Positions 1 through 64,000 of a DNA stretch of 64,000 nt are shown piece by piece. Where the stretch lies: assembly GCF_900110945.1 (NCBI RefSeq), contig NZ_FOFL01000002.1, positions 372,001 through 436,000 of the forward strand, written 5' to 3'. The position numbers were made by a program, and so were the translations under genes. Below the pieces are notes generated by a model, which worked only from the letters and a program-made list of their open reading frames with translations, was not told where the DNA came from and ran no database searches. The DNA is from Devosia sp. YR412. Lineage in GTDB: Bacteria > Pseudomonadota > Alphaproteobacteria > Rhizobiales > Devosiaceae. Within the stretch, counting starts at the first letter, position 1; the number at the start of each line of letters is the position of its first letter.

Positions 1-376
1 CGGCGGCAGCAAGGCCACCAACTATGACGCAGCCAGCGTCGATGCCGCTGCCAAGGCTGCCGAAAAGTCGGGCCTGGCACCCAGCATCATGATCGACGCC
101 AGCCACGCCAATTCCTCAAAAAACCCGGAGAACCAGCCGCTGGTCCTCGCCGATATCGGCCATCAGCTCGCCGCCGGCGACAAGCGCATCATCGGCGTCA
201 TGGTCGAATCCAACCTCGTGGCCGGCCGCCAGGACCTCGTCGAGGGCCAGGAACTCGTCTACGGCCAGTCCATCACCGACGGCTGCATCGACTGGGCAAC
301 CACGGTGACGGCGCTGGAAGCCTTGGCCGAGTCGGTTACCGCGCGCCGGGCCGTGACCAATCAGGCTGTGGCGTAA
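1..376 (+). CDS. 3-deoxy-7-phosphoheptulonate (DAHP) synthase, class I, C-terminal part
   Basis: This is the 3' end of a gene that begins before the window; it is open from base 2 to the TAA at 374-376, about 124 residues. DAHP synthase condenses phosphoenolpyruvate and erythrose 4-phosphate, the first step of the shikimate pathway to aromatic amino acids. The visible part carries the class I (AroF/G/H type) signatures NYDAASV and MIDASHANSSKN, then the GVMVESNL and YGQSITDGCIDW blocks that form the end of the TIM barrel. The family motifs match closely. Which feedback-regulated isozyme it is cannot be told from the C-terminus. A palindromic repeat follows directly and may end transcription. 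Confidence 0.93.
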   Translation, partial: GGSKATNYDAASVDAAAKAAEKSGLAPSIMIDASHANSSKNPENQPLVLADIGHQLAAGDKRIIGVMVESNLVAGRQDLVEGQELVYGQSITDGCIDWATTVTALEALAESVTARRAVTNQAVA

Positions 377-384
377 GAAAGAAT

Positions 385-501
385 ACCCCCACCCAACCTC
401 CCCCTGAAAAGGGGGAGGAGCTGATCCAGCTTGCGGCAGCATATTGCCAGAAGCACCGCGCGGATTCCTCCCCCTATCAGGGGGAGGCTAGGTGGGGTTA
501 T
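385..501. repeat. GC-rich palindromic intergenic element
   Basis: About 117 bp between the DAHP synthase gene and pgsA. Each end is a small hairpin (CCTCCCCCT/AGGGGGAGG type, near 397-417 and 467-488), and the outer flanks CCCCACCCA and TAGGTGGGG are inverted relative to each other. It resembles the abundant non-coding palindromic repeats of Hyphomicrobiales genomes. Related but shorter C/G-run palindromes occur at 23434, 36825 and 53946. It may act as a transcription terminator between the two genes. Confidence 0.6.
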
Positions 502-565
502 CCTACAGAAACGCTTCTTCGCCGTTCCTCTTGACCCCTCCCGCCCATTCCTGTTCTGTCCGAGC

Positions 566-1132
566 ATGGCCAGAAACCCGCTCACGCTCGTTCCGAACAT
601 CATCACCATCGCCCGCATCGCGGCGATTATTCCGATCGTCTGGCTGGTGATGCAGGGTGACCCCACCCTCCGCATCATCGCTTTGGTGATCTATGTCATT
701 GCCGCCGCCAGCGACTGGATCGATGGCTATCTCGCCCGCGCCTGGAACCAGTATTCGCCCTTCGGCCGGATGCTCGACCCGATCGCCGACAAGCTGCTTG
801 TCGGCATCCTCATCGCTGCACTGGCCTGGGATGGCAGCTTCTCCGCCTGGGACATGATCCCCGTCTCGGCCATCCTGTTCCGCGAATTCTTCATTCCCGG
901 CCTGCGCGAATTTCTCGGCCAGACCAAGGTCGTGCTCAAAGTCACCCCGCTCGCCAAGTGGAAGACCACGCTGCAATTGGTCGCCCTCGCCGTGGTCCTG
1001 CTCGAACGCCCGGTCCCTGCGCTTGGCCTCGTCAGCGATATCCTGCTCTGGACCGCCGGCATCCTGACCGTCTGGACCGGCTTCCAATATCTGCGCGCCA
1101 GCTGGCCCCATCTGGTCGAAGACCCCAAATGA
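566..1132 (+). CDS. pgsA: CDP-diacylglycerol-glycerol-3-phosphate 3-phosphatidyltransferase
   Basis: 188 residues. The enzyme transfers a phosphatidyl group from CDP-diacylglycerol to glycerol 3-phosphate at the inner membrane, the committed step to phosphatidylglycerol. The CDP-alcohol phosphotransferase signature DG-x2-AR-x8-G-x3-D-x3-D is intact: D53, G54, A57, R58, G67, D71, D75. Several hydrophobic helices follow. The ATG at 566 is preferred over the upstream in-frame ATG at 431, because the family starts at this point (MARNPLTLVPNIITIARI) and the earlier stretch is the repeat element. The stop overlaps the moaD start, so pgsA-moaD-moaE read as one operon, a common order in Hyphomicrobiales (usually behind uvrC, which is not seen here). 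Confidence 0.95.
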   Translation: MARNPLTLVPNIITIARIAAIIPIVWLVMQGDPTLRIIALVIYVIAAASDWIDGYLARAWNQYSPFGRMLDPIADKLLVGILIAALAWDGSFSAWDMIPVSAILFREFFIPGLREFLGQTKVVLKVTPLAKWKTTLQLVALAVVLLERPVPALGLVSDILLWTAGILTVWTGFQYLRASWPHLVEDPK

Positions 1133-1380
1133 AAGTGCTCTACTTCGCCTGGTTGCGCGAACGCCTCAATCGCGGCGAGGAAGAGGTATCGCCGCCCGCC
1201 GAGGTCGCAACCGTGGCCGACCTGATCGACTGGCTCGCCAGCCGCGACGAGGCTTTCGCCCATGCCGTCGAAAAACGCGCGCTGATCAAGGCCGCCGTCG
1301 ACGCGAGATTGGTGAAACCCGAAGCCTCTATCATCGGCGCAAAAACCGTCGCCCTCTTCCCGCCCATGACTGGTGGCTGA
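1129..1380 (+). CDS. moaD: molybdopterin synthase small subunit (MoaD)
   Basis: 83 residues with the ubiquitin-like fold of MoaD. It carries the thiocarboxylate sulfur that molybdopterin synthase inserts into precursor Z (cPMP) during molybdenum cofactor synthesis. The C-terminus ends in the required Gly-Gly (FPPMTGG), the site of adenylation and thiocarboxylation. The ATG at 1129 overlaps the pgsA stop (ATGA), which settles the start against a longer in-frame reading. Its partner moaE follows immediately. Length and terminal motif are typical of the family. Confidence 0.95.
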   Translation: MKVLYFAWLRERLNRGEEEVSPPAEVATVADLIDWLASRDEAFAHAVEKRALIKAAVDARLVKPEASIIGAKTVALFPPMTGG

Positions 1381-1381
1381 G

Positions 1382-1828
1382 ATGAGTGTCCGCGTCTCAA
1401 CCGACAGCTTTGACCCAGGCGCCGAAACCAACGCCTTCCTTGCGGCCGGCAATGGCGCCGGCGCTGCCGTGACCTTTACCGGCGTCGTCCGCTCCAAGCC
1501 CGACGACCCGATCACCGCCCTCACCCTCGAATGCTATCCCGAGCTCGCCATCAACCAGCTCACAGCAATCGTCGAGCAAGCCAACGCCCGCTTCGGCCTC
1601 CTCGCCGCTACGGTGATCCACCGCTACGGCAGGCTCGGCCCTGGCGAGCCCATCGTCCAGGTCATGACCCTCTCCCCCCATCGTGACGCCGCCTTCAAGG
1701 GCGCTGAATTCCTCATGGATTACCTCAAGACCGACGCGCCGTTCTGGAAACAGGAGACCGGGCCGAACGGGACGCATTGGGTGGAAGCCAAGGAAGCCGA
1801 CGACGCGGCAAAGGCACGCTGGGAATAA
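1382..1828 (+). CDS. moaE: molybdopterin synthase catalytic subunit (MoaE)
   Basis: 148 residues. MoaE is the large subunit that forms the heterotetramer with MoaD and converts cPMP to molybdopterin. Family blocks seen are VTFTGVVRS near the start, LTLECYPELA, VIHRYGRLGPGE and the catalytic-site region YLKTDAPFWKQE near the end. The ATG at 1382 has a GGTGG five bases upstream; an in-frame GTG at 1373 would add three residues and overlap moaD. A rho-independent hairpin at 1840-1863 closes the operon. Confidence 0.95.
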   Translation: MSVRVSTDSFDPGAETNAFLAAGNGAGAAVTFTGVVRSKPDDPITALTLECYPELAINQLTAIVEQANARFGLLAATVIHRYGRLGPGEPIVQVMTLSPHRDAAFKGAEFLMDYLKTDAPFWKQETGPNGTHWVEAKEADDAAKARWE

Positions 1829-1839
1829 CCCAAACTAAA

Positions 1840-1863
1840 AAGCCGGACCTTCCGGCCCGGCTT
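1840..1863. terminator. bidirectional hairpin terminator between moaE and ilvE
   Basis: AAGCCGG (1840-1846) pairs with CCGGCTT (1857-1863), with an A-run on the left and a CTTCTT tract on the right. It lies between the convergent moaE and ilvE genes and could stop both transcripts. Confidence 0.75.
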
Positions 1864-1888
1864 CTTGACTCTCTACTGTAACTTCAAC

Positions 1889-2779
1889 TCACTCGGCCGC
1901 AGCACGCTTGGGTTGGACTTCTGCCGAATAGGCATCGATCAGCGTCCGGCAGGCGTCGCCCGGGGTAAACTTGTAGTCCCCGATCACGCTGACCGGCGTC
2001 ACTTCCGCGGCCGTGCCGGTGAGGAAGCATTCGTCGAACTGGCTCAGCTCTTCCGGCATGATGTGGCGCTCGGTCACCGTGTAACCATTGCGCTTGGCCA
2101 GGTCGATCAGCGTCTGACGAGTAATGCCATTGAGGAAGCAATCCGGGGTCGGCGTGGTGATTTCCTTGCCCTTGATGAAGAACACATTCGCGCCCGTGGC
2201 TTCCGCCACATAGCCGCGATAATCCAGCATCAGCGCATCGGCATAGCCATTGGCCATGGCCGCGTCTTTCGACAGCGTGCAGATCATGTAGAGACCGGCG
2301 GCCTTGGCCGAAGACGGAATGGTGTCGGGAGCTGGACGACGCCACTTGCTCCACTCGAGGCGAATACCCTTGAGCTTTTCCTCGGTCGAGAAATAGCTCG
2401 GCCACACCCAGGCGGCGATGGCGACATGCACCTTGTTGTTGCGTGCCGGAACGCTCAGCTCTTCCGACCCGCGCCAGGCGACGGGGCGGAGATAGGCATC
2501 GACAAGGCCGTTCTTCTCGAGCACCTGCCGCTTGGCGGTCTCGATTTCGTCAACCGAATAGGGAAATGGCATATCCAGGGTTGCCGCCGAACGGATCAGC
2601 CGCTCGGTATGTTCGCGCGACTTGAAGATCTCGCCGCCATAGGCGCGTTCACCTTCAAACACCGAGCTGGCATAATGCAGCCCGTGCGTCAGCACGTGGA
2701 TCTTGGCATCTTTCCAAGCCTTGAATTCACCATCAAACCAGATCCAGCCTTCACGCTGGTCCATGGGCACGCCGGCCAT
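1889..2779 (-). CDS. ilvE: branched-chain amino acid aminotransferase
   Basis: 296 residues, class IV PLP aminotransferase. It interconverts leucine, isoleucine and valine with their 2-oxo acids, using 2-oxoglutarate/glutamate. Recognisable blocks are the N-terminal WFDGEF and THGLHYASSVFEGERAY, the PLP-lysine segment SSAKAAGLY, the EATGANVFF block that contacts PLP, and FLTGTAAEVTPV near the C-terminus. The ATG at 2779 has a strong GAGAGGA ribosome binding site; a longer in-frame reading upstream lacks family similarity. The gene is divergent from the marR-type gene at 2919, which might regulate it, although nothing in the sequence proves that. Confidence 0.93.
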   Translation of the reverse strand: MAGVPMDQREGWIWFDGEFKAWKDAKIHVLTHGLHYASSVFEGERAYGGEIFKSREHTERLIRSAATLDMPFPYSVDEIETAKRQVLEKNGLVDAYLRPVAWRGSEELSVPARNNKVHVAIAAWVWPSYFSTEEKLKGIRLEWSKWRRPAPDTIPSSAKAAGLYMICTLSKDAAMANGYADALMLDYRGYVAEATGANVFFIKGKEITTPTPDCFLNGITRQTLIDLAKRNGYTVTERHIMPEELSQFDECFLTGTAAEVTPVSVIGDYKFTPGDACRTLIDAYSAEVQPKRAAAE

Positions 2780-2854
2780 GATCCTCTCCCGCAATTTCGT
2801 TGAGGTGCCGCGATTGCGCGGTCGCCCGATTTGGCGCCGATCATGCCCCAGGCT

Positions 2855-2955
2855 CAAGGCCTTGGCAAACCACAAAGGCTGAGGGATAAGACATCAACGG
2901 CGTCCTGATGGGAACACAATGGCAGCACCCCAAAAAAATGTCAACATAGCTGACA
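2855..2955. promoter_or_regulatory. divergent ilvE/marR control region with two palindromes
   Basis: Two candidate operators lie between and around the divergent starts: the perfect palindrome CAAGGCCTTG (2855-2864) and TGTCA-N7-TGACA (2939-2955). The second falls just inside the annotated marR-type reading frame, and on the minus strand it contains a TTGACA that could be a -35 box for ilvE. MarR proteins commonly bind such inverted repeats in their own divergent promoter. No binding can be proven from sequence. Confidence 0.35.
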
Positions 2956-3437
2956 TAAATTCTCAGCCACCGGGTGGGGAGTCCCTCCCCCTCGACATTA
3001 TGGGACTGTTCTTTTTCGCCTACCGCGACTTTACCGGCGACGCCGATGCCATGCTCGAACGCCAGGGTTTCGGCCGCGCCCATCACCGCGTGCTGTATTT
3101 CGTCAACCTGCGCCCCGGCATGCCTGTTGCCGACCTGCTCGATATCCTCAAGATCACCAAGCAGAGCCTGGCCCGCGTTTTGCGCCAGCTGATCGACAAT
3201 GGCTATATCGAGCAAAAGACCGGCCATGCCGACCGCCGCCAGCGCTTGCTGCATGCCACAGACAAGGGTCGTCAGCTATTTGCCACGCTGTCCGCCACCC
3301 AAGCCAGCCGAATTACCGACGCCATCGCCGCCCTGCCCCCCGAGTCGCGCAAGGTCGTCACCCGCTTTCTCGTCGGCATGGTCGACCCTGCCGATCGCAT
3401 GGTGCTGGATCGCTTGAACCTGACCGTCGGCCTCTAG
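2919..3437 (+). CDS. MarR family transcriptional regulator
   Basis: 172 residues with a winged helix-turn-helix. The DNA-recognition part is near residues 65-105 (VADLLDILKITKQSLARVL), followed by the wing IEQKTGHADRRQRL, the usual MarR signature. The signal it senses is not evident. Start 2919 is the first in-frame ATG; an in-frame ATG at 3000 would give a 145-residue protein of more normal MarR length, and the palindrome at 2939-2955 would then lie upstream of the gene, so that later start deserves thought. The gene is divergent from ilvE. Its stop lies inside a 30-bp palindrome shared with the convergent strand. Confidence 0.88.
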   Translation: MAAPQKNVNIADINSQPPGGESLPLDIMGLFFFAYRDFTGDADAMLERQGFGRAHHRVLYFVNLRPGMPVADLLDILKITKQSLARVLRQLIDNGYIEQKTGHADRRQRLLHATDKGRQLFATLSATQASRITDAIAALPPESRKVVTRFLVGMVDPADRMVLDRLNLTVGL

Positions 3438-3450
3438 AGACCGACGGTCA
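3421..3450. terminator. 30-bp near-perfect palindrome over the marR-type stop codon
   Basis: TGACCGTCGG (3421-3430) pairs with CCGACGGTCA (3441-3450), and the intervening bases CTCTAGAG are themselves palindromic, so 28 of 30 bases are symmetric. It covers the last codons and the TAG of the regulator gene. On the minus strand it encodes the same terminal peptide (LTVGL-stop) for a small reading frame. It probably serves as a two-way terminator built into coding sequence. Confidence 0.6.
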
Positions 3451-3562
3451 GCGCACAATCAGCGGGGAAGGCGAGCAGGTCCTCGTCGACAAGCCACTGC
3501 TTGTGCGTTCCCGGAATGCCATCCTGCTCCCAATACAAGTCGGCGCCACTGATGTGGTTCAA
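3434..3562 (-). CDS. possible 42-residue protein downstream of the ABC permease
   Basis: A short frame with a TTG start at 3562 and a stop at 3434, begun 28 bases after the end of the permease gene. The product has no recognised family; it is acidic, with the segments LYWEQDGIPGTHKQWL and VDEDLLAFPADC, and looks composed like a real C-terminal peptide rather than random antisense sequence. No ATG is available and no clear ribosome binding site is seen, so it could also be the remnant of a larger gene that once followed the transporter. Its last codons are fixed by the terminator palindrome. Treat as tentative. Confidence 0.3.
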   Translation of the reverse strand: MNHISGADLYWEQDGIPGTHKQWLVDEDLLAFPADCALTVGL

Positions 3563-3590
3563 GCGGCGCCGATCACTTTTCGGACGGGGC

Positions 3591-4412
3591 TCAGTTGCTC
3601 ATCGTCGACCGATGCGCCCAGCCGGTCATGCGCCTCTCGAGCCAGGCCATCAGCGCGTACATGGCGATGCCTTCAACCGCCAGCATCAGCAGCCCAGCAA
3701 ACACCAGAGGGACGTTGAAGTTCGACTGTGCCGACGCCATCATATTGCCCAGGCCATTGTTGGAGGCCACGGTCTCGCTAACCACCGAGCCGACAAAGGC
3801 CAGTGTGATCGACACTTTAAGCGAACCGAAGAAATATGGCATCGAGCGCGGAATGCCGACCTTGAGCATGATATCCATCTTCTTGGCGCCCAGCGCTCGC
3901 AGCACATCCTCGGTTTCCGGCTCGATCGTCGCGAGACCCGTCGCCACATTGACCACAATGGGAAAGAACGAGATCAGGAAAGCCGTCAGCACTGCCGGCA
4001 CCGTCCCAATGCCAAACCAAATCACGAGGATCGGCACCAGCGCCACCTTGGGAATGGCGTTGAAGCCGATCATGATCGGATAAAGCCCGGCATAGATGGT
4101 CTTGGACCAGCCGATGAACAGGCCAATCCCCAGTCCCGCAATCACCGCGATGAAAAAGCCCAATACGGTCGTGTAGAGCGTCTGCAGCGAATTCTTCCAG
4201 ATCGGCGACCAGTACTGAACGATCGCTTCGAAAATCCGGCTCGGCGTTGGCAGGATGGTATGCGGCAGGCCGGAGATGCGCACCCCGATCTCCCAGACCA
4301 CGAACAGCCCGATGGTGTAGAGCCATGGCGCCAGCCGGATCCAGTTGATCTGGAACGCATCCCGGGGCGGTGGCAGCGTGGAAGCGGCGATAACGCTTTC
4401 GACACTGGTCAT
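3591..4412 (-). CDS. ABC transporter permease, SsuC/TauC/ThiX type
   Basis: 273 residues, inner-membrane subunit of an importer of the nitrate/sulfonate/taurine/pyrimidine class. About six membrane helices are visible, and the BPD-transport EAA loop is seen as EDVLRALGAKKMDIMLKVGIP near residue 190. Its ATG overlaps the stop of the upstream ATPase gene by four bases, so both are translated together. Order in the transcript is binding protein, ATPase, permease. The substrate cannot be fixed: no sulfonatase, nitrate reductase or thiamine gene lies nearby. Confidence 0.9.
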   Translation of the reverse strand: MTSVESVIAASTLPPPRDAFQINWIRLAPWLYTIGLFVVWEIGVRISGLPHTILPTPSRIFEAIVQYWSPIWKNSLQTLYTTVLGFFIAVIAGLGIGLFIGWSKTIYAGLYPIMIGFNAIPKVALVPILVIWFGIGTVPAVLTAFLISFFPIVVNVATGLATIEPETEDVLRALGAKKMDIMLKVGIPRSMPYFFGSLKVSITLAFVGSVVSETVASNNGLGNMMASAQSNFNVPLVFAGLLMLAVEGIAMYALMAWLERRMTGWAHRSTMSN

Positions 4413-5197
4413 GCTGCAGCCCTCGCGGTGGCAATTTCGCCCTGCAGCGCCTGCACCATGTCGTTGAACTCCGGCTTGTAGAGAATATCGAGCTGCCGCG
4501 GCCGCGCGAATGGCACCACATGCTCGGAAATCACCCGCCCCGGGCGCGCGCTCATCACCACCACCTTGTCGGCCAGAAACACCGATTCCCGCAGGTCATG
4601 CGTCACCAGCACGATGGTCACATCCTGGCTGGCATGCAGGTCGCGGATCACGCACCACAGCTCCTCGCGGGTGAAGGCGTCGAGCGCGCCAAACGGCTCG
4701 TCCAGCATCAGCAGTTCTGGCTCGTGGATCAGTGCCCGGCAAAGATTGGCGCGCTGCTGCATGCCGCCCGACAATTGCCAGGGAAACTTGTCGCCAAAAC
4801 CCTTGAGACCCACCGTCTCCAAAAGGGCCTCGGCCTTGGCGACATATTCCTTCTTGTTCGCCCGCAGCCGATGGCGGTGCCGCTCGACGATCTCTAGCGG
4901 CAGCAGGATATTTTCCAGCGTCGTCCGCCACGGCAGCATGGTCGGGTTCTGGAACGCCATGCCGACGATGGAAACCGGCTTGGTCACTTCCTGATTGGCG
5001 ACGATCACCGTGCCGCCCTGCGGAATATGCAGCCCCGTCGTCAGCTTCATCAGCGTGGACTTGCCGCAGCCCGACGGCCCGACAACGGCCACAAACTCCC
5101 CGCGCTCGATCTTGAGGTTGAGCCCGCTCACCGCCAGCGTGCCCCCCGGCCCGCCATAGCGCATGTCGACATTTTCGATGGAAACCAGTGGAGACAT
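4409..5197 (-). CDS. ABC transporter ATP-binding protein, SsuB/TauB/ThiZ type
   Basis: 262 residues. It powers the importer with the neighbouring permease and binding protein. Walker A is GPSGCGKST, the Q-loop region is AFQNPTMLPWRTTLEN, the signature is LSGGMQQR, Walker B is LLMLDEPFGALD, and the switch His is in VTHDLRES. The ATG at 5197 (MSPLVSIENVDMRYGG) begins where the family begins; a longer in-frame start at 5275 would add 26 unrelated residues. It lies 112 bp after the binding-protein gene and overlaps the permease gene. Confidence 0.92.
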   Translation of the reverse strand: MSPLVSIENVDMRYGGPGGTLAVSGLNLKIERGEFVAVVGPSGCGKSTLMKLTTGLHIPQGGTVIVANQEVTKPVSIVGMAFQNPTMLPWRTTLENILLPLEIVERHRHRLRANKKEYVAKAEALLETVGLKGFGDKFPWQLSGGMQQRANLCRALIHEPELLMLDEPFGALDAFTREELWCVIRDLHASQDVTIVLVTHDLRESVFLADKVVVMSARPGRVISEHVVPFARPRQLDILYKPEFNDMVQALQGEIATARAAA

Positions 5198-5309
5198 GAT
5201 GACCGCCTGCTTCTGAGTGAGACCCGCCCCGGGCAGTTCGCGTTCCCTCAAAGGAATCGCCCGGGGCAGTAGCATCGGGCCCCCTCAGGCCCGGCTGCGC
5301 GAGTGCAGG

Positions 5310-6338
5310 CTAGGGCAGCATGCGCTCTTCGGCCGGCGGCAAATACTGCGCATCGAAGACGTCAGCCGCCGTCACCGCGCCCTTGAGCCCCATGGACACC
5401 TTCAGCGTCTCAAGAGAAGCGGTCAGCCGTGCAACATCAACATCGCCAAAGCCATTCTCGATCACATAGGGCGTCTTGATGTTCATCTCATTGGCCATGG
5501 TCAGGCGGGCAATCTCGCTGTCGAGATTGAGCGTCTCGTTGCGTGCCAGGACAGCCGCCGCACCGGCCGCCGGATCAGCCACAGCATCAGCAAAGCCTTT
5601 GGTCAGTGCCCGCAGGAAGCCCTTTACGGCTTCCGGGTTTTCCTCGGCAAAAGCCTCATTCACCAGGATGGCATTGCCATAGAGATTGAGGCCATGGTCG
5701 GCGAAGAGGATGGTCGAGATATCGTCTTCCGGCACGCCATTGGCGATCAGGTTGAGGATCACCGAGAAGGCAAAGCCGAACACGCCGTCCACATCGCCGC
5801 TTGCCAGCATCGGCTCGCGCACCGGGAAGCCAATGTTTTCAATGGTGATCGTCGATGCATCGAGGCCCGCGGCCGGAATGAACGCCTGCCATTGCGCAAA
5901 GGCCCCATCCGGCGGCGGCGCGCCCAGTTTCTTGCCTTCGAGCGACTTCGGATCGTCGGTAATGCCCAGCGACTTGCGGCCGATGATCGAAAACACCGGC
6001 TTCTCATAGACCATCATGATCGACTTGACCGGCTGGGCCGGATCTTCGTCGAGGAACTTGATCAGCGAATTGATGTCGCCAAACCCAAACTGATAGGCAC
6101 CGGTCGCCACGCGCGGAATCGCTTCCACCGAACCATTACCGGTGTCGATGGTCACATCGAGACCCTCTTCGGCAAAATAGCCCTTGTCCTGCGCCAGCAG
6201 AAAGCCGGCTGCCGGACCTTCGAAACGCCAGTCGAGCGTCAGCTTGACGGCAGTCTGGGCAAAGGCCGGCATGCTGGAAAAGCCCGCCAGCGCCAAGGCG
6301 GCGATTGTGGATGCGGAAAACAGCCTGCGATTGAGCAT
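5310..6338 (-). CDS. ABC transporter substrate-binding protein, NMT1/THI5-like
   Basis: 342 residues with a clear signal peptide (MLNRRLFSASTIAALALAGF...AFAQ, cleavage near residue 27). The NMT1/THI5 fold is shown by LTLDWRFEGPAAGFLLAQDKGYFAEEG and by FGFGDINSLIKFL and GKKLGAPPPDGAF. Such periplasmic proteins bind nitrate, sulfonates, taurine, riboflavin or the thiamine pyrimidine. The segment LDW-x-FEGP is reminiscent of aromatic or pyrimidine binders, but this is only inference. It is the first gene of the three-gene importer; no TPP riboswitch was recognised in its leader. Confidence 0.88.
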   Translation of the reverse strand: MLNRRLFSASTIAALALAGFSSMPAFAQTAVKLTLDWRFEGPAAGFLLAQDKGYFAEEGLDVTIDTGNGSVEAIPRVATGAYQFGFGDINSLIKFLDEDPAQPVKSIMMVYEKPVFSIIGRKSLGITDDPKSLEGKKLGAPPPDGAFAQWQAFIPAAGLDASTITIENIGFPVREPMLASGDVDGVFGFAFSVILNLIANGVPEDDISTILFADHGLNLYGNAILVNEAFAEENPEAVKGFLRALTKGFADAVADPAAGAAAVLARNETLNLDSEIARLTMANEMNIKTPYVIENGFGDVDVARLTASLETLKVSMGLKGAVTAADVFDAQYLPPAEERMLP

Positions 6339-6472
6339 ATGTGAGGTCCCCGGTTCTGGTTATACCTCAGACAAGCCTACGAATTTCACGCATGCAAGAA
6401 AAATCGCCCACAAAGGCGCCACAAAATTACTTTGCATAAATTCTACGCATTCTGCGTTTATTTGGCACAAAA

Positions 6473-6501
6473 AAGCTCCCGGCGCAGGGCACCGGGAGCT
6501 T
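6473..6501 (-). terminator. rho-independent terminator of the collagen-like gene
   Basis: AAGCTCCCGG (6473-6482) pairs with CCGGGAGCTT (6492-6501); read on the minus strand the stem is followed by a T-run (complement of 6469-6474). It lies 24 bases past the stop of the gene at 6525-7361. Confidence 0.85.
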
Positions 6502-6524
6502 CGGACGATACTCGTCTTTAGCGG

Positions 6525-7361
6525 TTAGTAGACGTAGACGATCAGCTGGCTACCCGACTGCTTGACGGCCAGCACGCGGTCGGCACCGTAGCTGGTGCGG
6601 CTCAGCGAGGCATTGACCAGCGAGTCAGACTGAACTGCAGAACGCAGGGCCGCGCCGAGGTTCGAGCCACTGAGCTGCGAGGTCAGCCACTGGCGGACGT
6701 CGGAGCAGACGGCGATCGGCTGGACCTTGACGCCGGAAGCGCGGCTCCACGAGGAGTCAAAGCGCGTCGACTGCAACAGGCGGGTCACCTGATTGGCCGG
6801 CATGCCATCGCAGGCAGCAGCAACACCGCGGCTATTATTGCCATTAATCCCGTTGTTGCCGTTGACGCCATTGTTCCCGTTGTTGGCAGTCACGCCATTG
6901 CCATTGTTGCCGTTGCGGCCATTGGTACCGGGGGTCCCAGGTGCACCGGGCGTACCAGGCGTGCTGCCGGGCAGGCCGATGCTGAGGTTGACCAGATTAT
7001 CGCCGCCAAGACCCACATTGGTCGTCAGCAGATTGCTGCCGCCGCCGACACCGATGTCGGCCGTTGCGGTGCCGCTGAGCACGTCTGCACCAACACCCAG
7101 GCCACCATTGTTGTTGCTGACACTGACATCAGCGATCGGAGCCGAGCTACCGCCAAGATTGACGTCGAGAATATTGCCGCCACCGCCGCCGAGACCAACA
7201 TTGACCAGACCCTGATTTGAAGCAGCGCCAGAGTCAACGTTAAGTACAGAACCAAGACCGTCACCACCCAAGAGGCCCCCAAGCAAGTCTTGGGCGTGTA
7301 CGGGAATACCCGTAGTGGCAAAAAGGACACCGGCAAGCACTACGGCGATATAAGACTTCAT
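6525..7361 (-). CDS. secreted collagen-like, glycine/asparagine-rich protein
   Basis: 278 residues. Residues 1-23 are a signal peptide (cleavage after VHA). Residues 25-130 are rich in Gly, Leu, Val and Asn with repeated VGLGG, VNLGG and SIGLPG blocks. Residues 132-178 are a collagen-like run of G-x-y triplets (GTPGAPGTPGTNG) that grades into GNNG/NGNNG repeats. Residues 184-278 form a compact C-terminal domain with two cysteines (C184, C219) and an IVYVY end. No known enzyme domain is seen; a surface or matrix role is likely but unproven. The ATG at 7361 follows a GAGGAGA ribosome binding site. Seven GANTC sites lie 70-188 bases upstream. Confidence 0.8.
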   Translation of the reverse strand: MKSYIAVVLAGVLFATTGIPVHAQDLLGGLLGGDGLGSVLNVDSGAASNQGLVNVGLGGGGGNILDVNLGGSSAPIADVSVSNNNGGLGVGADVLSGTATADIGVGGGSNLLTTNVGLGGDNLVNLSIGLPGSTPGTPGAPGTPGTNGRNGNNGNGVTANNGNNGVNGNNGINGNNSRGVAAACDGMPANQVTRLLQSTRFDSSWSRASGVKVQPIAVCSDVRQWLTSQLSGSNLGAALRSAVQSDSLVNASLSRTSYGADRVLAVKQSGSQLIVYVY

Positions 7362-7430
7362 AGCATCTCTCCTCGGACGAGCCCCAATTGGCTGCAATCA
7401 AGATACGTCTTCTTCTCAGATATGTTTCAA

Positions 7431-7549
7431 GACTCAAAGCGAGTCATCAAGACTCGGTTTTTGCGTGATGAATCCTTCATCGATATTTGAATCGAGTCAT
7501 TTTCACATTTGAAAGGATTTTAAATTGGGGCGCAGCAAGGACTTGAATC
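7431..7549. promoter_or_regulatory. cluster of seven GANTC (CcrM methylation) sites
   Basis: GANTC occurs at 7431, 7441, 7451, 7470, 7489, 7494 and 7545. The first three are spaced exactly 10 bp and alternate GACTC/GAGTC/GACTC within TCAAGACTC repeats. GANTC is the target of the cell-cycle methylase CcrM in alphaproteobacteria. A random 119-bp stretch would hold less than one such site. The cluster lies upstream of the collagen-like gene and could couple it to cell-cycle methylation, or the repeats could be operator half-sites for another factor. Confidence 0.55.
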
Positions 7550-7561
7550 GACTTGCAAAAC

Positions 7562-7709
7562 AAAAAGGGCGCGAAACCGAAGTTTCGCGCCCCCACCGGA
7601 GACACCACAAAGGAGCGTCAGCCTCTGCAGCCGTCTACCGATCGGATGGCACCCCTGGAGGATTGGGCGCCAAAACCTGTCCGGATCATTTTCATCGTAT
7701 CCGGTTCGG
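7562..7709 (-). ncRNA. candidate sigma-EcfG-dependent small RNA with a CCUCC loop
   Basis: A probable transcript of about 148 nt. It starts 7-8 bases after a perfect GGAAC-N16-CGTT promoter (7716-7740) and ends at a hairpin with a cUUCGg tetraloop and T-run (7567-7592). Two more hairpins are visible: CCGGAT/ATCCGG (7681-7704), and GGCGCCC/GGGTGCC (7648-7671), which exposes the loop AATCCTCCAG, an anti-Shine-Dalgarno CCUCC. Small RNAs with such C-rich loops are known in alphaproteobacteria, including the stress RNA GsrN of Caulobacter; homology to any of them is not shown. The transcript could instead encode a 25-residue peptide (ATG at 7695), but that start lies only about 14 nt from the predicted 5' end. 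Confidence 0.55.
7567..7592 (-). terminator. rho-independent terminator with cUUCGg tetraloop
   Basis: Eleven-base-pair perfect stem, GGGCGCGAAAC (7567-7577) with GTTTCGCGCCC (7582-7592). On the minus strand the loop reads TTCG closed by C-G, and a run of five T follows (complement of 7562-7566). It terminates a minus-strand transcript, not the collagen-like gene. Confidence 0.85.
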
Positions 7710-7715
7710 TCGAAT

Positions 7716-7740
7716 AACGAGGCTAGGGATCAAGGGTTCC
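7716..7740 (-). promoter_or_regulatory. sigma-EcfG promoter motif before the candidate sRNA
   Basis: On the minus strand GGAAC (7740-7736) and CGTT (7719-7716) are separated by exactly 16 bases, matching the GGAAC-N16/17-CGTT consensus of the alphaproteobacterial general stress sigma factor. The next strong terminator is about 150 bases downstream. Confidence 0.6.
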
Positions 7741-7884
7741 CGACGGAGCCGCCGCTATTGTCGCGTACGAGGCCGAACGGCTGTCACCGTGGATATCAAA
7801 TGCCCGCCAGCCCCCGCCGGAACCTGGGGTCGATGCCATTTGTCCAAACAGCTTCGGACGAAGAAAATCTTTGGTGTCAGACAT
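7723..7884 (-). CDS. possible 53-residue protein, unknown
   Basis: A small frame with ATG at 7884 and a fair ribosome binding site (AAGGCTAAGG just upstream), ending at 7723. It has no recognised family: an N-terminal charged part MSDTKDFLRPKLFGQM, then a Gly/Ser/Ala-rich part. Its last codons contain the -35 part of the small-RNA promoter, which argues that one of the two calls is wrong or that they overlap functionally. No promoter was recognised for it. It is the only plausible coding frame between 7600 and 7960. Confidence 0.25.
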   Translation of the reverse strand: MSDTKDFLRPKLFGQMASTPGSGGGWRAFDIHGDSRSASYATIAAAPSGTLDP

Positions 7885-8096
7885 TACCTTAGCCTTCGGC
7901 GGCGTACGGGCGGCCTGACAGCCCAGGCTTCCAACAGCGAAAGTGCACACCGCTCAGTTATTAATCAGCCATGAATATCACTGCCCATAAAAGCAGCAGC
8001 ACCTGCATGCAGCAGCCGAACATAAGCATTGCTGCACCTGGCAAAAATCCGCCTGACACAAGCTGAATCAATATCTTAGCTGTCATGCCAAAGCAC

Positions 8097-8112
8097 TGGC
8101 ACGGGCTTTGCA
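8097..8112 (+). promoter_or_regulatory. sigma-54 (RpoN) promoter of the urt operon
   Basis: TGGCACGGGCTTTGCA matches the -24/-12 consensus (TGGCAC-N5-TTGCW) exactly, with GG at 8098-8099 and GC at 8110-8111 separated by ten bases. Transcription should start near 8123, 31 bases before the urtA ATG. GCACC half-sites at 7999-8003 and 8034-8038 lie where an NtrC-type activator would bind, but they are weak evidence. This predicts nitrogen-limitation control of urea uptake. Confidence 0.8.
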
Positions 8113-8153
8113 ATTTACTCGACGGTGCAAACACACATCTGTCGGAGGTAAAC

Positions 8154-9455
8154 ATGACAGTAGTAAACCGCGCAATTGCGGGTCTGGGGCTGGGCGTGGC
8201 TATGACTATGGGCGCAATTGCCGTTCCGGCATTCGCTCAGGACGACACGATCAAGGTCGGTGTCCTCCACTCGCTGTCGGGCACGATGGCTATCTCCGAA
8301 ACGACGCTCAAGGACACCATGCTGTTCCTGATCGACGAGCAGAACAAGAAGGGCGGCCTCCTGGGCAAGCAGCTCGAAGCTGTTGTCGTCGACCCTGCTT
8401 CCGACTGGCCGCTGTTTGCTGAAAAGGCCCGCGAGCTGATCGAAGTCAACGGCGTCGCCGCCGTCTTCGGCTGCTGGACCTCCTCCTCGCGCAAGTCGGT
8501 GCTGCCGGTGTTTGAAGAGCTCAACTCGATCCTCTTCTACCCTGTGCAGTACGAAGGCGAAGAATCCCAGCGCAACGTGTTCTACACCGGCGCTGCACCG
8601 AACCAGCAGGCCATCCCTGCTGTCGACTACCTGATGGAAAACGAAGGTGTCGAACGCTGGGTTCTGGCCGGCACCGACTATGTCTATCCGCAGACCACCA
8701 ACAAGATCCTTGAGCAATACCTCATGGACAAGGGTGTCGCCAAAGAAGACATCATGATCAACTACACGCCTTTCGGTCATTCCGATTGGCAGACCATCGT
8801 CTCCGACATCAAGACTTTCGGCTCGACTGGCAAGAAGACCGCCGTCGTCTCGACGATCAACGGCGACGCCAACGTGCCGTTCTACAAGGAACTCGCCAAC
8901 CAGGGCATCAAGGCCGAAGACATCCCCGTCGTCGCCTTCTCCGTCGGTGAAGAAGAACTCGCCGGCTTCGACACCACCCCGCTGGTCGGTCACCTCGCTG
9001 CCTGGAACTACTTCCAGTCCGTCGATGTCCCTGCCAACGAGGAGTTCATCTCCGCCTGGCAGACCTTCATGAACGATCCGGAAAAGGTCACCAATGACCC
9101 GATGGAAGCCACCGTCATCGGCTTCCACCTCTGGGTTGCGGCCGTCGAAAAGGCCGGCACCACCGACACCGACGCCGTGCTCGACGCCATCATCGGCCTC
9201 GAAACCCCGAACCTGACTGGCGGCATCGCCAAGATGCTCCCGAACCACCACATCACCAAGCCCGTGCTGATCGGTGAAATCCAGGCCGACGGCCAGTTCG
9301 AAGTCGTCTCGGAATCCGATCTCGTCCCCGGCGATGCCTGGTCCGACTTCCTGCCCGAGTCCAAGATGATCGAAGCCGATTGGACGGCGCCGATCTCCTG
9401 CGGCAATTACAATACCGAGACCAAGACCTGCGGCGGCGATACCGCCACGCCGTAA
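8154..9455 (+). CDS. urtA: urea ABC transporter substrate-binding protein
   Basis: 433 residues, the periplasmic binding protein of the Urt urea importer (branched-chain amino acid type, peripla_BP_5). A signal peptide ends near residue 28 (AVPAFAQ). Typical UrtA blocks are IKVGVLHSLSGTMAISE, AVFGCWTSSSRKSVLPV, LFYPVQYEGEE and SVGEEELAGFD. ATG 8154 has the ribosome binding site GGAGGT. It heads urtABCDE behind a sigma-54 promoter, and a strong hairpin follows the stop before urtB. The codons are more biased than those of neighbouring genes, as expected for an abundant protein. The urease genes downstream confirm urea as substrate. Confidence 0.96.
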   Translation: MTVVNRAIAGLGLGVAMTMGAIAVPAFAQDDTIKVGVLHSLSGTMAISETTLKDTMLFLIDEQNKKGGLLGKQLEAVVVDPASDWPLFAEKARELIEVNGVAAVFGCWTSSSRKSVLPVFEELNSILFYPVQYEGEESQRNVFYTGAAPNQQAIPAVDYLMENEGVERWVLAGTDYVYPQTTNKILEQYLMDKGVAKEDIMINYTPFGHSDWQTIVSDIKTFGSTGKKTAVVSTINGDANVPFYKELANQGIKAEDIPVVAFSVGEEELAGFDTTPLVGHLAAWNYFQSVDVPANEEFISAWQTFMNDPEKVTNDPMEATVIGFHLWVAAVEKAGTTDTDAVLDAIIGLETPNLTGGIAKMLPNHHITKPVLIGEIQADGQFEVVSESDLVPGDAWSDFLPESKMIEADWTAPISCGNYNTETKTCGGDTATP

Positions 9456-9472
9456 CCGGCTCTGAACTCCGG

Positions 9473-9496
9473 ACGAAGGCGGTTCGCCGCCTTCGT
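9473..9496 (+). terminator. TTCG hairpin between urtA and urtB (attenuator or mRNA stabiliser)
   Basis: Ten-base-pair perfect stem ACGAAGGCGG (9473-9482) with CCGCCTTCGT (9487-9496) around a TTCG loop. A short pyrimidine tract (TCTCCTG) follows, without a true T-run. Such intercistronic hairpins often give more binding protein than permease by partial termination or by protecting the upstream mRNA. Confidence 0.6.
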
Positions 9497-9527
9497 TCTC
9501 CTGCCCGACCAAACGCCGAGGCCAAAG

Positions 9528-11159
9528 ATGAACGCTATTCTGTTCCTCCAGCGCATTGCGCTCTTCCTTGTCCTTACGCTCGGCCTCGCCGTTCCCGCCC
9601 AGGCCCAGATCGCCGATGCCGACCTGTTGCCCCTGGTCGATGCCCTGGCGCCCGGCAATTTCAAGGACCGCGAAGGCGCCATCGGCGTGCTCGTCACCAC
9701 CGGTGACCAGCGCGTCGTCCCGATCCTCGAAGTGCTGCTCGAAGGCGAACTCTATTTCGATGATGCCACCGGCAAGGTGGTCTTCACCTCCGCCCCCTCA
9801 GGCAAGGGCACCATATCGGACCCGGTCACCGGCGCCGAACTGCCAACCCTCACTGAAGATGGTCTCGAAAAGGTCAAGGTCAACAACGGCCTTCGCCGCG
9901 TCCTGCGCACCGCCATCGGCCAGATGACCCTGCTCAGCGAAGACGCCGGTGTCCGCCGCTTTGCCGCCCAGTCCATCCTGCGCGACGCCGACCCGGCCCA
10001 GCTCGAACTGCTCGACAGCGCCATTGCCGCCGAAACCGATGACGACATCCAGCTGATCATGCAGCGCGCCCGCGCCGTCATCATGCTGAAGACCCCCGAA
10101 GCCTCGATCGAGGAAAAGACCGCCGCCGTCCCGATTGCCCAGGCCATCGGTGGCCGCGACGCCCTCAATATCCTCACCACCGCTCTGGCCGGTGCCCCCG
10201 CCGAACTGCAGCCGACCATCCAGTCGGCCATTGACGGTCTGGCCCGCGATCGTGCTGTCTGGGATGTCGCCCAAAATGTCTGGTTCGGCATCTCGCTCGG
10301 CTCGGTGCTGCTACTCGCCGCCATCGGCCTCGCCATCACCTTCGGTGTCATGGGCGTCATCAACATGGCCCACGGCGAAATGGTCATGCTCGGCGCCTAT
10401 ACCACCTTCGTGGTGCAGGAGATCATCCGCCAGAATTTCCCGGGCCTGTTCGATTGGTCCCTGGCCATCGCCCTGCCCTTGGCCTTCCTCGTCACCGGCC
10501 TTATCGGCATTGCCATCGAGCGCGGCATCATCCGCTTCCTCTACGGAAGGCCGCTCGAAACCCTGCTCGCCACCTGGGGCCTGTCGCTGATCATCCAGCA
10601 GGCCGTGCAACGCATCTTCACGGCCAATATCCGTGAAGTCGGCAATCCGAGCTGGATGTCCGGCTCCTTCGAACTCGGCGGTCTCGCCATCACCTGGAAC
10701 CGCTTCTACATCGTCATCTTCGCCATCATGGTCTTCCTGACCCTGCTCTGCGTGCTCAAATACACCGCCATTGGCCTGCATATGCGCGCCGTCACCCAGA
10801 ACCGCCGCATGGCCTCCTCCATGGGCATCCGCACGCCCCTGGTCGATGCCATGACCTTCGGCCTCGGCTCGGGCATTGCCGGCCTCGCCGGCGTGGCGCT
10901 CAGCCAGATCGGCAACGTCTCGCCAAACCTCGGCCAGGGCTACATCATCGACAGCTTCATGGTCGTGGTCTTCGGCGGCGTCGGCAATCTCTGGGGCACC
11001 CTGGTCGGCGCCCTGACCCTGGGCATCGCCAACAAATTCATCGAGCCCTATGCCGGTGCGGTGCTGGGCAAGATCATTATCCTCGTCCTCATCATCCTGT
11101 TCATCCAGCGCCGTCCCCGCGGCCTCTTCGCGCTCAAGGGACGCTCGATCGAAGCATGA
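9528..11159 (+). CDS. urtB: urea ABC transporter permease UrtB
   Basis: 543 residues. Residues 1-27 form a signal-like segment (VPAQAQ), residues about 28-240 form the soluble, helix-rich UrtB N-terminal domain, and from about 245 a LivH-type permease follows with GVINMAHGEMVMLGAY and VVVFGGVGNLWGTLVGA. This long form is normal for UrtB and distinguishes it from plain LivH (about 300 residues). It forms the membrane channel with UrtC. The stop overlaps the urtC ATG by four bases, indicating translational coupling. Confidence 0.95.
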   Translation: MNAILFLQRIALFLVLTLGLAVPAQAQIADADLLPLVDALAPGNFKDREGAIGVLVTTGDQRVVPILEVLLEGELYFDDATGKVVFTSAPSGKGTISDPVTGAELPTLTEDGLEKVKVNNGLRRVLRTAIGQMTLLSEDAGVRRFAAQSILRDADPAQLELLDSAIAAETDDDIQLIMQRARAVIMLKTPEASIEEKTAAVPIAQAIGGRDALNILTTALAGAPAELQPTIQSAIDGLARDRAVWDVAQNVWFGISLGSVLLLAAIGLAITFGVMGVINMAHGEMVMLGAYTTFVVQEIIRQNFPGLFDWSLAIALPLAFLVTGLIGIAIERGIIRFLYGRPLETLLATWGLSLIIQQAVQRIFTANIREVGNPSWMSGSFELGGLAITWNRFYIVIFAIMVFLTLLCVLKYTAIGLHMRAVTQNRRMASSMGIRTPLVDAMTFGLGSGIAGLAGVALSQIGNVSPNLGQGYIIDSFMVVVFGGVGNLWGTLVGALTLGIANKFIEPYAGAVLGKIIILVLIILFIQRRPRGLFALKGRSIEA

Positions 11160-12331
11160 TTACGCAAGCCCTGTTCCGCGCCCTCGACAAAAAGGCCATT
11201 TGGATCGTCGCCATCCTCTTGGCCGTCGCCATCCTGGTTCCCGCCTCAAATCTCTTGCTGCCCACCGGCCACCCGCTGCGCCTGCCCAATTATGTCGTGC
11301 CGCTGTTCGGCAAATATCTGACCTATGCCATGCTCGCCTTGGCACTTGATCTGGTCTGGGGCTATTGCGGCATTCTCTCGCTCGGCCACGGCGCCTTCTT
11401 TGCCATCGGTGGCTATGCCATGGGCATGTATCTGATGCGCCAGATCGGCACCCGCGGCGTCTATGCCAATCCCATCCTGCCCGACTTCATGGTCTTCCTG
11501 AACTGGAAGGAACTGCCCTGGTACTGGTATGGCATGGACAATTTCTGGATCGCCATGATCGCCGTGGTCGTGGTCCCTGGCCTCCTCGCCTTCGTCTTCG
11601 GCTTCCTCGCCTTCCGCAGCCGCGTCACCGGCGTCTATCTCTCGATCATCACCCAGGCCATGACCTATGCCCTGCTGCTGGCCTTCTTCCGCAACGACAT
11701 GGGCTTTGGCGGCAATAACGGCCTGACGGACTTCAAGGATATCCTTGGCCAGTCGATCTCTGCCCCCGGCACCCGCGCCAGCCTCTTCGCCGCCTCGGCC
11801 ATTGCCTTGGCTCTGGCCGTTCTAGCCTGCTCCATGGTGGTCAATTCAAAGCTCGGCAAGGTCATGGTCGCGGTGCGCGATGCCGAAAGCCGCACCCGCT
11901 TCATCGGCTACCGCGTCGAATATGTGAAACTCTTTGCCTTCGTCGTCTCAGCCATCATCGCCGGCATTGCCGGCGCGCTCTATGTGCCGCAGGTCGGCAT
12001 CATCAACCCGTCCGAATTCGATCCGGCCAATTCCATCGAGGTCGTCATCTGGACCGCCGTCGGCGGCCGCGGCACCATCATCGGGCCGATCATCGGCGGT
12101 ATCCTGGTCAATGTCGGCAAAAGCTACTTCACCGGCGCCTTCCCCGAATATTGGCTGTTTGCCCTCGGCGCCCTCTTCGTCGTAACAACGCTGTTCCTGC
12201 CCAAGGGCATCGTCGGCCTGATCGGCCAGTATCGCGCCGCCACCACCAAGCGCGAGCAGCATGATCGCGGCGACCCGACGCCGAAGCAGGTCGAGGCCGG
12301 CGTCGATCCCCAACCCAATCCGGCGGAGTAG
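11156..12331 (+). CDS. urtC: urea ABC transporter permease UrtC
   Basis: 391 residues, LivM-type permease, second membrane subunit of the urea importer. Family blocks are LDLVWGYCGILSLGHGAFFA, SRVTGVYLSIITQAMTYA, FGGNNGLTDF and the cytoplasmic loop VMVAVRDAESRTRFIGY. The C-terminal tail of about 35 residues is polar (TTKREQHDRGDP). The start overlaps urtB, and the urtD start lies five bases after the stop. Confidence 0.95.
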   Translation: MITQALFRALDKKAIWIVAILLAVAILVPASNLLLPTGHPLRLPNYVVPLFGKYLTYAMLALALDLVWGYCGILSLGHGAFFAIGGYAMGMYLMRQIGTRGVYANPILPDFMVFLNWKELPWYWYGMDNFWIAMIAVVVVPGLLAFVFGFLAFRSRVTGVYLSIITQAMTYALLLAFFRNDMGFGGNNGLTDFKDILGQSISAPGTRASLFAASAIALALAVLACSMVVNSKLGKVMVAVRDAESRTRFIGYRVEYVKLFAFVVSAIIAGIAGALYVPQVGIINPSEFDPANSIEVVIWTAVGGRGTIIGPIIGGILVNVGKSYFTGAFPEYWLFALGALFVVTTLFLPKGIVGLIGQYRAATTKREQHDRGDPTPKQVEAGVDPQPNPAE

Positions 12332-12335
12332 AGCC

Positions 12336-13085
12336 ATGACCGACAAGACCGGCACCATGCTCTATCTCGATGGCGTCTCCGTCGCCTTCGACGGCTTCAA
12401 GGCCATCAACAACCTATCTATCATCGTCCACCCGGCCGAAATGCTGGCCATCATCGGCCCGAATGGCGCCGGCAAGACCACCATGATGGACATCATCACC
12501 GGCAAGACCCGGCCCGACGATGGCCAGGTGCTGTTCGATGGCCGCACCGATCTCACGAAGCTCGACGAGGCCGCCATCGCCAATCTGGGCATCGGCCGCA
12601 AGTTCCAGAAACCTACGGTCTTCGAAAGCCACACTGTCTGGGACAATATCGAAATGGCGCTGAAGAAGCCGCGCGGCGTCTTCGCCACGCTGTTCTACAC
12701 CGCCGACGCCGCTGATATCGCCCGCATCACCGAAATCCTCGAAACGGTTCGTCTGATCGCGCGTAAGGACGACTATGCCGCCAATCTCAGCCACGGCCAG
12801 AAACAGTGGCTCGAAATCGGCATGCTGCTGGCGCAGGATCCAAAACTCCTGCTCGTCGACGAACCCGTCGCCGGCATGACCGACAGCGAAACCGTCGAAA
12901 CTGCCAAGCTGCTCAAGGATATCGCCAAGACCCGCTCAGTCGTCGTCGTCGAGCATGACATGAGCTTCGTTCGCGAGCTGGGCTCGCGCGTCACCTGCCT
13001 CGCCGAAGGCTCCGTCCTGGCCGAGGGCAGTCTCGATCAGGTCAGCGCCAATCCCGTCGTCATCGAAAGGTATCTCGGCCGATGA
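12336..13085 (+). CDS. urtD: urea ABC transporter ATP-binding protein UrtD
   Basis: 249 residues, LivG-type ATPase. Walker A GPNGAGKTT, signature LSHGQKQWLEIG (the LSHGQ form is typical of UrtD), Walker B LLLVDEPVAGMTD and switch VVVEHDMSFV are all present. ATG 12336 follows GGCGGAGTAGAG, and an upstream in-frame start would lie inside urtC. The stop overlaps the urtE ATG. It pairs with UrtE to energise urea import. Confidence 0.96.
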   Translation: MTDKTGTMLYLDGVSVAFDGFKAINNLSIIVHPAEMLAIIGPNGAGKTTMMDIITGKTRPDDGQVLFDGRTDLTKLDEAAIANLGIGRKFQKPTVFESHTVWDNIEMALKKPRGVFATLFYTADAADIARITEILETVRLIARKDDYAANLSHGQKQWLEIGMLLAQDPKLLLVDEPVAGMTDSETVETAKLLKDIAKTRSVVVVEHDMSFVRELGSRVTCLAEGSVLAEGSLDQVSANPVVIERYLGR

Positions 13086-13786
13086 GCACCGCCCTCTCGA
13101 TCAATGCCATCGACCTGCACTACGGCGCCGCCCAGGCGCTGAAGTCCGTCTCGATCACCTGCCAGCCCGGCCGCATCACCGCCGTGCTTGGCCGCAATGG
13201 CGTCGGCAAATCCTCGACCCTGCGCGCCATCACCGGCGTCAACAACATCACCGCCGGCGACATCAAGTTCGGCGAGGAGGTCTTGAAAAAATCCCCGCCC
13301 TACAAGCGCGCCCGCATGGGTATCGGCTATGTGCCGCAGGGCCGTGAAATCTTCCCCTTGCTGACGGTGAAGGAAAACCTCGAAACCGGCTTTGCCGGCC
13401 TGCCCCGGTCTGAAAAGAACATTCCGCCCTACATCTTCGAGCTTTTCCCCGTGCTGAAGTCCATGCTGGGCCGGCGCGGCGGTGACCTCTCGGGTGGCCA
13501 GCAGCAACAGCTCGCGATCGGGCGTGCGCTGGTCACCCGACCCAAGGTTCTGGTGCTCGACGAACCCACCGAGGGTATCCAGCCCTCGATCATCAAGGAC
13601 ATCGGCCGCGCGCTGCAATTTCTGCGCGACGAAAAGGGCATGACGATTCTGCTCGTTGAACAGTTTCTCGATTTCTGCCGTGAGATTGCCGACGACATCT
13701 ATGTCATGGATCGCGGCGAAATCCAGCATGCAGGCCCCTCCAGCGATCTCGATCTGCCAGAGGTGCGCCGCCATCTCATGGTCTAG
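13082..13786 (+). CDS. urtE: urea ABC transporter ATP-binding protein UrtE
   Basis: 234 residues, LivF-type ATPase, last gene of the urt operon. Walker A is GRNGVGKSS, the signature is LSGGQQQQLAIGRAL, Walker B is VLVLDEPTEGIQPS, and the end MDRGEIQHAGPSSDL is typical for the subunit. It overlaps urtD by four bases, and a perfect rho-independent terminator follows at 13795-13820. Confidence 0.96.
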   Translation: MSTALSINAIDLHYGAAQALKSVSITCQPGRITAVLGRNGVGKSSTLRAITGVNNITAGDIKFGEEVLKKSPPYKRARMGIGYVPQGREIFPLLTVKENLETGFAGLPRSEKNIPPYIFELFPVLKSMLGRRGGDLSGGQQQQLAIGRALVTRPKVLVLDEPTEGIQPSIIKDIGRALQFLRDEKGMTILLVEQFLDFCREIADDIYVMDRGEIQHAGPSSDLDLPEVRRHLMV

Positions 13787-13794
13787 ACAACAAA

Positions 13795-13820
13795 AAACGC
13801 CCGGCAAAAGCCGGGCGTTT
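13795..13820. terminator. bidirectional terminator after urtE
   Basis: AAACGCCCGGC (13795-13805) pairs perfectly with GCCGGGCGTTT (13810-13820) around an AAAA loop, with an A-run on the left and TTTCTTG on the right. It lies between convergent urtE and the small secreted-protein gene and can stop both. Confidence 0.9.
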
Positions 13821-13841
13821 CTTGAATTCTACAGTAGTCGA

Positions 13842-14171
13842 TTAGTTGGCGATCAGGCCAGCTTCGACACACTGCTCGAGGGTGATGGTGTCGAGTTCGA
13901 TCAGGCCGGCAGTGCCTTCTTCAGTACCCTGTTCGCCGTCACCTTCGGTCGTGGTGCCCGCAGGGGTAGGAACATTGGCGGTGGTGTCGGTGCTACCATC
14001 GCTGGCTGCAGTGGATGCTGCGCTCAGCTCGTCGCAACGGGTCTGAACGAGAGGCATTTCGGCCTCGGTAACGGTATGGGCGCCAAGGGTCACGGCCTGC
14101 GCGAACGCTGGGCCGGCAAAGCCAAGGGTGATTGCGAGGGCGGCTGCAGAGATAATGGTCTTGGTGTGCAT
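13842..14171 (-). CDS. small secreted acidic protein, unknown
   Basis: 109 residues with a clean signal peptide (MHTKTIISAAALAITLGFAGPAFAQ, cleavage near residue 25). The mature part is acidic and low in complexity, with Ser/Thr/Gly/Glu-rich repeats in the middle (ASTAASDGSTDTT, GTTTEGDGEQGTEEGT). It has two cysteines, one near residue 46 (QTRCDEL) and one near residue 100 (TLEQCVEAG). No family was recognised. It lies opposite to, and between, the urt and ure operons, so any role in urea use is only guilt by position. The urtE terminator also serves its 3' end. Confidence 0.75.
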   Translation of the reverse strand: MHTKTIISAAALAITLGFAGPAFAQAVTLGAHTVTEAEMPLVQTRCDELSAASTAASDGSTDTTANVPTPAGTTTEGDGEQGTEEGTAGLIELDTITLEQCVEAGLIAN

Positions 14172-14200
14172 TTGAATAGCCTTCTGTAATGTCTCATTAA

Positions 14201-15094
14201 ATGAGCACCTGCTCGCTTAGGAAACGCCGACCTTTGACAATCGTTGCCGAAAAAAATGTTGGAACAGCAAACAGTACACCAAGCACCCGCATGCAACGTG
14301 CATTTGGCGTGGGCGGCGTTTCTAGCAAGCAGCGCGATGGCGTCACCCATCTGGCCACGCTCTACCAGGAAGGCTGCGCCAAGATTCGCCTGCCCAATAC
14401 CCATTCGCCGGCGCTTGAGGCCGTACTGATCAATACCGCGGGTGGCCTCACCGGCGGCGACGTCATGCGCTGGTCCGCCGATCTGGCTCCCAATGGCCGC
14501 ATGGTCCTGACCACCCAGGCCTGCGAACGCATCTATCGCTCCATTGGCGGCCCGGCCCGTGTCGAGACGCGCCTGTCGGTCGCGGAAAATGCCCATCTCG
14601 ACTGGTTACCGCAGGAAACCATCCTGTTCGCCGCCAGCCAGCTCGACCGCAAGATCGAGATCGACTTGGCGAATGGCAGCAGCCTCACCGCCGTCGAAGC
14701 CATTCTCCTGGGCCGCGACGCCATGGGCGAGGCCGCCCTCGATGCCCGCCTGCGCGACAATTGGCGCATTCGCCGCAATGGCCGGCTGATCCACGCCGAG
14801 GCCACCCGGCTCGATGGCACGCTGACCGAGCGCAACGGCCTGTCGCTGCTCGCCGGCAAGCGCGCCTTTGCCACCATCCTGCACGTCGCGCCCGATGCTG
14901 AACAATGCCACGCCCAGCTCGCGCGCATCCGCACTATTCTGCCGCAGGATGGCCGTATCGCCGCCAGCGCCAATGGAGAACGGCTGGTCATTCGCGCTTT
15001 ATCGCAAACCGGGCTTGCCTTGCGCCGCCTGATCGTTCCAATTCTGGCCGAACTCTCCGGCGCCGGTTCGCTGCCGCGCCTCTGGCATCTCTAG
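14201..15094 (+). CDS. ureD: urease accessory protein UreD
   Basis: Up to 297 residues. UreD (UreH) is the scaffold that binds apo-urease and recruits UreF and UreG for nickel insertion. Family blocks are [33 protein letters not shown] (residues about 55-87), [11 protein letters not shown] and [11 protein letters not shown]. The start is uncertain: ATG 14201 has no good ribosome binding site, while ATG 14291 (MQRAFGVGG) would give 267 residues, close to the family length, and would leave a TTGACA at 14233-14238 upstream as a possible -35 box. It is the first gene of the urease operon. Confidence 0.92.
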
Positions 15095-15103
15095 GATCTC
15101 ATT

Positions 15104-15406
15104 ATGAACCTGACCCCCCGCGAAAAAGACAAACTGCTGATCGCCATGGCGGCCATCGTCGCCCGCAAGCGCCTCGAGCGCGGCGTCAAGCTCAACCATC
15201 CCGAAGCCATCGCGCTGATAACCGACTTCGTCGTCGAAGGTGCCCGCGACGGCCGCCCCGTCGCCGAACTGATGGAAGCGGGCGCTCATGTCATCACCCG
15301 CGCCCAGGTCATGGAAGGCATCCCCGAGATGATCCACGACATCCAGGTCGAAGCCACTTTCCCCGACGGCACCAAGCTCGTCACCGTTCACCAGCCGATC
15401 CGATAG
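15104..15406 (+). CDS. ureA: urease gamma subunit
   Basis: 100 residues, the small structural subunit of the urease (alpha-beta-gamma) trimer. The sequence follows UreA throughout: [63 protein letters not shown]-type end. Ten bases separate it from ureD and nine from ureB, as expected for an operon. Length is exactly that of the family. Confidence 0.97.
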
Positions 15407-15414
15407 GTGCCCTC

Positions 15415-15723
15415 ATGATCCCAGGCGAAATCATCCCCAAGGCTGGCGAAATCCTGCTCAATGCCGATGCGATGCAGCTGACCTTGGAAGTTGCCAACAC
15501 CGGCGACCGCCCGATCCAGGTCGGCTCGCACTACCATTTCTTCGAAGCCAATGCCGGCCTCAGCTTTGACCGCGACAAGGCACGTGGCATGCGCCTCGAT
15601 ATCGCGGCCGGCACGGCGGTTCGCTTCGAACCGGGCCAGGCCCGCGAGGTGCGGCTGATCCCACTTGGCGGCGATCGCGCGGTCTATGGCTTCCGCCAGC
15701 AGATCATGGGAGCCCTCGACTAG
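15415..15723 (+). CDS. ureB: urease beta subunit
   Basis: 102 residues. UreB is the second structural subunit of urease. Recognised by [13 protein letters not shown] at the start, [19 protein letters not shown] and [17 protein letters not shown] in the middle. The ATG at 15415 fixes the start. The next gene is a small open frame of unknown function that separates ureB from ureC, an arrangement also known from rhizobial urease clusters. Confidence 0.97.
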
Positions 15724-15781
15724 CACTGTGCCTGCCGTGCGAACCGCACTACAAGGCCGGCACAGTCCTCAGGAGCCAGAC

Positions 15782-16192
15782 ATGCCCCACAAATCCGAGA
15801 CCATTCTGCTCAGCAAGATCACGACACTTCTCGACGATCTCCGCCGCGAAGGCGCCGAGAATGGCGAAGCCATGTTCCTGCTCGGTGCCGCCGCCGCCAA
15901 TCTCGTCGACATGGGCAAGGGCCTCAACAGCTGGGCCGACTTCAAGGCCGCCGTGACCCGCGAAGACATCATCAAGCTGCTCCAGCAGATCGATGCCGAA
16001 GGCAACCGCATGCTCGACGAGGACAAGGTGAACTACGCCTATGCCCTCCAGATCATCGGCATGTCGCTGGCCGCTCTCGGGAGCGACTATCCGCAACTGC
16101 AGCAGGGCGGGGCCCTGCTCGACGACATCATCGAAACCACCCACACAAATTACCGGAATTACGTCCAGTCGCAGACGGATTCCCAGAACTAG
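15782..16192 (+). CDS. conserved hypothetical protein in the urease operon
   Basis: 136 residues, soluble, predicted mostly helical and acidic, without signal peptide or cysteines. Segments such as [19 protein letters not shown] and [20 protein letters not shown] look like amphipathic helices. It lies between ureB and ureC, 11 bases before the ureC ATG, and follows a GGAGCC ribosome binding site. Rhizobial clusters carry an unassigned gene of similar size in the ure operon (for example the orf135 type). No function is assigned; an accessory role is inferred from position only. Confidence 0.8.
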
Positions 16193-16203
16193 CCGGAGGC
16201 ACC

Positions 16204-17913
16204 ATGCCCGCTCGCATTTCTCGCGCCACCTATGCCGACATGTATGGTCCCACGACCGGCGACAAGGTGCGCCTGGCCGATACGGAGCTCTTCATCGAGG
16301 TCGAGAAGGATTTCACCACCTATGGCGAAGAGGTGAAGTTTGGCGGCGGCAAGGTCATCCGTGACGGCATGGGCCAGTCGCAGCGCACGCGCGCCGAGGG
16401 CGCCGTCGATACCGTCATCACCAATGCGCTGGTCGTCGATGTCACCGGCATCTTCAAGGCCGACGTCGGCCTCAAGGATGGCCGCATCCACGCCATCGGC
16501 AAGGCCGGCAATCCCGACACCCAGTCGGGCGTCACCATCATCATCGGCCCCTCTACCGAAGTCATCGCCGGCGAGGGCCGCATCCTGACCGCCGGCGGCA
16601 TGGACGCCCATATCCACTTCATCGCGCCCCAGCAGATCGAGGAAGCGCTTATGAGCGGCGTCACCACCATGCTGGGCGGCGGCACTGGCCCGGCCCATGG
16701 CACGCTGGCCACCACCTGCACCGGCGCCTGGCATATCCAGCGCATGATCGAGAGCTTCGACGGCTTCCCGATGAACCTGGCGCTGGCCGGCAAGGGCAAT
16801 GCCTCCCGCCCCGCTCCGCTGGCTGAAATGATCCTGGCCGGCGCATCCTGCCTCAAGCTGCATGAGGACTGGGGCACCACCCCAGCCACCATCGACAATT
16901 GCCTCTCGGTCGCCGACGACTATGACGTCCAGGTGATGATCCATACCGATACGCTCAATGAGAGCGGCTTCGTCGAAGACACCATCGCCGCCTTCAAGGG
17001 CCGCACCATTCACGCCTTCCACACCGAAGGCGCCGGCGGCGGCCATGCCCCCGACATCCTGCGTGTCGCCGGCCTCCCTAATGTCATCCCGAGCTCGACC
17101 AACCCGACCCGGCCCTACACGATCAACACCATTGCCGAGCATCTCGACATGCTCATGGTCTGCCACCATCTCTCGCCCAACATTCCGGAAGACGTCGCCT
17201 TCGCCGAAAGCCGCATCCGCAAGGAAACCATTGCCGCCGAGGATATCCTCCACGACATGGGCGCCCTTTCGGTCATCTCGTCCGACAGCCAGGCCATGGG
17301 CCGCGTCGGCGAAGTGCTGATCCGCTGCTGGCAGACCGCCGACAAGATGAAACGCCAGCGCGGCAAGCTGGCCCAGGAAATCGGCGACAACGACAATTTC
17401 CGCGTCAAGCGCTACATCGCCAAATACACCATCAACCCCGCCATCGCCCACGGCATGAGCCAGCACATCGGCTCGATCGAGCCCGGCAAGCGCGCCGACC
17501 TGGTGCTCTGGCACCCGGCGTTTTTCGGCGTGAAGCCGGAAATGGTGCTGCTCGGCGGCTCCATCGCCGCCGCCCCGATGGGTGATCCCAATGCCTCGAT
17601 CCCGACGCCGCAGCCGATGCACTACCGCCCGATGTTCGCCAGCTTCGGCAAGCTGCTGACCAATTCCTCGGTCACCTTCGTCTCCCAGGCCGCCTATGAT
17701 GACGGCCTGCGTGGCAAGCTCGGGGTCGCCAAGCAGATGCTGCCGGTCACCAATACCCGCGGCGGCATCGGCAAGCATTCGATGATCCACAATTCGGCGA
17801 CGCCCGACATTCAGGTCGATCCGGAAACCTACGAAGTCCATGCCGATGGCGAATTGCTCACCTGCGAGCCCGCCACCGTCCTCCCCATGGCGCAGCGCTA
17901 CTTCCTGTTCTAG
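16204..17913 (+). CDS. ureC: urease alpha subunit (catalytic)
   Basis: 569 residues, the nickel-containing catalytic subunit that hydrolyses urea to ammonia and carbamate in the cytoplasm. All active-site residues are visible: nickel ligands H136 and H138 (DAHIH), the carbamylated lysine K218 (CLKLHEDWG), H247 (IHTD), H273 ([13 protein letters not shown]), D361 (SSDSQAMGR), and the flap C320-H321 (MVCHHL). The length is normal. A GGAGG ribosome binding site precedes the ATG. It should be fully active once UreD/E/F/G load nickel. Confidence 0.98.
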
Positions 17914-17922
17914 ACAGGGCGT

Positions 17923-18996
17923 ATGACCGATACACCAACGCTGGCCGACGCCTGGCAATTGCGCCGCGGCGGCCAGCTCGACGCCGCCCGATCGCTCGCC
18001 ACCACCATCGCCCAGCGTGAGCCCGAAAGTCTCGGCGCCCAGCGCCTGCTCGCCGCACTTGCCATGCAGGCCGGCGATCCGTCAACGGCCGTCGAGCACC
18101 TGACCCTGGCCGCCCAGCAGCCCGATCCCTCGCCAGACCTGCTGGCCGAACTCGGCGCTGCCCAGCTCGCCAGCGGTGACCCCGCCACCGCCCTCAAAAA
18201 CTTCCGCGGCGCCCTCGACCAGCGCCCGCGCGACGCCACCGCCCTGCGCGGCCTCGCCCAGTGCCACCAGCTGCTCGGCAATCCCGCCGAAGCACTGACC
18301 GCCTTCAAGGCCGCCCTCGCCGTGCTGCCCTATGACAAATACGCCGCCCACATGGTCGCCGCCCTCTCCGGCGCCAATCCGTCAGCCTCGGCCAATTATG
18401 TCGCCGACCTGTTCGACACCTATGCCGAAACCTTCGACAGCCATCTGACCGGCACCCTTGGCTACCGCACCCCCAGCTATATCCGCGACCTCATCGCCCC
18501 TTATGCACCGCAAAGCCTGCTTGACCTCGGCTGCGGCACCGGCCTTGTCGGCGCGGCGCTGCAGGATCGCATCGCCATCATGGACGGCATCGACATCGCC
18601 GCGCAGATGGTGCGCAAGGCCCGCGAGCGCGACATCTACCGCCACCTCCGCGTCGGCGATGCGACCGAACTCCTCGCAACCGACCCGGCCCTCGCCGGCC
18701 CCTATGATCTCGCCGCCGCCGGCGATGTCTTCGTCTACTTCGGCGATCTCGCGCCGATCTTTGCCGCCACCACCAAAGTCCTCGCCCCGGCGGGCCTCTT
18801 CGTTTTTTCGGTTGAAACTAACGAGGACCAGAACATCACCCTGCGCACCAGCGGCCGCTATGCCCATTCCCCCGCCTATATTGCCTATCTGGCGGAAGCG
18901 CATGGATTTATCATCCTTGAACAACAGCAGATGACCCTGCGCCAGGAACGCAATCAGCCCGTTCTGGGCACGCTTTACTTGCTCCGGCGTTCCTGA
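17923..18996 (+). CDS. TPR-containing class I SAM methyltransferase
   Basis: 357 residues. Residues about 5-145 are tetratricopeptide-type helical repeats (ARSLATTIAQREPESL, ALKNFRGALDQRPRDATALRGLAQ), and residues about 160-355 are a methyltransferase with the SAM motif LLDLGCGTGLVG and a later ETNEDQNI segment. The substrate is unknown; such fusions methylate small molecules or proteins. It begins nine bases after ureC, so it is probably co-transcribed with the urease genes, although no link of this family with urease is known to me. Confidence 0.85.
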   Translation: MTDTPTLADAWQLRRGGQLDAARSLATTIAQREPESLGAQRLLAALAMQAGDPSTAVEHLTLAAQQPDPSPDLLAELGAAQLASGDPATALKNFRGALDQRPRDATALRGLAQCHQLLGNPAEALTAFKAALAVLPYDKYAAHMVAALSGANPSASANYVADLFDTYAETFDSHLTGTLGYRTPSYIRDLIAPYAPQSLLDLGCGTGLVGAALQDRIAIMDGIDIAAQMVRKARERDIYRHLRVGDATELLATDPALAGPYDLAAAGDVFVYFGDLAPIFAATTKVLAPAGLFVFSVETNEDQNITLRTSGRYAHSPAYIAYLAEAHGFIILEQQQMTLRQERNQPVLGTLYLLRRS

Positions 18997-19068
18997 ACGC
19001 CTCTTGTTGACCGCCCCCGAAAGCGCCAATACTGCTGCGCGGCGCTTGGCCGCCAAGGGGCTTTCGTC

Positions 19069-19521
19069 ATGATCTATCTTCTTGCCATCGTGATTGGCAT
19101 TACTGCAGGCCTGCGCGCCATGACGCCGCTGGCCGCCATCTCCTGGGGCGCATATCTCGGCTGGATCGACCTCAGCGCCACGCCGGCCGCCTTCCTCGGC
19201 AATATCATTGCCGTCATCATCATTACCCTGCTGGCCCTTGTCGAACTGGTCACCGACCAGCTGCCCAATACGCCCAGCCGCAAGGTACCGATGCAGTTCG
19301 GCGCCCGCATTGTGCTCGGCGCCCTGACCGGCGCGCTGCTGCTGCCTACCAACTGGATCATCGGCGCGCTGCTCGGTGCTGTCGGCGCGGTTATCGGCAC
19401 CTATCTCGGCGCCGATATTCGCGGCCGCCTGGCCAAAGCCTTTGGCCGCGACCTGCCCGCCGCCCTGGTCGAAGACGTCGTGGCCGTGGCCCTCGCCTTC
19501 CTGGTCGTCTACCTCGCCTGA
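19069..19521 (+). CDS. DUF4126 family membrane protein
   Basis: 150 residues with about four hydrophobic helices. The start MIYLLAIVIGITAGLRAMTP and the central VTDQLPNTPSRK motif are typical of DUF4126 proteins, whose function is not known. It lies 72 bases after the methyltransferase gene, inside the urease cluster. A hairpin (19528-19554) follows the stop. Confidence 0.8.
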   Translation: MIYLLAIVIGITAGLRAMTPLAAISWGAYLGWIDLSATPAAFLGNIIAVIIITLLALVELVTDQLPNTPSRKVPMQFGARIVLGALTGALLLPTNWIIGALLGAVGAVIGTYLGADIRGRLAKAFGRDLPAALVEDVVAVALAFLVVYLA

Positions 19522-19527
19522 TGCAAA

Positions 19528-19554
19528 CGGGCGAGCCATCACCCGGCTCGCCCG
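19528..19554 (+). terminator. hairpin after the DUF4126 gene
   Basis: CGGGCGAGCC (19528-19537) pairs perfectly with GGCTCGCCCG (19545-19554). No T-run follows, so it may only weaken transcription or stabilise the upstream mRNA. Confidence 0.5.
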
Positions 19555-19616
19555 CCAAATCATCACGACTTTGCCATGCGACTCGGCCACCTTGCTTGCA
19601 AAGAGGAGCCCGAGAC

Positions 19617-19997
19617 ATGACACGTGCGCTATTCGTCGCGGCCATCGCCGCCCTGCTCTTGCCGACCGCCGCCAATGCCGCCCAGACCTCGTTGCAGATC
19701 GAACTCAATGCCGGCCGCGATTTCGAGCGCCACGTCATGACCTATGACTGCGCCATCGAGACCCCGATCACCGTCACCTACATCAACGCCGCGCCCAATT
19801 TCCTGGCCCTGGTCCCGATCGCCGAAGAGCCCGAGGAACTGGTCTTCGTCTCGACCGTCGCAGCCTCCGGCGTGCGTTACGTCTCGGGCAAATGGGCCTG
19901 GGAAACCCGCGGCTCCGATGCCAGCCTTTACGACACCACGCTTGGCGACGATGTCGAAGCCGTGCTTACCTGCTCGGAATTCATCAACACCCCATAG
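19617..19997 (+). CDS. MliC-like secreted protein (C-type lysozyme inhibitor family)
   Basis: 126 residues with a signal peptide (cleavage near AANAA, residue 20). The mature part resembles the MliC domain: MTYDCAIETPITVTYINA, then VSTVAASGVRYVSGKWAWETRG, which matches the S-x-SG-x-[RK]Y core that blocks the lysozyme active site, and a late cysteine (VLTCSEF). No lipobox is present, so it would be periplasmic rather than membrane-anchored. A GAGGAG ribosome binding site precedes ATG 19617. Finding it inside a urease cluster is unusual. Confidence 0.7.
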   Translation: MTRALFVAAIAALLLPTAANAAQTSLQIELNAGRDFERHVMTYDCAIETPITVTYINAAPNFLALVPIAEEPEELVFVSTVAASGVRYVSGKWAWETRGSDASLYDTTLGDDVEAVLTCSEFINTP

Positions 19998-20001
19998 GCC
20001 C

Positions 20002-20589
20002 ATGGATCAGCTTTCGCCGGTCGAACTCTTCCCCCATGTCCGCATCGTCATGGGCATGATCGTCGGCCTGGGCATCACTCGCCTGCTGATGACCGTCGCC
20101 GGCATGATCCAGCATCCGCAGCGGGCGAAACTGTCATCTCTCCACCTGCTGTGGATCGTCTCGATCCTCGTCGAACTGGTGCTGTTCTGGTGGTGGGAAT
20201 TCGCCCTCTACAAGCTGGAACACTGGACCTTCGCCATCACGCTTTTCCTCATCGTCTATGCGGTGACCCTGTTCCTGCTGGCCGCCCTGCTCTCGCCAGA
20301 CAATATTGCCGAATATGACGGCTACGAGGATTTCTTCCTCAAGCGCCGCCGCTGGTTCTTCGGCCTGTTCGCCGCGACCTTTTTCCTCGACGCAATCGAT
20401 ACGCTGATCAAGGGCGGCACCTATTGGCAGCGTTTCGGCTGGGATTATTTCATCCAGGTGCCCTTCGGCCTGGTCATCTGCATCATCGCTATTCGCTCCT
20501 CCGACCGCCGCATACAACTCGCCGCAGTAATGGTGCATCTGGCCTATCAGGCCTATTGGATCAGCCGGTTTTTCTATACGGTGACCTGA
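20002..20589 (+). CDS. integral membrane protein, unknown
   Basis: 195 residues with about five to six hydrophobic helices (IVMGMIVGLGITRLLMTVAG; LLWIVSILVELVLFWWWEF; ITLFLIVYAVTLFLLAALL). It is rich in aromatic residues and has no catalytic motif I can name. The ATG lies five bases after the preceding MliC-like gene, so the two are surely co-transcribed. The C-terminus ends just before ureE. Confidence 0.75.
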   Translation: MDQLSPVELFPHVRIVMGMIVGLGITRLLMTVAGMIQHPQRAKLSSLHLLWIVSILVELVLFWWWEFALYKLEHWTFAITLFLIVYAVTLFLLAALLSPDNIAEYDGYEDFFLKRRRWFFGLFAATFFLDAIDTLIKGGTYWQRFGWDYFIQVPFGLVICIIAIRSSDRRIQLAAVMVHLAYQAYWISRFFYTVT

Positions 20590-20615
20590 CGACCACAGAG
20601 ATCCTTATCAAGCCC

Positions 20616-21080
20616 ATGCTGCGCGCCGTATCCATCCTCCCGCCCGACCATGGCCGGGGCCTCCCCTATGACAGCGTCACCCTCGAACACACCGAACGCC
20701 GACTGCGCCGCAAGCTGTTGCGCCTCAAGGGTGGCGACGAGGTTATGGTCGACTTCCCCCAGACGCTGACGCTCGAACACGGCAGTGCCCTTGAGCTGGA
20801 AGACGGCCGTCTCGTCGGCATCATCGCGGCCGAAGAGCTGCTCTACGAAATCCGCGCCCGCGACACTGCCCACCTCGTCCGCCTTGCCTGGCACATCGGC
20901 AACCGCCACACCTCAGCCCAGCTCGAAGAAGCCCGCATCCTCATCAAGCGCGACCATGTGCTCAAGACCATGCTGGAAGGCCTCGGCGCCACGATCAGCA
21001 ATGTCAGCGAGCCCTTCTATGCCGAGCATGGCGCCTATCACAGCCACGCCGACAGCGGCCACGCCCTCCTCGCCCGATGA
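20616..21080 (+). CDS. ureE: urease accessory protein UreE (nickel metallochaperone)
   Basis: 154 residues. UreE delivers nickel to the UreD-UreF-UreG complex. The N-terminal peptide-binding domain ([19 protein letters not shown]) and the metal-binding domain ([13 protein letters not shown] with the conserved His, then [14 protein letters not shown]) are present, and the C-terminal tail [13 protein letters not shown] is His-rich, as in nickel-storing UreE forms. The stop overlaps the ureF start by four bases. The ATG at 20616 matches the family start. Confidence 0.93.
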
Positions 21081-21739
21081 CGGCAAATTCCGACCTGCAA
21101 AAACTGCTGACCTGGCTATCGCCGGCCTTCCCGGTCGGCGCCTTCGCCTGGTCGGCAGGCCTTGAATCCGCCATCGCGTCGCGTGCGGTGCATGACCGCC
21201 TCACCACCGAGGACTGGATTTCCGGCGCGCTCAACCACGGCAGCCTGCGCACCGACGGCATTCTCTTCGCCCACGCCCATCGCGCCGCCCACGATCCTTC
21301 CGCGCTGCGCGACTTGGCCGATCTCTGCCTCGCCCTGACGCCCGCCCGCGAGCGCCACGACGAAACCACCATCACCGGCCACGCCTTTGCCACGGCCGCC
21401 AAAGCCTGGCCAACGCCGGTTCTCGCCAATCTGCCCGATCCCTGCCCCTATCCCATAGCCGTCGGCGCCATCGCCGCCGGTCACGGCATCGACCTCGAAG
21501 CGGCACTCCTCGCCTACCTAACCGCCACCATCCACAGCCAGGTTTCCGTCGCCGTCCGGCTGATCCCCATCGGCCAGTCCGACGGCCTCGCGATCTTGGC
21601 CGCGCTTGAAAGTTCCATAGCCAGCATGGCATCGCTGTGCCAGCATGCCGCGCTGGACGACATCGGCTCGGTGGCCTATGCCGCCGATATCGCCCAAATG
21701 GCGCACGAAACCCTGACCACGAGAATCTTCCGCTCATGA
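21077..21739 (+). CDS. ureF: urease accessory protein UreF
   Basis: 220 residues, all-helical. UreF bridges UreD and UreG in the urease activation complex and gates GTP-dependent nickel transfer. Family blocks are [20 protein letters not shown] at the start, [23 protein letters not shown] and [16 protein letters not shown]. It is coupled to ureE and to the following DUF3995-like gene by four-base overlaps. Confidence 0.94.
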
Positions 21740-22167
21740 GCATGCTCATCGCCGCCTTCATGTTCATCGCCCTGCTGGCCGTCTCCACCGCCCACTTCCT
21801 GTGGTCGATCGGCAAGACCTGGCCGATCCGTGGCGAAAAACTCTTGGCCCAGACAGTGGTCGGTACCGCTGGCATCGAGCACATGCCACCGCGCCTCGCC
21901 TCCTTCGGCGTTGCCGTCTTCATCCTGCTCGCCGGCATTGCTGCACTGGCTTTGGCCGATCACGATGGCAACGGCCTCTGGCTGACCATTGCGGGCTTCG
22001 TCTTTGCCCTGCTGTTCCTCGCCCGCGGCGGTATCGGCTACACCGCCTGGTGGGCCAATCAGACCCCCGAACCCAATTTCCGGCTCAACGACCGGCGCGT
22101 CTATTCCCCGATGTGCCTGTTTGTCGGCGCCGGCTTCCTCGCACTCGCCATCATGAGGCTGCTATGA
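21736..22167 (+). CDS. DUF3995-like membrane protein
   Basis: 143 residues with four predicted helices. The pattern [20 protein letters not shown] near the start and [20 protein letters not shown] near the end, where the conserved YSP lies, matches the DUF3995 family, which has no known function. ATG overlaps the ureF stop. It separates ureF from ureG, an unusual place. It could in theory help nickel or ammonia transport, but no metal-binding motif is seen. Confidence 0.75.
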
Positions 22168-22219
22168 AATCGGAAGGCTTCATTTCAGAATTCGCTCATG
22201 CGAGTCGAATGGCGTGGTT

Positions 22220-22279
22220 TTCGAGAACCGGAGCGGAGCGTACGTTTGGGTACGTGAGCACCGGAAGCGCAGAAAGCCG
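22220..22279 (+). repeat. 60-nt intergenic repeat, copy 1
   Basis: This 60-bp block is 57/60 identical to the block at 48254-48313. It runs from TTCGAGAACCGG to GCGCAGAAAGCCG and contains a small hairpin CGTAC/GTACG around TTTGGG-type bases. It sits in the 138-bp gap between the DUF3995-like gene and ureG, 26 bases before the ureG ATG. Confidence 0.8.
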
Positions 22280-22305
22280 CGTCAGGCGGCCGTAGGAGTA
22301 GAATT

Positions 22306-22941
22306 ATGGAACGAAGCCTTAACGGTCCTCTTCGCATCGGCATCGGCGGCCCCGTCGGCTCCGGCAAGACGACGCTTTGCGAGATGCTGCTCAAGGCGAT
22401 GCGCGACCGCTATTCCATGGCCGTCGTCACCAATGACATCTATACCCGCGAAGACGCCTTGATCCTTGCCCGTGTGCAGGCCATTTCCGAGGACCGCATC
22501 GTCGGCGTCGAAACCGGCGGCTGCCCGCACACCGCCATCCGCGAGGACGCCTCACTCAACCTCGCCGCCATCGACGACCTCAACAAGAAATTCCCCGATC
22601 TCGACATCATTCTTATTGAGAGCGGCGGCGACAATCTGGCGGCCACCTTCTCGCCCGACCTGGCGGATCTGACCATCTACGTCATCTCCGTCGCCCAGGG
22701 CGAAAAGATCCCCCGCAAGGGTGGCCCCGCCATTTCCCGCTCGGATCTCCTCGTCATCACCCACACCGACCTCGCCCCCTATGTCGGTGCCAGCCTCGAA
22801 GTGATGGAAAGCGACACCCAAAAAGTCCGCGACGGCCGCCCCTATATCTTCACCGACCTGCTCCGCCGTGAAAGCCTCGACCAGATCATCGCCTATATCG
22901 AACACGCCGGCGGCCTGTCGGACGCTCAAGCGGCCGAGTAG
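22306..22941 (+). CDS. ureG: urease accessory GTPase UreG
   Basis: 211 residues, SIMIBI-class GTPase. It hydrolyses GTP to drive nickel insertion into urease. P-loop [10 protein letters not shown], the metal-binding [13 protein letters not shown] (CPH motif), [15 protein letters not shown] and the NKxD-like [10 protein letters not shown] are all present. A GTAGGAG ribosome binding site precedes ATG 22306. It is the last canonical urease gene; the 60-nt repeat lies in its leader. Confidence 0.96.
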
Positions 22942-22947
22942 GTCGGA

Positions 22948-23412
22948 GTGGGCGGCGTATTGCGCCTCCGCAAGCATCTGTCGGGACCGCTATTGGCGCC
23001 GGCCTGGCCGGCCGGAGTGCGGCTATTGCCTGTGAGCACCGTGGCACCGGAGGCCCTGCACGCCATCCTGGAAACAGCCTACGCCAACGGCTTCGGCAGC
23101 GTGCCGGCCTTTGCCGACTGGTGGCTATCGATCACATCTGACGAAGAATACGACCCCGCCCTGGTCTTCATCGCCGCCGACGAAACCGACCAGCCCATTG
23201 GCCTCGCTTTGTGCTGGACCGGCGGCTTCATCAAGGACATCGCCGTCAGCCAGCCCTGGCGCGGCAAGGGCATAGGCGAAAGCCTGCTCCACGCCGTCTT
23301 CGCTGCCTTCAAGCACCGCGGGCTCGAGCACGTCGATCTCAAGGTCATGGCTGCCAACGCGCCAGCAATTTGCCTCTACCACCGGGTCGGCATGGTCGAA
23401 GTCGCGCTTTAG
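22948..23412 (+). CDS. GNAT family N-acetyltransferase
   Basis: 154 residues from a GTG six bases after the ureG stop. The acetyl-CoA binding motif is seen as VSQPWRGKGIGESLL (the Q/R-x2-G-x-G/A pattern), followed by LKVMAANAPAICLYHRVGM, where an Asn and Tyr are typical of the GNAT C-terminal half. Substrate unknown. It is probably translated with ureG, but its function need not be related. The ATG-less start makes the N-terminus slightly uncertain. Confidence 0.82.
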   Translation: MGGVLRLRKHLSGPLLAPAWPAGVRLLPVSTVAPEALHAILETAYANGFGSVPAFADWWLSITSDEEYDPALVFIAADETDQPIGLALCWTGGFIKDIAVSQPWRGKGIGESLLHAVFAAFKHRGLEHVDLKVMAANAPAICLYHRVGMVEVAL

Positions 23413-23433
23413 GGCTACTGGGCCGGTGACTAG

Positions 23434-23500
23434 CCATCACCCCGCCCTCAATCCCTCCCCCTTGTGGGGACGGTGGCCCCGAAGGGGTCGGGTGGTGGTG
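23434..23500. repeat. GC-rich palindromic intergenic element
   Basis: CCATCACC at the left end is mirrored by GGTGGTG at the right, and the core CCTTGTGGGGA..TGGCCCCGAAGGGGTC contains nested C-run/G-run hairpins. The same core recurs at 36833-36862. It lies between the convergent GNAT and glgX genes, where it may act as terminator. Confidence 0.6.
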
Positions 23501-23515
23501 CCTTCTCTTCGGGCC

Positions 23516-25519
23516 TTATTCAGCCGCCCGCACCAGCGCCACCACCGACCGCGGCGTCAGCGTCGCCGTCCCGTCGGTCAACACCACCGTGGCCGTAGCG
23601 TCCGACGCAACACCCACCGTCCAATGCCCCTCTGGCAGGCGCGCCACTACCGGCTCGGTGCGGCGGTTGAACCAGACCAGCACTTCGTCGTCCTTGTTGC
23701 GCAAATGCATGCCCAGCACCGAGGCGGTCCAGTCGTTCCAGTCGCCCTCGGTCATCTCGCGACCATCGGGATGCAGCCAGACCACATCCCGCACGCCATT
23801 CTTGTCCTGGCCGGTGAGAAAGTGGTCATGCGTCAGCGCCGAATGATCCTTGCGGAATTTTGCCATGGCGGCGACGAAATCCACCATGTCGCCATCGGCA
23901 TTTTCCCAGTCCAGCCAGGTGATCTCATTGTCCTGCGCATAGGCATTGTTATTGCCCTGCTGGGTGCGGAACATTTCGTCGCCCTGCTGCAGCAGCGGCA
24001 CGCCACGCGACAGGAACAGTGTCGCCAGCAGCGCCCGCACGTCGCGCTTGCGCGCTGCGACAATACCCTCGTCGTCCGTATCGCCCTCGACGCCGCAATT
24101 CCACGAGGCATTATGGCCGTGGCCGTCGCGATTGCCTTCGCCATTGGCCTCATTGTGCTTGTCGACATAGCTGACCAGGTCGCGCAGCGTAAAACCGTCA
24201 TGCACCGCCAGCATGTTGACGCCATGGCTCGGCTTGCGGCCCGAATTGTCGAAAATCTCCGCCGACCCAGCCACCTTGCCGGCCAGCGCACCGATCTTGC
24301 CGTTCTCACCGCGCCAGAATTCGCGGATCTCGTCGCGATAGGTGTCGTTATGTTCGCGGAATTCCTTGCCGAACTGCCCCAGCGCATAGCCGCCCGGGCC
24401 GGGATCCCATGGTTCGGCCACGAGGATGCACTGGCTCAGCACCGGGTCGGCCTTGATCTTCTGCAGCATTTCCGCATTGGCATTGAAGCCCGGATCGCGC
24501 CCCAGCACTGTCGCCAGGTCGAAACGGAAACCGGACACGCCCATTTCCTCGACCCAATAGCGCAGCGACTCGATCACGAGCCGCTGTACCGCCGGATGAT
24601 CACAGCGCAGCGTATTGCCGGTGCCGGTATCATTGACCAGCACCTGCTTGCCGTCGATCTCGGCGAAGCGATAATAGGTCCGCGCATCGAGCCCCATCAG
24701 GCTCAGCATCGGCCCATTGTGATCGCTTTCGCCGGTGTGGTTATAGACCACATCGAGGATCACCGAGATGCCGTTCTTGCGATAGAGATCGGTCATGTTC
24801 CGCAATTCCTGCGGTCCACGCGGGGCGAGGCGCGGATCGATCGCCGAATAGGCCACCGGATTATAGCCCCAGGCATTGGTCAGCCCGAGCACCGGCAGAT
24901 GACCCTCGTCGATCCAGGCCGCCGTCGGCATCAGCTGCAGCGTATCGACACCGATAAATTTGAGATGATCGATCACCCGCTGCGTGGTCAGCGCCGCAAT
25001 CGTGCCGCGCAACGGCCCCTGCACGCTGGGATGGCGCATGGTGTAACCGCGCACATTCATCTCGTAGAACAGTCCCGGCGCCTTCTTGCGCGGCAGGATG
25101 TTCTCGGCGCTGTCGCTGGTGACGATCGCCTTGGGGATCAACGGCGCTGTATCCACCGCCTCGGCCCGGTCCAGCCGCAGCCGTGGCGAACGTACGAACA
25201 CGCGGTCGAGCCGCTTGGCATAGGGGTCAACGAGCAGTTTCATCGGGTCGAAGAAATAGCCCTGGTCGGGGTCATACGGGCCATCCGCCCGCAGCCCATA
25301 GCGCGCGCCGGCCGCCAAGCCCGCAACCAGCCCGGCCCGGATGTGCTCGCGATGTACATCCAGCTCGAACCGATCGGTCTCCTGGTCCTGCTCGTCAAAG
25401 ATCGACACCCAGATCGCGGTGGCGCTTTCCGAATAGACCGCAAAGTTCACGCCTTCCTCGGTCACGGTTGCGCCGAGCTTTTCGATACTGCCCCCATTGG
25501 GGACCAGCGTAACAGTCAT
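23516..25519 (-). CDS. glgX: glycogen debranching enzyme GlgX
   Basis: 667 residues, GH13 isoamylase type. It removes the short alpha-1,6 branches left by glycogen phosphorylase. An N-terminal CBM48 domain (LGATVTEEGVNFAVYSESA) precedes the TIM barrel with the four GH13 regions: DVVYNHTGESD, GFRFDLATVLGRD (nucleophile Asp), CILVAEPWDPGPGGY (acid Glu) and LAVHDGFTLRDL. Last gene of the glycogen operon, 71 bp after pgm. The ATG at 25519 fits the family start. Confidence 0.94.
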   Translation of the reverse strand: MTVTLVPNGGSIEKLGATVTEEGVNFAVYSESATAIWVSIFDEQDQETDRFELDVHREHIRAGLVAGLAAGARYGLRADGPYDPDQGYFFDPMKLLVDPYAKRLDRVFVRSPRLRLDRAEAVDTAPLIPKAIVTSDSAENILPRKKAPGLFYEMNVRGYTMRHPSVQGPLRGTIAALTTQRVIDHLKFIGVDTLQLMPTAAWIDEGHLPVLGLTNAWGYNPVAYSAIDPRLAPRGPQELRNMTDLYRKNGISVILDVVYNHTGESDHNGPMLSLMGLDARTYYRFAEIDGKQVLVNDTGTGNTLRCDHPAVQRLVIESLRYWVEEMGVSGFRFDLATVLGRDPGFNANAEMLQKIKADPVLSQCILVAEPWDPGPGGYALGQFGKEFREHNDTYRDEIREFWRGENGKIGALAGKVAGSAEIFDNSGRKPSHGVNMLAVHDGFTLRDLVSYVDKHNEANGEGNRDGHGHNASWNCGVEGDTDDEGIVAARKRDVRALLATLFLSRGVPLLQQGDEMFRTQQGNNNAYAQDNEITWLDWENADGDMVDFVAAMAKFRKDHSALTHDHFLTGQDKNGVRDVVWLHPDGREMTEGDWNDWTASVLGMHLRNKDDEVLVWFNRRTEPVVARLPEGHWTVGVASDATATVVLTDGTATLTPRSVVALVRAAE

Positions 25520-25536
25520 AGGCGTTCCGATATCAG

Positions 25537-25583
25537 AGCGTTTTCAGGAAAAGTAGGCACCGGTTTTCCGTCCGGAAACGCGT
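25537..25583. repeat. short Hyphomicrobiales-type intergenic repeat (GCGTTTTC...GGAAACGC)
   Basis: A 47-bp element between pgm and glgX. It contains AGGAAAAGT and CGGTTTTCC and ends GTCCGGAAACGCG, with GCGTTT at the left end complementary to AAACGC at the right. Closely similar elements are, to my recollection, scattered in high copy through intergenic regions of rhizobia and relatives. Here it splits an operon. Confidence 0.55.
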
Positions 25584-25590
25584 CACTGCC

Positions 25591-28665
<3,075 letters not shown>

Positions 28666-28669
<4 letters not shown>

Positions 28670-29937
28670 CGGCCTGCCAGATACTTGTTGATCATTGCCT
28701 GGGTGATCAGCGTCACCCCCTCGTCGCTGCGGCGGAACCACTTCGCGTCGAATTCTGGATCCTCGCCAACGACGAGCCCTTCTGGAATATTCACGCCGCG
28801 GTCGATCACCACTTTCTTCAGCCGCGCATTCCGCCCGATATCGCAATAGGGCAGTACCACCGCCTCATCCAGCACCGAATAGCTATGCACTCGCGAGCCG
28901 GTCGACAGCAGCGTCTTCTGCAGATGCCCGCCCGAAATGATGCAGTCGCCCGAGACCAGCGAATTCACCGCCGAGCCGCGCCGACCGTCGAAATCATGCA
29001 CGAACTTGGCCGGCGGGGTGATCTCGGCATAGGTCCAGATCGGCCAGTCGCGATCATAAAGATCGAGCTGCGGCTTGATGTCGGTCAGATCAATGGAAGC
29101 TTTCCAATAAGCATCGATCGTGCCGACGTCGCGCCAATAGCTGACCTCTTCATTGCTCGAACGAACACACGAGCGTGGGAAACGATGCGCCCAGGCCGTG
29201 CCGTTCTTGACGATATAGGGAATGATGTCCTTGCCGAAGTCGCGGCTCGAGCCTTCGGTCGCTGCGTCGCGGCGCAGCTGTTCCATCAGGAAGCGCGTCT
29301 CGAACACATAAATACCCATCGAGGCCAAAGCCATTTCTGGCTTGTCCGGAATGCCCGGCGGATCCTTTGGCTTCTCGACGAAATCGACCACCCGGTCGCG
29401 CCCGTCGACATGCATCACTCCAAAGCCGGTGGCTTCCATGCGCGGCACTTCGAGGCACCCGATGGTCACATCGGCCCCGGTGTCCACATGCTGGCGCAGC
29501 ATGATTTCATAGTCCATCTTGTAGATATGGTCGCCCGCCAGGATGACGATATAGCGCGCGCCCGAATCCTCGATGATGTCCATGTTCTGGTACACGGCGT
29601 CGGCCGTGCCGGCATACCACATGTCCTCACGCACGCGCTGCGAAGCGGGCAGCACGTCGAAACTTTCGTTACGCTCCGGCCGCAGGAAGTTCCAGCCGCG
29701 CGACAGGTGGCGGATCAGCGAATGCGCCTGGTATTGCGTCGCCACGGAAATGCGGCGAATGCCCGAATTGATGGCGTTGCTCAGCGCAAAGTCGATGATG
29801 CGCGACTTGCCGCCAAAATACACCGCCGGCTTGGCGCGGCGATCGGTCAATTCCATCAGGCGCGTACCGCGCCCACCGGCCAGCACATAAGCCATGGCCT
29901 CGCGGGCCAGCGGCGATGGTACTCTGTAGTCTGCCAT
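28666..29937 (-). CDS. glgC: glucose-1-phosphate adenylyltransferase
   Basis: 423 residues. It makes ADP-glucose from glucose 1-phosphate and ATP, the regulated step of bacterial glycogen synthesis. Motifs are [20 protein letters not shown] (nucleotide binding), [26 protein letters not shown], and the sugar-phosphate site YVEKPKD-like [14 protein letters not shown]. The C-terminal beta-helix with [15 protein letters not shown] is present. It begins 52 bases after glgB and overlaps glgA. Confidence 0.95.
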
Positions 29938-29989
29938 TATTCTAACCCTCCACTACGCCCGTTGCCCGGGACTGATGCACCCTTCCGGC

Positions 29990-32191
29990 TCACGCCGGCT
30001 CATATTTCAAATACAGCGTCGATAGCGGCGGCAGATACAGCTCTGCCTCCGCCGGCCAATGCCCGCCCTCGATGGCATAGGCCGTCACGGCACCCTGGTT
30101 TCCGGTATTGGAACCGGCATACCAGCCCGCATCGGTATTGATGCGTTCCACCCATTTGCCGGCCAGCGGCATGGGGATCTTGTAGCCAGAGCGTGGCACT
30201 GGCGTGAAATTGGTGACCACCAGGATTGGATCGCTGCCCGGCGCCTTGCGCAGCCAGGCAAACACCGAATTGGCGTGATCATTGCCGATCACCCATTCGA
30301 ACCCATCCGGCTCATTGTCCCGCGCATGCAGCGCCGGCAATTCGCGATAGGCGAGGTTGAGGTCTGCCACGAGGCGCCGCGTGCCCTCATGCATGCCGGC
30401 ATCGAGCAGATACCAGTCCAGCGACTTGGCCTCGGCCCATTCCTCGCGCTGGGCAAATTCTTGGCCCATGAACAGCAGCTTCTTGCCGGGGAAACCCCAC
30501 ATGAAGGCGTAATAGGCCCGCAGGTTGGCAAATTTCTGCCAGTCGTCGCCCGGCATTTTTTCCACCAGCGACTTCTTGCCATGCACCACTTCGTCATGGC
30601 TCAGCGGCAGCACGAAATTCTCGCTGAAGGCGTAGACCGCGCCAAAGGTCATGTCATTGTGGTGATACTTGCGATGCACGGCCTCGCGGCTCATGAACCG
30701 CAAAGTGTCGTTCATGAAGCCCATGTTCCACTTGAAGCCGAAGCCCAGGCCACCCGCATCGGTGGGCGCGCTGACGCCCGGCCAGGATGTGGATTCCTCG
30801 GCAATCATGAAGGTGCCGGGATGCAGGCGATAGGTCTCGGAATTGACCCGCTTCAGAAACTCCACTGCTTCCAGGTTCTGGTTACCGCCGAATTTGTTGG
30901 GCACCCATTCGCCCTGCTGGCGCGAATAATCGAGGTAGAGCATCGAGGCCACGGCATCGACGCGCAGCCCGTCGATATGGAATTTCTCCAGCCAGTACAG
31001 CGCATTGTTGACGAGAAAGCTCACCACTTCCTTGCGCCCGAAATTGTATATCGCCGTGTTCCAGTCGGGGTGATAGCCCTGCCGCGGATCGGCGTGTTCA
31101 TAGAGCGCTGTGCCGTCGAAATTGGATAGCCCATGCGCATCTGTCGGAAAATGCGCCGGTACCCAGTCGAGGATCACCCCAAGCCCGGCCTCATGTGCCG
31201 CATCGACAAATCGCGCGAATGCCGCCGGATCGCCATGCCGCGCCGTCGGCGCATACATGCCGGTCGGCTGATAGCCCCAGCTCGGATCAAACGGATGCTC
31301 GGTGATCGGCAGTAGCTCGATATGGGTATAGCCCATGTCCGCCGCATAGGGCACCAGCTGCTCGGCCAACTGGTCATAGCTCAAAAACCCGCCATCCGGC
31401 CGGCGCCGCCAGCTACCCAGATGCACTTCATAGATCGACATCGGCGTACGGCGCCAATCGCGCGTCGCGCGCTCCTCGATATACTTCTCGTCTGTCCAGA
31501 CGAAGGGTGTCGGATCAGGCACCACCGATGCCGTCTTGGGCCGCATTTCCGCCTGCCTTGCAAACGGGTCGGCCTTCAGCGGTTGGACCACGCCATCGGG
31601 TCCAACGATCTCATATTTATACAGCGTTCCCGTGCCCAGCACCGGGATGAACACTTCCCAGATGCCGTTCTCGAAGCGGTTGCGCATCGGATTGCGCCGG
31701 CCGTCCCATTCGTTGAACGGCCCGACCACGCTGACGCGCTGCGCATTGGGCGCCCACACCGCAAAATGCGTGCCGTGGATGCCTTCGAATTCCATCTCAT
31801 GGGCGCCGAGCTTGTCGAACAGCCGCAGGTGATTGCCTTCGCCGATGTAATAATCGTCCATCGGTCCCAGCACCGGGCCAAACGAATAGGCGTCATAGAC
31901 ATCCCATTCGCCGCCCGGATTTTTGGCGCGATAGCGGATCGGCTGGCGGCCAGAGATCGTGACCTTGCCTTCGAAGAACCCACCGGCATGACGCGGGATC
32001 AGGTGACCCAGTTCGACGCCATCCAGCGTGAAGGCGCTGACGCTGTCGGCATGCGGAATGAAGGCCCGCAGCACCCACTGCGCGCCAACCTCATGCAGGC
32101 CAAGAAAGGCGAATGGATTGGCATGGCGGCCATTGACCACCGCTTCCACTTCCCGCGAGTCTGCTTGCCAGTCTTCCTTGCTCACAGGCAC
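29990..32191 (-). CDS. glgB: 1,4-alpha-glucan branching enzyme
   Basis: 733 residues, GH13. It creates the alpha-1,6 branches of glycogen. An extra N-terminal domain (residues about 10-110, HANPFAFLGLHEVG), a CBM48 domain (GIHGTHFAVWAPNAQRVSVVG) and the barrel with GVILDWVPAHFPTD, GLRVDAVASMLYLDYSR (nucleophile Asp), FMIAEESTSWPGV (acid Glu) and LPLSHDEVVHGK are seen in order. Start GTG at 32191 has a G-rich ribosome binding site just upstream; no ATG fits. It lies 100 bases after glgP. Confidence 0.95.
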   Translation of the reverse strand: MPVSKEDWQADSREVEAVVNGRHANPFAFLGLHEVGAQWVLRAFIPHADSVSAFTLDGVELGHLIPRHAGGFFEGKVTISGRQPIRYRAKNPGGEWDVYDAYSFGPVLGPMDDYYIGEGNHLRLFDKLGAHEMEFEGIHGTHFAVWAPNAQRVSVVGPFNEWDGRRNPMRNRFENGIWEVFIPVLGTGTLYKYEIVGPDGVVQPLKADPFARQAEMRPKTASVVPDPTPFVWTDEKYIEERATRDWRRTPMSIYEVHLGSWRRRPDGGFLSYDQLAEQLVPYAADMGYTHIELLPITEHPFDPSWGYQPTGMYAPTARHGDPAAFARFVDAAHEAGLGVILDWVPAHFPTDAHGLSNFDGTALYEHADPRQGYHPDWNTAIYNFGRKEVVSFLVNNALYWLEKFHIDGLRVDAVASMLYLDYSRQQGEWVPNKFGGNQNLEAVEFLKRVNSETYRLHPGTFMIAEESTSWPGVSAPTDAGGLGFGFKWNMGFMNDTLRFMSREAVHRKYHHNDMTFGAVYAFSENFVLPLSHDEVVHGKKSLVEKMPGDDWQKFANLRAYYAFMWGFPGKKLLFMGQEFAQREEWAEAKSLDWYLLDAGMHEGTRRLVADLNLAYRELPALHARDNEPDGFEWVIGNDHANSVFAWLRKAPGSDPILVVTNFTPVPRSGYKIPMPLAGKWVERINTDAGWYAGSNTGNQGAVTAYAIEGGHWPAEAELYLPPLSTLYLKYEPA

Positions 32192-32291
32192 GTCCCCCCG
32201 AAAGCGACACCGGCACTATGGCCGTGTCGCTTGAACCATAAAATACGCAGGGGACCGGTCTTGTGTGCCGATTGCCGCCCCCTGCCCGTCA

Positions 32292-34769
32292 TCATTTGGC
32301 AGCTGTCGGTACGCCCCAGATTTCCTGGGCATATTGCCGGATCGTGCGATCCGACGAGAAGAACCCGACGCGCGCCGTATTGCGGATCGCCGTGGCGTTC
32401 CAGCGCTTCTTGTCGCGCCAGATCGCATCGACCTCGGCCTGTGCCGCGGCATAGGCATCGAAATCGCGCGCCACCATGAACCAGTCGTGGTCATATAGAC
32501 CACCGATCAGGTCGCGATAGCGGTTCGGATCATCCGGCGAGAACACACCCGACGAAATGGACTCCAGCGCTTCCTTGAGCGCGGGCGAGTCTTCGATTGC
32601 CGAGAGCGGCACTTCGCTCTTGGCGCGCTTTTCGCCGACTTCTTCCGTGGTCAGGCCGAAGATCACGATGTTTTCCGGCCCCACTTCCTTGTGCATCTCG
32701 ACATTGGCGCCATCCATCGTGCCGATGGTGATCGCGCCATTGGCCATGAACTTCATGTTGCCGGTGCCGGATGCTTCCATGCCGGCCGTCGAAATCTGCT
32801 CGCTGAGGTCGGCGGCGGGTACGATCACTTCGGCTAGGCTCACATTGTAATTGGGCAGGAACACCACCTTGAGCAGGCCACGCACCGCCGGGTCATTGTT
32901 GATGACCTTGGCGACGTCATTGATCAACTTGATGATGAGCTTGGCGTTCCAGTAGCCCGGAGCCGCCTTGCCTGCAAAAATCTTAACGCGCGGCACGTAA
33001 TCGCGTTCCGGGTGGGCGCGAATTTCATCATACAGCGCAACGGCTTGGATAATGTTCAATAACTGGCGCTTGTACTCGTGGATGCGCTTGATCTGCACGT
33101 CGAACATGGCGTCCGCCGAGACCGTGATCCCCAGCCGGTCCTTGATCAGCTTGGCCAGCTTCTGCTTGTTGGCCTGCTTGACCGCCGCGAACTGACCCTG
33201 GAAGGTCGGGTCATCGGCATGGGCATCCAGCCCCTTGAGCAGATCGATATTATCGAGAAATTCCGGCCCGATCCGCTCGCTGATCAGCTTGGTCAGCTCG
33301 GGATTGCACTGCATCAGCCAGCGCCGCGGCGTAATGCCATTGGTCTTGTTGTTGATGCGATCCGGATAGAGCTTGTGCAGGTCGGAAAACACCGTCTGCT
33401 TCATAAGCTCGGTATGCAGCGCCGACACGCCATTGATCGAATGCGAACCGACGAACGCCAGCTGCCCCATGCGCACCCGGCGCCCGGCATTCTCGTCGAT
33501 CAGCGACACATTGGCGATCTGCGCATCGGTGAACTTGGCCCGCACCCGCGCGTCGGTCAGCACCTCGGCATTGATCTGGTAAATGATCTGCATATGCCGC
33601 GGCAGCAGCCGCTCCATCAGCGACACCGGCCAGCTTTCCAAAGCCTCGGGCAGCAGCGTGTGATTGGTATATCCGAACGTGCCGCGGGTCAGCTTCCACG
33701 CCTCGGCCCAGGTCAGCCCATTGTCATCAACCAGGATGCGCATCAGCTCGGCGATGGAAATCGCCGGATGGGTATCATTGAGCTGGATCGCCACCTTGTC
33801 GGGCAGCGAGCCCAGGTCGCCATAGGCCTGCAGATGCCGGCGCACGATGTCCTGCAGCGAGGCCGACGAGAAGAAGAACTCTTGCCGCAAACGCAATTCC
33901 TGGCCCGCCGCCGTCGAATCCGCCGGATACAGCACCCGGGTAATCGCTTCCGCCCGCGAGCTTTCCTCCAGCGCGCCGATATGGTCGCCCGAGTTGAACT
34001 TGTCCAACAAGATCGGATCGATCGGCTGCGCGCTCCACAGCCGCAACGTGTTCACCCGCGCCCCGCGCCAGCCGACGATCGGCGTATCATAGGCCACCGC
34101 CAGCAGATGATCGTTCGGCCGCCATTCCTGCCGGCTCGTCCCGTCGGGATCGATCACCGGCTCGACATGGCCGCCAAAGCCGATTTCATAGGCACTTTCG
34201 CGCCGCTCGAATTCCCACGGATTGCCGTGCGCCAGCCATTCTTCCGGCAGTTCGACCTGCCAGCCCTCGCTCATTTCCTGGCGGAACAGGCCATGCACAT
34301 AGCGAATGCCATAGCCATAGGCCGGGATCTGCACCGAGGACATGGATTCAAGGAAGCACGCCGCGAGGCGCCCCAGACCGCCATTGCCCAGCGCCGCATC
34401 GGGCTCGAGGTTGATCAGGTCGCCAAGGTCGACATTGAGGTTTTTTAGCGCCGCGCGCACCGGCTCCATCAGCCCGACATTGCTCATAGCGTCGCGCATC
34501 AGCCGGCCGATGAGGAATTCGAGGCTCAGGTAATAGACCCGCTTGCCCGAAGACCGCCACGTCTCGCGTGAGCTCTCCATCCAGCGGTCCATGACCCGGT
34601 CGCGCACGGCCAGAATGGTCGCCGCGAGCCAGTCATGCTGGCGGGCGACAATCGGGTCCTTGCCGACGGAATAGATCAGCCTCTCCAGGATTTCGGCCTG
34701 GATGGCCTCAACGGTGGTGGCGCGTGGCTCCGGCGTAGGGGCGTCGTAAACGATCGGCTGTTGCGGCAT
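32292..34769 (-). CDS. glgP: glycogen phosphorylase
   Basis: 825 residues, GT35. It releases glucose 1-phosphate from glycogen ends using phosphate and PLP. The PLP-lysine region is EASGTGNMKFMANGAITIGT (Lys in GNMKF), and the segments DLGSLPDKVAIQLNDTHPAI, GYTNHTLLPEALE and RIHEYKRQLLNI are standard. Length matches the family. It is the first gene of the glycogen operon; no clear promoter motif was recognised in the 93 bp before it. Confidence 0.96.
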   Translation of the reverse strand: MPQQPIVYDAPTPEPRATTVEAIQAEILERLIYSVGKDPIVARQHDWLAATILAVRDRVMDRWMESSRETWRSSGKRVYYLSLEFLIGRLMRDAMSNVGLMEPVRAALKNLNVDLGDLINLEPDAALGNGGLGRLAACFLESMSSVQIPAYGYGIRYVHGLFRQEMSEGWQVELPEEWLAHGNPWEFERRESAYEIGFGGHVEPVIDPDGTSRQEWRPNDHLLAVAYDTPIVGWRGARVNTLRLWSAQPIDPILLDKFNSGDHIGALEESSRAEAITRVLYPADSTAAGQELRLRQEFFFSSASLQDIVRRHLQAYGDLGSLPDKVAIQLNDTHPAISIAELMRILVDDNGLTWAEAWKLTRGTFGYTNHTLLPEALESWPVSLMERLLPRHMQIIYQINAEVLTDARVRAKFTDAQIANVSLIDENAGRRVRMGQLAFVGSHSINGVSALHTELMKQTVFSDLHKLYPDRINNKTNGITPRRWLMQCNPELTKLISERIGPEFLDNIDLLKGLDAHADDPTFQGQFAAVKQANKQKLAKLIKDRLGITVSADAMFDVQIKRIHEYKRQLLNIIQAVALYDEIRAHPERDYVPRVKIFAGKAAPGYWNAKLIIKLINDVAKVINNDPAVRGLLKVVFLPNYNVSLAEVIVPAADLSEQISTAGMEASGTGNMKFMANGAITIGTMDGANVEMHKEVGPENIVIFGLTTEEVGEKRAKSEVPLSAIEDSPALKEALESISSGVFSPDDPNRYRDLIGGLYDHDWFMVARDFDAYAAAQAEVDAIWRDKKRWNATAIRNTARVGFFSSDRTIRQYAQEIWGVPTAAK

Positions 34770-34862
34770 ATCGCAATCCAGATTTCATGACGATGTATTC
34801 CCCTCGGAGATTTCAGTCTGGCACTTAATTCCACCAGACGAAAGCCCCTATGAGAGGCGTGA

Positions 34863-36755
34863 CTAGGCAGGCTGCTTGGCTTGAGTACTCTTGGTTACCG
34901 CTTCCTCGACCGCCGCCTCGGGCAGGCTCACGCCACCCTCGCGCGCCTGTTCTTCGGCATTGCTGATCAGCAGGTGGCGGCCAGCAATCATCTTGTTGTC
35001 GCCTACCATCTGCAGGTCGAACCGCTGCTGGTCGCGATCCCGTACGCCCTCCACCACCTCTTCGGCCTCTTCGGCCGAGGCACCCAGGATCTGGATCACC
35101 TGGCCGCCAAATGTCAGCGCGGATTCGAACACTTCGCGCATCTGGTAATCGACGCCGGCCCGGATCAGCTCGATGGCATGCCCGCGGTCGAAGGCGCGCG
35201 CCATCACTCGCGCCAGCGGGAACTCGTCGCGCACCAACTCGGCAATCCGCGTCGTCTGCTCCTTCTTGTCGGTGCAGACCAGGATAATGTCGGCCTTGTC
35301 GGCCCCGGCAGCCCGCAGGATATCGAGCCGCGTGCCGTCACCGTAATAGACCTTGAAGCCGATCTGCGCCGCCGCACGGATCATGTCCGTGTCATTGTCG
35401 ATGATCGACACCGAATGATGCATCGCCAGCAACGGTTGCGACGCGATCTGCCCGAACCGGCCGAAGCCGATCAGCAGCACCTTGGCCGACAGGTCCGCGA
35501 CCTCTTCCACCCCGTCCATCGACTGCTCTTCCTTCTTGGGCAGCACGAAGCGCAGCCCGATGATGAAGAACGGCGTCAGCACCATCGAAACGATCACCGT
35601 GGCGGTGAAGATGGCATTGGTCGGCCCGTCGATGATCCCGGCCGATACGGCGGTGGTATAGAGCACGAAGGCGAATTCGCCGCCCTGCCCCATCAGTACC
35701 GCCCGCTCCAGCGCCTCGCGATGCGATGACTTCAGCAGCCGCGCAATGAGATAGATCGCCCCGGCCTTCACCAGCATATAGGCCACGACGCTCATCGCGA
35801 TGATCTGCCAGTTCGCCCCGACGATCGTCAGGTCCAGCGACATGCCGACGGCGAGGAAAAACAGCCCCAGCAAGATGCCGCGGAACGGCTCCACATCCGC
35901 CTCCAGCTGATGCCGGAAGGTCGAAGTCGACAGCAGCACACCGGCGAGAAACGCGCCCATGGCCATCGACAAGCCGCTGGCCTGGAACAGCAGAGCGGCG
36001 CCCAGCACCACCAGCAGCGCCGCCGCCGTCATCACTTCGCGCAACTTCGTCGACGCCAGCAGCGCAAACAGCGGGTTCATGATCCGCCGCCCGACAAAGA
36101 TCAACAGCAGCACCGCGCCGATCGGTATCAGCAGGCTGACCACCCGCGTGACCATATCCATATCCTCGCCCGAGGACGGCGCAAGGATCGCCACCACCGC
36201 CAAGAGCGGCACGATGGCCAGATCTTCCAGCAACAGGATCGACACCATGCGCTGCCCGCTATCGGTGGAGAGTTCGCCGCGCTCGCCCAGGATCTGCATG
36301 ACGATAGCCGTCGAGGTCAAAACGAAGCCCATGCCGAAGATAAACGCTACCACCGGCGCAAAGCCCAGCAGCACGCCCACGCCCGTCAGCAAGGCGCCGG
36401 ACGCCCCAACCTGGATGACGCCGAGCCCGAAAATCTGCTTGCGCAAGGCCCAGAGCTTGGCCGGCTCCATCTCGAGACCAATGATAAAGAGGAACATCAC
36501 GACGCCCAGCTCGGCCGTGGTCAGCACCGATTCGGGATCATTGATCAGCCCGATGCCGGATGGCCCGAGCAGCAGTCCCGCCGCCAGATAGCCCAGCACC
36601 GAGCCCAGTCCCAGCCGTTTGAACAGCGGCACGCCAATGACGGCAGCCCCCAGCAGCGCCACAATCGGCACCAGGTCCACCCCATGCGCAGCCGCCTCAG
36701 CCGCATGTCCAACCACTTCACCCGCCACCAGAAACCCCGCACTCAAATCAAGCAC
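34863..36755 (-). CDS. CPA2 family monovalent cation:proton antiporter (KefB/KefC-like)
   Basis: 630 residues. About twelve membrane helices fill residues 25-410 (VLGYLAAGLLLGPSGIGLI, ELGVVMFLFIIGLEMEP), followed by a TrkA-N/RCK domain with the nucleotide-binding glycine pattern LLIGFGRFGQIASQ near residue 430 and a polar C-terminal tail. Such proteins exchange K+ (or Na+) for H+ and are often gated by glutathione adducts or NAD(H). Glutathione gating cannot be read from the sequence. It points the same way as glgP, but a gap of 93 bases suggests a separate role. Confidence 0.9.
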   Translation of the reverse strand: MLDLSAGFLVAGEVVGHAAEAAAHGVDLVPIVALLGAAVIGVPLFKRLGLGSVLGYLAAGLLLGPSGIGLINDPESVLTTAELGVVMFLFIIGLEMEPAKLWALRKQIFGLGVIQVGASGALLTGVGVLLGFAPVVAFIFGMGFVLTSTAIVMQILGERGELSTDSGQRMVSILLLEDLAIVPLLAVVAILAPSSGEDMDMVTRVVSLLIPIGAVLLLIFVGRRIMNPLFALLASTKLREVMTAAALLVVLGAALLFQASGLSMAMGAFLAGVLLSTSTFRHQLEADVEPFRGILLGLFFLAVGMSLDLTIVGANWQIIAMSVVAYMLVKAGAIYLIARLLKSSHREALERAVLMGQGGEFAFVLYTTAVSAGIIDGPTNAIFTATVIVSMVLTPFFIIGLRFVLPKKEEQSMDGVEEVADLSAKVLLIGFGRFGQIASQPLLAMHHSVSIIDNDTDMIRAAAQIGFKVYYGDGTRLDILRAAGADKADIILVCTDKKEQTTRIAELVRDEFPLARVMARAFDRGHAIELIRAGVDYQMREVFESALTFGGQVIQILGASAEEAEEVVEGVRDRDQQRFDLQMVGDNKMIAGRHLLISNAEEQAREGGVSLPEAAVEEAVTKSTQAKQPA

Positions 36756-36824
36756 GGAGTCTTTCGCCCCAACGTGACAGCGTCAAGTCACTCTCGCTGC
36801 AGGTCTACCCTACGAGCCTTTCTT

Positions 36825-36875
36825 CTCCCTCCTCCTTGTGGGGAGGGTTGCCCCGAAGGGGTCCGCTGGGGGTGG
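36825..36875. repeat. GC-rich palindromic intergenic element
   Basis: Core CTCCTTGTGGGGA..TTGCCCCGAAGGGGTCCG shared with the element at 23434-23500. Nested C-run/G-run hairpins. It lies between the tandem AI-2E-type permease and antiporter genes (both minus strand). Confidence 0.55.
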
Positions 36876-36902
36876 TTTTGCGCAAGACAGCAGCGAACCG
36901 CA

Positions 36903-38159
36903 CTACGCGGTCTCCACACCACTTGGCGCGGTGCCTTCTGGAGGCTGCAATCTTTCCTCTTTGCGCTTCTCGTTCGGCTCTTTTTCCAGTTCCGCCTGCT
37001 CGCGAATGGCCTTAGCCGTATTCGCCAGCAATTCCTGCGCCGCCGTCATATTGCGTGTCCGCCGCACCGGCCGGCTCGGCACCATTGGCTTGCTCGGCAG
37101 CGCATGCGCCATGATCGAGGTCGCGATCAGCAGCGTCGGCACCGCCACCAGCCCGCCCATCGGACCCCAGGCCCACAGCCAGAAGGTAATCGACAGGAAA
37201 ATGATGAACGGGTTGAGCGTCATCGTCCGGCCGATGAAATGCGGCGTGACGATCTGCCCCTCAATGAAATTGATGGCCACATAGCAGCCGACCGGCAGCA
37301 GGATATTTTCCAGCCCGGTTTGCGTGCCCAGCCCCACGGCGAGCAGCACCAGCACCATGACGCCTTGCCCAACATAGGGAATATAATTCAGCACAGCCGC
37401 CAGCGCGCCCCAGAGGATTGGCGACGGCATGCCGATCGCCCACATTGCCAGCGATACCGCACAGCCGACGCAGGCATTGATGAAGGTGATCGAGAGAAGA
37501 AACCGCGAAACCTTGGCCTCTACGTCCCGGAACACATGCGCCGTGCGCCAGCGCATCCGCCGGCTGACACAAAGCGACAGCACCGAAATGCGGATATGGT
37601 CGCGCGTCGCGAGGAAGAAATAGAGACTGGCAAGAAAGATCAGCACCTGCGCCAGGAACGCCGGCGCCAGCATGGCGACGCTGATCATCTGCCCGCCGTC
37701 TTCGACCGTAACCGCCATGGCATTGGTACTGCCAAAGATAGAGCTCAGCTGCGCTTGGAACGAACTGACCGCCTCAAGCGGCCCCTGCAGAGTGGCCAGC
37801 TGCACCTGCAGCTTTTCCCAGATCGTTGGCGCCCGCGCCACCCATTCGCTGAGCGGCACCGCAAACAGCGTGATCGCCGCCGCAATCAACCCGATCAGCA
37901 TAAGCACCACGACGCCCGCCGACAGCGCTGGCGGTACGCCAAAGCGCTCCACCCGGTCCGCCACCGGACCGAACATCAGTCCGATGACGATGGCGAGGGT
38001 AATCGGCGCCAGGAAAACCTGGCCTTCCTTGAGCGCCACCAGAAGTGCCAGAAATCCGACGAAAACCAGCGCGATCCGGGCCGCATTGCCCATCACGCGC
38101 TCGAACTGGCTTTCGCTCATGTCGTCAGCTGCCGCCAGCTTGCTTACCGCGCGTGCCAT
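36903..38159 (-). CDS. AI-2E family transporter (PerM/YdiK/TqsA type)
   Basis: 418 residues with about eight membrane helices. Family marks are LFGPVADRVERFG-type cytoplasmic loops, LAMWAIGMPSPILWGALAAVLNYIPYVGQ (the conserved N-[YF]-IP-x-[VI]-G signature) and NPFIIFLSITFWLWAWGPMGGLVAVP. Members export small signals or act as Na+(Li+)/H+ antiporters; the substrate here is open. ATG 38159 is preceded by GGAAT. An exact sigma-EcfG promoter motif lies 36-60 bases upstream, which predicts induction by general stress. Confidence 0.88.
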   Translation of the reverse strand: MARAVSKLAAADDMSESQFERVMGNAARIALVFVGFLALLVALKEGQVFLAPITLAIVIGLMFGPVADRVERFGVPPALSAGVVVLMLIGLIAAAITLFAVPLSEWVARAPTIWEKLQVQLATLQGPLEAVSSFQAQLSSIFGSTNAMAVTVEDGGQMISVAMLAPAFLAQVLIFLASLYFFLATRDHIRISVLSLCVSRRMRWRTAHVFRDVEAKVSRFLLSITFINACVGCAVSLAMWAIGMPSPILWGALAAVLNYIPYVGQGVMVLVLLAVGLGTQTGLENILLPVGCYVAINFIEGQIVTPHFIGRTMTLNPFIIFLSITFWLWAWGPMGGLVAVPTLLIATSIMAHALPSKPMVPSRPVRRTRNMTAAQELLANTAKAIREQAELEKEPNEKRKEERLQPPEGTAPSGVETA

Positions 38160-38194
38160 GTCGATTCCGTGGTTGAGACCCCTCGCGGACCGGT

Positions 38195-38219
38195 AACGTG
38201 GAGCCAGTGCAAACGTTCC
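38195..38219 (-). promoter_or_regulatory. sigma-EcfG promoter motif before the AI-2E-type gene
   Basis: On the minus strand GGAAC (38219-38215) and CGTT (38198-38195) are separated by 16 bases. The predicted start of transcription (near 38187) would give a leader of about 28 nt before ATG 38159. Confidence 0.6.
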
Positions 38220-38309
38220 GTTACCGAAGTCTTCTGCGCCCCGTCGACCGCCCTCAAGTCCCCCGCTAGTCTGCCCACCAGAATCGCCCCTCCTGTTCAA
38301 GGCCCCTTC

Positions 38310-39251
38310 ATGTCCCGCAAGATCATCATCGACACCGACCCCGGCCAGGACGACGCCGTCGCCATCCTACTGGCCCTCGCCTCCCCCGAAGAGCTGGACG
38401 TGCTGGGTGTCGTCGCCGTGGCCGGCAATATCGGCCTGCACCACAATGCCAATAATGCCCGCAAGATCGTCGAACTGGCCGGCAAGCGCGATGTGCCAGT
38501 CTATGCCGGCTGCGCCCGCCCGATGCGCCGTCACCTCGTCACCGCCGAGCACGTCCACGGCGATACCGGCATGAACGGCCCCGACTTGCCCGATCCTACC
38601 ATTCCGCTACAGGCCCAGCACGGCGTCGATTACATCATCGACACGCTGATGGCCGCCGAGCCGGGCACCATCACTCTCTGCACCCTCGGGCCGCTGACCA
38701 ATATCGGCATGGCGCTGATCAAGCAGCCGGCCATCGCCGAGCGCATCCAGGAAATCGTCATGATGGGCGGCGCCTATTTCGAGGTTGGCAACATCACGCC
38801 GGCCGCCGAATTCAACATCTATGTCGATCCCGAAGCCGCCGATGTCGTGCTGCGCTCGGGCGTGCCGATCACCATGCTGCCGCTCGACGTCACCCACCAG
38901 ATCCAGTCGACCCCCGAACGCCTCGCCGCCATCAGGGCCATCGGCAACAAATCGGGCCAGGCGGTCTATGACATGCTGACCTTCTCCGAGAGCTTCGACC
39001 TCCAGAAATACGGCTGGGCCGGCGCCCCCCTGCACGATCCCACCGTCATCGCCTATCTGCTGCAGCCTGACCTGTTCGAAGGCCGCCACTGCAATGTCAC
39101 CGTCGAAACCGCGAGCGAACTCACCGTCGGCATGACTGTTGCCGACTACTGGCACGTCACCGGCAAAGTCAAAAATGCCACCTACCTCCGCAACGGCAAC
39201 GCCGAAGGGTTTTTCAAACTGCTGACGGAGCGTCTGGCGCGCCTGCCGTAA
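38310..39251 (+). CDS. inosine-uridine preferring nucleoside hydrolase
   Basis: 313 residues, IunH/Rih family. It splits the N-glycosidic bond of ribonucleosides for salvage. The calcium-binding signature IIIDTDPGQDDA is at the N-terminus. TLGPLTNIGMALI, VMMGGAYFEVGNITPAAEFNIYVDPEAA and the late ligand region WAGAPLHDPTVIAYLL are all intact. ATG 38310 begins the family sequence; the upstream continuation of the frame lies antisense to the permease gene and is not real. The gene is divergent from the AI-2E-type gene. Confidence 0.94.
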   Translation: MSRKIIIDTDPGQDDAVAILLALASPEELDVLGVVAVAGNIGLHHNANNARKIVELAGKRDVPVYAGCARPMRRHLVTAEHVHGDTGMNGPDLPDPTIPLQAQHGVDYIIDTLMAAEPGTITLCTLGPLTNIGMALIKQPAIAERIQEIVMMGGAYFEVGNITPAAEFNIYVDPEAADVVLRSGVPITMLPLDVTHQIQSTPERLAAIRAIGNKSGQAVYDMLTFSESFDLQKYGWAGAPLHDPTVIAYLLQPDLFEGRHCNVTVETASELTVGMTVADYWHVTGKVKNATYLRNGNAEGFFKLLTERLARLP

Positions 39252-39325
39252 GACGCACCGCCGTCACCCTCGGGCCTGATCCGAAGGGTTTCATACTTGT
39301 CCGCTGGATGCCGCCCCGCCCACTG

Positions 39326-39442
39326 TGTCACCCCGGCCTTGAGCCGGGGCCCATCCTGAGATCTCGCAACACACCGCTAGATCGAACACCTTGCGGCCGT
39401 GGCATCATCTGGAGATGGATCCCGGCTCCAGGCCTGGATGAC
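39326..39442. repeat. palindromic intergenic element (TGTCACCCCGGC type)
   Basis: The element starts TGTCACCCCGGCCTTGAGCC and ends with the inverted GGCTCCAGGCCTGGATGACA, with GATCTC- and GGAGATGGATC-type inner arms. This kind of 'CCCCGGC...GCCGGGATGACA' element is widespread in alphaproteobacterial intergenic DNA. The 599-bp gap 39252-39850 holds this element, a second strong inverted repeat and no convincing gene. Confidence 0.6.
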
Positions 39443-39702
39443 ATCGCACCTGTGGCATGCGAGGGCGATCGTCTCTCACCACCGCATCCCCCTGCCGCAT
39501 AAGCGAAAACCAAAATCTATCCACGCCCCTTCCACCTGCGCGCATACTCCACCCATTCCCGTCATCACGCGGCCCCGACGCAGGGCCGGGCGGGGAGGCT
39601 GAAGACGGGGGCGCCCGTTTGGCCGGGCAGAAAGTCGGCGACCACGTTTGCAATACTAGCGTTGGTCGAGTTCCGGACCCGGTGAGGAAACTTCAGATCG
39701 TG

Positions 39703-39758
39703 ATGGGCGGCCTTTGGCTCGTTCTTGACTAGTCGTTTCGGGGCCAAAGGCCGCCCAT
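39703..39758. repeat. 16-bp perfect inverted repeat with 24-nt loop
   Basis: ATGGGCGGCCTTTGGC (39703-39718) is perfectly complementary to the block at 39743-39758. The loop contains ACTAGT. No T-run follows on either strand. It lies 92 bp before the LysE-type gene. It may be a terminator for the upstream gene, the end of a non-coding RNA, or part of a repeat element; on the minus strand a frame of about 100 codons runs across it. Confidence 0.55.
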
Positions 39759-39850
39759 TACTCGTGACAACCGCATACAGGCGGCGCTTCGGCGCGTCCC
39801 CACCTTGGCAAACCCCACCCGCAAGCCTAGTGTCCGCCTCCCAAACTGAA

Positions 39851-40471
39851 ATGGCCGTCATGGAACCCTTCACCCTCCTCACCTTCACCATTGCCTATGC
39901 CATCGCGGTGCTGGTCCCCGGCCCCGGCGTTGCCGCGGTGGTGGCGCGCGCCCTGGGCGGCGGCTTCAAGGGCGCCTTCCCCATGGTGCTGGGCATTCTC
40001 GCCGGTGATCTGGTGTATTTCGTCTTCGCAGTGTTCGGCCTTGCCGCCATTGCCACTTGGTTCGGCCCGGTCTTCGTCTTGATCCGCTGGGCCGGCGCCG
40101 CCTACCTGCTCTACATTGCCTATAAGTTCTGGACCGCCAAGCCGGGCTCGGAACAGATGAAGCCCAAGAACGAAGGCTGGCTCAAAACCTTCCTTGCCGG
40201 CTTTTCCCTCACCATGGGCAATCCCAAGACCATTGTCTTCTACCTCGCCATCCTGCCGACGGTGATCCCGCTCGACCAGATGAACCCCATCGCCTTTGCC
40301 GAACTGACCTTCATCGTGGTGGTCGTCCTGCTCATCATCGGCTGCGGCTATGCCTGGCTGGCCTCGGCCGCTCGCGAGATGTTCAAGAGCCCGAAGGCCC
40401 TTGGCCGCCTCAACAAGACCGCCGGCGTCATGATGGCCACCGCCGCCGGCCTCGTCGTCTGGCAGCACTAG
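39851..40471 (+). CDS. LysE family translocator (amino acid exporter)
   Basis: 206 residues with six predicted helices. The LysE/RhtB start LVPGPGVAAVVARALGGGFKGA (conserved PGP), the second-half FLAGFSLTMGNPKTIVFYLAILP (NPK motif) and a last helix after RLNKTAGVMMATAAGL fit the family. Exported amino acid unknown. ATG 39851 or 39860 are both possible. The stop shares the bases CTAG with the stop of the convergent small gene. Confidence 0.9.
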   Translation: MAVMEPFTLLTFTIAYAIAVLVPGPGVAAVVARALGGGFKGAFPMVLGILAGDLVYFVFAVFGLAAIATWFGPVFVLIRWAGAAYLLYIAYKFWTAKPGSEQMKPKNEGWLKTFLAGFSLTMGNPKTIVFYLAILPTVIPLDQMNPIAFAELTFIVVVVLLIIGCGYAWLASAAREMFKSPKALGRLNKTAGVMMATAAGLVVWQH

Positions 40472-40653
40472 CGCGGGGCGTAAGCCTCCAGCAGCCAGGC
40501 GATGATCTTTGTCCGATCCAGCAACTCCGGCGCCTCGACCGGCCGCGCAAAGCCATGCCGCCCCAGCGCCGCCGTCAGCGCCAGCAGCCGGTTCTGGGGA
40601 TTGACCAGCACCAGCGTGCGGTCGGCAATCTCGGCGGCCAATGTCTTCGACAT
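40468..40653 (-). CDS. small hypothetical protein
   Basis: 61 residues from ATG 40653 (an in-frame GTG at 40665 would add four). It is soluble and probably helical, with segments ADRTLVLVNPQNRLLALTAAL and ELLDRTKIIAWLLEAYAPR. No family recognised. Its stop codon overlaps that of the LysE-type gene on the other strand. Composition looks coding, and the frame is clean up to the tRNA, but antisense coincidence cannot be excluded. Confidence 0.5.
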   Translation of the reverse strand: MSKTLAAEIADRTLVLVNPQNRLLALTAALGRHGFARPVEAPELLDRTKIIAWLLEAYAPR

Positions 40654-40691
40654 GTATTTGGTCACGATTGCGCACCGGGAACATGGAGGGA

Positions 40692-40768
40692 TGGTAGGCG
40701 CGTCCGGACTTGAACCGGAAACCAGTCCGTTATGAGCGGACGGCTCTAACCAATTGAGCTACACGCCC
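40692..40768 (-). tRNA. tRNA with CAT anticodon (Ile2 or elongator Met)
   Basis: 77 nt including an encoded CCA. The cloverleaf is GGGCGTG acceptor, GCTC/GAGC D-arm, GTCCG-CTCATAA-CGGAC anticodon arm, and TCCGG-TTCAAGT-CCGGA T-arm. The anticodon CAT is read either as elongator Met or, after lysidine modification by TilS, as Ile(AUA). The acceptor G1-T72 wobble and the overall resemblance to rhizobial Ile2 genes make Ile2 somewhat more likely. Confidence 0.9.
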
Positions 40769-40886
40769 TCACCTGCCTCTTACCAGCCTCTGTGCCGCTG
40801 ACAAGAGGGATGTCGTCCGGGCGCCCGGCGATTTTTGTTCGCAAGCCGCCCAGCCTGCGCTACACCGCTGCAGCGGGGGAGCCAGC

Positions 40887-41642
40887 ATGCGTGAAGGCGA
40901 TATCATCAACGGCCTGGTCAAGGGCCTCTCGGTCATCGAGTGTTTCGACGAGGAACACGCCAGCCAGTCGATCACCGACGTCGCCAATCGCACCGGCCTC
41001 GAACGCGCCACCGCTCGCCGCTGCCTCCTCACCCTCACCCACCTCGGCTACGCCAGCTACGACGGCAAATTCTTCCGCCTGACGCCGCGCGTCCTCAATC
41101 TCGGCCACTCATACCTCGCCGCCACGCCACTGCCGCGCCTGATCCAGCCCTTCCTCGAGGAACTCTCCGGCCAGATCAACGAAAGCTCCTCGGCCGCCGT
41201 GCTCGACAATACCGAAATCCTTTACATCGCCCGTGCCTCCTATCGCCGGGTGATGTCGATCAATCTCGGCGCCGGGGCCCGCATGCCGGCCTATTGCACC
41301 TCGATGGGCCGCATCCTCCTCGCCGCCATGCCCGCACCAACCGCCCGCGATATTCTCGACCGCTCCGACCTCGTCGCCTATACCGCCAAGACCAAGGCCG
41401 ACCTCGCTTCGATCACCACCGAACTGGCCGTCGTCGCCGCCCAAGGCTTTGCCGTGATCGACGAAGAACTCGAACTCGGACTTTGCTCAATCGCCGTGCC
41501 GCTGTTCAATGCCCAGGGCCACACGGTCGCGGCCCTCAATATCGGTGCCCAGTCCGCCCGCGCCTCCACCTCGCAGATGATTGCCAATTTCCTCCCGCTG
41601 ATGCGCAAGATCCAGGCCGAAGTCCGCCCACTGCTGCGCTAA
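40887..41642 (+). CDS. IclR family transcriptional regulator (PcaR/PobR type)
   Basis: 251 residues. The winged helix-turn-helix spans about residues 8-70 (LVKGLSVIECFDEEHASQSITDVA, GLERATARRCLLTLTHLGY), and the IclR effector domain follows with LNLGHSYL, AYCTSMGRILLAA and GFAVIDEELELGLCSIAVPL. Such proteins often control beta-ketoadipate (pca/pob) genes, but none are nearby, so the target is elsewhere. It stands alone between a tRNA and the phosphate locus. Confidence 0.9.
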   Translation: MREGDIINGLVKGLSVIECFDEEHASQSITDVANRTGLERATARRCLLTLTHLGYASYDGKFFRLTPRVLNLGHSYLAATPLPRLIQPFLEELSGQINESSSAAVLDNTEILYIARASYRRVMSINLGAGARMPAYCTSMGRILLAAMPAPTARDILDRSDLVAYTAKTKADLASITTELAVVAAQGFAVIDEELELGLCSIAVPLFNAQGHTVAALNIGAQSARASTSQMIANFLPLMRKIQAEVRPLLR

Positions 41643-41826
41643 GCGGCCAATGATGCACGCCTGTCATAATCGACCACTAAAGTCGCCTCAGACCCATTGA
41701 GTCCTAGCGCTGAGCCATTCGCGCCCGCCAACTGGATTCCGTACGAGCGATGTCACACAACGTGTCACATTCACCTTCGCGCAGGCACTTGTTCCAAAAA
41801 TTATTTAGCTAAAACAGCGCATTAAC

Positions 41827-41866
41827 CTGTCACAAACCCGTCACGCAATCGCAATAAAACTGTCGC
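41827..41866 (+). promoter_or_regulatory. PHO boxes upstream of pstS
   Basis: CTGTCAC (41827) and CCGTCAC (41838) are spaced 11 bp, the exact PhoB direct-repeat pattern, and CTGTCGC (41860) lies in phase two turns on. A further pair of TGTCACA repeats at 41751 and 41763 is spaced 12 bp. Together they predict strong PhoB activation of pstS under phosphate limitation. The remaining 322-bp gap 41643-41964 holds no gene. Confidence 0.8.
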
Positions 41867-41964
41867 GCAGCCCCCATATGGTCCCCCTCGTCAAAGGCGG
41901 GACCGGGGCAAGAAAACCCGAACGGCCAGCCAGGTTTGAACGAATTCGTAAAAGGGAACTCCCC

Positions 41965-42981
41965 ATGAAGACCGCACTTTTCGCCAGCGCTGCCGTGATC
42001 GCGCTAGCCGCCTTCGGCACCACTGCTGCTTTCGCCCAGTCGCGCGACACCATCCAGATCGCCGGCTCGTCGACCGTCCTCCCCTTCGCTTCGATCGTTG
42101 CCGAAGAATTCAGCGCCGTATTCCCCGAATTCAACACGCCGGTCGTTGGCTCGGGCGGCACCGGTGGTGGCCTCAAGCAGTTCTGTGAAGGTGTTGGCGA
42201 CAACACCATCGATATCGCCAACGCTTCGCGCAAGATCAAGGATAGCGAGCTCGAGGCTTGCACCGCCGCTGGCGTCACCGACGTCCGCGAAATCCAGTTC
42301 GGCTTCGACGGCATCGTCTTCGCTTCGGCTGCTGCCGGCCCAGACTTCGCCCTGACCCCGGTTCAGGTCTACAAGGCCATCGCTGCCAAGGTTCCAGTTG
42401 ACGGCGTTCTCGTCGACAACCCCTACACCAAGTGGTCCGAGATCGACGCATCGCTGCCAGATCAGGCCATCTCGCTCGCCATCCCCGGCACCAACCATGG
42501 CACCCGTGAAGTATTCCAGCTTGAAGTGATCGATGCTGGCGCTGAAGAAGCCGGTCTACCCGAAGGCCTGAGCGAAGAAGAGCACACCGCCGCCCTGACC
42601 ACCTTCCGTCAGGACGTCGTCATCGAGATCTCGGGCGACTACACCGAGACCCTGGCTCGCCTCACCTCGAACCCTGACACCGTCGGCGTGTTCGGTCTGT
42701 CGTTCTACGACCAGAACAAGGACACCCTCAAGGTTGCAACCGTGAACGGCGTTGTTCCTTCGAACGACACCGTCGCCGCTGGCGAATACCCCGTCTCGCG
42801 CCCGCTGTTCTTCTACGTCAAGGGCCAGCACATCGGCGTCGTCCCGGGCATCGAAGAATACGTCCAGTTCTTCCTGTCCGAGCAGATCTCGGGTGCCGGT
42901 GGCACTCTGGAAGCCGCTGGCCTGATCCCGCAGCCGGAAGCCACCACCGCTGAAGTCCTGGCTGCTTTCGAAGCCAAGTAA
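41965..42981 (+). CDS. pstS: phosphate ABC transporter substrate-binding protein
   Basis: 338 residues with a signal peptide (MKTALFASAAVIALAAFGTTAAFAQ, cleavage near 25). Phosphate-binding loops are IAGSSTVLPFA, GSGGTGGGLKQF and the IANASRKIKDSE block, with PGTNHGTREVFQ later, all as in the PstS long family of rhizobia. The mature protein binds phosphate in the periplasm. Codon use is strongly biased towards preferred codons, in line with high expression. A hairpin follows the stop. ATG 41965 is supported by AAAGGGAACT. Confidence 0.96.
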   Translation: MKTALFASAAVIALAAFGTTAAFAQSRDTIQIAGSSTVLPFASIVAEEFSAVFPEFNTPVVGSGGTGGGLKQFCEGVGDNTIDIANASRKIKDSELEACTAAGVTDVREIQFGFDGIVFASAAAGPDFALTPVQVYKAIAAKVPVDGVLVDNPYTKWSEIDASLPDQAISLAIPGTNHGTREVFQLEVIDAGAEEAGLPEGLSEEEHTAALTTFRQDVVIEISGDYTETLARLTSNPDTVGVFGLSFYDQNKDTLKVATVNGVVPSNDTVAAGEYPVSRPLFFYVKGQHIGVVPGIEEYVQFFLSEQISGAGGTLEAAGLIPQPEATTAEVLAAFEAK

Positions 42982-42989
42982 ATCGACCC

Positions 42990-43014
42990 GGGCCGCGCCA
43001 TCAAGGCGCGGCCC
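42990..43014 (+). terminator. hairpin with T-rich tail between pstS and pstC
   Basis: GGGCCGCGCC (42990-42999) pairs perfectly with GGCGCGGCCC (43005-43014), followed by ATCTTCTTTTTCC. It is a likely partial terminator that makes pstS mRNA more abundant than pstCAB. Confidence 0.75.
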
Positions 43015-43043
43015 ATCTTCTTTTTCCTGCGGGGCCGTTTCCC

Positions 43044-44420
43044 ATGAATGCCTTGATCGTAGCCGCATTGCTTTTGGTGCTGCTGGGTGTTGCCTACCAG
43101 TCTGGCTGGTCTCGCAGCCGCAACCTCGTGACTGCCGAAGGCGTCAAGGTTCATTCCCGCCCGCAATACCACGGCTCCTACGTAGCCATCTGGGCCATGC
43201 TGCCCGCGCTGGTGATCCTGGGCCTCTGGGCCTGGTTCGGCGGCGGCATCACCCACAATTACACGGTCTCACAGATCCCGCAGGATACCCTGCTGGCGCT
43301 CGACCAGGTGCAGCTCAACGCCACCGTCAGCCGCATCAACGCCATCGCTTCAGGCTATGGAATCGCCGGCGAGATCCAGCCCTTCGAACAGTCCGCCGGC
43401 GATGCCCTGCGCTCGTTCCAGATGCTGACCTTCCTGGGCATGCTGCTGGCTGCCGCCGTCGCTGGCGGCGCTGCATTGCTCTATGCTCGCAGCCGCGTCA
43501 CTGCCCGCCTCCGGGCCCGCAATGCGGTCGAGCGCTTCGTCAATATCGCGCTGCTCGCCTGCTCGGCGGTCGCCATCCTGACCACGGTCGGCATTGTCGC
43601 CTCGCTGGTCACCGAAGCCTACAAGTTCTTCACCTTCATCAACCCGCTCGACTTCTTCTTCGGCACCGTCTGGAACCCCAACAACGCTGGCACCGCCGGC
43701 AATTGGGGCAGCTACGGCCTGCTGCCGCTGCTCGTCGGCACGCTGATGATCACTGCTATCGCCATGCTGGTGGCCGTGCCGGTCGGCCTGATGGCCGCCA
43801 TCTACCTCAGCCAATATGCACCGCGCCAGCTGCGCGCCGTCGCCAAGCCGCTGATCGAAATCCTCGCCGGCATCCCGACCATCGTCTTCGGCTTCTTCGC
43901 CCTGGTGACGGTCGGCCCCTTCCTGCGCGATGTCGGCGGCTTCTTCGGCCTCTCGATCAATGCCACCAGCGCGCTGACCGCCGGTGTGGTCATGGGCATC
44001 ATGATCATCCCCTTCGTCTCCTCGCTCTCCGATGACATTCTCAACCAGGTGCCGCGCACACTGCGTGACGGTGCCTACGGCCTGGGTGCCACCAAGTCCG
44101 AGACCATCCGAAACGTGCTGCTGCCAGCCGCCCTGCCCGGCATCGTCGGCGCATTCCTCCTGGCCGTCAGCCGTGCCGTCGGCGAAACCATGATCGTGGT
44201 GCTCGCAGCTGGTAACAGTCCCGTGTTGCGCGGCAATCCCTTCGAGCCCGTCGCCACCATCACCGTGTCGATCGTCAACCAGCTCACCGGCGATACCGAT
44301 TTCGCCGGTCCCCAGTCGCTGGTCGGCTTCGCCCTCGGCCTGACGCTCTTCGTCATCACCCTCTGCCTCAACGTCGTCGCCCTCTACATCGTCCGTCGCT
44401 TCCGGGAGCAGTACGAATAA
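43044..44420 (+). CDS. pstC: phosphate ABC transporter permease PstC
   Basis: 458 residues, longer than E. coli PstC (319). The first about 170 residues hold an extra helix pair and a periplasmic stretch (DTLLALDQVQLNATVSRI), a form common in rhizobia. The permease core follows with NAGTAGNWGSYGLLPLLVGTL, FVSSLSDDILNQVPRTLRDGAYGLGATKSETI (EAA loop) and AVGETMIVVLAAGN. With PstA it forms the channel. Two bases separate it from pstA. Confidence 0.94.
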   Translation: MNALIVAALLLVLLGVAYQSGWSRSRNLVTAEGVKVHSRPQYHGSYVAIWAMLPALVILGLWAWFGGGITHNYTVSQIPQDTLLALDQVQLNATVSRINAIASGYGIAGEIQPFEQSAGDALRSFQMLTFLGMLLAAAVAGGAALLYARSRVTARLRARNAVERFVNIALLACSAVAILTTVGIVASLVTEAYKFFTFINPLDFFFGTVWNPNNAGTAGNWGSYGLLPLLVGTLMITAIAMLVAVPVGLMAAIYLSQYAPRQLRAVAKPLIEILAGIPTIVFGFFALVTVGPFLRDVGGFFGLSINATSALTAGVVMGIMIIPFVSSLSDDILNQVPRTLRDGAYGLGATKSETIRNVLLPAALPGIVGAFLLAVSRAVGETMIVVLAAGNSPVLRGNPFEPVATITVSIVNQLTGDTDFAGPQSLVGFALGLTLFVITLCLNVVALYIVRRFREQYE

Positions 44421-44422
44421 TC

Positions 44423-45787
44423 ATGACCGATACGCTCTCCAACACGCACTCCGCGTCGCTCGAACGCACCAAGCTCATCCGTGCCGGCCTTCGTCGCCGC
44501 CACATGAGCGAGGCCATTTTCCGCGGCCTCGGCCTCGCCGCCATCATCCTGGCACTGGGCTTCGTTGCCCTGCTGTTCACCGACGTGTTCCGCAAGGGCA
44601 TCCCGGCCTTCACGCAGTCCAACCTGCATCTGGCCGTGACATTCGATCCCACCGTGATCGACGTTGGCCCCGCCCCTGCCCGCGCCGACTTCACCTCGGA
44701 AGCCGAATACAACGCCGCCAGCCTCAAATGGCAGCGTGACGTCGCCCTGCTCAACTGGAACACCATCATCGAGCAGTCGATGCGCGCCGCAGCGCCCGCC
44801 GGCTACGAGATCGACACCCGTGCCCTGTTGACCATTCCCGAGACCGACGCCCGTCACCGCGTCCGCGCCATGTTCGTCGAAAATCCGGCCCTGCTTGGCC
44901 AGACCGTCGACGTCGACGTGCTCGCTTCGGCCAATGCCACCAACTGGATCAAGGGCAATATCAACCGCGACCTGAGCGATGCCCAGCAGCAGCTGAGCCC
45001 GCAGGCCCGTACGCTGATCGACACTTTTGAAGCCAATGGCACCGTCTCCAACGGCTTTGCCTGGTCGATCTTCACCAATGTAGATAGCCGTGCCGCTCCC
45101 GCTTCGGCCGGCCTGCTCGGCGCCTTCGTCGGCACCCTTTGGATGATGCTGATCGTCGTCATCCTGGCCGTACCGATCGGCGTCGCGGCCGCCGTCTACC
45201 TCGAAGAGTTTGCCCCCAAGTCGCGGCTGACCGACTTCATCGAGGTCAATATCAACAACCTCGCCGCCGTGCCCTCAATCGTCTTCGGTCTGCTCGGCGC
45301 CGCAGCCTTCATCAACTACATGCACCTGCCGATTTCGGCCCCCATCGTCGGTGGTCTGGTGCTGACCCTGATGACGCTGCCCACCATCATCATCGCCACC
45401 CGCGGTGCCCTGCTCGGCGTTTCCCCGGCTCTGCGCCAGGCCGCCCTCGGCATGGGTGCTTCCAAGACGCAGATGGTGTTCCACCACGTGCTGCCGGTGA
45501 CCTTCCCCTCGATCCTGACCGCCACCATTCTCGGTGTCGCTCACGCCCTGGGTGAAACCGCACCGCTCCTGCTCATCGGCATGAAGGCCTTCGTCGCCTC
45601 CGTTCCTACAACGCCGTTCGATCAGGCCACCGCTCTCCCCGTCCAGATCTATCTCTGGCAGGGCAATGAAAACCGCAATTTCTTTGAACCCCGCACCGCC
45701 GCCGCCATCATGGTCCTTCTCGCCGTGATGATCCTGCTCAACGGCGTCGCCATCTACCTGCGCTCGCGCCTCGAAAAGCGCGCATAG
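44423..45787 (+). CDS. pstA: phosphate ABC transporter permease PstA
   Basis: 454 residues, against 296 in E. coli. After the first helix (residues about 32-55) a periplasmic insertion of about 170 residues ([41 protein letters not shown]) precedes the core, as in other rhizobial PstA. The core shows [35 protein letters not shown] and the EAA loop [20 protein letters not shown]. Both permeases thus carry large insertions that may dock PstS. Confidence 0.94.
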
Positions 45788-45807
45788 CTAGGAAAAGGAT
45801 GCTCCAA

Positions 45808-46644
45808 ATGGATATGGTCGCCGGCAAGGTTAAGATGACTCAGCAATCAGTGAACTCCGCAATGAACCCGACCGACATGCTTGAACGCCCGATCCGCCTG
45901 ACGGCCAAGGACGTTACCGTCCACTATGGCCAGAAGCAGGCCCTGCACGGCATCTCGATCCAGATCCCTGATCGGGCCGTCACCTCCTTCATCGGACCCT
46001 CGGGCTGTGGCAAGTCGACCTTCCTGCGCTGCATCAACCGCATGAACGACACGATCGAAGGCGCCAAGGTCGGCGGCACGATCAAGCTCGACGGCGAGGA
46101 CATCTATGATCCCGCTCTCGACGTGGTCGAGCTGCGCGCCCGTATCGGCATGGTCTTCCAGAAGCCGAACCCCTTCCCCAAGTCGATCTATGAAAACGTC
46201 GCCTATGGTCCCAAGATCCATGGCCTGGCCCGTTCCAAGACCGACCTCGACGAAATCGTCGTCTCCTCGCTGCGCAAGGCTGGCCTCTTCGAAGAGGTAA
46301 AGGATCGCCTCAACGAGCCCGGCACCGGCCTCTCGGGCGGCCAGCAGCAGCGCCTCTGCATCGCCCGCGCCATCGCCGTCGGCCCTGAAGTCATCCTGAT
46401 GGACGAGCCCTGCTCGGCTCTCGACCCTATCGCCACCGCCATCATCGAAGAGCTGATCGACGAGCTGCGCGAGAACTATACCATCGTCATCGTCACCCAC
46501 TCGATGCAGCAGGCCGCCCGTGTCTCCCAGAAGACGGCCTTCTTCCACCTCGGCAACCTGATCGAAGAAGGCGTCACCGAAGACATCTTCACCAATCCGG
46601 TCAGCAAGCAGACCCAGGACTACATCATGGGCCGCATCGGTTAA
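45808..46644 (+). CDS. pstB: phosphate ABC transporter ATP-binding protein
   Basis: 278 residues. Walker [10 protein letters not shown], a Q-loop [20 protein letters not shown], signature [15 protein letters not shown], Walker [14 protein letters not shown] and [18 protein letters not shown] are diagnostic of PstB. Start choice: ATG 45799 directly abuts the Shine-Dalgarno AGGAAAAGG, so ATG 45808, nine bases after it, is better; ATG 45835 is also possible. It energises phosphate import and takes part in PhoR signalling. Confidence 0.95.
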
Positions 46645-46658
46645 GGCAGGCAAACATC

Positions 46659-47360
46659 ATGGCAACTGAACATATCGTCTCGTCCTACAATGACGAACTC
46701 GTCGCCCTCGCCCAGCTGATCGCCGAAATGGGCGGTCAGGTCGAGGTCGCAATCGACAACGGCACCAAGAGCCTGCTCAAGCTCGACCGCGAACTGGCCG
46801 ACCTTACCATCATCGCCGACCAGCGTATCGATGACATGCAGCGCCGCATCGACGACGTCGCCGTCTCGATGATCGCCCGCCGCCAGCCCATGGCCTCCGA
46901 CCTCCGCGCCATCATCACGTCGATCCACGTCGCCTCCGACCTCGAGCGCGTTGGGGACATGGCCAAACAACTGGCCCGCCGCTCGCTCAAGCTCGAAGGC
47001 ATGACGCTGCAACCCACCTTCTACAATGGCGTCAAAAACATGACAGCCCTGGTGCTGCGCCAGATCAAGGACGCGCTGGATGCCTATTCCAGCCGCAATG
47101 CTGCTGCCGCCGTCGAAGTCTGCAACCGCGACGACGAAGTCGACGCCATGCACACCTCGCTGTTCCGCGAACTCCTCACCTATATGATGGAAGATCCGCG
47201 CAACATCACCGCCTGCACCCACCTGCTGTTCTGTGCCAAGAGCCTGGAACGCATCGGCGACCATGCCACCAACATCGCCGAACGTGCCTATTACCTGCAG
47301 ACCGGCAAGCAGCTCACCAGCGACGAGCAGGACCTGCACCGCACCCAGATCAAGGCTTAG
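46659..47360 (+). CDS. phoU: phosphate transport regulator PhoU
   Basis: 233 residues, two three-helix PhoU domains. The metal-binding E/D-x3-D type motifs are seen as SDLERVGDMAKQLAR in the first repeat and KSLERIGDHATNIAERAYYL in the second. PhoU restrains the Pho response when phosphate is plentiful and modulates PstSCAB. It starts 14 bases after pstB. Confidence 0.95.
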   Translation: MATEHIVSSYNDELVALAQLIAEMGGQVEVAIDNGTKSLLKLDRELADLTIIADQRIDDMQRRIDDVAVSMIARRQPMASDLRAIITSIHVASDLERVGDMAKQLARRSLKLEGMTLQPTFYNGVKNMTALVLRQIKDALDAYSSRNAAAAVEVCNRDDEVDAMHTSLFRELLTYMMEDPRNITACTHLLFCAKSLERIGDHATNIAERAYYLQTGKQLTSDEQDLHRTQIKA

Positions 47361-47445
47361 GCCACTGGACTTTGACGACCCACGCTTGGCCATCGTCCCC
47401 CTCATGGGGCAACTGAAGGGGATGATGGCAATTCCGAAGCACTGA

Positions 47446-47464
47446 CGGCAGCTTGCGGCTGCCG
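47446..47464 (+). other. hairpins in the phoU-phoB gap
   Basis: CGGCAGC (47446-47452) pairs with GCTGCCG (47458-47464) just before phoB. A second imperfect hairpin, CCATCGTCCCC (47390-47400) with GGGGATGATGG (47418-47428), lies upstream. No T-run follows, so they may tune, rather than stop, read-through into phoB. Confidence 0.4.
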
Positions 47465-47481
47465 ATCCACGGAGCACGCCT

Positions 47482-48183
47482 ATGCCCGCGACCATTCTCG
47501 TTGTCGAAGACGAGGGCGATATCGCCATCCTGCTGCGCTACAATCTCGAAGCCGAAGGCTTCCGCGTCGTCACCGCCGAGACCGGCGACGAGGCCCAGCA
47601 TGCCATCCAGGAAAAACTGCCGGACCTGATCCTGCTTGACTGGATGCTGCCCGAAATCTCCGGCATCGAACTGTGCCGCCGCTTGCGCGCCCGCGAGGAA
47701 ACCGCCCGCGTGCCGATCATCATGCTTACCGCTCGCGGTGAGGAAGAAGAGCGCGTCCGTGGCCTGTCGACCGGCGCCGACGACTATATCGTCAAGCCCT
47801 TCTCGGTCCCCGAGCTGGTCGCCCGCATCCACGCCCTGCTGCGCCGCGCCAATCCTAATCTCGTCACCGCCGCCCTCAAGGTCGGCGATCTCGAGCTCGA
47901 CCGCACCACCCACCGCGTCCGCCGCGCTGCCCGCGACGTGCATCTCGGCCCCACCGAATACCGCCTGCTCGAATATCTGATGCGCCACCCAGGTCGCGTC
48001 TATTCGCGAGAGCAGCTGCTTGATGGCGTCTGGGGAAATGACGTCTATGTCGACGAACGCACTGTCGACGTCCACATCGGCCGCCTCCGCCGCGCCATCA
48101 ATCGCGGCAAGGAATCCGACCCCATCCGCACCGTCCGCGGCGCCGGCTACGCCTTCGACGAACGCTTCGCGGCAGTCGCCTAG
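47482..48183 (+). CDS. phoB: phosphate regulon response regulator PhoB
   Basis: 233 residues. Receiver domain with acidic pocket VVEDEGD, phospho-acceptor D53 (LILLDWMLPE) and KPF switch lysine (DDYIVKPFSVPEL). An OmpR-type winged helix follows with LGPTEYRLLEYLMRHPGRVYSREQLL and DVHIGRLRRAI. Activated by PhoR, it binds PHO boxes such as those before pstS. PhoR itself is not in this window, neither upstream of pstS nor after phoB. Confidence 0.95.
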   Translation: MPATILVVEDEGDIAILLRYNLEAEGFRVVTAETGDEAQHAIQEKLPDLILLDWMLPEISGIELCRRLRAREETARVPIIMLTARGEEEERVRGLSTGADDYIVKPFSVPELVARIHALLRRANPNLVTAALKVGDLELDRTTHRVRRAARDVHLGPTEYRLLEYLMRHPGRVYSREQLLDGVWGNDVYVDERTVDVHIGRLRRAINRGKESDPIRTVRGAGYAFDERFAAVA

Positions 48184-48253
48184 GTTACCTTTCACAACCA
48201 CAGAACTGAGGACTGGTCGAGATTCAGCTCAGGCTGAGCCGAAAGTGGCGGGC

Positions 48254-48313
48254 TTCGAGAACCGGAGCGCAGTGTACGTTTGGGTACGTGAGCACCGGAA
48301 GCGCAGAAAACCG
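48254..48313 (+). repeat. 60-nt intergenic repeat, copy 2
   Basis: 57/60 identical to 22220-22279, differing at three scattered positions and in the same orientation on the + strand. It lies between convergent phoB and the MFS gene. The conserved internal CGTAC/GTACG hairpin is intact in both copies. Confidence 0.8.
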
Positions 48314-48351
48314 GCATTTGCAGGCCAGCATCAGCTGAATATCGGCCGGTC

Positions 48352-49977
48352 CTAGACCTCTGGCACATCCCTGAGCGGCGTGTCGTCGCTCAGCGGTACC
48401 GTCTGCCGCTCGATCATCCGGTGCACCAAGGGCGGGTTGTCGCCACGATGCAGGGCGCGCAACTGCTCGGTATTGTCCGCATCTGCCTTGGTGCGCCGCA
48501 AATTGTGCCGCACATAATCGATCCAGGTCGGCACGTGATAGGTCTCGGTCCAGGTCTGCGGATGTTCGAGATCGCGCAACAATCCCCATTGCCGCGCCCC
48601 GTCGCGCAATCGGATGCGCCGCCGGTCCGCCATCAGCGCCAGGAATTTTGGAATGTCGGCATGGTCGATCTGGTAGTCGACCATCACCATGATCGGCCCG
48701 CTGCGCGGCCGCAGGTCGAGCTTCAGCACCGGTTCGTTGAACGTATTGAGCGGATTGAGATCGCGCGCATTGAACTCGGGTAGCGGCAGGCGAAACCCGA
48801 CCAGCGCACAGGCCAGCATGGTCACTCCCGCCAGCGCCAGCACCTTGTCCGGTCCGATCACGTCGGCTGAAAGACCCCAGACCCAGCTGCCCAGCGCCAT
48901 GCCGCCAAAGGTTGCCGTCTGATAGAGCGACAGGGCGCGCCCCACCACCCAACGCGGCGACGACAGCTGAATCGATACATTGAACAGTGACAGCGCCAGC
49001 ACCCAGCAGGCGCCCGCGGGGATCAGCGCAAAATGACTCAGCAGCGGATCGCGGCTATAGCCCAGTGCCACGCTGCTGGCCGCAAAACCGATACAGGCCA
49101 GCCGCACGATTACTTCATTGCTGTAGCGCTCGCGAATCCGACCGTTAAGGAAGGCTCCGCCGATCGCCCCAAAGCCAAAGCAGCCCAGCAGCGTTCCATA
49201 AGCGAGCGCGCCACCGCCGACATAATCGGCCGCGACGGATGGCAATAGCGCCAGGATCGCCGTGGCCGAAAAGCCGAACAGGAAGCCGCGAAACAGCACG
49301 GTGGTGAGATTGGGCGAGATCGACACATAGCGAATGCCCGCCCACATGGCGCTGCCGAAATTCTCGCGCGGCAGCCGCGCCGGCGCCCGCTCCGGCTTCC
49401 ACCGGCTCAACGCATAGATGAGCGGCAGGTATGACACCGCATTGACCGCGAACGCCGCCGCGGCCCCTGCCAGCGCCACGATTAACCCGCCGATCGCCGG
49501 GCCAACGCTGCGCATCATGTTGAAGCCCATTGAATTGAGCGTCACCGCCCCCGGCAGGTCGCTGCGCGGCACGATATCGCCCATCGACGCCTGCCAGGAC
49601 GGGTTGAACAGCGCCGTCCCGCAGCCGATCAGGAAGGTGAATGTCAGCAGCAGCCATGGGTTGAGCAGGCCCAGCAGCGCCAGCACCGCAAGGGTAATCG
49701 ACACCACCACCATGCCGATCTGCGCGATCAGCATGACCACGCGGCGATCAAAATTATCCGCCAGTGCACCCGCAGCAATGGAAAACACCATGATCGGCAG
49801 CGTCGTCGACGCCTGCACCAAGGCGACCATATTGTGTGACGGGGTCAGCGTGGTCATCATCCAGCCGGCACCTACCGACTGCACCAGACCACCAAGGTTC
49901 GACACCAGCGTCGCCAGCCACAACAGCCGGAATGTCTCATGCCGGAATGGCGCCAGCACTGACGGTCGCTCGCTCAT
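48352..49977 (-). CDS. MFS transporter, MFS_3 (EntS-like) type
   Basis: 541 residues. Twelve hydrophobic helices occupy residues about 10-400 (FRHETFRLLWLATLVSNLGG, GALADNFDRRVVM as the loop 2-3 motif, SWQASMGDIVPRSDLPGA). A soluble C-terminal domain of about 130 residues follows (LRPRSGPIMVMVDYQIDHAD, RQWGLLRDLEHPQTWTETYHVP), which resembles a dimeric alpha/beta-barrel module found on many MFS_3 members. Exported substrate unknown. ATG 49977 is six bases after AAGG; a GTG at 49980 is also possible. Confidence 0.88.
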   Translation of the reverse strand: MSERPSVLAPFRHETFRLLWLATLVSNLGGLVQSVGAGWMMTTLTPSHNMVALVQASTTLPIMVFSIAAGALADNFDRRVVMLIAQIGMVVVSITLAVLALLGLLNPWLLLTFTFLIGCGTALFNPSWQASMGDIVPRSDLPGAVTLNSMGFNMMRSVGPAIGGLIVALAGAAAAFAVNAVSYLPLIYALSRWKPERAPARLPRENFGSAMWAGIRYVSISPNLTTVLFRGFLFGFSATAILALLPSVAADYVGGGALAYGTLLGCFGFGAIGGAFLNGRIRERYSNEVIVRLACIGFAASSVALGYSRDPLLSHFALIPAGACWVLALSLFNVSIQLSSPRWVVGRALSLYQTATFGGMALGSWVWGLSADVIGPDKVLALAGVTMLACALVGFRLPLPEFNARDLNPLNTFNEPVLKLDLRPRSGPIMVMVDYQIDHADIPKFLALMADRRRIRLRDGARQWGLLRDLEHPQTWTETYHVPTWIDYVRHNLRRTKADADNTEQLRALHRGDNPPLVHRMIERQTVPLSDDTPLRDVPEV

Positions 49978-50061
49978 CACACACCTTTTCGCTACTCGGT
50001 CTGTCTAGAACTCGATACCAGCCAAGGCAAGGGCACGATTGGGCACCAGCCGCGCACAAAA

Positions 50062-50091
50062 ATGCCCCCGACGAACACATCGCGGGGGCAT
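50062..50091 (-). terminator. terminator of the lipoprotein gene
   Basis: ATGCCCCCG (50062-50070) pairs with CGGGGGCAT (50083-50091), and on the minus strand a T-run follows (complement of the A-run ending at 50062). Confidence 0.8.
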
Positions 50092-50109
50092 CATTTTGGA
50101 TAACGAAAT

Positions 50110-50319
50110 TCAGCGCGTGTTGTTGGCGATCAGCGCGCCAGCTGCAGCGCCGCCGGCGCCACCCACAATGGCGCCACCATAGCCACCGACGGCGCCGCCA
50201 ACCAAGGCGCCACCTGCGCCGCCGATAGCCGCGCCGGAAACAGTGCGCTGTGTTGTCGTGCAAGCGGTCATCGAAAGCGCGCCGACCAAGACCAGCGCGA
50301 CGGATGCAAATTTCTTCAT
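50110..50319 (-). CDS. small glycine-zipper lipoprotein
   Basis: 69 residues. A lipoprotein signal peptide with lipobox LSMTAC (Cys near residue 20) is followed by a glycine-zipper stretch of GG-x3-GG repeats (GAAIGGAGGALVGGAVGGYGG) typical of Gly-zipper 2TM or entericidin-like envelope proteins. ATG 50319 follows TCTGGAGGAC. An exact sigma-EcfG promoter lies 27-51 bases upstream, and a terminator follows at 50062-50091, so the gene is a single stress-type unit. Confidence 0.8.
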   Translation of the reverse strand: MKKFASVALVLVGALSMTACTTTQRTVSGAAIGGAGGALVGGAVGGYGGAIVGGAGGAAAGALIANNTR

Positions 50320-50345
50320 TGTCGTCCTCCAGATTGAAATGGCTG

Positions 50346-50370
50346 AACGTATCAAAGCCCTGGCAGTTCC
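50346..50370 (-). promoter_or_regulatory. sigma-EcfG promoter motif before the lipoprotein gene
   Basis: On the minus strand GGAAC (50370-50366) and CGTT (50349-50346) are separated by 16 bases; transcription would start near 50338, about 19 nt before ATG 50319. Confidence 0.65.
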
Positions 50371-50378
50371 AAACGAAA

Positions 50379-50406
50379 ACACCCCCGGGTCGGGACCCGA
50401 GGGTGT
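50379..50406 (-). terminator. terminator of the aldehyde dehydrogenase gene
   Basis: ACACCC (50379-50384) with GGGTGT (50401-50406), enclosing CGGGTC/GACCCG; on the minus strand TTTTCG follows. It ends the two-gene sugar-acid unit. Confidence 0.75.
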
Positions 50407-50430
50407 CGATCTTTTCGGCGCAGGAACAGC

Positions 50431-51870
50431 TTAGCCGGCTGCGGTATAGGCCGTCTTCACCACGGTGAAGAATTCGGCTGCATACTTGCCCTGCTCGCGC
50501 GAGCCATAGGACGAACCCTTGCGACCGCCAAACGGCACGTGGAAGTCGACGCCCGCGGTCGGCACATTGACCATTACCATGCCGGCTTCGGCATTGCGCT
50601 TGAAGTGAGTCGCATACTTGAGCGAGGTGGTGACGATACCGGCCGAGAGACCGAAGTCGGTGTCATTGGCGGTCGCGAGAGCTTCCTCATAGTCCTTGAC
50701 GCGAATGACAGAGGCCACCGGCCCGAAGATCTCTTCACGGCTGATGCGCATCTGGTTTGTTGCTTCGGTAAACAGCGTCGGCTGCAGGAAGTAGCCTTCC
50801 GTTCCGGTTTTGACGCGTTCGCCACCGGCCACCAGCTTGGCGCCCTCTGCCTTGCCGATCTCGATATAGTCGGTGTCCTGCTTGAGCTGGCTCGGATCGA
50901 CCACCGGGCCGATTTCCGTGTTCTTGTCCAGCGCATCGCCGACACGCAGGTTGCGAGTGCGCTCGGCCAGGGCCTCGACGAAAGCGTCGTGGATGCCTTC
51001 GGTCACGATCACGCGGCTCGACGCCGTGCAGCGCTGGCCGGTCGAGAAGAAGGCCGACTGGGCAACCGATTCAACAGCGACCTTGAGGTCGGCGTCGTCG
51101 AGCACGACGGTCGGGTTCTTGCCGCCCATTTCGAGCTGGAACTTGCGGCCGACTTCGATCGAGGCGGTAGCAACGCGCTTGCCGGTACCCACCGAGCCGG
51201 TGAACGAAATGGCGTTGACGTCCTTGCTGTCCAGCATGGTCTGGCCAACCACCGAACCCTTGCCCATGACCAGGTTCAGCACGCCCTTGGGCAGGCCGGC
51301 ACGCACCAGAATATCAACGATCGCCCAGGTCGAGCCCGGCACCAGATCGGCCGGCTTGATCACGACGGTATTGCCATAGGCCAGAGCCGGAGCAATCTTC
51401 CAGCTCGGTATGGCGATCGGGAAGTTCCACGGCGTGATGATGCCGATGACGCCGATCGGCTCGCGGGTAATTTCGACGCCGACGCCCGGACGCACCGACG
51501 GCAGCACTTCGCCGGCCAGGCGCAGCACTTCACCGGCAAAGAAGTCGAAAATCTGCGCGGCGCGGGTCACTTCGCCAATGCCCTCGGGCAGGGTCTTGCC
51601 CTCTTCACGGCTCAGCAGCTCGCCGAGTTCAGCCTTGCGCGCCAGGATTTCCTGGCTGGTCTTGGACAGGATGGCATGGCGCTCGAGAATGCCCGAGCGC
51701 GACCAGGCCGGAAAGGCAGCCTTGGCAGCAGCAATCGCTAGCTTGGTTTCTTCAGCCGTGGCGCGGGCATAAACGCCCACCACTTCGGCGGTATTGGACG
51801 GGTTAATATTCTCGACCCCATCCGAGCCCACCCATTCCCCGTTGATGAGGTTCTTGTGCAGTTCAGCCAT
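50431..51870 (-). CDS. aldehyde dehydrogenase, probably 2,5-dioxovalerate (alpha-ketoglutarate semialdehyde) dehydrogenase
   Basis: 479 residues, ALDH superfamily. The catalytic Cys is in FFSTGQRCTASSR, the general-base Glu in QLEMGGKNPTVVLDD, and the NAD site in SFTGSVGTGKRV. It would oxidise alpha-ketoglutarate semialdehyde to alpha-ketoglutarate with NAD(P)+. The specificity is inferred from the gene just upstream (25 bp), whose family makes that semialdehyde from 2-keto-3-deoxy-pentonates. Succinate semialdehyde dehydrogenase is the main alternative. ATG 51870 matches the family start (MAELHKNLINGEW). Confidence 0.88.
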   Translation of the reverse strand: MAELHKNLINGEWVGSDGVENINPSNTAEVVGVYARATAEETKLAIAAAKAAFPAWSRSGILERHAILSKTSQEILARKAELGELLSREEGKTLPEGIGEVTRAAQIFDFFAGEVLRLAGEVLPSVRPGVGVEITREPIGVIGIITPWNFPIAIPSWKIAPALAYGNTVVIKPADLVPGSTWAIVDILVRAGLPKGVLNLVMGKGSVVGQTMLDSKDVNAISFTGSVGTGKRVATASIEVGRKFQLEMGGKNPTVVLDDADLKVAVESVAQSAFFSTGQRCTASSRVIVTEGIHDAFVEALAERTRNLRVGDALDKNTEIGPVVDPSQLKQDTDYIEIGKAEGAKLVAGGERVKTGTEGYFLQPTLFTEATNQMRISREEIFGPVASVIRVKDYEEALATANDTDFGLSAGIVTTSLKYATHFKRNAEAGMVMVNVPTAGVDFHVPFGGRKGSSYGSREQGKYAAEFFTVVKTAYTAAG

Positions 51871-51895
51871 GTTGGAATGCCTTTCAGATGGGAAA

Positions 51896-53047
51896 TTAAA
51901 GAAGGTCGGCCCGGGCCAGGTCACGCAGCAGGTGGCTGACGCCATAGGTCCAGGGCGGACATTGGGTAGAGAGGTTCACCCTGTTAGATAGGGTGCCAAG
52001 CTCGGATGTCGATATCGCGACCATATCGCCGAGCTTGTGGGTAAAGCCTTTGCCGGCGCCGTCGCGATCCTTCACCGGCGCAAACATGGTGCCGAGATAA
52101 AGTACCAGACCATCGGGGTATTGGTGATGTCCGCCAATCGTCGCAGCGACCAGCGATTCCGGCGTGCGGGAAATCTGATTCATCGAGGAGTGTCCCTCGA
52201 GCACGAAACCGTCTTGCCCTTCGACGCGCAACGACAGCTCGGACTGCTTGACGGTCTCCAGCGTAAAGTCGCCATGGAACAGCCGGATGAACGGCCCCAG
52301 CGATGCCGAAGCATTATTGTCCTTGGCCTTGCCCAAGAGCAGCGCCGAGCGGCCCTCGACGTCGCGCAGGTTGACGTCATTGCCTAGCGTGGCGCCAATG
52401 ATCGCGCCTTGCGATGTCACCAGCAGCGCCACTTCCGGCTCGGGATTGTTCCAGCTCGACACCGGATGTAGGCCCACTTCGGCACCATAGCCCACCGAAC
52501 TCATCGGCTGGCCCTTGGTGAAAATTTCCGCATCCGGGCCGATACCGACCTCGAGATACTGGCTCCACACGCCCTTCTCGATCAGCGCCGCCTTGACCTT
52601 CATGGCATTGTCGGAACCTGGCACCAGCTCGGACAGATCCGTGCCGATCAGCTGCAGAATCTCGCCACGCAGCGCATCGGCCCGCGACTTGTCGCCACGC
52701 GCCTGTTCCTCGATCACCCGCTCCAGCAGCGACACCACAAAGGTCACGCCCGACGCTTTGATCGCCTGCAGGTCGATCGGCGACAGCAGGCTCGGCTTGG
52801 AAAGATCGATATCCGCCGCAGCGGAATTGGCCAGCACCGCATCGGCATCGCCAAGGCTGACGCCCGGCGCCGTTCGCACATGCTCGGCTGCTTTGCCGCT
52901 CTCGGCAATGTCGCGCACGGTGGCAAAGCCGGCTGCGGTAATGTCGGTAATCTCGCCGTCCCGAACCGTGACGATGCGCGGGTGGTCAAAGCCCGCAACG
53001 CGGGCGCGGCCGAGCAAGATGCCGTCGGGATAATGCCTGTCGCCCAT
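51896..53047 (-). CDS. fumarylacetoacetate hydrolase-family dehydratase (AraD1-like)
   Basis: 383 residues, FAH fold. It resembles the long form that dehydrates 2-keto-3-deoxy-L-arabonate (or xylonate) to alpha-ketoglutarate semialdehyde in the oxidative pentose (Weimberg-type) pathway. Marks are EVGIGPDAEIFTKGQPMSSVGYG, NNPEPEVALLVTSQG with the metal-binding E-x-E-like PEPEV, and GATLGNDVNLRDVEGRSAL. ATG 53047 (MGDRHYPDGILLGRARV) is chosen over a longer frame. It forms an operon with the semialdehyde dehydrogenase; the sugar dehydrogenase, lactonase and first dehydratase are not in the window. Confidence 0.82.
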   Translation of the reverse strand: MGDRHYPDGILLGRARVAGFDHPRIVTVRDGEITDITAAGFATVRDIAESGKAAEHVRTAPGVSLGDADAVLANSAAADIDLSKPSLLSPIDLQAIKASGVTFVVSLLERVIEEQARGDKSRADALRGEILQLIGTDLSELVPGSDNAMKVKAALIEKGVWSQYLEVGIGPDAEIFTKGQPMSSVGYGAEVGLHPVSSWNNPEPEVALLVTSQGAIIGATLGNDVNLRDVEGRSALLLGKAKDNNASASLGPFIRLFHGDFTLETVKQSELSLRVEGQDGFVLEGHSSMNQISRTPESLVAATIGGHHQYPDGLVLYLGTMFAPVKDRDGAGKGFTHKLGDMVAISTSELGTLSNRVNLSTQCPPWTYGVSHLLRDLARADLL

Positions 53048-53227
53048 GGTCCGCCCCAGAATTGCTGAGGCAGTGAGTACCCCACCGGCGCCCCGCTGTG
53101 CAACCCTCAAAAGTCATACTTATGTCGATGAACCGATCTCCACAGCGCCGTTCAACTCCGGTTCATGCGCGCCGCAATACTGACGCAATGGATGGGGAGT
53201 AGTCCCCCACGAACTCAGGAGTATCTC

Positions 53228-53944
53228 ATGCGTCGCTTTGCTGCCGCCCTTCCCTTCGCCCTTCTCGCCACCCTGGCCGTTCCGGCCTATGCTGGCTCGA
53301 TCACCATCGAAGGCCACGGCGAAGTTCTGGCTGCGCCGGACATGGCGCAGATCAATTCCGGCGTCACCACCCAGGGCGCGACCGCCCGCGAAGCTCTCGA
53401 CGCCAATTCCGCCGCCATGGCCGAGCTGATCGCCGAACTCAAGGCCTCGGGCATCGAAGCGCGCGACATCCAGACCTCGGGTTTCTCGGTCAATCCGAAC
53501 TATGTCTATTCCGACGAGCGCGACGCCAATGGCTATTCGCTGCCGCCCAAGATCAACGGCTATCAGGTCGCCAACACCGTGACCGTCACCGTGCGCGCCC
53601 TCGATACGCTCGGCGCCATTCTCGACAAGTCGGTGACCATCGGCGCCAATACCGTCAATGGCGTGACCTTCTCGGTGGCCGATCCGTCGGCGCTCTATGA
53701 TGAAGCCCGCAAGGCCGCTTTCGCCGATGCCCGCACCAAGGCTGAGCTCTATGCCACTGCCGCCGGCGGCACGCTGGAAGAAATCAACTCGATTTCCGAA
53801 AGCCAGTCCTTCAATTCGCCACAGCCCGTAGCCATGTACTCGATGCGCGCTGAAGCTGCTGCCGATGTTCCCGTGGAGGGCGGCGAGCTGGCCTTTGCCA
53901 TCAACGTCAACGTCCAGTGGGAACTGGAAACCGGCGCAAAATAA
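53228..53944 (+). CDS. SIMPL domain (DUF541) periplasmic protein
   Basis: 238 residues with a signal peptide (cleavage near VPAYAGS, residue 22). The SIMPL/DUF541 pattern is seen as ITIEGHGEVLAAPDMAQI, then IQTSGFSVNPNYVY and INGYQVANTVTVTVR, and KAELYATAAGGTLEEINSIS. Such proteins form ring-like oligomers; one, BP26/OMP28 of Brucella, is a well known antigen. Function unclear, possibly oxidative stress. CAGGAGT precedes ATG 53228. Confidence 0.88.
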   Translation: MRRFAAALPFALLATLAVPAYAGSITIEGHGEVLAAPDMAQINSGVTTQGATAREALDANSAAMAELIAELKASGIEARDIQTSGFSVNPNYVYSDERDANGYSLPPKINGYQVANTVTVTVRALDTLGAILDKSVTIGANTVNGVTFSVADPSALYDEARKAAFADARTKAELYATAAGGTLEEINSISESQSFNSPQPVAMYSMRAEAAADVPVEGGELAFAINVNVQWELETGAK

Positions 53945-53945
53945 T

Positions 53946-53986
53946 ACCCATACCCCTTTTTGAGGGGGCTTGGGCGGTGGGGGCGG
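53946..53986. repeat. C-run/G-run palindrome after the SIMPL gene
   Basis: ACCCCTTTTTGAGGGGGC-type hairpin followed by GGGCGGTGGGGGCGG. It is a short relative of the GC-rich palindromes at 385, 23434 and 36825. Confidence 0.4.
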
Positions 53987-54026
53987 ACGGAAAACCGTAG
54001 TCACCCGTCCCCACCAACCAAATTCG

Positions 54027-54052
54027 AAAGCCCTCGCCAACGCGAGGGCTTT
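54027..54052. terminator. bidirectional terminator between SIMPL and TauE genes
   Basis: AAAGCCCTCG (54027-54036) pairs with CGAGGGCTTT (54043-54052), followed by TGTTTCTT on the right. It lies between the convergent genes. Confidence 0.85.
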
Positions 54053-54062
54053 TGTTTCTTGC

Positions 54063-54893
54063 TTAGCCGAACAACACCTTCCACAGCATGTTCAGACCGA
54101 CCGCCACGAGGAACGCAGCAAAGACGTACTTCAGCGTCTTCTGGTCGAGCTTATGGGCCAGCGCCGCGCCCAGCGGGGCAAACACCGCCGCCAGTACGGC
54201 CACCAGGACCAAAGCCACCAGATTGATATAGCCGAGGCTCAGCGGCGGCAGCCCGACGACGCCCCAGCCCGAGATCAAGAAGCCCAGCGTGCCTGAGATG
54301 GCGATGGCAACGCCAACGGCGGCCGACGTACCCACGGCCGAATGCATGGTTGCGCCAAACGCCACCAGCGTCGGCACGGTCAGCGACCCACCACCGATGC
54401 CCATCAGCGAGGAAATATAGCCCACCACCAGCGCCGAGATACGGTGCGTCAGTGACGAGCCATTGAGATGGCCCATCACCTTGGTCTGCCAGGCAAAGAC
54501 GATATTGGCGGCGATCAGGAAGGCCATGACCGCAAACACAATGCGCAGCACGTCGCCCGAGAACATCCCGGCCATCAGCCCGCCAACAAAGGTGCCAACC
54601 ACGATGAACGGCGCCCAGAGCTTCAGCACCCGCATGTCGAGCGAACCACGCTTGTAATGCGCCCGTGCGCTCATGAAGCCGGTGGGAATGATGATGGCCA
54701 GCGAGGTGCCGACCGCCACATGCTGTACCACATCGCTGTCATAGCCGAGCAGCGACAGCGCCGTGCTCAGCGCCGGCACTATGATGGCACCGCCACCAAT
54801 GCCCAACAGCCCGGCCGCAATGCCCGACATCACGCCAGTCACCATCAACCCCAGCACAAAGGGCCAATAGCCCAGCAGTGTAGCCCAATCCAT
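54063..54893 (-). CDS. TauE/SafE family sulfite/anion exporter
   Basis: 276 residues with about eight helices in two repeats, each beginning with the family GIGGG motif (AGLLGIGGGAIIVPAL and SSLMGIGGGSLTVPTL). Members export sulfite, sulfoacetate or related anions, but many are uncharacterised. ATG 54893 is preferred to a TTG at 54896. Its start overlaps the stop of the upstream YjbQ gene, so they are translated together. Confidence 0.9.
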   Translation of the reverse strand: MDWATLLGYWPFVLGLMVTGVMSGIAAGLLGIGGGAIIVPALSTALSLLGYDSDVVQHVAVGTSLAIIIPTGFMSARAHYKRGSLDMRVLKLWAPFIVVGTFVGGLMAGMFSGDVLRIVFAVMAFLIAANIVFAWQTKVMGHLNGSSLTHRISALVVGYISSLMGIGGGSLTVPTLVAFGATMHSAVGTSAAVGVAIAISGTLGFLISGWGVVGLPPLSLGYINLVALVLVAVLAAVFAPLGAALAHKLDQKTLKYVFAAFLVAVGLNMLWKVLFG

Positions 54894-55315
54894 CAACGTT
54901 CCCCGATAATGTGCAGCACCACCTCGCGCCGATGTGGTTTGCGGCGGTGCTCGAAAAGATAAAGTCCCTGCCAGGTGCCCAGAACCGGCGCACCGTCAAC
55001 CACTGGTATACCAATCGAGGTTTGCGTCAAAGCCGACTTGATATGCGCCGGCATGTCATCTGGCCCCTCGGTCGTATGCTCGAGCCAGTCCATGCCGTCG
55101 GGCACTAGGCGATTGAAGAAGCCGCCGAGGTCCGTCTGCACATCCGCGTCGGCATTTTCCTGGATCAGCAGCGAGCACGAGGTGTGCCGCACGAAAACCG
55201 TCACCAGGCCCGTCGAGATATCTGCCGTGGTGACGAAGTCCCGCAAGGCCCGGGTGAATTCATAGAACCCCTGCCCCTTGGTCGAAATACTCAGTGTCTC
55301 GATGGCCTGTTGCAT
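54893..55315 (-). CDS. YjbQ/UPF0047 family protein
   Basis: 140 residues, a compact trimeric enzyme fold. Conserved blocks are VTVFVRHTSCSLLIQENADADV, MDWLEHTTEGPDDMPAHIKSAL and TWQGLYLFEHR, with the His residues (RHTS, EHTTEG, AHIK, FEHR) that build the metal site. E. coli YjbQ has weak thiamine phosphate synthase activity; the true role is unknown. It is the first gene of a two-gene unit with the TauE-type exporter. ATG 55315 is the natural start. Confidence 0.92.
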   Translation of the reverse strand: MQQAIETLSISTKGQGFYEFTRALRDFVTTADISTGLVTVFVRHTSCSLLIQENADADVQTDLGGFFNRLVPDGMDWLEHTTEGPDDMPAHIKSALTQTSIGIPVVDGAPVLGTWQGLYLFEHRRKPHRREVVLHIIGER

Positions 55316-55429
55316 GCCTCGGGCCTAGCATGATCGCCCCGGTCCGACCAGAGCGGGGACCGGCCCGATCGGTCCACTCGCCGCATTGGCGCCATCTTCT
55401 CTTTTCACCTGTCGCAGGCCGCGCGCACT

Positions 55430-55454
55430 GGAACCAACCAAGAGTCCGGGCGTT
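55430..55454 (+). promoter_or_regulatory. sigma-EcfG promoter motif before the OmpA-like gene
   Basis: GGAAC (55430-55434) and CGTT (55451-55454) are separated by 16 bases. The predicted leader to ATG 55572 is about 110 nt. The 256-bp gap holds no gene. Confidence 0.5.
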
Positions 55455-55571
55455 GCTGGGCTTGCGGGGAGAAAGCATCACCAAATGGCGTTCAGAATCC
55501 GTTCAGTCTCCGTTCAGACTGGCGCCGCGATGCTTGGCTCAAGTGTCAACCGACATAAAAGGAAAATAACA

Positions 55572-57851
55572 ATGCGCCTTAGAAATTGGCTTCTGACCGG
55601 TACCAGTATCGGTCTCATGGCCCTGCTGCCCATGACCGTGCGCGCCCAGGATGGCGATCTGGTCGCAGCCTATCAGGCCTATGCCGCAGCGCAGGCGTCC
55701 GGCGACGCAGCAGCCCTCGAGGCTGCCCAGAGCGCCCTGACCGAGCTTTGCATCGTCAACGGTTACGCCAGCATCGACGAATGCATCGCGGCCGCCACCG
55801 GCGCAGCTGCTGCCCCAGCCGCCCCCGTCGAGCCCCCAGCCCCGGTCGCTGACCCACAGGCCGAAGCCGCTGCTGCCGCCGCAGCAGAAGCAGAAGCTCA
55901 GGCCGCTGCTGATGCCGAGGCAAAGGCAGCCGCTGACGCGCAGGCCGCAGCTGATGCACAAGCCGCTGCCGACGCACAGGCTGCAGCAGACGCCGCTGCT
56001 GCCGAGCAGGCAGCCACCGACGCTCAGGCCGCATCAGAGGCCCAGGCGGCCGCTGAGGCACAAGCTGCCGCCGATGCCCAGGCCGCTGCCGACGCCCAGG
56101 CCGCAACTGACGCCGCTGCCGCCCAGTCCGCTGCCGATGCAGAGGCTCAGGCTGCAGCAGCTGCTGCAGAAGCAGAAGCCGCCGCAGCAGCACAGGCCGC
56201 ACCCGCCGCTCCGGCTGCTCCTGAAGCCGTTGCGCCAGCCGCACCACCTCCAGCCGCGTCCGCCGACATCTCGGCCGATCTGCAGACTCAGATCGACATC
56301 TACAACGGCGCCATTGCCGACATGATGTCCGGTGGCGACGCTGCCGCAGCCCAGGCCCAGCTTGCAGCCGCCCAGGCCCAGATCGATGCGCTCTGCGTTG
56401 GCGCCGGCTTTGCCGATACCGCCAGCTGCCTAGCCCAGTATGGCCTGAGCCTGCCCGCAGTTCCCACCCTGCCCGGCGCACCCGCTGCTCCGGTCGCCGT
56501 TGACCCTGCAGCCCCCGCTGCTCCAGTGGCCGTCGATCCTGCGGCACCCGTCGCCGATCCCGCCGCACCCGCTGCAGATGTCCCGGTGGAAATCATCGAA
56601 GAGCTGCCGGCTGGCATCACCCAGGAGCAGATCGCTCCGGTCTTCGACAGTGCCAAGGACTTTGACGCTGCTCCGCCAGCTGCGCCAGTTGATGGTGCCG
56701 CGGCAGTCCAGGTCGCTCCCGAGGCTCCTGCTGCTCCACCACCGGAAAGCGATGAGGCCGCCCAGTCGTCCGAAGTGTTCCGCGCTTTCGCTGCCGAGCC
56801 AGTGGTTTCTGCCGCTGCCGAAGAAGGCACGCAGGTCACGGCCACTGAAAACACCACCGTCAACCAGACGGTCAACAACACCTATATCAACAACATCACC
56901 AACATCACCAACAACACGACGACCACCAACAACACGCAGAACAACATCGGCCAGCAGAACAATGTCACTGTTGTCGAGCAAGCACCTGTTCAGCCTGCGA
57001 ACGCTGGCGATGTCATCACGCAGGTTATCCTGCAGGTAGGCACCCAGCTGATCGTCAATTCGATCGGCCAGGATACCGACCGCTTCTACAATCCGCAGCA
57101 GGATGAGATCTTCTACGAAAATCTCAGCAATGGCCGCACCCGCGAAGTGATCACGCGTCCCGACGGCAGCCAGATCGTCACCGTGCGCAACCGCAATGGC
57201 GATATCCTCCGTCGTTCGCGCTTCGACCCATCGGGCCGCGAATATGTGCTGGCCACCTTCGATGATCGTTACGACGAGGATCTGGTGGTCTGGCGCGATC
57301 CGGGCCAGGACCTTCCGCCGCTGCGCCTCAATATCCCGGTGCAGGATTACGTCCTCGACGCCTCCTATGCCGACGAGGACGAGGTTGGCACCTTCTTCCG
57401 CCAGCCACCGGTGGAACAGGTCGCCCGCATCTATTCGATCGACGAGGTCAAGCGGTCGTCGCGTGTGCGTGACAGCGTGCGCAAGCTCGAGATCGGTGGC
57501 CTGACCTTCGATACGGGTGCCGCAACCATCAGCCGCGACCAGGTCGCTTCGCTCTCCAATGTTGCCAATGGCATGCTGCAGCTCCTGGCCAACAATCCAG
57601 GCGAAACCTTCCTGATCGAAGGTCATACCGATGCCGTGGGTTCGGACATCTCCAACCTACGCCTGTCGGACCTGCGTGCCGCTACCGTGGCCCGCATCCT
57701 GACCGACTTCTATAACGTGCCGCCGGAAAACCTGGCCACCCAGGGCTATGGCGAGCGTTACCTTAAGATCCGTACCGAAGCCGGCGAGCGCGAAAACCGT
57801 CGCGTCACCATCCGCCGCATCACGCCGCTGATCACCGTCGCGGCGAACTGA
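55572..57851 (+). CDS. OmpA-family protein with Ala-rich coiled region and Asn-rich linker
   Basis: 759 residues. Signal peptide 1-25. Residues 28-78 and 235-293 are two related helical segments, each ending in a C-x10-C pair (C60/C71, C275/C286). Between them, residues about 93-230 are a long Ala/Gln/Asp/Glu repeat (ADAQAAADAQ type), probably a rod-like helix, then Pro/Ala-rich spacers (300-395). Residues 421-465 are an Asn/Thr-rich stretch (TVNNTYINNITNITNN). Residues about 645-752 are an OmpA C-terminal peptidoglycan-binding domain (LIEGHTDAVGSDISNLRLS, GYGERY, ENRRVTI). It looks like an outer-envelope spacer protein that anchors to peptidoglycan. No beta-barrel is seen. Confidence 0.88.
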   Translation: MRLRNWLLTGTSIGLMALLPMTVRAQDGDLVAAYQAYAAAQASGDAAALEAAQSALTELCIVNGYASIDECIAAATGAAAAPAAPVEPPAPVADPQAEAAAAAAAEAEAQAAADAEAKAAADAQAAADAQAAADAQAAADAAAAEQAATDAQAASEAQAAAEAQAAADAQAAADAQAATDAAAAQSAADAEAQAAAAAAEAEAAAAAQAAPAAPAAPEAVAPAAPPPAASADISADLQTQIDIYNGAIADMMSGGDAAAAQAQLAAAQAQIDALCVGAGFADTASCLAQYGLSLPAVPTLPGAPAAPVAVDPAAPAAPVAVDPAAPVADPAAPAADVPVEIIEELPAGITQEQIAPVFDSAKDFDAAPPAAPVDGAAAVQVAPEAPAAPPPESDEAAQSSEVFRAFAAEPVVSAAAEEGTQVTATENTTVNQTVNNTYINNITNITNNTTTTNNTQNNIGQQNNVTVVEQAPVQPANAGDVITQVILQVGTQLIVNSIGQDTDRFYNPQQDEIFYENLSNGRTREVITRPDGSQIVTVRNRNGDILRRSRFDPSGREYVLATFDDRYDEDLVVWRDPGQDLPPLRLNIPVQDYVLDASYADEDEVGTFFRQPPVEQVARIYSIDEVKRSSRVRDSVRKLEIGGLTFDTGAATISRDQVASLSNVANGMLQLLANNPGETFLIEGHTDAVGSDISNLRLSDLRAATVARILTDFYNVPPENLATQGYGERYLKIRTEAGERENRRVTIRRITPLITVAAN

Positions 57852-57873
57852 TCGCCGCAAACACCGAACCGAG

Positions 57874-57900
57874 AAAGGCCGGGCCCAGTGCCCGGCCTTT
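57874..57900 (+). terminator. rho-independent terminator after the OmpA-like gene
   Basis: AAAGGCCGGG (57874-57883) pairs with CCCGGCCTTT (57891-57900), followed by CTTTTTG. Confidence 0.92.
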
Positions 57901-57972
57901 CTTTTTGCCGCACCTGCTTTGCGGTCTGGCGCCTTGTCAGCCGCGCAGAACTTGCTATCTGACGCTCACTGA

Positions 57973-58503
57973 ATGCTGGAGCACCCCATGAAGCGCCTGG
58001 AAATCTTTGTTGAAAGCGTCATCCTGGCGTCGCGCTGGCTGCTCGTGGTCTTCTACATCGGCCTCGGGCTGGCCCTGGCGCTCTACGCACTGAGCTTCGG
58101 CTTCAAGCTGTGGGATTTCGCCAGCCACCTCATCGGCATGGACGAGACCGAGACCATCCTCAAGATTCTCGGCCTGATCGACGCCGCCCTGATCGCCAGC
58201 CTCGTCGTCATGGTTATCATCTCGGGCTACGAAAATTTCGTCTCCCGCTTTGACAATGATGACGATGTTCATTGGCTCGGCCAGATCGATGCCGGCTCGC
58301 TCAAGATCAAGGTGGCCTCCACCATCGTGGCCATCTCCTCGATCCACCTGCTGCAGATCTTCCTCAATGTGCCGAAATACACCGACCAGCAGATCATGTG
58401 GTATACGATCCTGCATGTGACCTTCATCGCCTCGGCGCTTTTCCTCGCCCTGATCGACAAGATTTCCAAAAAACCGGGCAAGGACACAGCGCCCGACCTC
58501 TAG
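57973..58503 (+). CDS. YqhA/UPF0114 family membrane protein
   Basis: 176 residues with four helices. The UPF0114 marks are ESVILASRWLLVVFYIGLGLAL near the start, MVIISGYENFVSRFD in the middle and LKIKVASTIVAISSIHLLQIFL later. Function unknown; possibly a channel-like protein. The start MLEHPMKRLEIFVE could also be the ATG at 57988 (MKRLE). Single gene between two strong regulatory gaps. Confidence 0.9.
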   Translation: MLEHPMKRLEIFVESVILASRWLLVVFYIGLGLALALYALSFGFKLWDFASHLIGMDETETILKILGLIDAALIASLVVMVIISGYENFVSRFDNDDDVHWLGQIDAGSLKIKVASTIVAISSIHLLQIFLNVPKYTDQQIMWYTILHVTFIASALFLALIDKISKKPGKDTAPDL

Positions 58504-58624
58504 TTTTTTCGTCAAGGCGCCTGCGTCGTCGATTTTTCCTAACGGTCACGCCCCGCGCAATGGCTTGAATCAAAACGCAGAATTCACGCCGCTTCAATTT
58601 GCGAATAGCGTGATCACGCATTCG

Positions 58625-58649
58625 GGAACGAAAACAAAAAGCCCGCGTT
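58625..58649 (+). promoter_or_regulatory. sigma-EcfG promoter motif before the one-helix protein gene
   Basis: GGAAC (58625-58629) and CGTT (58646-58649) are separated by 16 bases, with predicted start near 58657 and a 27-nt leader to ATG 58684. This is the cleanest of the five sites in the window. Confidence 0.7.
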
Positions 58650-58683
58650 TCTTTGTCATACGGTGAAACAAAGGAGCGAAATC

Positions 58684-59067
58684 ATGGCTATCCCTGAACG
58701 CGATACCGTCTATACCAACGATGGCAACCGCACTGTCTATACGCGCGAAAGCAGCGGCACAGGCTGGTTCGTCGGCATTATTGTTGCCCTGGCCCTGCTG
58801 GCCATCGGCTACCTCGTTTTCTCGGCCAATTCTGGCCCATCGACTACGGTTGATGTGAACGCTGCCCCTGCTGGCATCGAAGCACCGGCTGATCCGGCTA
58901 TTGCCCCGGCTCCGATGACGGAAGCTCCGGCCGCTCCAGCTGATGCGGCCCCAATGACCTCGGCTCCGGCGGTTGATGCAGCTCCCGCTGTGGAAGCCCC
59001 AGCTGTTGAGGCTCCGGCCGCTACGCCGGCTCCTGCTGCTGAACCAGCCGCCCCGGTTGCTCAGTAA
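58684..59067 (+). CDS. single-pass membrane protein with Ala/Pro-rich tail
   Basis: 127 residues. A short cytoplasmic N-terminus (MAIPERDTVYTNDGNRTVYT), one transmembrane helix (residues about 31-52, GWFVGIIVALALLAIGYLVF), then a periplasmic tail of about 75 residues made almost only of Ala, Pro, Glu and Asp (APAVEAPAVEAPAATPAP). No known domain. AAAGGAG precedes ATG 58684; a frame start at 58663 is less likely. The sigma-EcfG motif upstream and two hairpins downstream mark it as a monocistronic stress gene. Confidence 0.82.
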   Translation: MAIPERDTVYTNDGNRTVYTRESSGTGWFVGIIVALALLAIGYLVFSANSGPSTTVDVNAAPAGIEAPADPAIAPAPMTEAPAAPADAAPMTSAPAVDAAPAVEAPAVEAPAATPAPAAEPAAPVAQ

Positions 59068-59081
59068 CAAGACTAGCCTGC

Positions 59082-59144
59082 CGATATCGTCAGCCCTCCC
59101 TCTGACGATATCGTTGAAGACCCCGGCCATCGCGCCGGGGTCTT
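59082..59144 (+). terminator. double hairpin terminator
   Basis: CGATATCGTCAG (59082-59093) pairs with CTGACGATATCG (59102-59113); directly after, AAGACCCCGGC (59117-59127) pairs with GCCGGGGTCTT (59134-59144), followed by TGCTTTGG. Two stacked perfect stems give an efficient stop. Confidence 0.85.
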
Positions 59145-59229
59145 TGCTTTGGTCGCGGCATTCCGCCACGCGCCTTGCGCTGGCCATAGTCGCTCCCCAT
59201 TTCCAAAGCCAACAATAAAGGGAGCTCCC

Positions 59230-59916
59230 ATGTTCAATATCGATCAGATCGTCAAAGCCCTCCAGACCGATAAGGGCACCCAGCGGAGCGCCATGACGGG
59301 CGCTGCCGGGCTCGCTGCAGGCATGCTGCTCAGCGGCGGTGGATTGGGCAAGCTGGCCGGCAATGCAGTCAAGGTTGGCGCCGTGGCTGCCGTGGGCGGT
59401 CTCGCCTATACCGCCTGGCAGAATTACCAGAAGAACCAGCAGGGTGCTCCCGCCAATGCCCCGCAGCAGGATGCCTTCATTCCCGCGCCAACCGATACCC
59501 ACGCACAGGAAGAACTGGGCAAGACCCTGGTCCGCGCCATGATCGCCGCCGCCAAAGCCGACGGCCGCATCGACGCCGACGAAAAGGAAGCTATTTTCGG
59601 CAAACTCGAAACCATGAACCTTTCCTCCGAGGAAAAGGCTTGGGTGTTCGAAGAGCTTTCCACGCCGCTCGACATCAATGCTGTCGTCGCCCGCGCTGAC
59701 ACGCCCGAGCACGCCACTGAAATCTACGCCGCGTCGCTGGTCGCCATCACCGCCGATACGGCCGCGGAACGCGCCTATCTCGATGCCCTGGCTTCCAAGC
59801 TACGGCTCGATCCCGCCTTGGTCAGCGAAATCCACAAGGCCGCCGGCGAAAAGGCTCCCGAGCCGACGCCAGCGCCCGCACCATTCGCCTACACCCCATC
59901 CGGCAGCAACGTCTGA
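59230..59916 (+). CDS. DUF533 (YebE/TerB-like) protein
   Basis: 228 residues. An N-terminal hydrophobic Gly/Ala-rich stretch (MTGAAGLAAGMLLSGGGLGKL, residues about 22-62) may enter the membrane. The TerB-like helical domain (about 95-205) shows LVRAMIAAAKADGRIDADEKEAIF and AYLDALASKLRLDPALV. DUF533 proteins (E. coli YebE) are envelope-stress associated in enterobacteria; here function is unknown. GGGAGCTCCC directly before the ATG offers a ribosome binding site. Confidence 0.88.
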   Translation: MFNIDQIVKALQTDKGTQRSAMTGAAGLAAGMLLSGGGLGKLAGNAVKVGAVAAVGGLAYTAWQNYQKNQQGAPANAPQQDAFIPAPTDTHAQEELGKTLVRAMIAAAKADGRIDADEKEAIFGKLETMNLSSEEKAWVFEELSTPLDINAVVARADTPEHATEIYAASLVAITADTAAERAYLDALASKLRLDPALVSEIHKAAGEKAPEPTPAPAPFAYTPSGSNV

Positions 59917-60019
59917 TTGTGACCAACCGCGCGCCCAACAGGAGCGCGGTTACACCCATGTGCGTTCTTGATCGCATGGACCCTGCAAGCCATCTGTGAG
60001 CCAACAAGGAGCTTGCCAG

Positions 60020-61075
60020 ATGGAACTTGGACTTTATTCCTTCGCCGAAAACGCCCCAGACGCGCTCAATGGCGGAGCGCTGCAAAGCCCCGCCGAACGG
60101 CTGCGCGACCTGCTTGAAGAGATCGAGCTGGCCGATCAACTGGGCCTCAGCTTCTACGGTCTGGGCGAACACCACCGCCCGGACTACGTTGCCTCGGCGC
60201 CCGTCACTATTCTTGCCGCCGCCTCTGCGCGCACCAAAAACATCCGCCTCTCCACCGCCGTCACCGTGCTGAGCTCGGAAGACCCGATCCGCGTCTGGCA
60301 GCAGTTTGCCACCGTAGACCTGCTCAGCAATGGCCGCGCCGAGATCATGGCCGGCCGCGGCTCCTTCATCGAGAGCTTCCCGCTGTTCGGATATGATCTG
60401 GAAGACTACGACACGCTGTTCGAGGAAAAGCTCGAACTGCTGCTCAAAATCCGCGAAGGGGGCAAGGTTGCCTGGCCCGGCAGCGCCAACACCAAGCCCA
60501 TCCCCGGCATCGAGATTTTCTCCAAGCCGGTACAGAGCCCATTGCCCGTTTGGATCGCGGTGGGCGGCACGCCGAACTCGGTCGCCCGCGCCGCCTACTA
60601 CGGCCTGCCATTGATGCTGGCCATCATCGGTGGCCAGCCGCGCCAGTTTGCGCCGCTTGTGGAATTCTATCGCGAAACCGCCATCAAGGTCGGCCGCGAT
60701 CCCAAGTCATTGCCGGTTGGCGTCAGCTCGCACGGCTTCATCGCCGCCGATAGCCAGGACGCCCGCGACATCGCCTTCCCCGCCCATAGCGAAGCCATGA
60801 GCCGCATCGGCAAGGAACGCGGCTGGCCGCCAACGACGCGCGCCCAGTTCGAGGCCGGCGCAACGCCAAACGGCGCCTATTTCATGGGTTCGCCGCAAGA
60901 GATCGTGGACAAGATCCTAATGCAGCACGAATGGTTCAAGCACGATCGCTTCGGCCTGCAGCTCAGCGTCGGCACCCTGCCCCACGACAAGGTCATGCAG
61001 GCCATCGAGCTCTATGGCACGCTGGTCAAGCCGGCCGTGGACAAGGCGCTGGGGACTACTTCCCCGAGCGCTTGA
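60020..61075 (+). CDS. LLM class flavin-dependent oxidoreductase
   Basis: 351 residues, luciferase-like monooxygenase fold. Family marks are LADQLGLSFYGLGEHHRPDY, SSEDPIRVWQQFATVDLLSNGRAEIMAGRGSF and IAVGGTPNSVARAAYYGLP, typical of the group-2 (YhbW/CHP03558-like) LLMs that use reduced FMN. Substrate unknown. ATG 60020 follows AAGGAG at an eight-base spacing. Its last 20 bases overlap the convergent small gene. Confidence 0.92.
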   Translation: MELGLYSFAENAPDALNGGALQSPAERLRDLLEEIELADQLGLSFYGLGEHHRPDYVASAPVTILAAASARTKNIRLSTAVTVLSSEDPIRVWQQFATVDLLSNGRAEIMAGRGSFIESFPLFGYDLEDYDTLFEEKLELLLKIREGGKVAWPGSANTKPIPGIEIFSKPVQSPLPVWIAVGGTPNSVARAAYYGLPLMLAIIGGQPRQFAPLVEFYRETAIKVGRDPKSLPVGVSSHGFIAADSQDARDIAFPAHSEAMSRIGKERGWPPTTRAQFEAGATPNGAYFMGSPQEIVDKILMQHEWFKHDRFGLQLSVGTLPHDKVMQAIELYGTLVKPAVDKALGTTSPSA

Positions 61076-61277
61076 TCGTCTTGATCTGCAGGGGCGGCAG
61101 GCCGGATTTTTCCGAAATGGCACGATCCTGGTCCATGATGGCGGTGCGCGCAGGCTCATCGCCATCGAGACCACCCAGCAGATTGGCTTCGACCTTGCGG
61201 TTGGAGCGCTGGCTGCCGTCTTCATAGATCACGTCGAAAAATACATATTCGCTACGGGCGGTTGGCTTCTTGGCCAT
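61056..61277 (-). CDS. small conserved hypothetical protein
   Basis: 73 residues: lysine-rich start MAKKPTARSEYVFFDVIYEDGS, middle RKVEANLLGGLDGDEPARTA and end PPLQIKTIKRSGK. It probably folds as a small beta-rich soluble protein. No family name recognised. ATG 61277 with an AGGAGAAG ribosome binding site gives a convincing start. It overlaps the LLM gene tail-to-tail by 20 bp, which is unusual in this window. Confidence 0.7.
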   Translation of the reverse strand: MAKKPTARSEYVFFDVIYEDGSQRSNRKVEANLLGGLDGDEPARTAIMDQDRAISEKSGLPPLQIKTIKRSGK

Positions 61278-61357
61278 GGGGCTTCTCCTGTGCGGCAGGC
61301 CGGTCTCGCAGGACATTGGTCCGCGAGCCCGGCTGGCCAGAATTATTGGGTCGAGGC

Positions 61358-61648
61358 TTAGCGGAAAATCGCTTCGCCCTGCTCGTCGATGATCTGCTTG
61401 CCCTTGGACAATGCCAGGGCGATCAGGTCGTCGCGGGACGTCATGCGGTCGGCGCGCACGAAACGATAGGTCTTGAGCTCGCCGGCAATCTCTTTTTCAA
61501 TTGTACCAGCCAGCTGCAGCTCGCTGCCGGCCTTCATCTCGATCGCCTTGATCAGAAAGCCCTTGTGGCTTTCCTCACCCAGCACCTTGTCACCGGCAGG
61601 CTCGGCATTCGACGAACCGCCACCGAACAAATTCTTCCAGAACGACAT
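61358..61648 (-). CDS. HlyU family protein
   Basis: 96 residues. The block SHKGFLIKAIEMKAGSELQLAGTIEKE and the end LALSKGKQIIDEQGEAIF match the HlyU-like family (PF10115), named after a Vibrio hemolysin regulator. Alphaproteobacterial members are small, lack an obvious DNA-binding motif, and start MSFWKNLFGG. Any regulatory role is uncertain. ATG 61648 is 11 bases after the stop of the DUF2442 gene. Confidence 0.88.
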   Translation of the reverse strand: MSFWKNLFGGGSSNAEPAGDKVLGEESHKGFLIKAIEMKAGSELQLAGTIEKEIAGELKTYRFVRADRMTSRDDLIALALSKGKQIIDEQGEAIFR

Positions 61649-61659
61649 GGCTCGTCTCC

Positions 61660-61971
61660 TTAAGTTTGTGCCGAGCCGCGCAAGCGCCGCACCGGCAGGG
61701 GCAAGACCAGCTCGCCGCGTTTTTCCATTTCCTCGCGCAGCCAGGCCGCCGAGATATCGAAGTGGTTCGGCCAGGTCGGCACGCCGTTCTTGAGCTCAAC
61801 AGAACCGAAGAACCGCCGGTCTCGCAGCGGCTCGGTGCCCTCGCCCCGCTCCCCGATCATCGACGCGGCATCGAATGTGCCGCTTGATCCATCGTTGAAC
61901 GTCACCACCAGCTTGAACGGTACAATGGCTCGGACAGCGGTGAGCTTGAGGCGCTTCGGGGTATCCGCCAT
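61660..61971 (-). CDS. DUF2442 family protein
   Basis: 103 residues. DUF2442 marks are VPFKLVVTFNDGSSGTFDAASMI, FFGSVELKNGVPTWPNHFDISAAWLREEM. These are small proteins related to NadS/toxin-associated families, but this one has no toxin partner next to it. It is in line with the HlyU-like gene, probably one transcript after rpoD. ATG 61971 is the only good start. Confidence 0.85.
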   Translation of the reverse strand: MADTPKRLKLTAVRAIVPFKLVVTFNDGSSGTFDAASMIGERGEGTEPLRDRRFFGSVELKNGVPTWPNHFDISAAWLREEMEKRGELVLPLPVRRLRGSAQT

Positions 61972-61994
61972 GTTGCAAACTCCCCAAAACGATC

Positions 61995-62014
61995 ATCCCC
62001 GCTCTCGCGGGGAT
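61995..62014 (-). terminator. hairpin after rpoD
   Basis: ATCCCCGC (61995-62002) pairs with GCGGGGAT (62007-62014). On the minus strand a short TTTT follows about five bases later (complement of 61986-61989). It ends rpoD, possibly with some read-through into the DUF2442 gene. Confidence 0.6.
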
Positions 62015-62024
62015 AACCCATTAT

Positions 62025-64000
<1,976 letters not shown>

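Follow-up and report, generated by a model that had tools for sequence, protein, structure and literature searches.

Under stress, PhyR titrates NepR and thereby frees sigma-EcfG; to our knowledge, few of the small RNAs (sRNAs) belonging to this sigma factor have known targets.

Tien, Fiebig and Crosson 2018 (PMC5869019) describe GsrN of Caulobacter crescentus as a sigma-T/EcfG-dependent sRNA of about 100 nt that acts at the 5′ end of the katG mRNA as an activator, with a C-rich 5′ loop as its tested seed and BLASTn matches confined to Caulobacteraceae. In Sinorhizobium meliloti, sigma-E2 motifs were predicted upstream of 23 sRNAs, with expression evidence for eight intergenic regions (PMC3616915), and the Rhizobiales RNAs SmelA075 and SmelA099 consist of three or four hairpins, every one of which carries a similar CCUCCUCCC anti-Shine-Dalgarno loop (PMC3927594).

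Here we describe an sRNA locus in a 64,000-nucleotide stretch of Devosia DNA, the whole of which is referred to as the window. The best reading of this locus, and a probable one on the sequence evidence set out below, is a sigma-EcfG sRNA of the Devosia stress response that would occlude GGAGCGUC sites on mRNAs by pairing through the loop of its third hairpin, SL3. By analogy, GsrN is the closest working model for this RNA: both have a general stress sigma promoter, a single sRNA, an intrinsic terminator and exposed pairing loops, and part of the Devosia homologues share a C-rich 5′ loop. The Devosia RNA differs in its length of about 148 nt, in the position of its invariant loop in the third hairpin, and in its predicted repression at the Shine-Dalgarno sequence. 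In Caulobacteraceae, no part of GsrN is better conserved than its 5′ C-rich loop (PMC5869019); in Devosia it is the SL3 loop that is conserved instead. Proximity to ecfG-nepR-phyR, typical of the GsrN family but not of C. crescentus, is not seen in the source genome of the window (3.83 Mb), where NepR, PhyR and an ECF sigma factor are encoded side by side about 234 kb from the sRNA (sRNA at 379.6 kb and nepR at 614.1 kb of contig C3). An approximate GsrN query, a 14-mer derived from published target sites, occurs at 12 places in 385 genomes of the class, none of which has a GGAAC-CGTT promoter in the upstream 90 bases or a match to the covariance model of the Devosia RNA (R1, described below). 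A GsrN loop shared with SL3 was also considered, in the form UUGACGCUC inferred from one predicted target, GAGCGUCAACGA, and was dropped because the other listed target sites indicate a different GsrN sequence.

The two remaining systems are looser parallels. The RpoE2 (EcfG)-dependent sRNAs of S. meliloti are likewise alphaproteobacterial, with predicted sigma-E2 promoter motifs. SmelA075 and SmelA099 resemble the Devosia RNA in having hairpin loops complementary to Shine-Dalgarno sequences; they differ from it in that the Devosia RNA carries CCUCC in one loop, and in part of the homologues only, so that the CCUCCUCCC-loop arrangement is not found. No description of the Devosia RNA appears among the literature titles listed for Devosia/EcfG small RNAs and the octamer.

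Locus, Promoter and Terminator

On the minus strand of the window, a sigma-EcfG-type promoter of the form GGAAC-N16-CGTT, GGAACCCTTGATCCCTAGCCTCGTT, occupies positions 7740 to 7716, with GGAAC at −35 (7740-7736) and CGTT at −10 (7719-7716). An RNA of about 148 nt would run from a putative start site at 7709 to position 7562, consistent with its BLAST homologues and covariance model, and would end in an intrinsic terminator (7592-7556), recognised by its fold and conserved pairing, with an 11-bp stem, GGGCGCGAAAC-UUCG-GUUUCGCGCCC, and a U-run. Three hairpins are predicted ahead of the terminator: the 5′ hairpin SL1 (CCGGAT...ATCCGG, 7704-7681), which is variable in sequence; SL2 (TGGCGCCC-AATCCTCCAG-GGGTGCCA, 7672-7647), whose CCUCC loop (7661-7657) is exposed in some homologues only; and the long SL3 (7642-7595), which is the conserved core, supported by covariation and pairing. 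The SL3 loop CUGACGCU (7621-7614) and the octamer GACGCUCC (7619-7612) together form the proposed target-recognition site (7621-7612). The fold of 154 nt of the locus has a z-score of −4.25, and none of 200 shuffled sequences folds as well.

The preliminary description of this DNA had reported the minus-strand motif followed 150 bases later by an 11-bp terminator, with a predicted RNA of 148 nt, and this arrangement is confirmed. The exact promoter motif lies 84 to 129 bases 5′ of GACGCTCC in 61 of 64 homologous loci; in the other three, AGTT replaces CGTT (two loci) or a contig end cuts the sequence (one locus). An alignment of 62 leaders at N16 spacing has GGAAC in 62 and CGTT in 60, letters that are fixed because the sites were chosen by that motif, with a spacer that varies nonetheless. 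Across the genome, GGAAC-N16/17-CGTT is present in 58 copies versus 62 of the reversed control, which is not significant; within the window, seven EcfG-type motifs (N15-18) are found versus 1.55 expected, and 0 of 100 shuffles reach this number. Conservation of the promoter together with the RNA is stronger evidence than motif frequency. The promoter of the sigma-EcfG regulon is kept in Devosia, where EcfG, NepR and PhyR are all encoded, and GGAAC-N16/17-CGTT is present in 19 of 19 general stress response (GSR) stretches scanned, out of 23 in total.

In 39 of 63 sRNA loci (shuffled mean 0.4), for example L002, L003 and L006, the 50 bases upstream of GGAAC contain a box ATCACA. Boxes of this type read CGATCACA in 28 of the 63 and are mostly located at −30 or about −19, positions roughly one helical turn apart. 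The box looks like an activator site; it is absent upstream of the window's own sRNA promoter. EcfG-type sites also lie elsewhere in the window: one at 50346-50370 on the minus strand, 26 bases before a 69-aa ORF that appears lipoprotein-like by eye, and one at 58625-58649 on the plus strand, 34 bases before a 127-aa ORF. Both of these small ORFs have a Shine-Dalgarno sequence and could plausibly belong to the stress regulon as well. Rfam family RF02514 (5′ ureB sRNA) scores 107.7 bits at 16356-16645 on the minus strand; this family is antisense to the urease gene of Helicobacter, and the match may therefore simply stem from conservation of the urease coding sequence on the opposite strand, not from an RNA gene.

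Distribution of the Small RNA

BLAST with a 103-base query (E up to 0.001) recovers the sRNA from 65 of the 75 genus genomes, and with a 241-base query from 0 of 24 genomes in other families of the order. Duplicate loci were merged and L070, cut by a contig end, was excluded to give a set of 63 homologous transcripts, 49 of which make up a sequence-only alignment (A1). A covariance search of related genomes, suggested in the preliminary description, recovers the RNA as well: model R1, built from 49 sRNA loci including the window's own, matches 69 of the 75 genus genomes, matches that are not independent because the model was built from 49 of those loci, and the match in G017 is without the SL3 loop. 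The window RNA itself scores 129 bits with R1, whose underlying alignment includes that RNA.

R1 also matches the sister genera, in which GACGCTCC is present in 21 of 21 strong loci examined and SL2 appears by eye to be short or absent. The −35 element of these loci (L084 and L135-L154) is GCAAC in 14 of 21; GGAAC and GAAAC occur once each, and in the other five the element was not recognised. The phyR gene retains GGAAC in all four sister-genus genomes checked. Judging from these sequences, GCAAC possibly marks a sigma factor switch or a weaker promoter.

Across 297 genomes of the order, R1 matches 32 outside the family. The loci examined from 22 of these 32 genomes, with L099 and nine others left out, are all terminators without GACGCTCC and were rejected, so that R1 found no loop-bearing match there, a point of difference from the RpoE2-dependent sRNAs of S. 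meliloti. Weak matches within the family (G387, G372, G017, G406, G394 and a second match in G365) are also without GACGCTCC and were discarded. A pattern scan of genome contigs returned 58 stretches, 40 of which are confirmed by the model (36 of 36 in one set and four of 22 in the other: L241, L218, L221 and L242), with the other 18 taken as chance; 37 of the 40 belong to Devosia. No Rfam 15 family exceeds its gathering threshold for the sRNA, and none of the matches at E up to 5 is credible, the best being RF00489 with 14.3 bits against a threshold of 50.

Structure and the Conserved Loop of SL3

SL2, SL3 and the terminator comprise 38 base pairs, which are 88.3% paired across the 49 aligned homologues. 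Cells changed on both sides number 114 versus 45.3 in shuffles that ignore relatedness, with 0 of 500 shuffles reaching 114, and pairs changed on both sides number 18 of 38 versus a shuffle mean of 14.4, with 14 of 500 reaching 18; sliding the partner columns by one to three positions gives at most 64 double-changed cells. The SL2 stem covaries, with seven of eight pairs double-changed and 75.5% of cells paired, and the corresponding values are six of 19 pairs and 86.9% for SL3 and five of 11 pairs and 100% of scored cells for the terminator. Together, BLAST range, promoter conservation and covariation support the earlier proposal of an independent, intrinsically terminated sRNA with a putative sigma-EcfG promoter.

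The exposed CCUCC loop had been put forward as the key feature of this RNA, a view that the homologues do not bear out. Upstream of SL3, 33 of 63 homologues contain CCUCC, which is predicted to be unpaired in only 17 of 63, the window's among them, whereas the YUGACGCU loop of SL3 is kept in 62 of 63, the exception being CCGACGCU. The variants of the SL3 loop are CTGACGCT (45 homologues), TTGACGCT (17) and CCGACGCT (one), predicted to be unpaired in 61 of 63, and GACGCUCC of SL3 is the exact complement of the ribosome-binding octamer GGAGCGUC. A sigma-EcfG sRNA could instead act mainly by the CCUCC of SL2 as a general anti-Shine-Dalgarno RNA, in line with the preliminary description and in the manner of GsrN or the rhizobial RNAs with CCUCCUCCC loops, with SL3 as a stability element. 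This would fit the 17 homologues with a predicted unpaired CCUCC, the window's included, and GsrN, whose tested seed on katG is a C-rich loop (PMC5869019). We regard this as unlikely, since an exposed CCUCC is absent from 46 of the 63 homologues while the SL3 loop is nearly invariant, and a pure stability hairpin would have no need of a fixed loop. The CCUCC of SL2 may nevertheless provide a second contact in some clades.

Candidate Targets

Candidate targets were sought in nine Devosia genomes as GGAGCGTCA-N0-9-ATG, the complement of the SL3 loop before a start codon, which is found at 63 places versus three for the reversed control. Sixteen variants of the form GGAGCNNCA-N0-9-ATG are found at 842 places in the same genomes, versus 355 for their reversed control (composition uncorrected); as their mean is 52.6 per variant against 63 for the octamer, the latter shows no clear genome-wide excess. 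A GlsB/YeaQ-like protein (PF04226) recurs behind the octamer in four of the nine genomes. Recurring in two of nine each are a DUF883-like protein whose gene has an EcfG-type promoter (DUF883_C at 26.1 bits, just below the cut-off of 27), a 110-aa protein and a 53-aa membrane protein, both without a Pfam match, a transposase-like frame, and a 297-aa protein. Among the proteins seen once is DUF1206, likewise behind an EcfG-type promoter. Because the hypothesis originated in this search, the subsequent tests on leaders weigh more. The transposase-like frame, recognised by eye, has GGAGCGTCATCATG at its start in L257 (G009) and L308 (G007), so a mobile element may carry the tag as well. In the source genome, 41 of 58 EcfG-type sites were examined and 23 of these precede an ORF with a Shine-Dalgarno sequence; the octamer is present in one of the 23 and is therefore not a regulon-wide tag. 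Among the 4-mers that follow GGAG in stretches of that genome, CGTC ranks first, yet with only six of 216.

GlsB-like leaders were taken from the best match in 70 of 72 matching genomes, with G017, G095 and second copies left out. In the main paralogue, GGAGCGTC is found in 41 of 58 leaders and the exact octamer is absent from 17, while it is found in none of nine leaders of the second paralogue and in none of the three GlsB-like leaders from genomes with neither sRNA nor NepR. In 39 of 40 leaders, the octamer is followed by A or G at the position that would face U. When 39 sequence clusters were compared (each with at least ten distinct members in the collected loci, many being spurious frames), a shared GGAG+4-mer was most frequent in the GlsB cluster (24 of 30), followed by the urtA-like cluster (nine of 23). 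Octamers are present in GlsB-like leaders of 40 of 56 genomes with the sRNA versus one of five without it (Fisher P 0.036, phylogeny ignored), the exception being G096 (74% complete), in which the sRNA was not found and the octamer is kept. Mean predicted duplex energies are −19.5 kcal/mol for GlsB-like leaders, −17.0 for the second paralogue and −14.3 for shuffled sequences, a modelled quantity that separates the groups weakly. By eye, the main GlsB-like leaders (L319-L388) mostly have TTGCAACC...ACTTAT-like promoter elements, unlike the EcfG consensus, so that the sRNA would there couple two regulons. In L378, L379, L382 and L383, the second paralogue is instead preceded by GGAAC...CGTT-like promoters, also by eye.

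Leaders of the DUF883-like gene were compared with same-regulon controls in ten 20-kb GSR neighbourhoods. The gene is preceded by GGAGCGTC in five of the ten genomes, of which two belong to sister genera, and the starts of the DUF883-like proteins are about 46-67% identical to that of the source genome. Octamers are missing from this gene in G066, G071 and G080, though the sRNA is present, and in the sister-genus genomes G377 and G404. Among the control leaders of the same stretches, EcfG-promoted phyR has nine different 4-mers in ten genomes, DUF1328 seven in seven, and a third gene (MNWNQ...) four in four, so that any one 4-mer is common to at most two of the ten.

A search for NepR was extended to 27 further genomes. 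Neither a NepR match nor the sRNA is found in the genus genomes G021, G078 and G084 (92, 99 and 78% complete), whereas NepR is present and the sRNA was not found in G087, G088, G096 and G017 (91, 90, 74 and 62% complete) and in G129, G399, G366, G406 and G394, which belong to other genera of the family; conversely, G398 (71% complete) has the sRNA and no NepR match. The occurrence of sRNA and NepR coincides imperfectly.

It is also conceivable that the invariant SL3 loop of a sigma-EcfG sRNA binds a protein or another RNA, with the octamer matches coincidental or otherwise caused. Loop invariance fits protein binding too, and the octamer is without clear genome-wide enrichment. The exact octamer is nevertheless kept at two unrelated genes, where control leaders do not keep their 4-mers, and is missing in the three genomes with neither sRNA nor NepR, which leaves this explanation unlikely.

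Neighbouring Genes and Coding Potential

Open frames beside the sRNA differ among the Devosia loci (compared as frames only, unannotated). An association with urtA or nutrient genes had been suggested from the window; given these differing neighbours, and a urtA-like cluster whose most frequent 4-mer after GGAG is GTAA (nine of 23), it finds no support. The RNA could in principle serve the collagen-like gene downstream of it (window 6525-7397) in cis, as a leader or an attenuator, and by eye some loci do have similar same-strand frames after the RNA. In L004, L005, L027, L030 and L076, however, the next long frame is convergent and 0 to 11 nt away, other loci have a different type of frame downstream, and 100% of the cells scored in the terminator helix are paired; a leader function was rejected as very improbable on the grounds that neighbouring frames vary and several are convergent.

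A coding-frame reading of the locus was rejected too. A start codon is found at the ATG position of the 25-codon frame in one of 49 aligned homologues, and the distance from the SL3 loop to the terminator covers all three classes modulo 3 (25, 19 and five of 49). Frames that run across SL3 stay open in 39 and 35 of the 49, as is frequent in G+C-rich sequence. The preliminary description had reasoned that a 25- or 53-codon frame kept without the hairpins would speak against an RNA; for the 25-codon frame the opposite was found, with the start codon lost and the stems covarying. A chance promoter and terminator or a small coding gene, with no functional RNA, would agree with a genome-wide motif as frequent as its control, and is hardly credible in view of the conservation, the covariation and the loss of the frame.

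Proposed Role in the Stress Response

In the preferred reading, of an sRNA that occludes GGAGCGUC sites through SL3, freed sigma-EcfG would transcribe the sRNA from GGAAC-N16-CGTT, a dependence that the promoter suggests. The sRNA is predicted to fold into four hairpins, with SL3 displaying the near-invariant YUGACGCU, and GACGCUCC would pair with GGAGCGUC, which constitutes the Shine-Dalgarno sequence and spacer of selected mRNAs. The chief candidate targets would be those of the GlsB/YeaQ-like (PF04226) membrane protein and of the DUF883-like protein with its sigma-EcfG-type promoter. Pairing in trans at this position would be expected to block ribosome binding and so repress translation, perhaps with a second contact by the CCUCC of SL2 in some clades. 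Since one sigma factor would make both the DUF883-like mRNA and its repressor, the arrangement would be an incoherent feed-forward loop.

A broader reading, to which we give somewhat less than even weight, is that Devosia and its sister genera have an EcfG-made RNA whose fixed loop reads an GGAGCGUC tag on unrelated stress mRNAs, some of them EcfG-driven. Its members would be the GlsB/YeaQ-like and DUF883-like mRNAs and perhaps also those of DUF1206, DUF3309 and a small membrane protein. If true, this would represent an octamer-coded post-transcriptional brake in the stress response, lost where the stress system is lost. The Devosia sRNA offers a second EcfG system, with deep conservation, a defined candidate seed and two candidate targets open to test. 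It suggests a stress response in alphaproteobacteria that restrains some of its own products post-transcriptionally.
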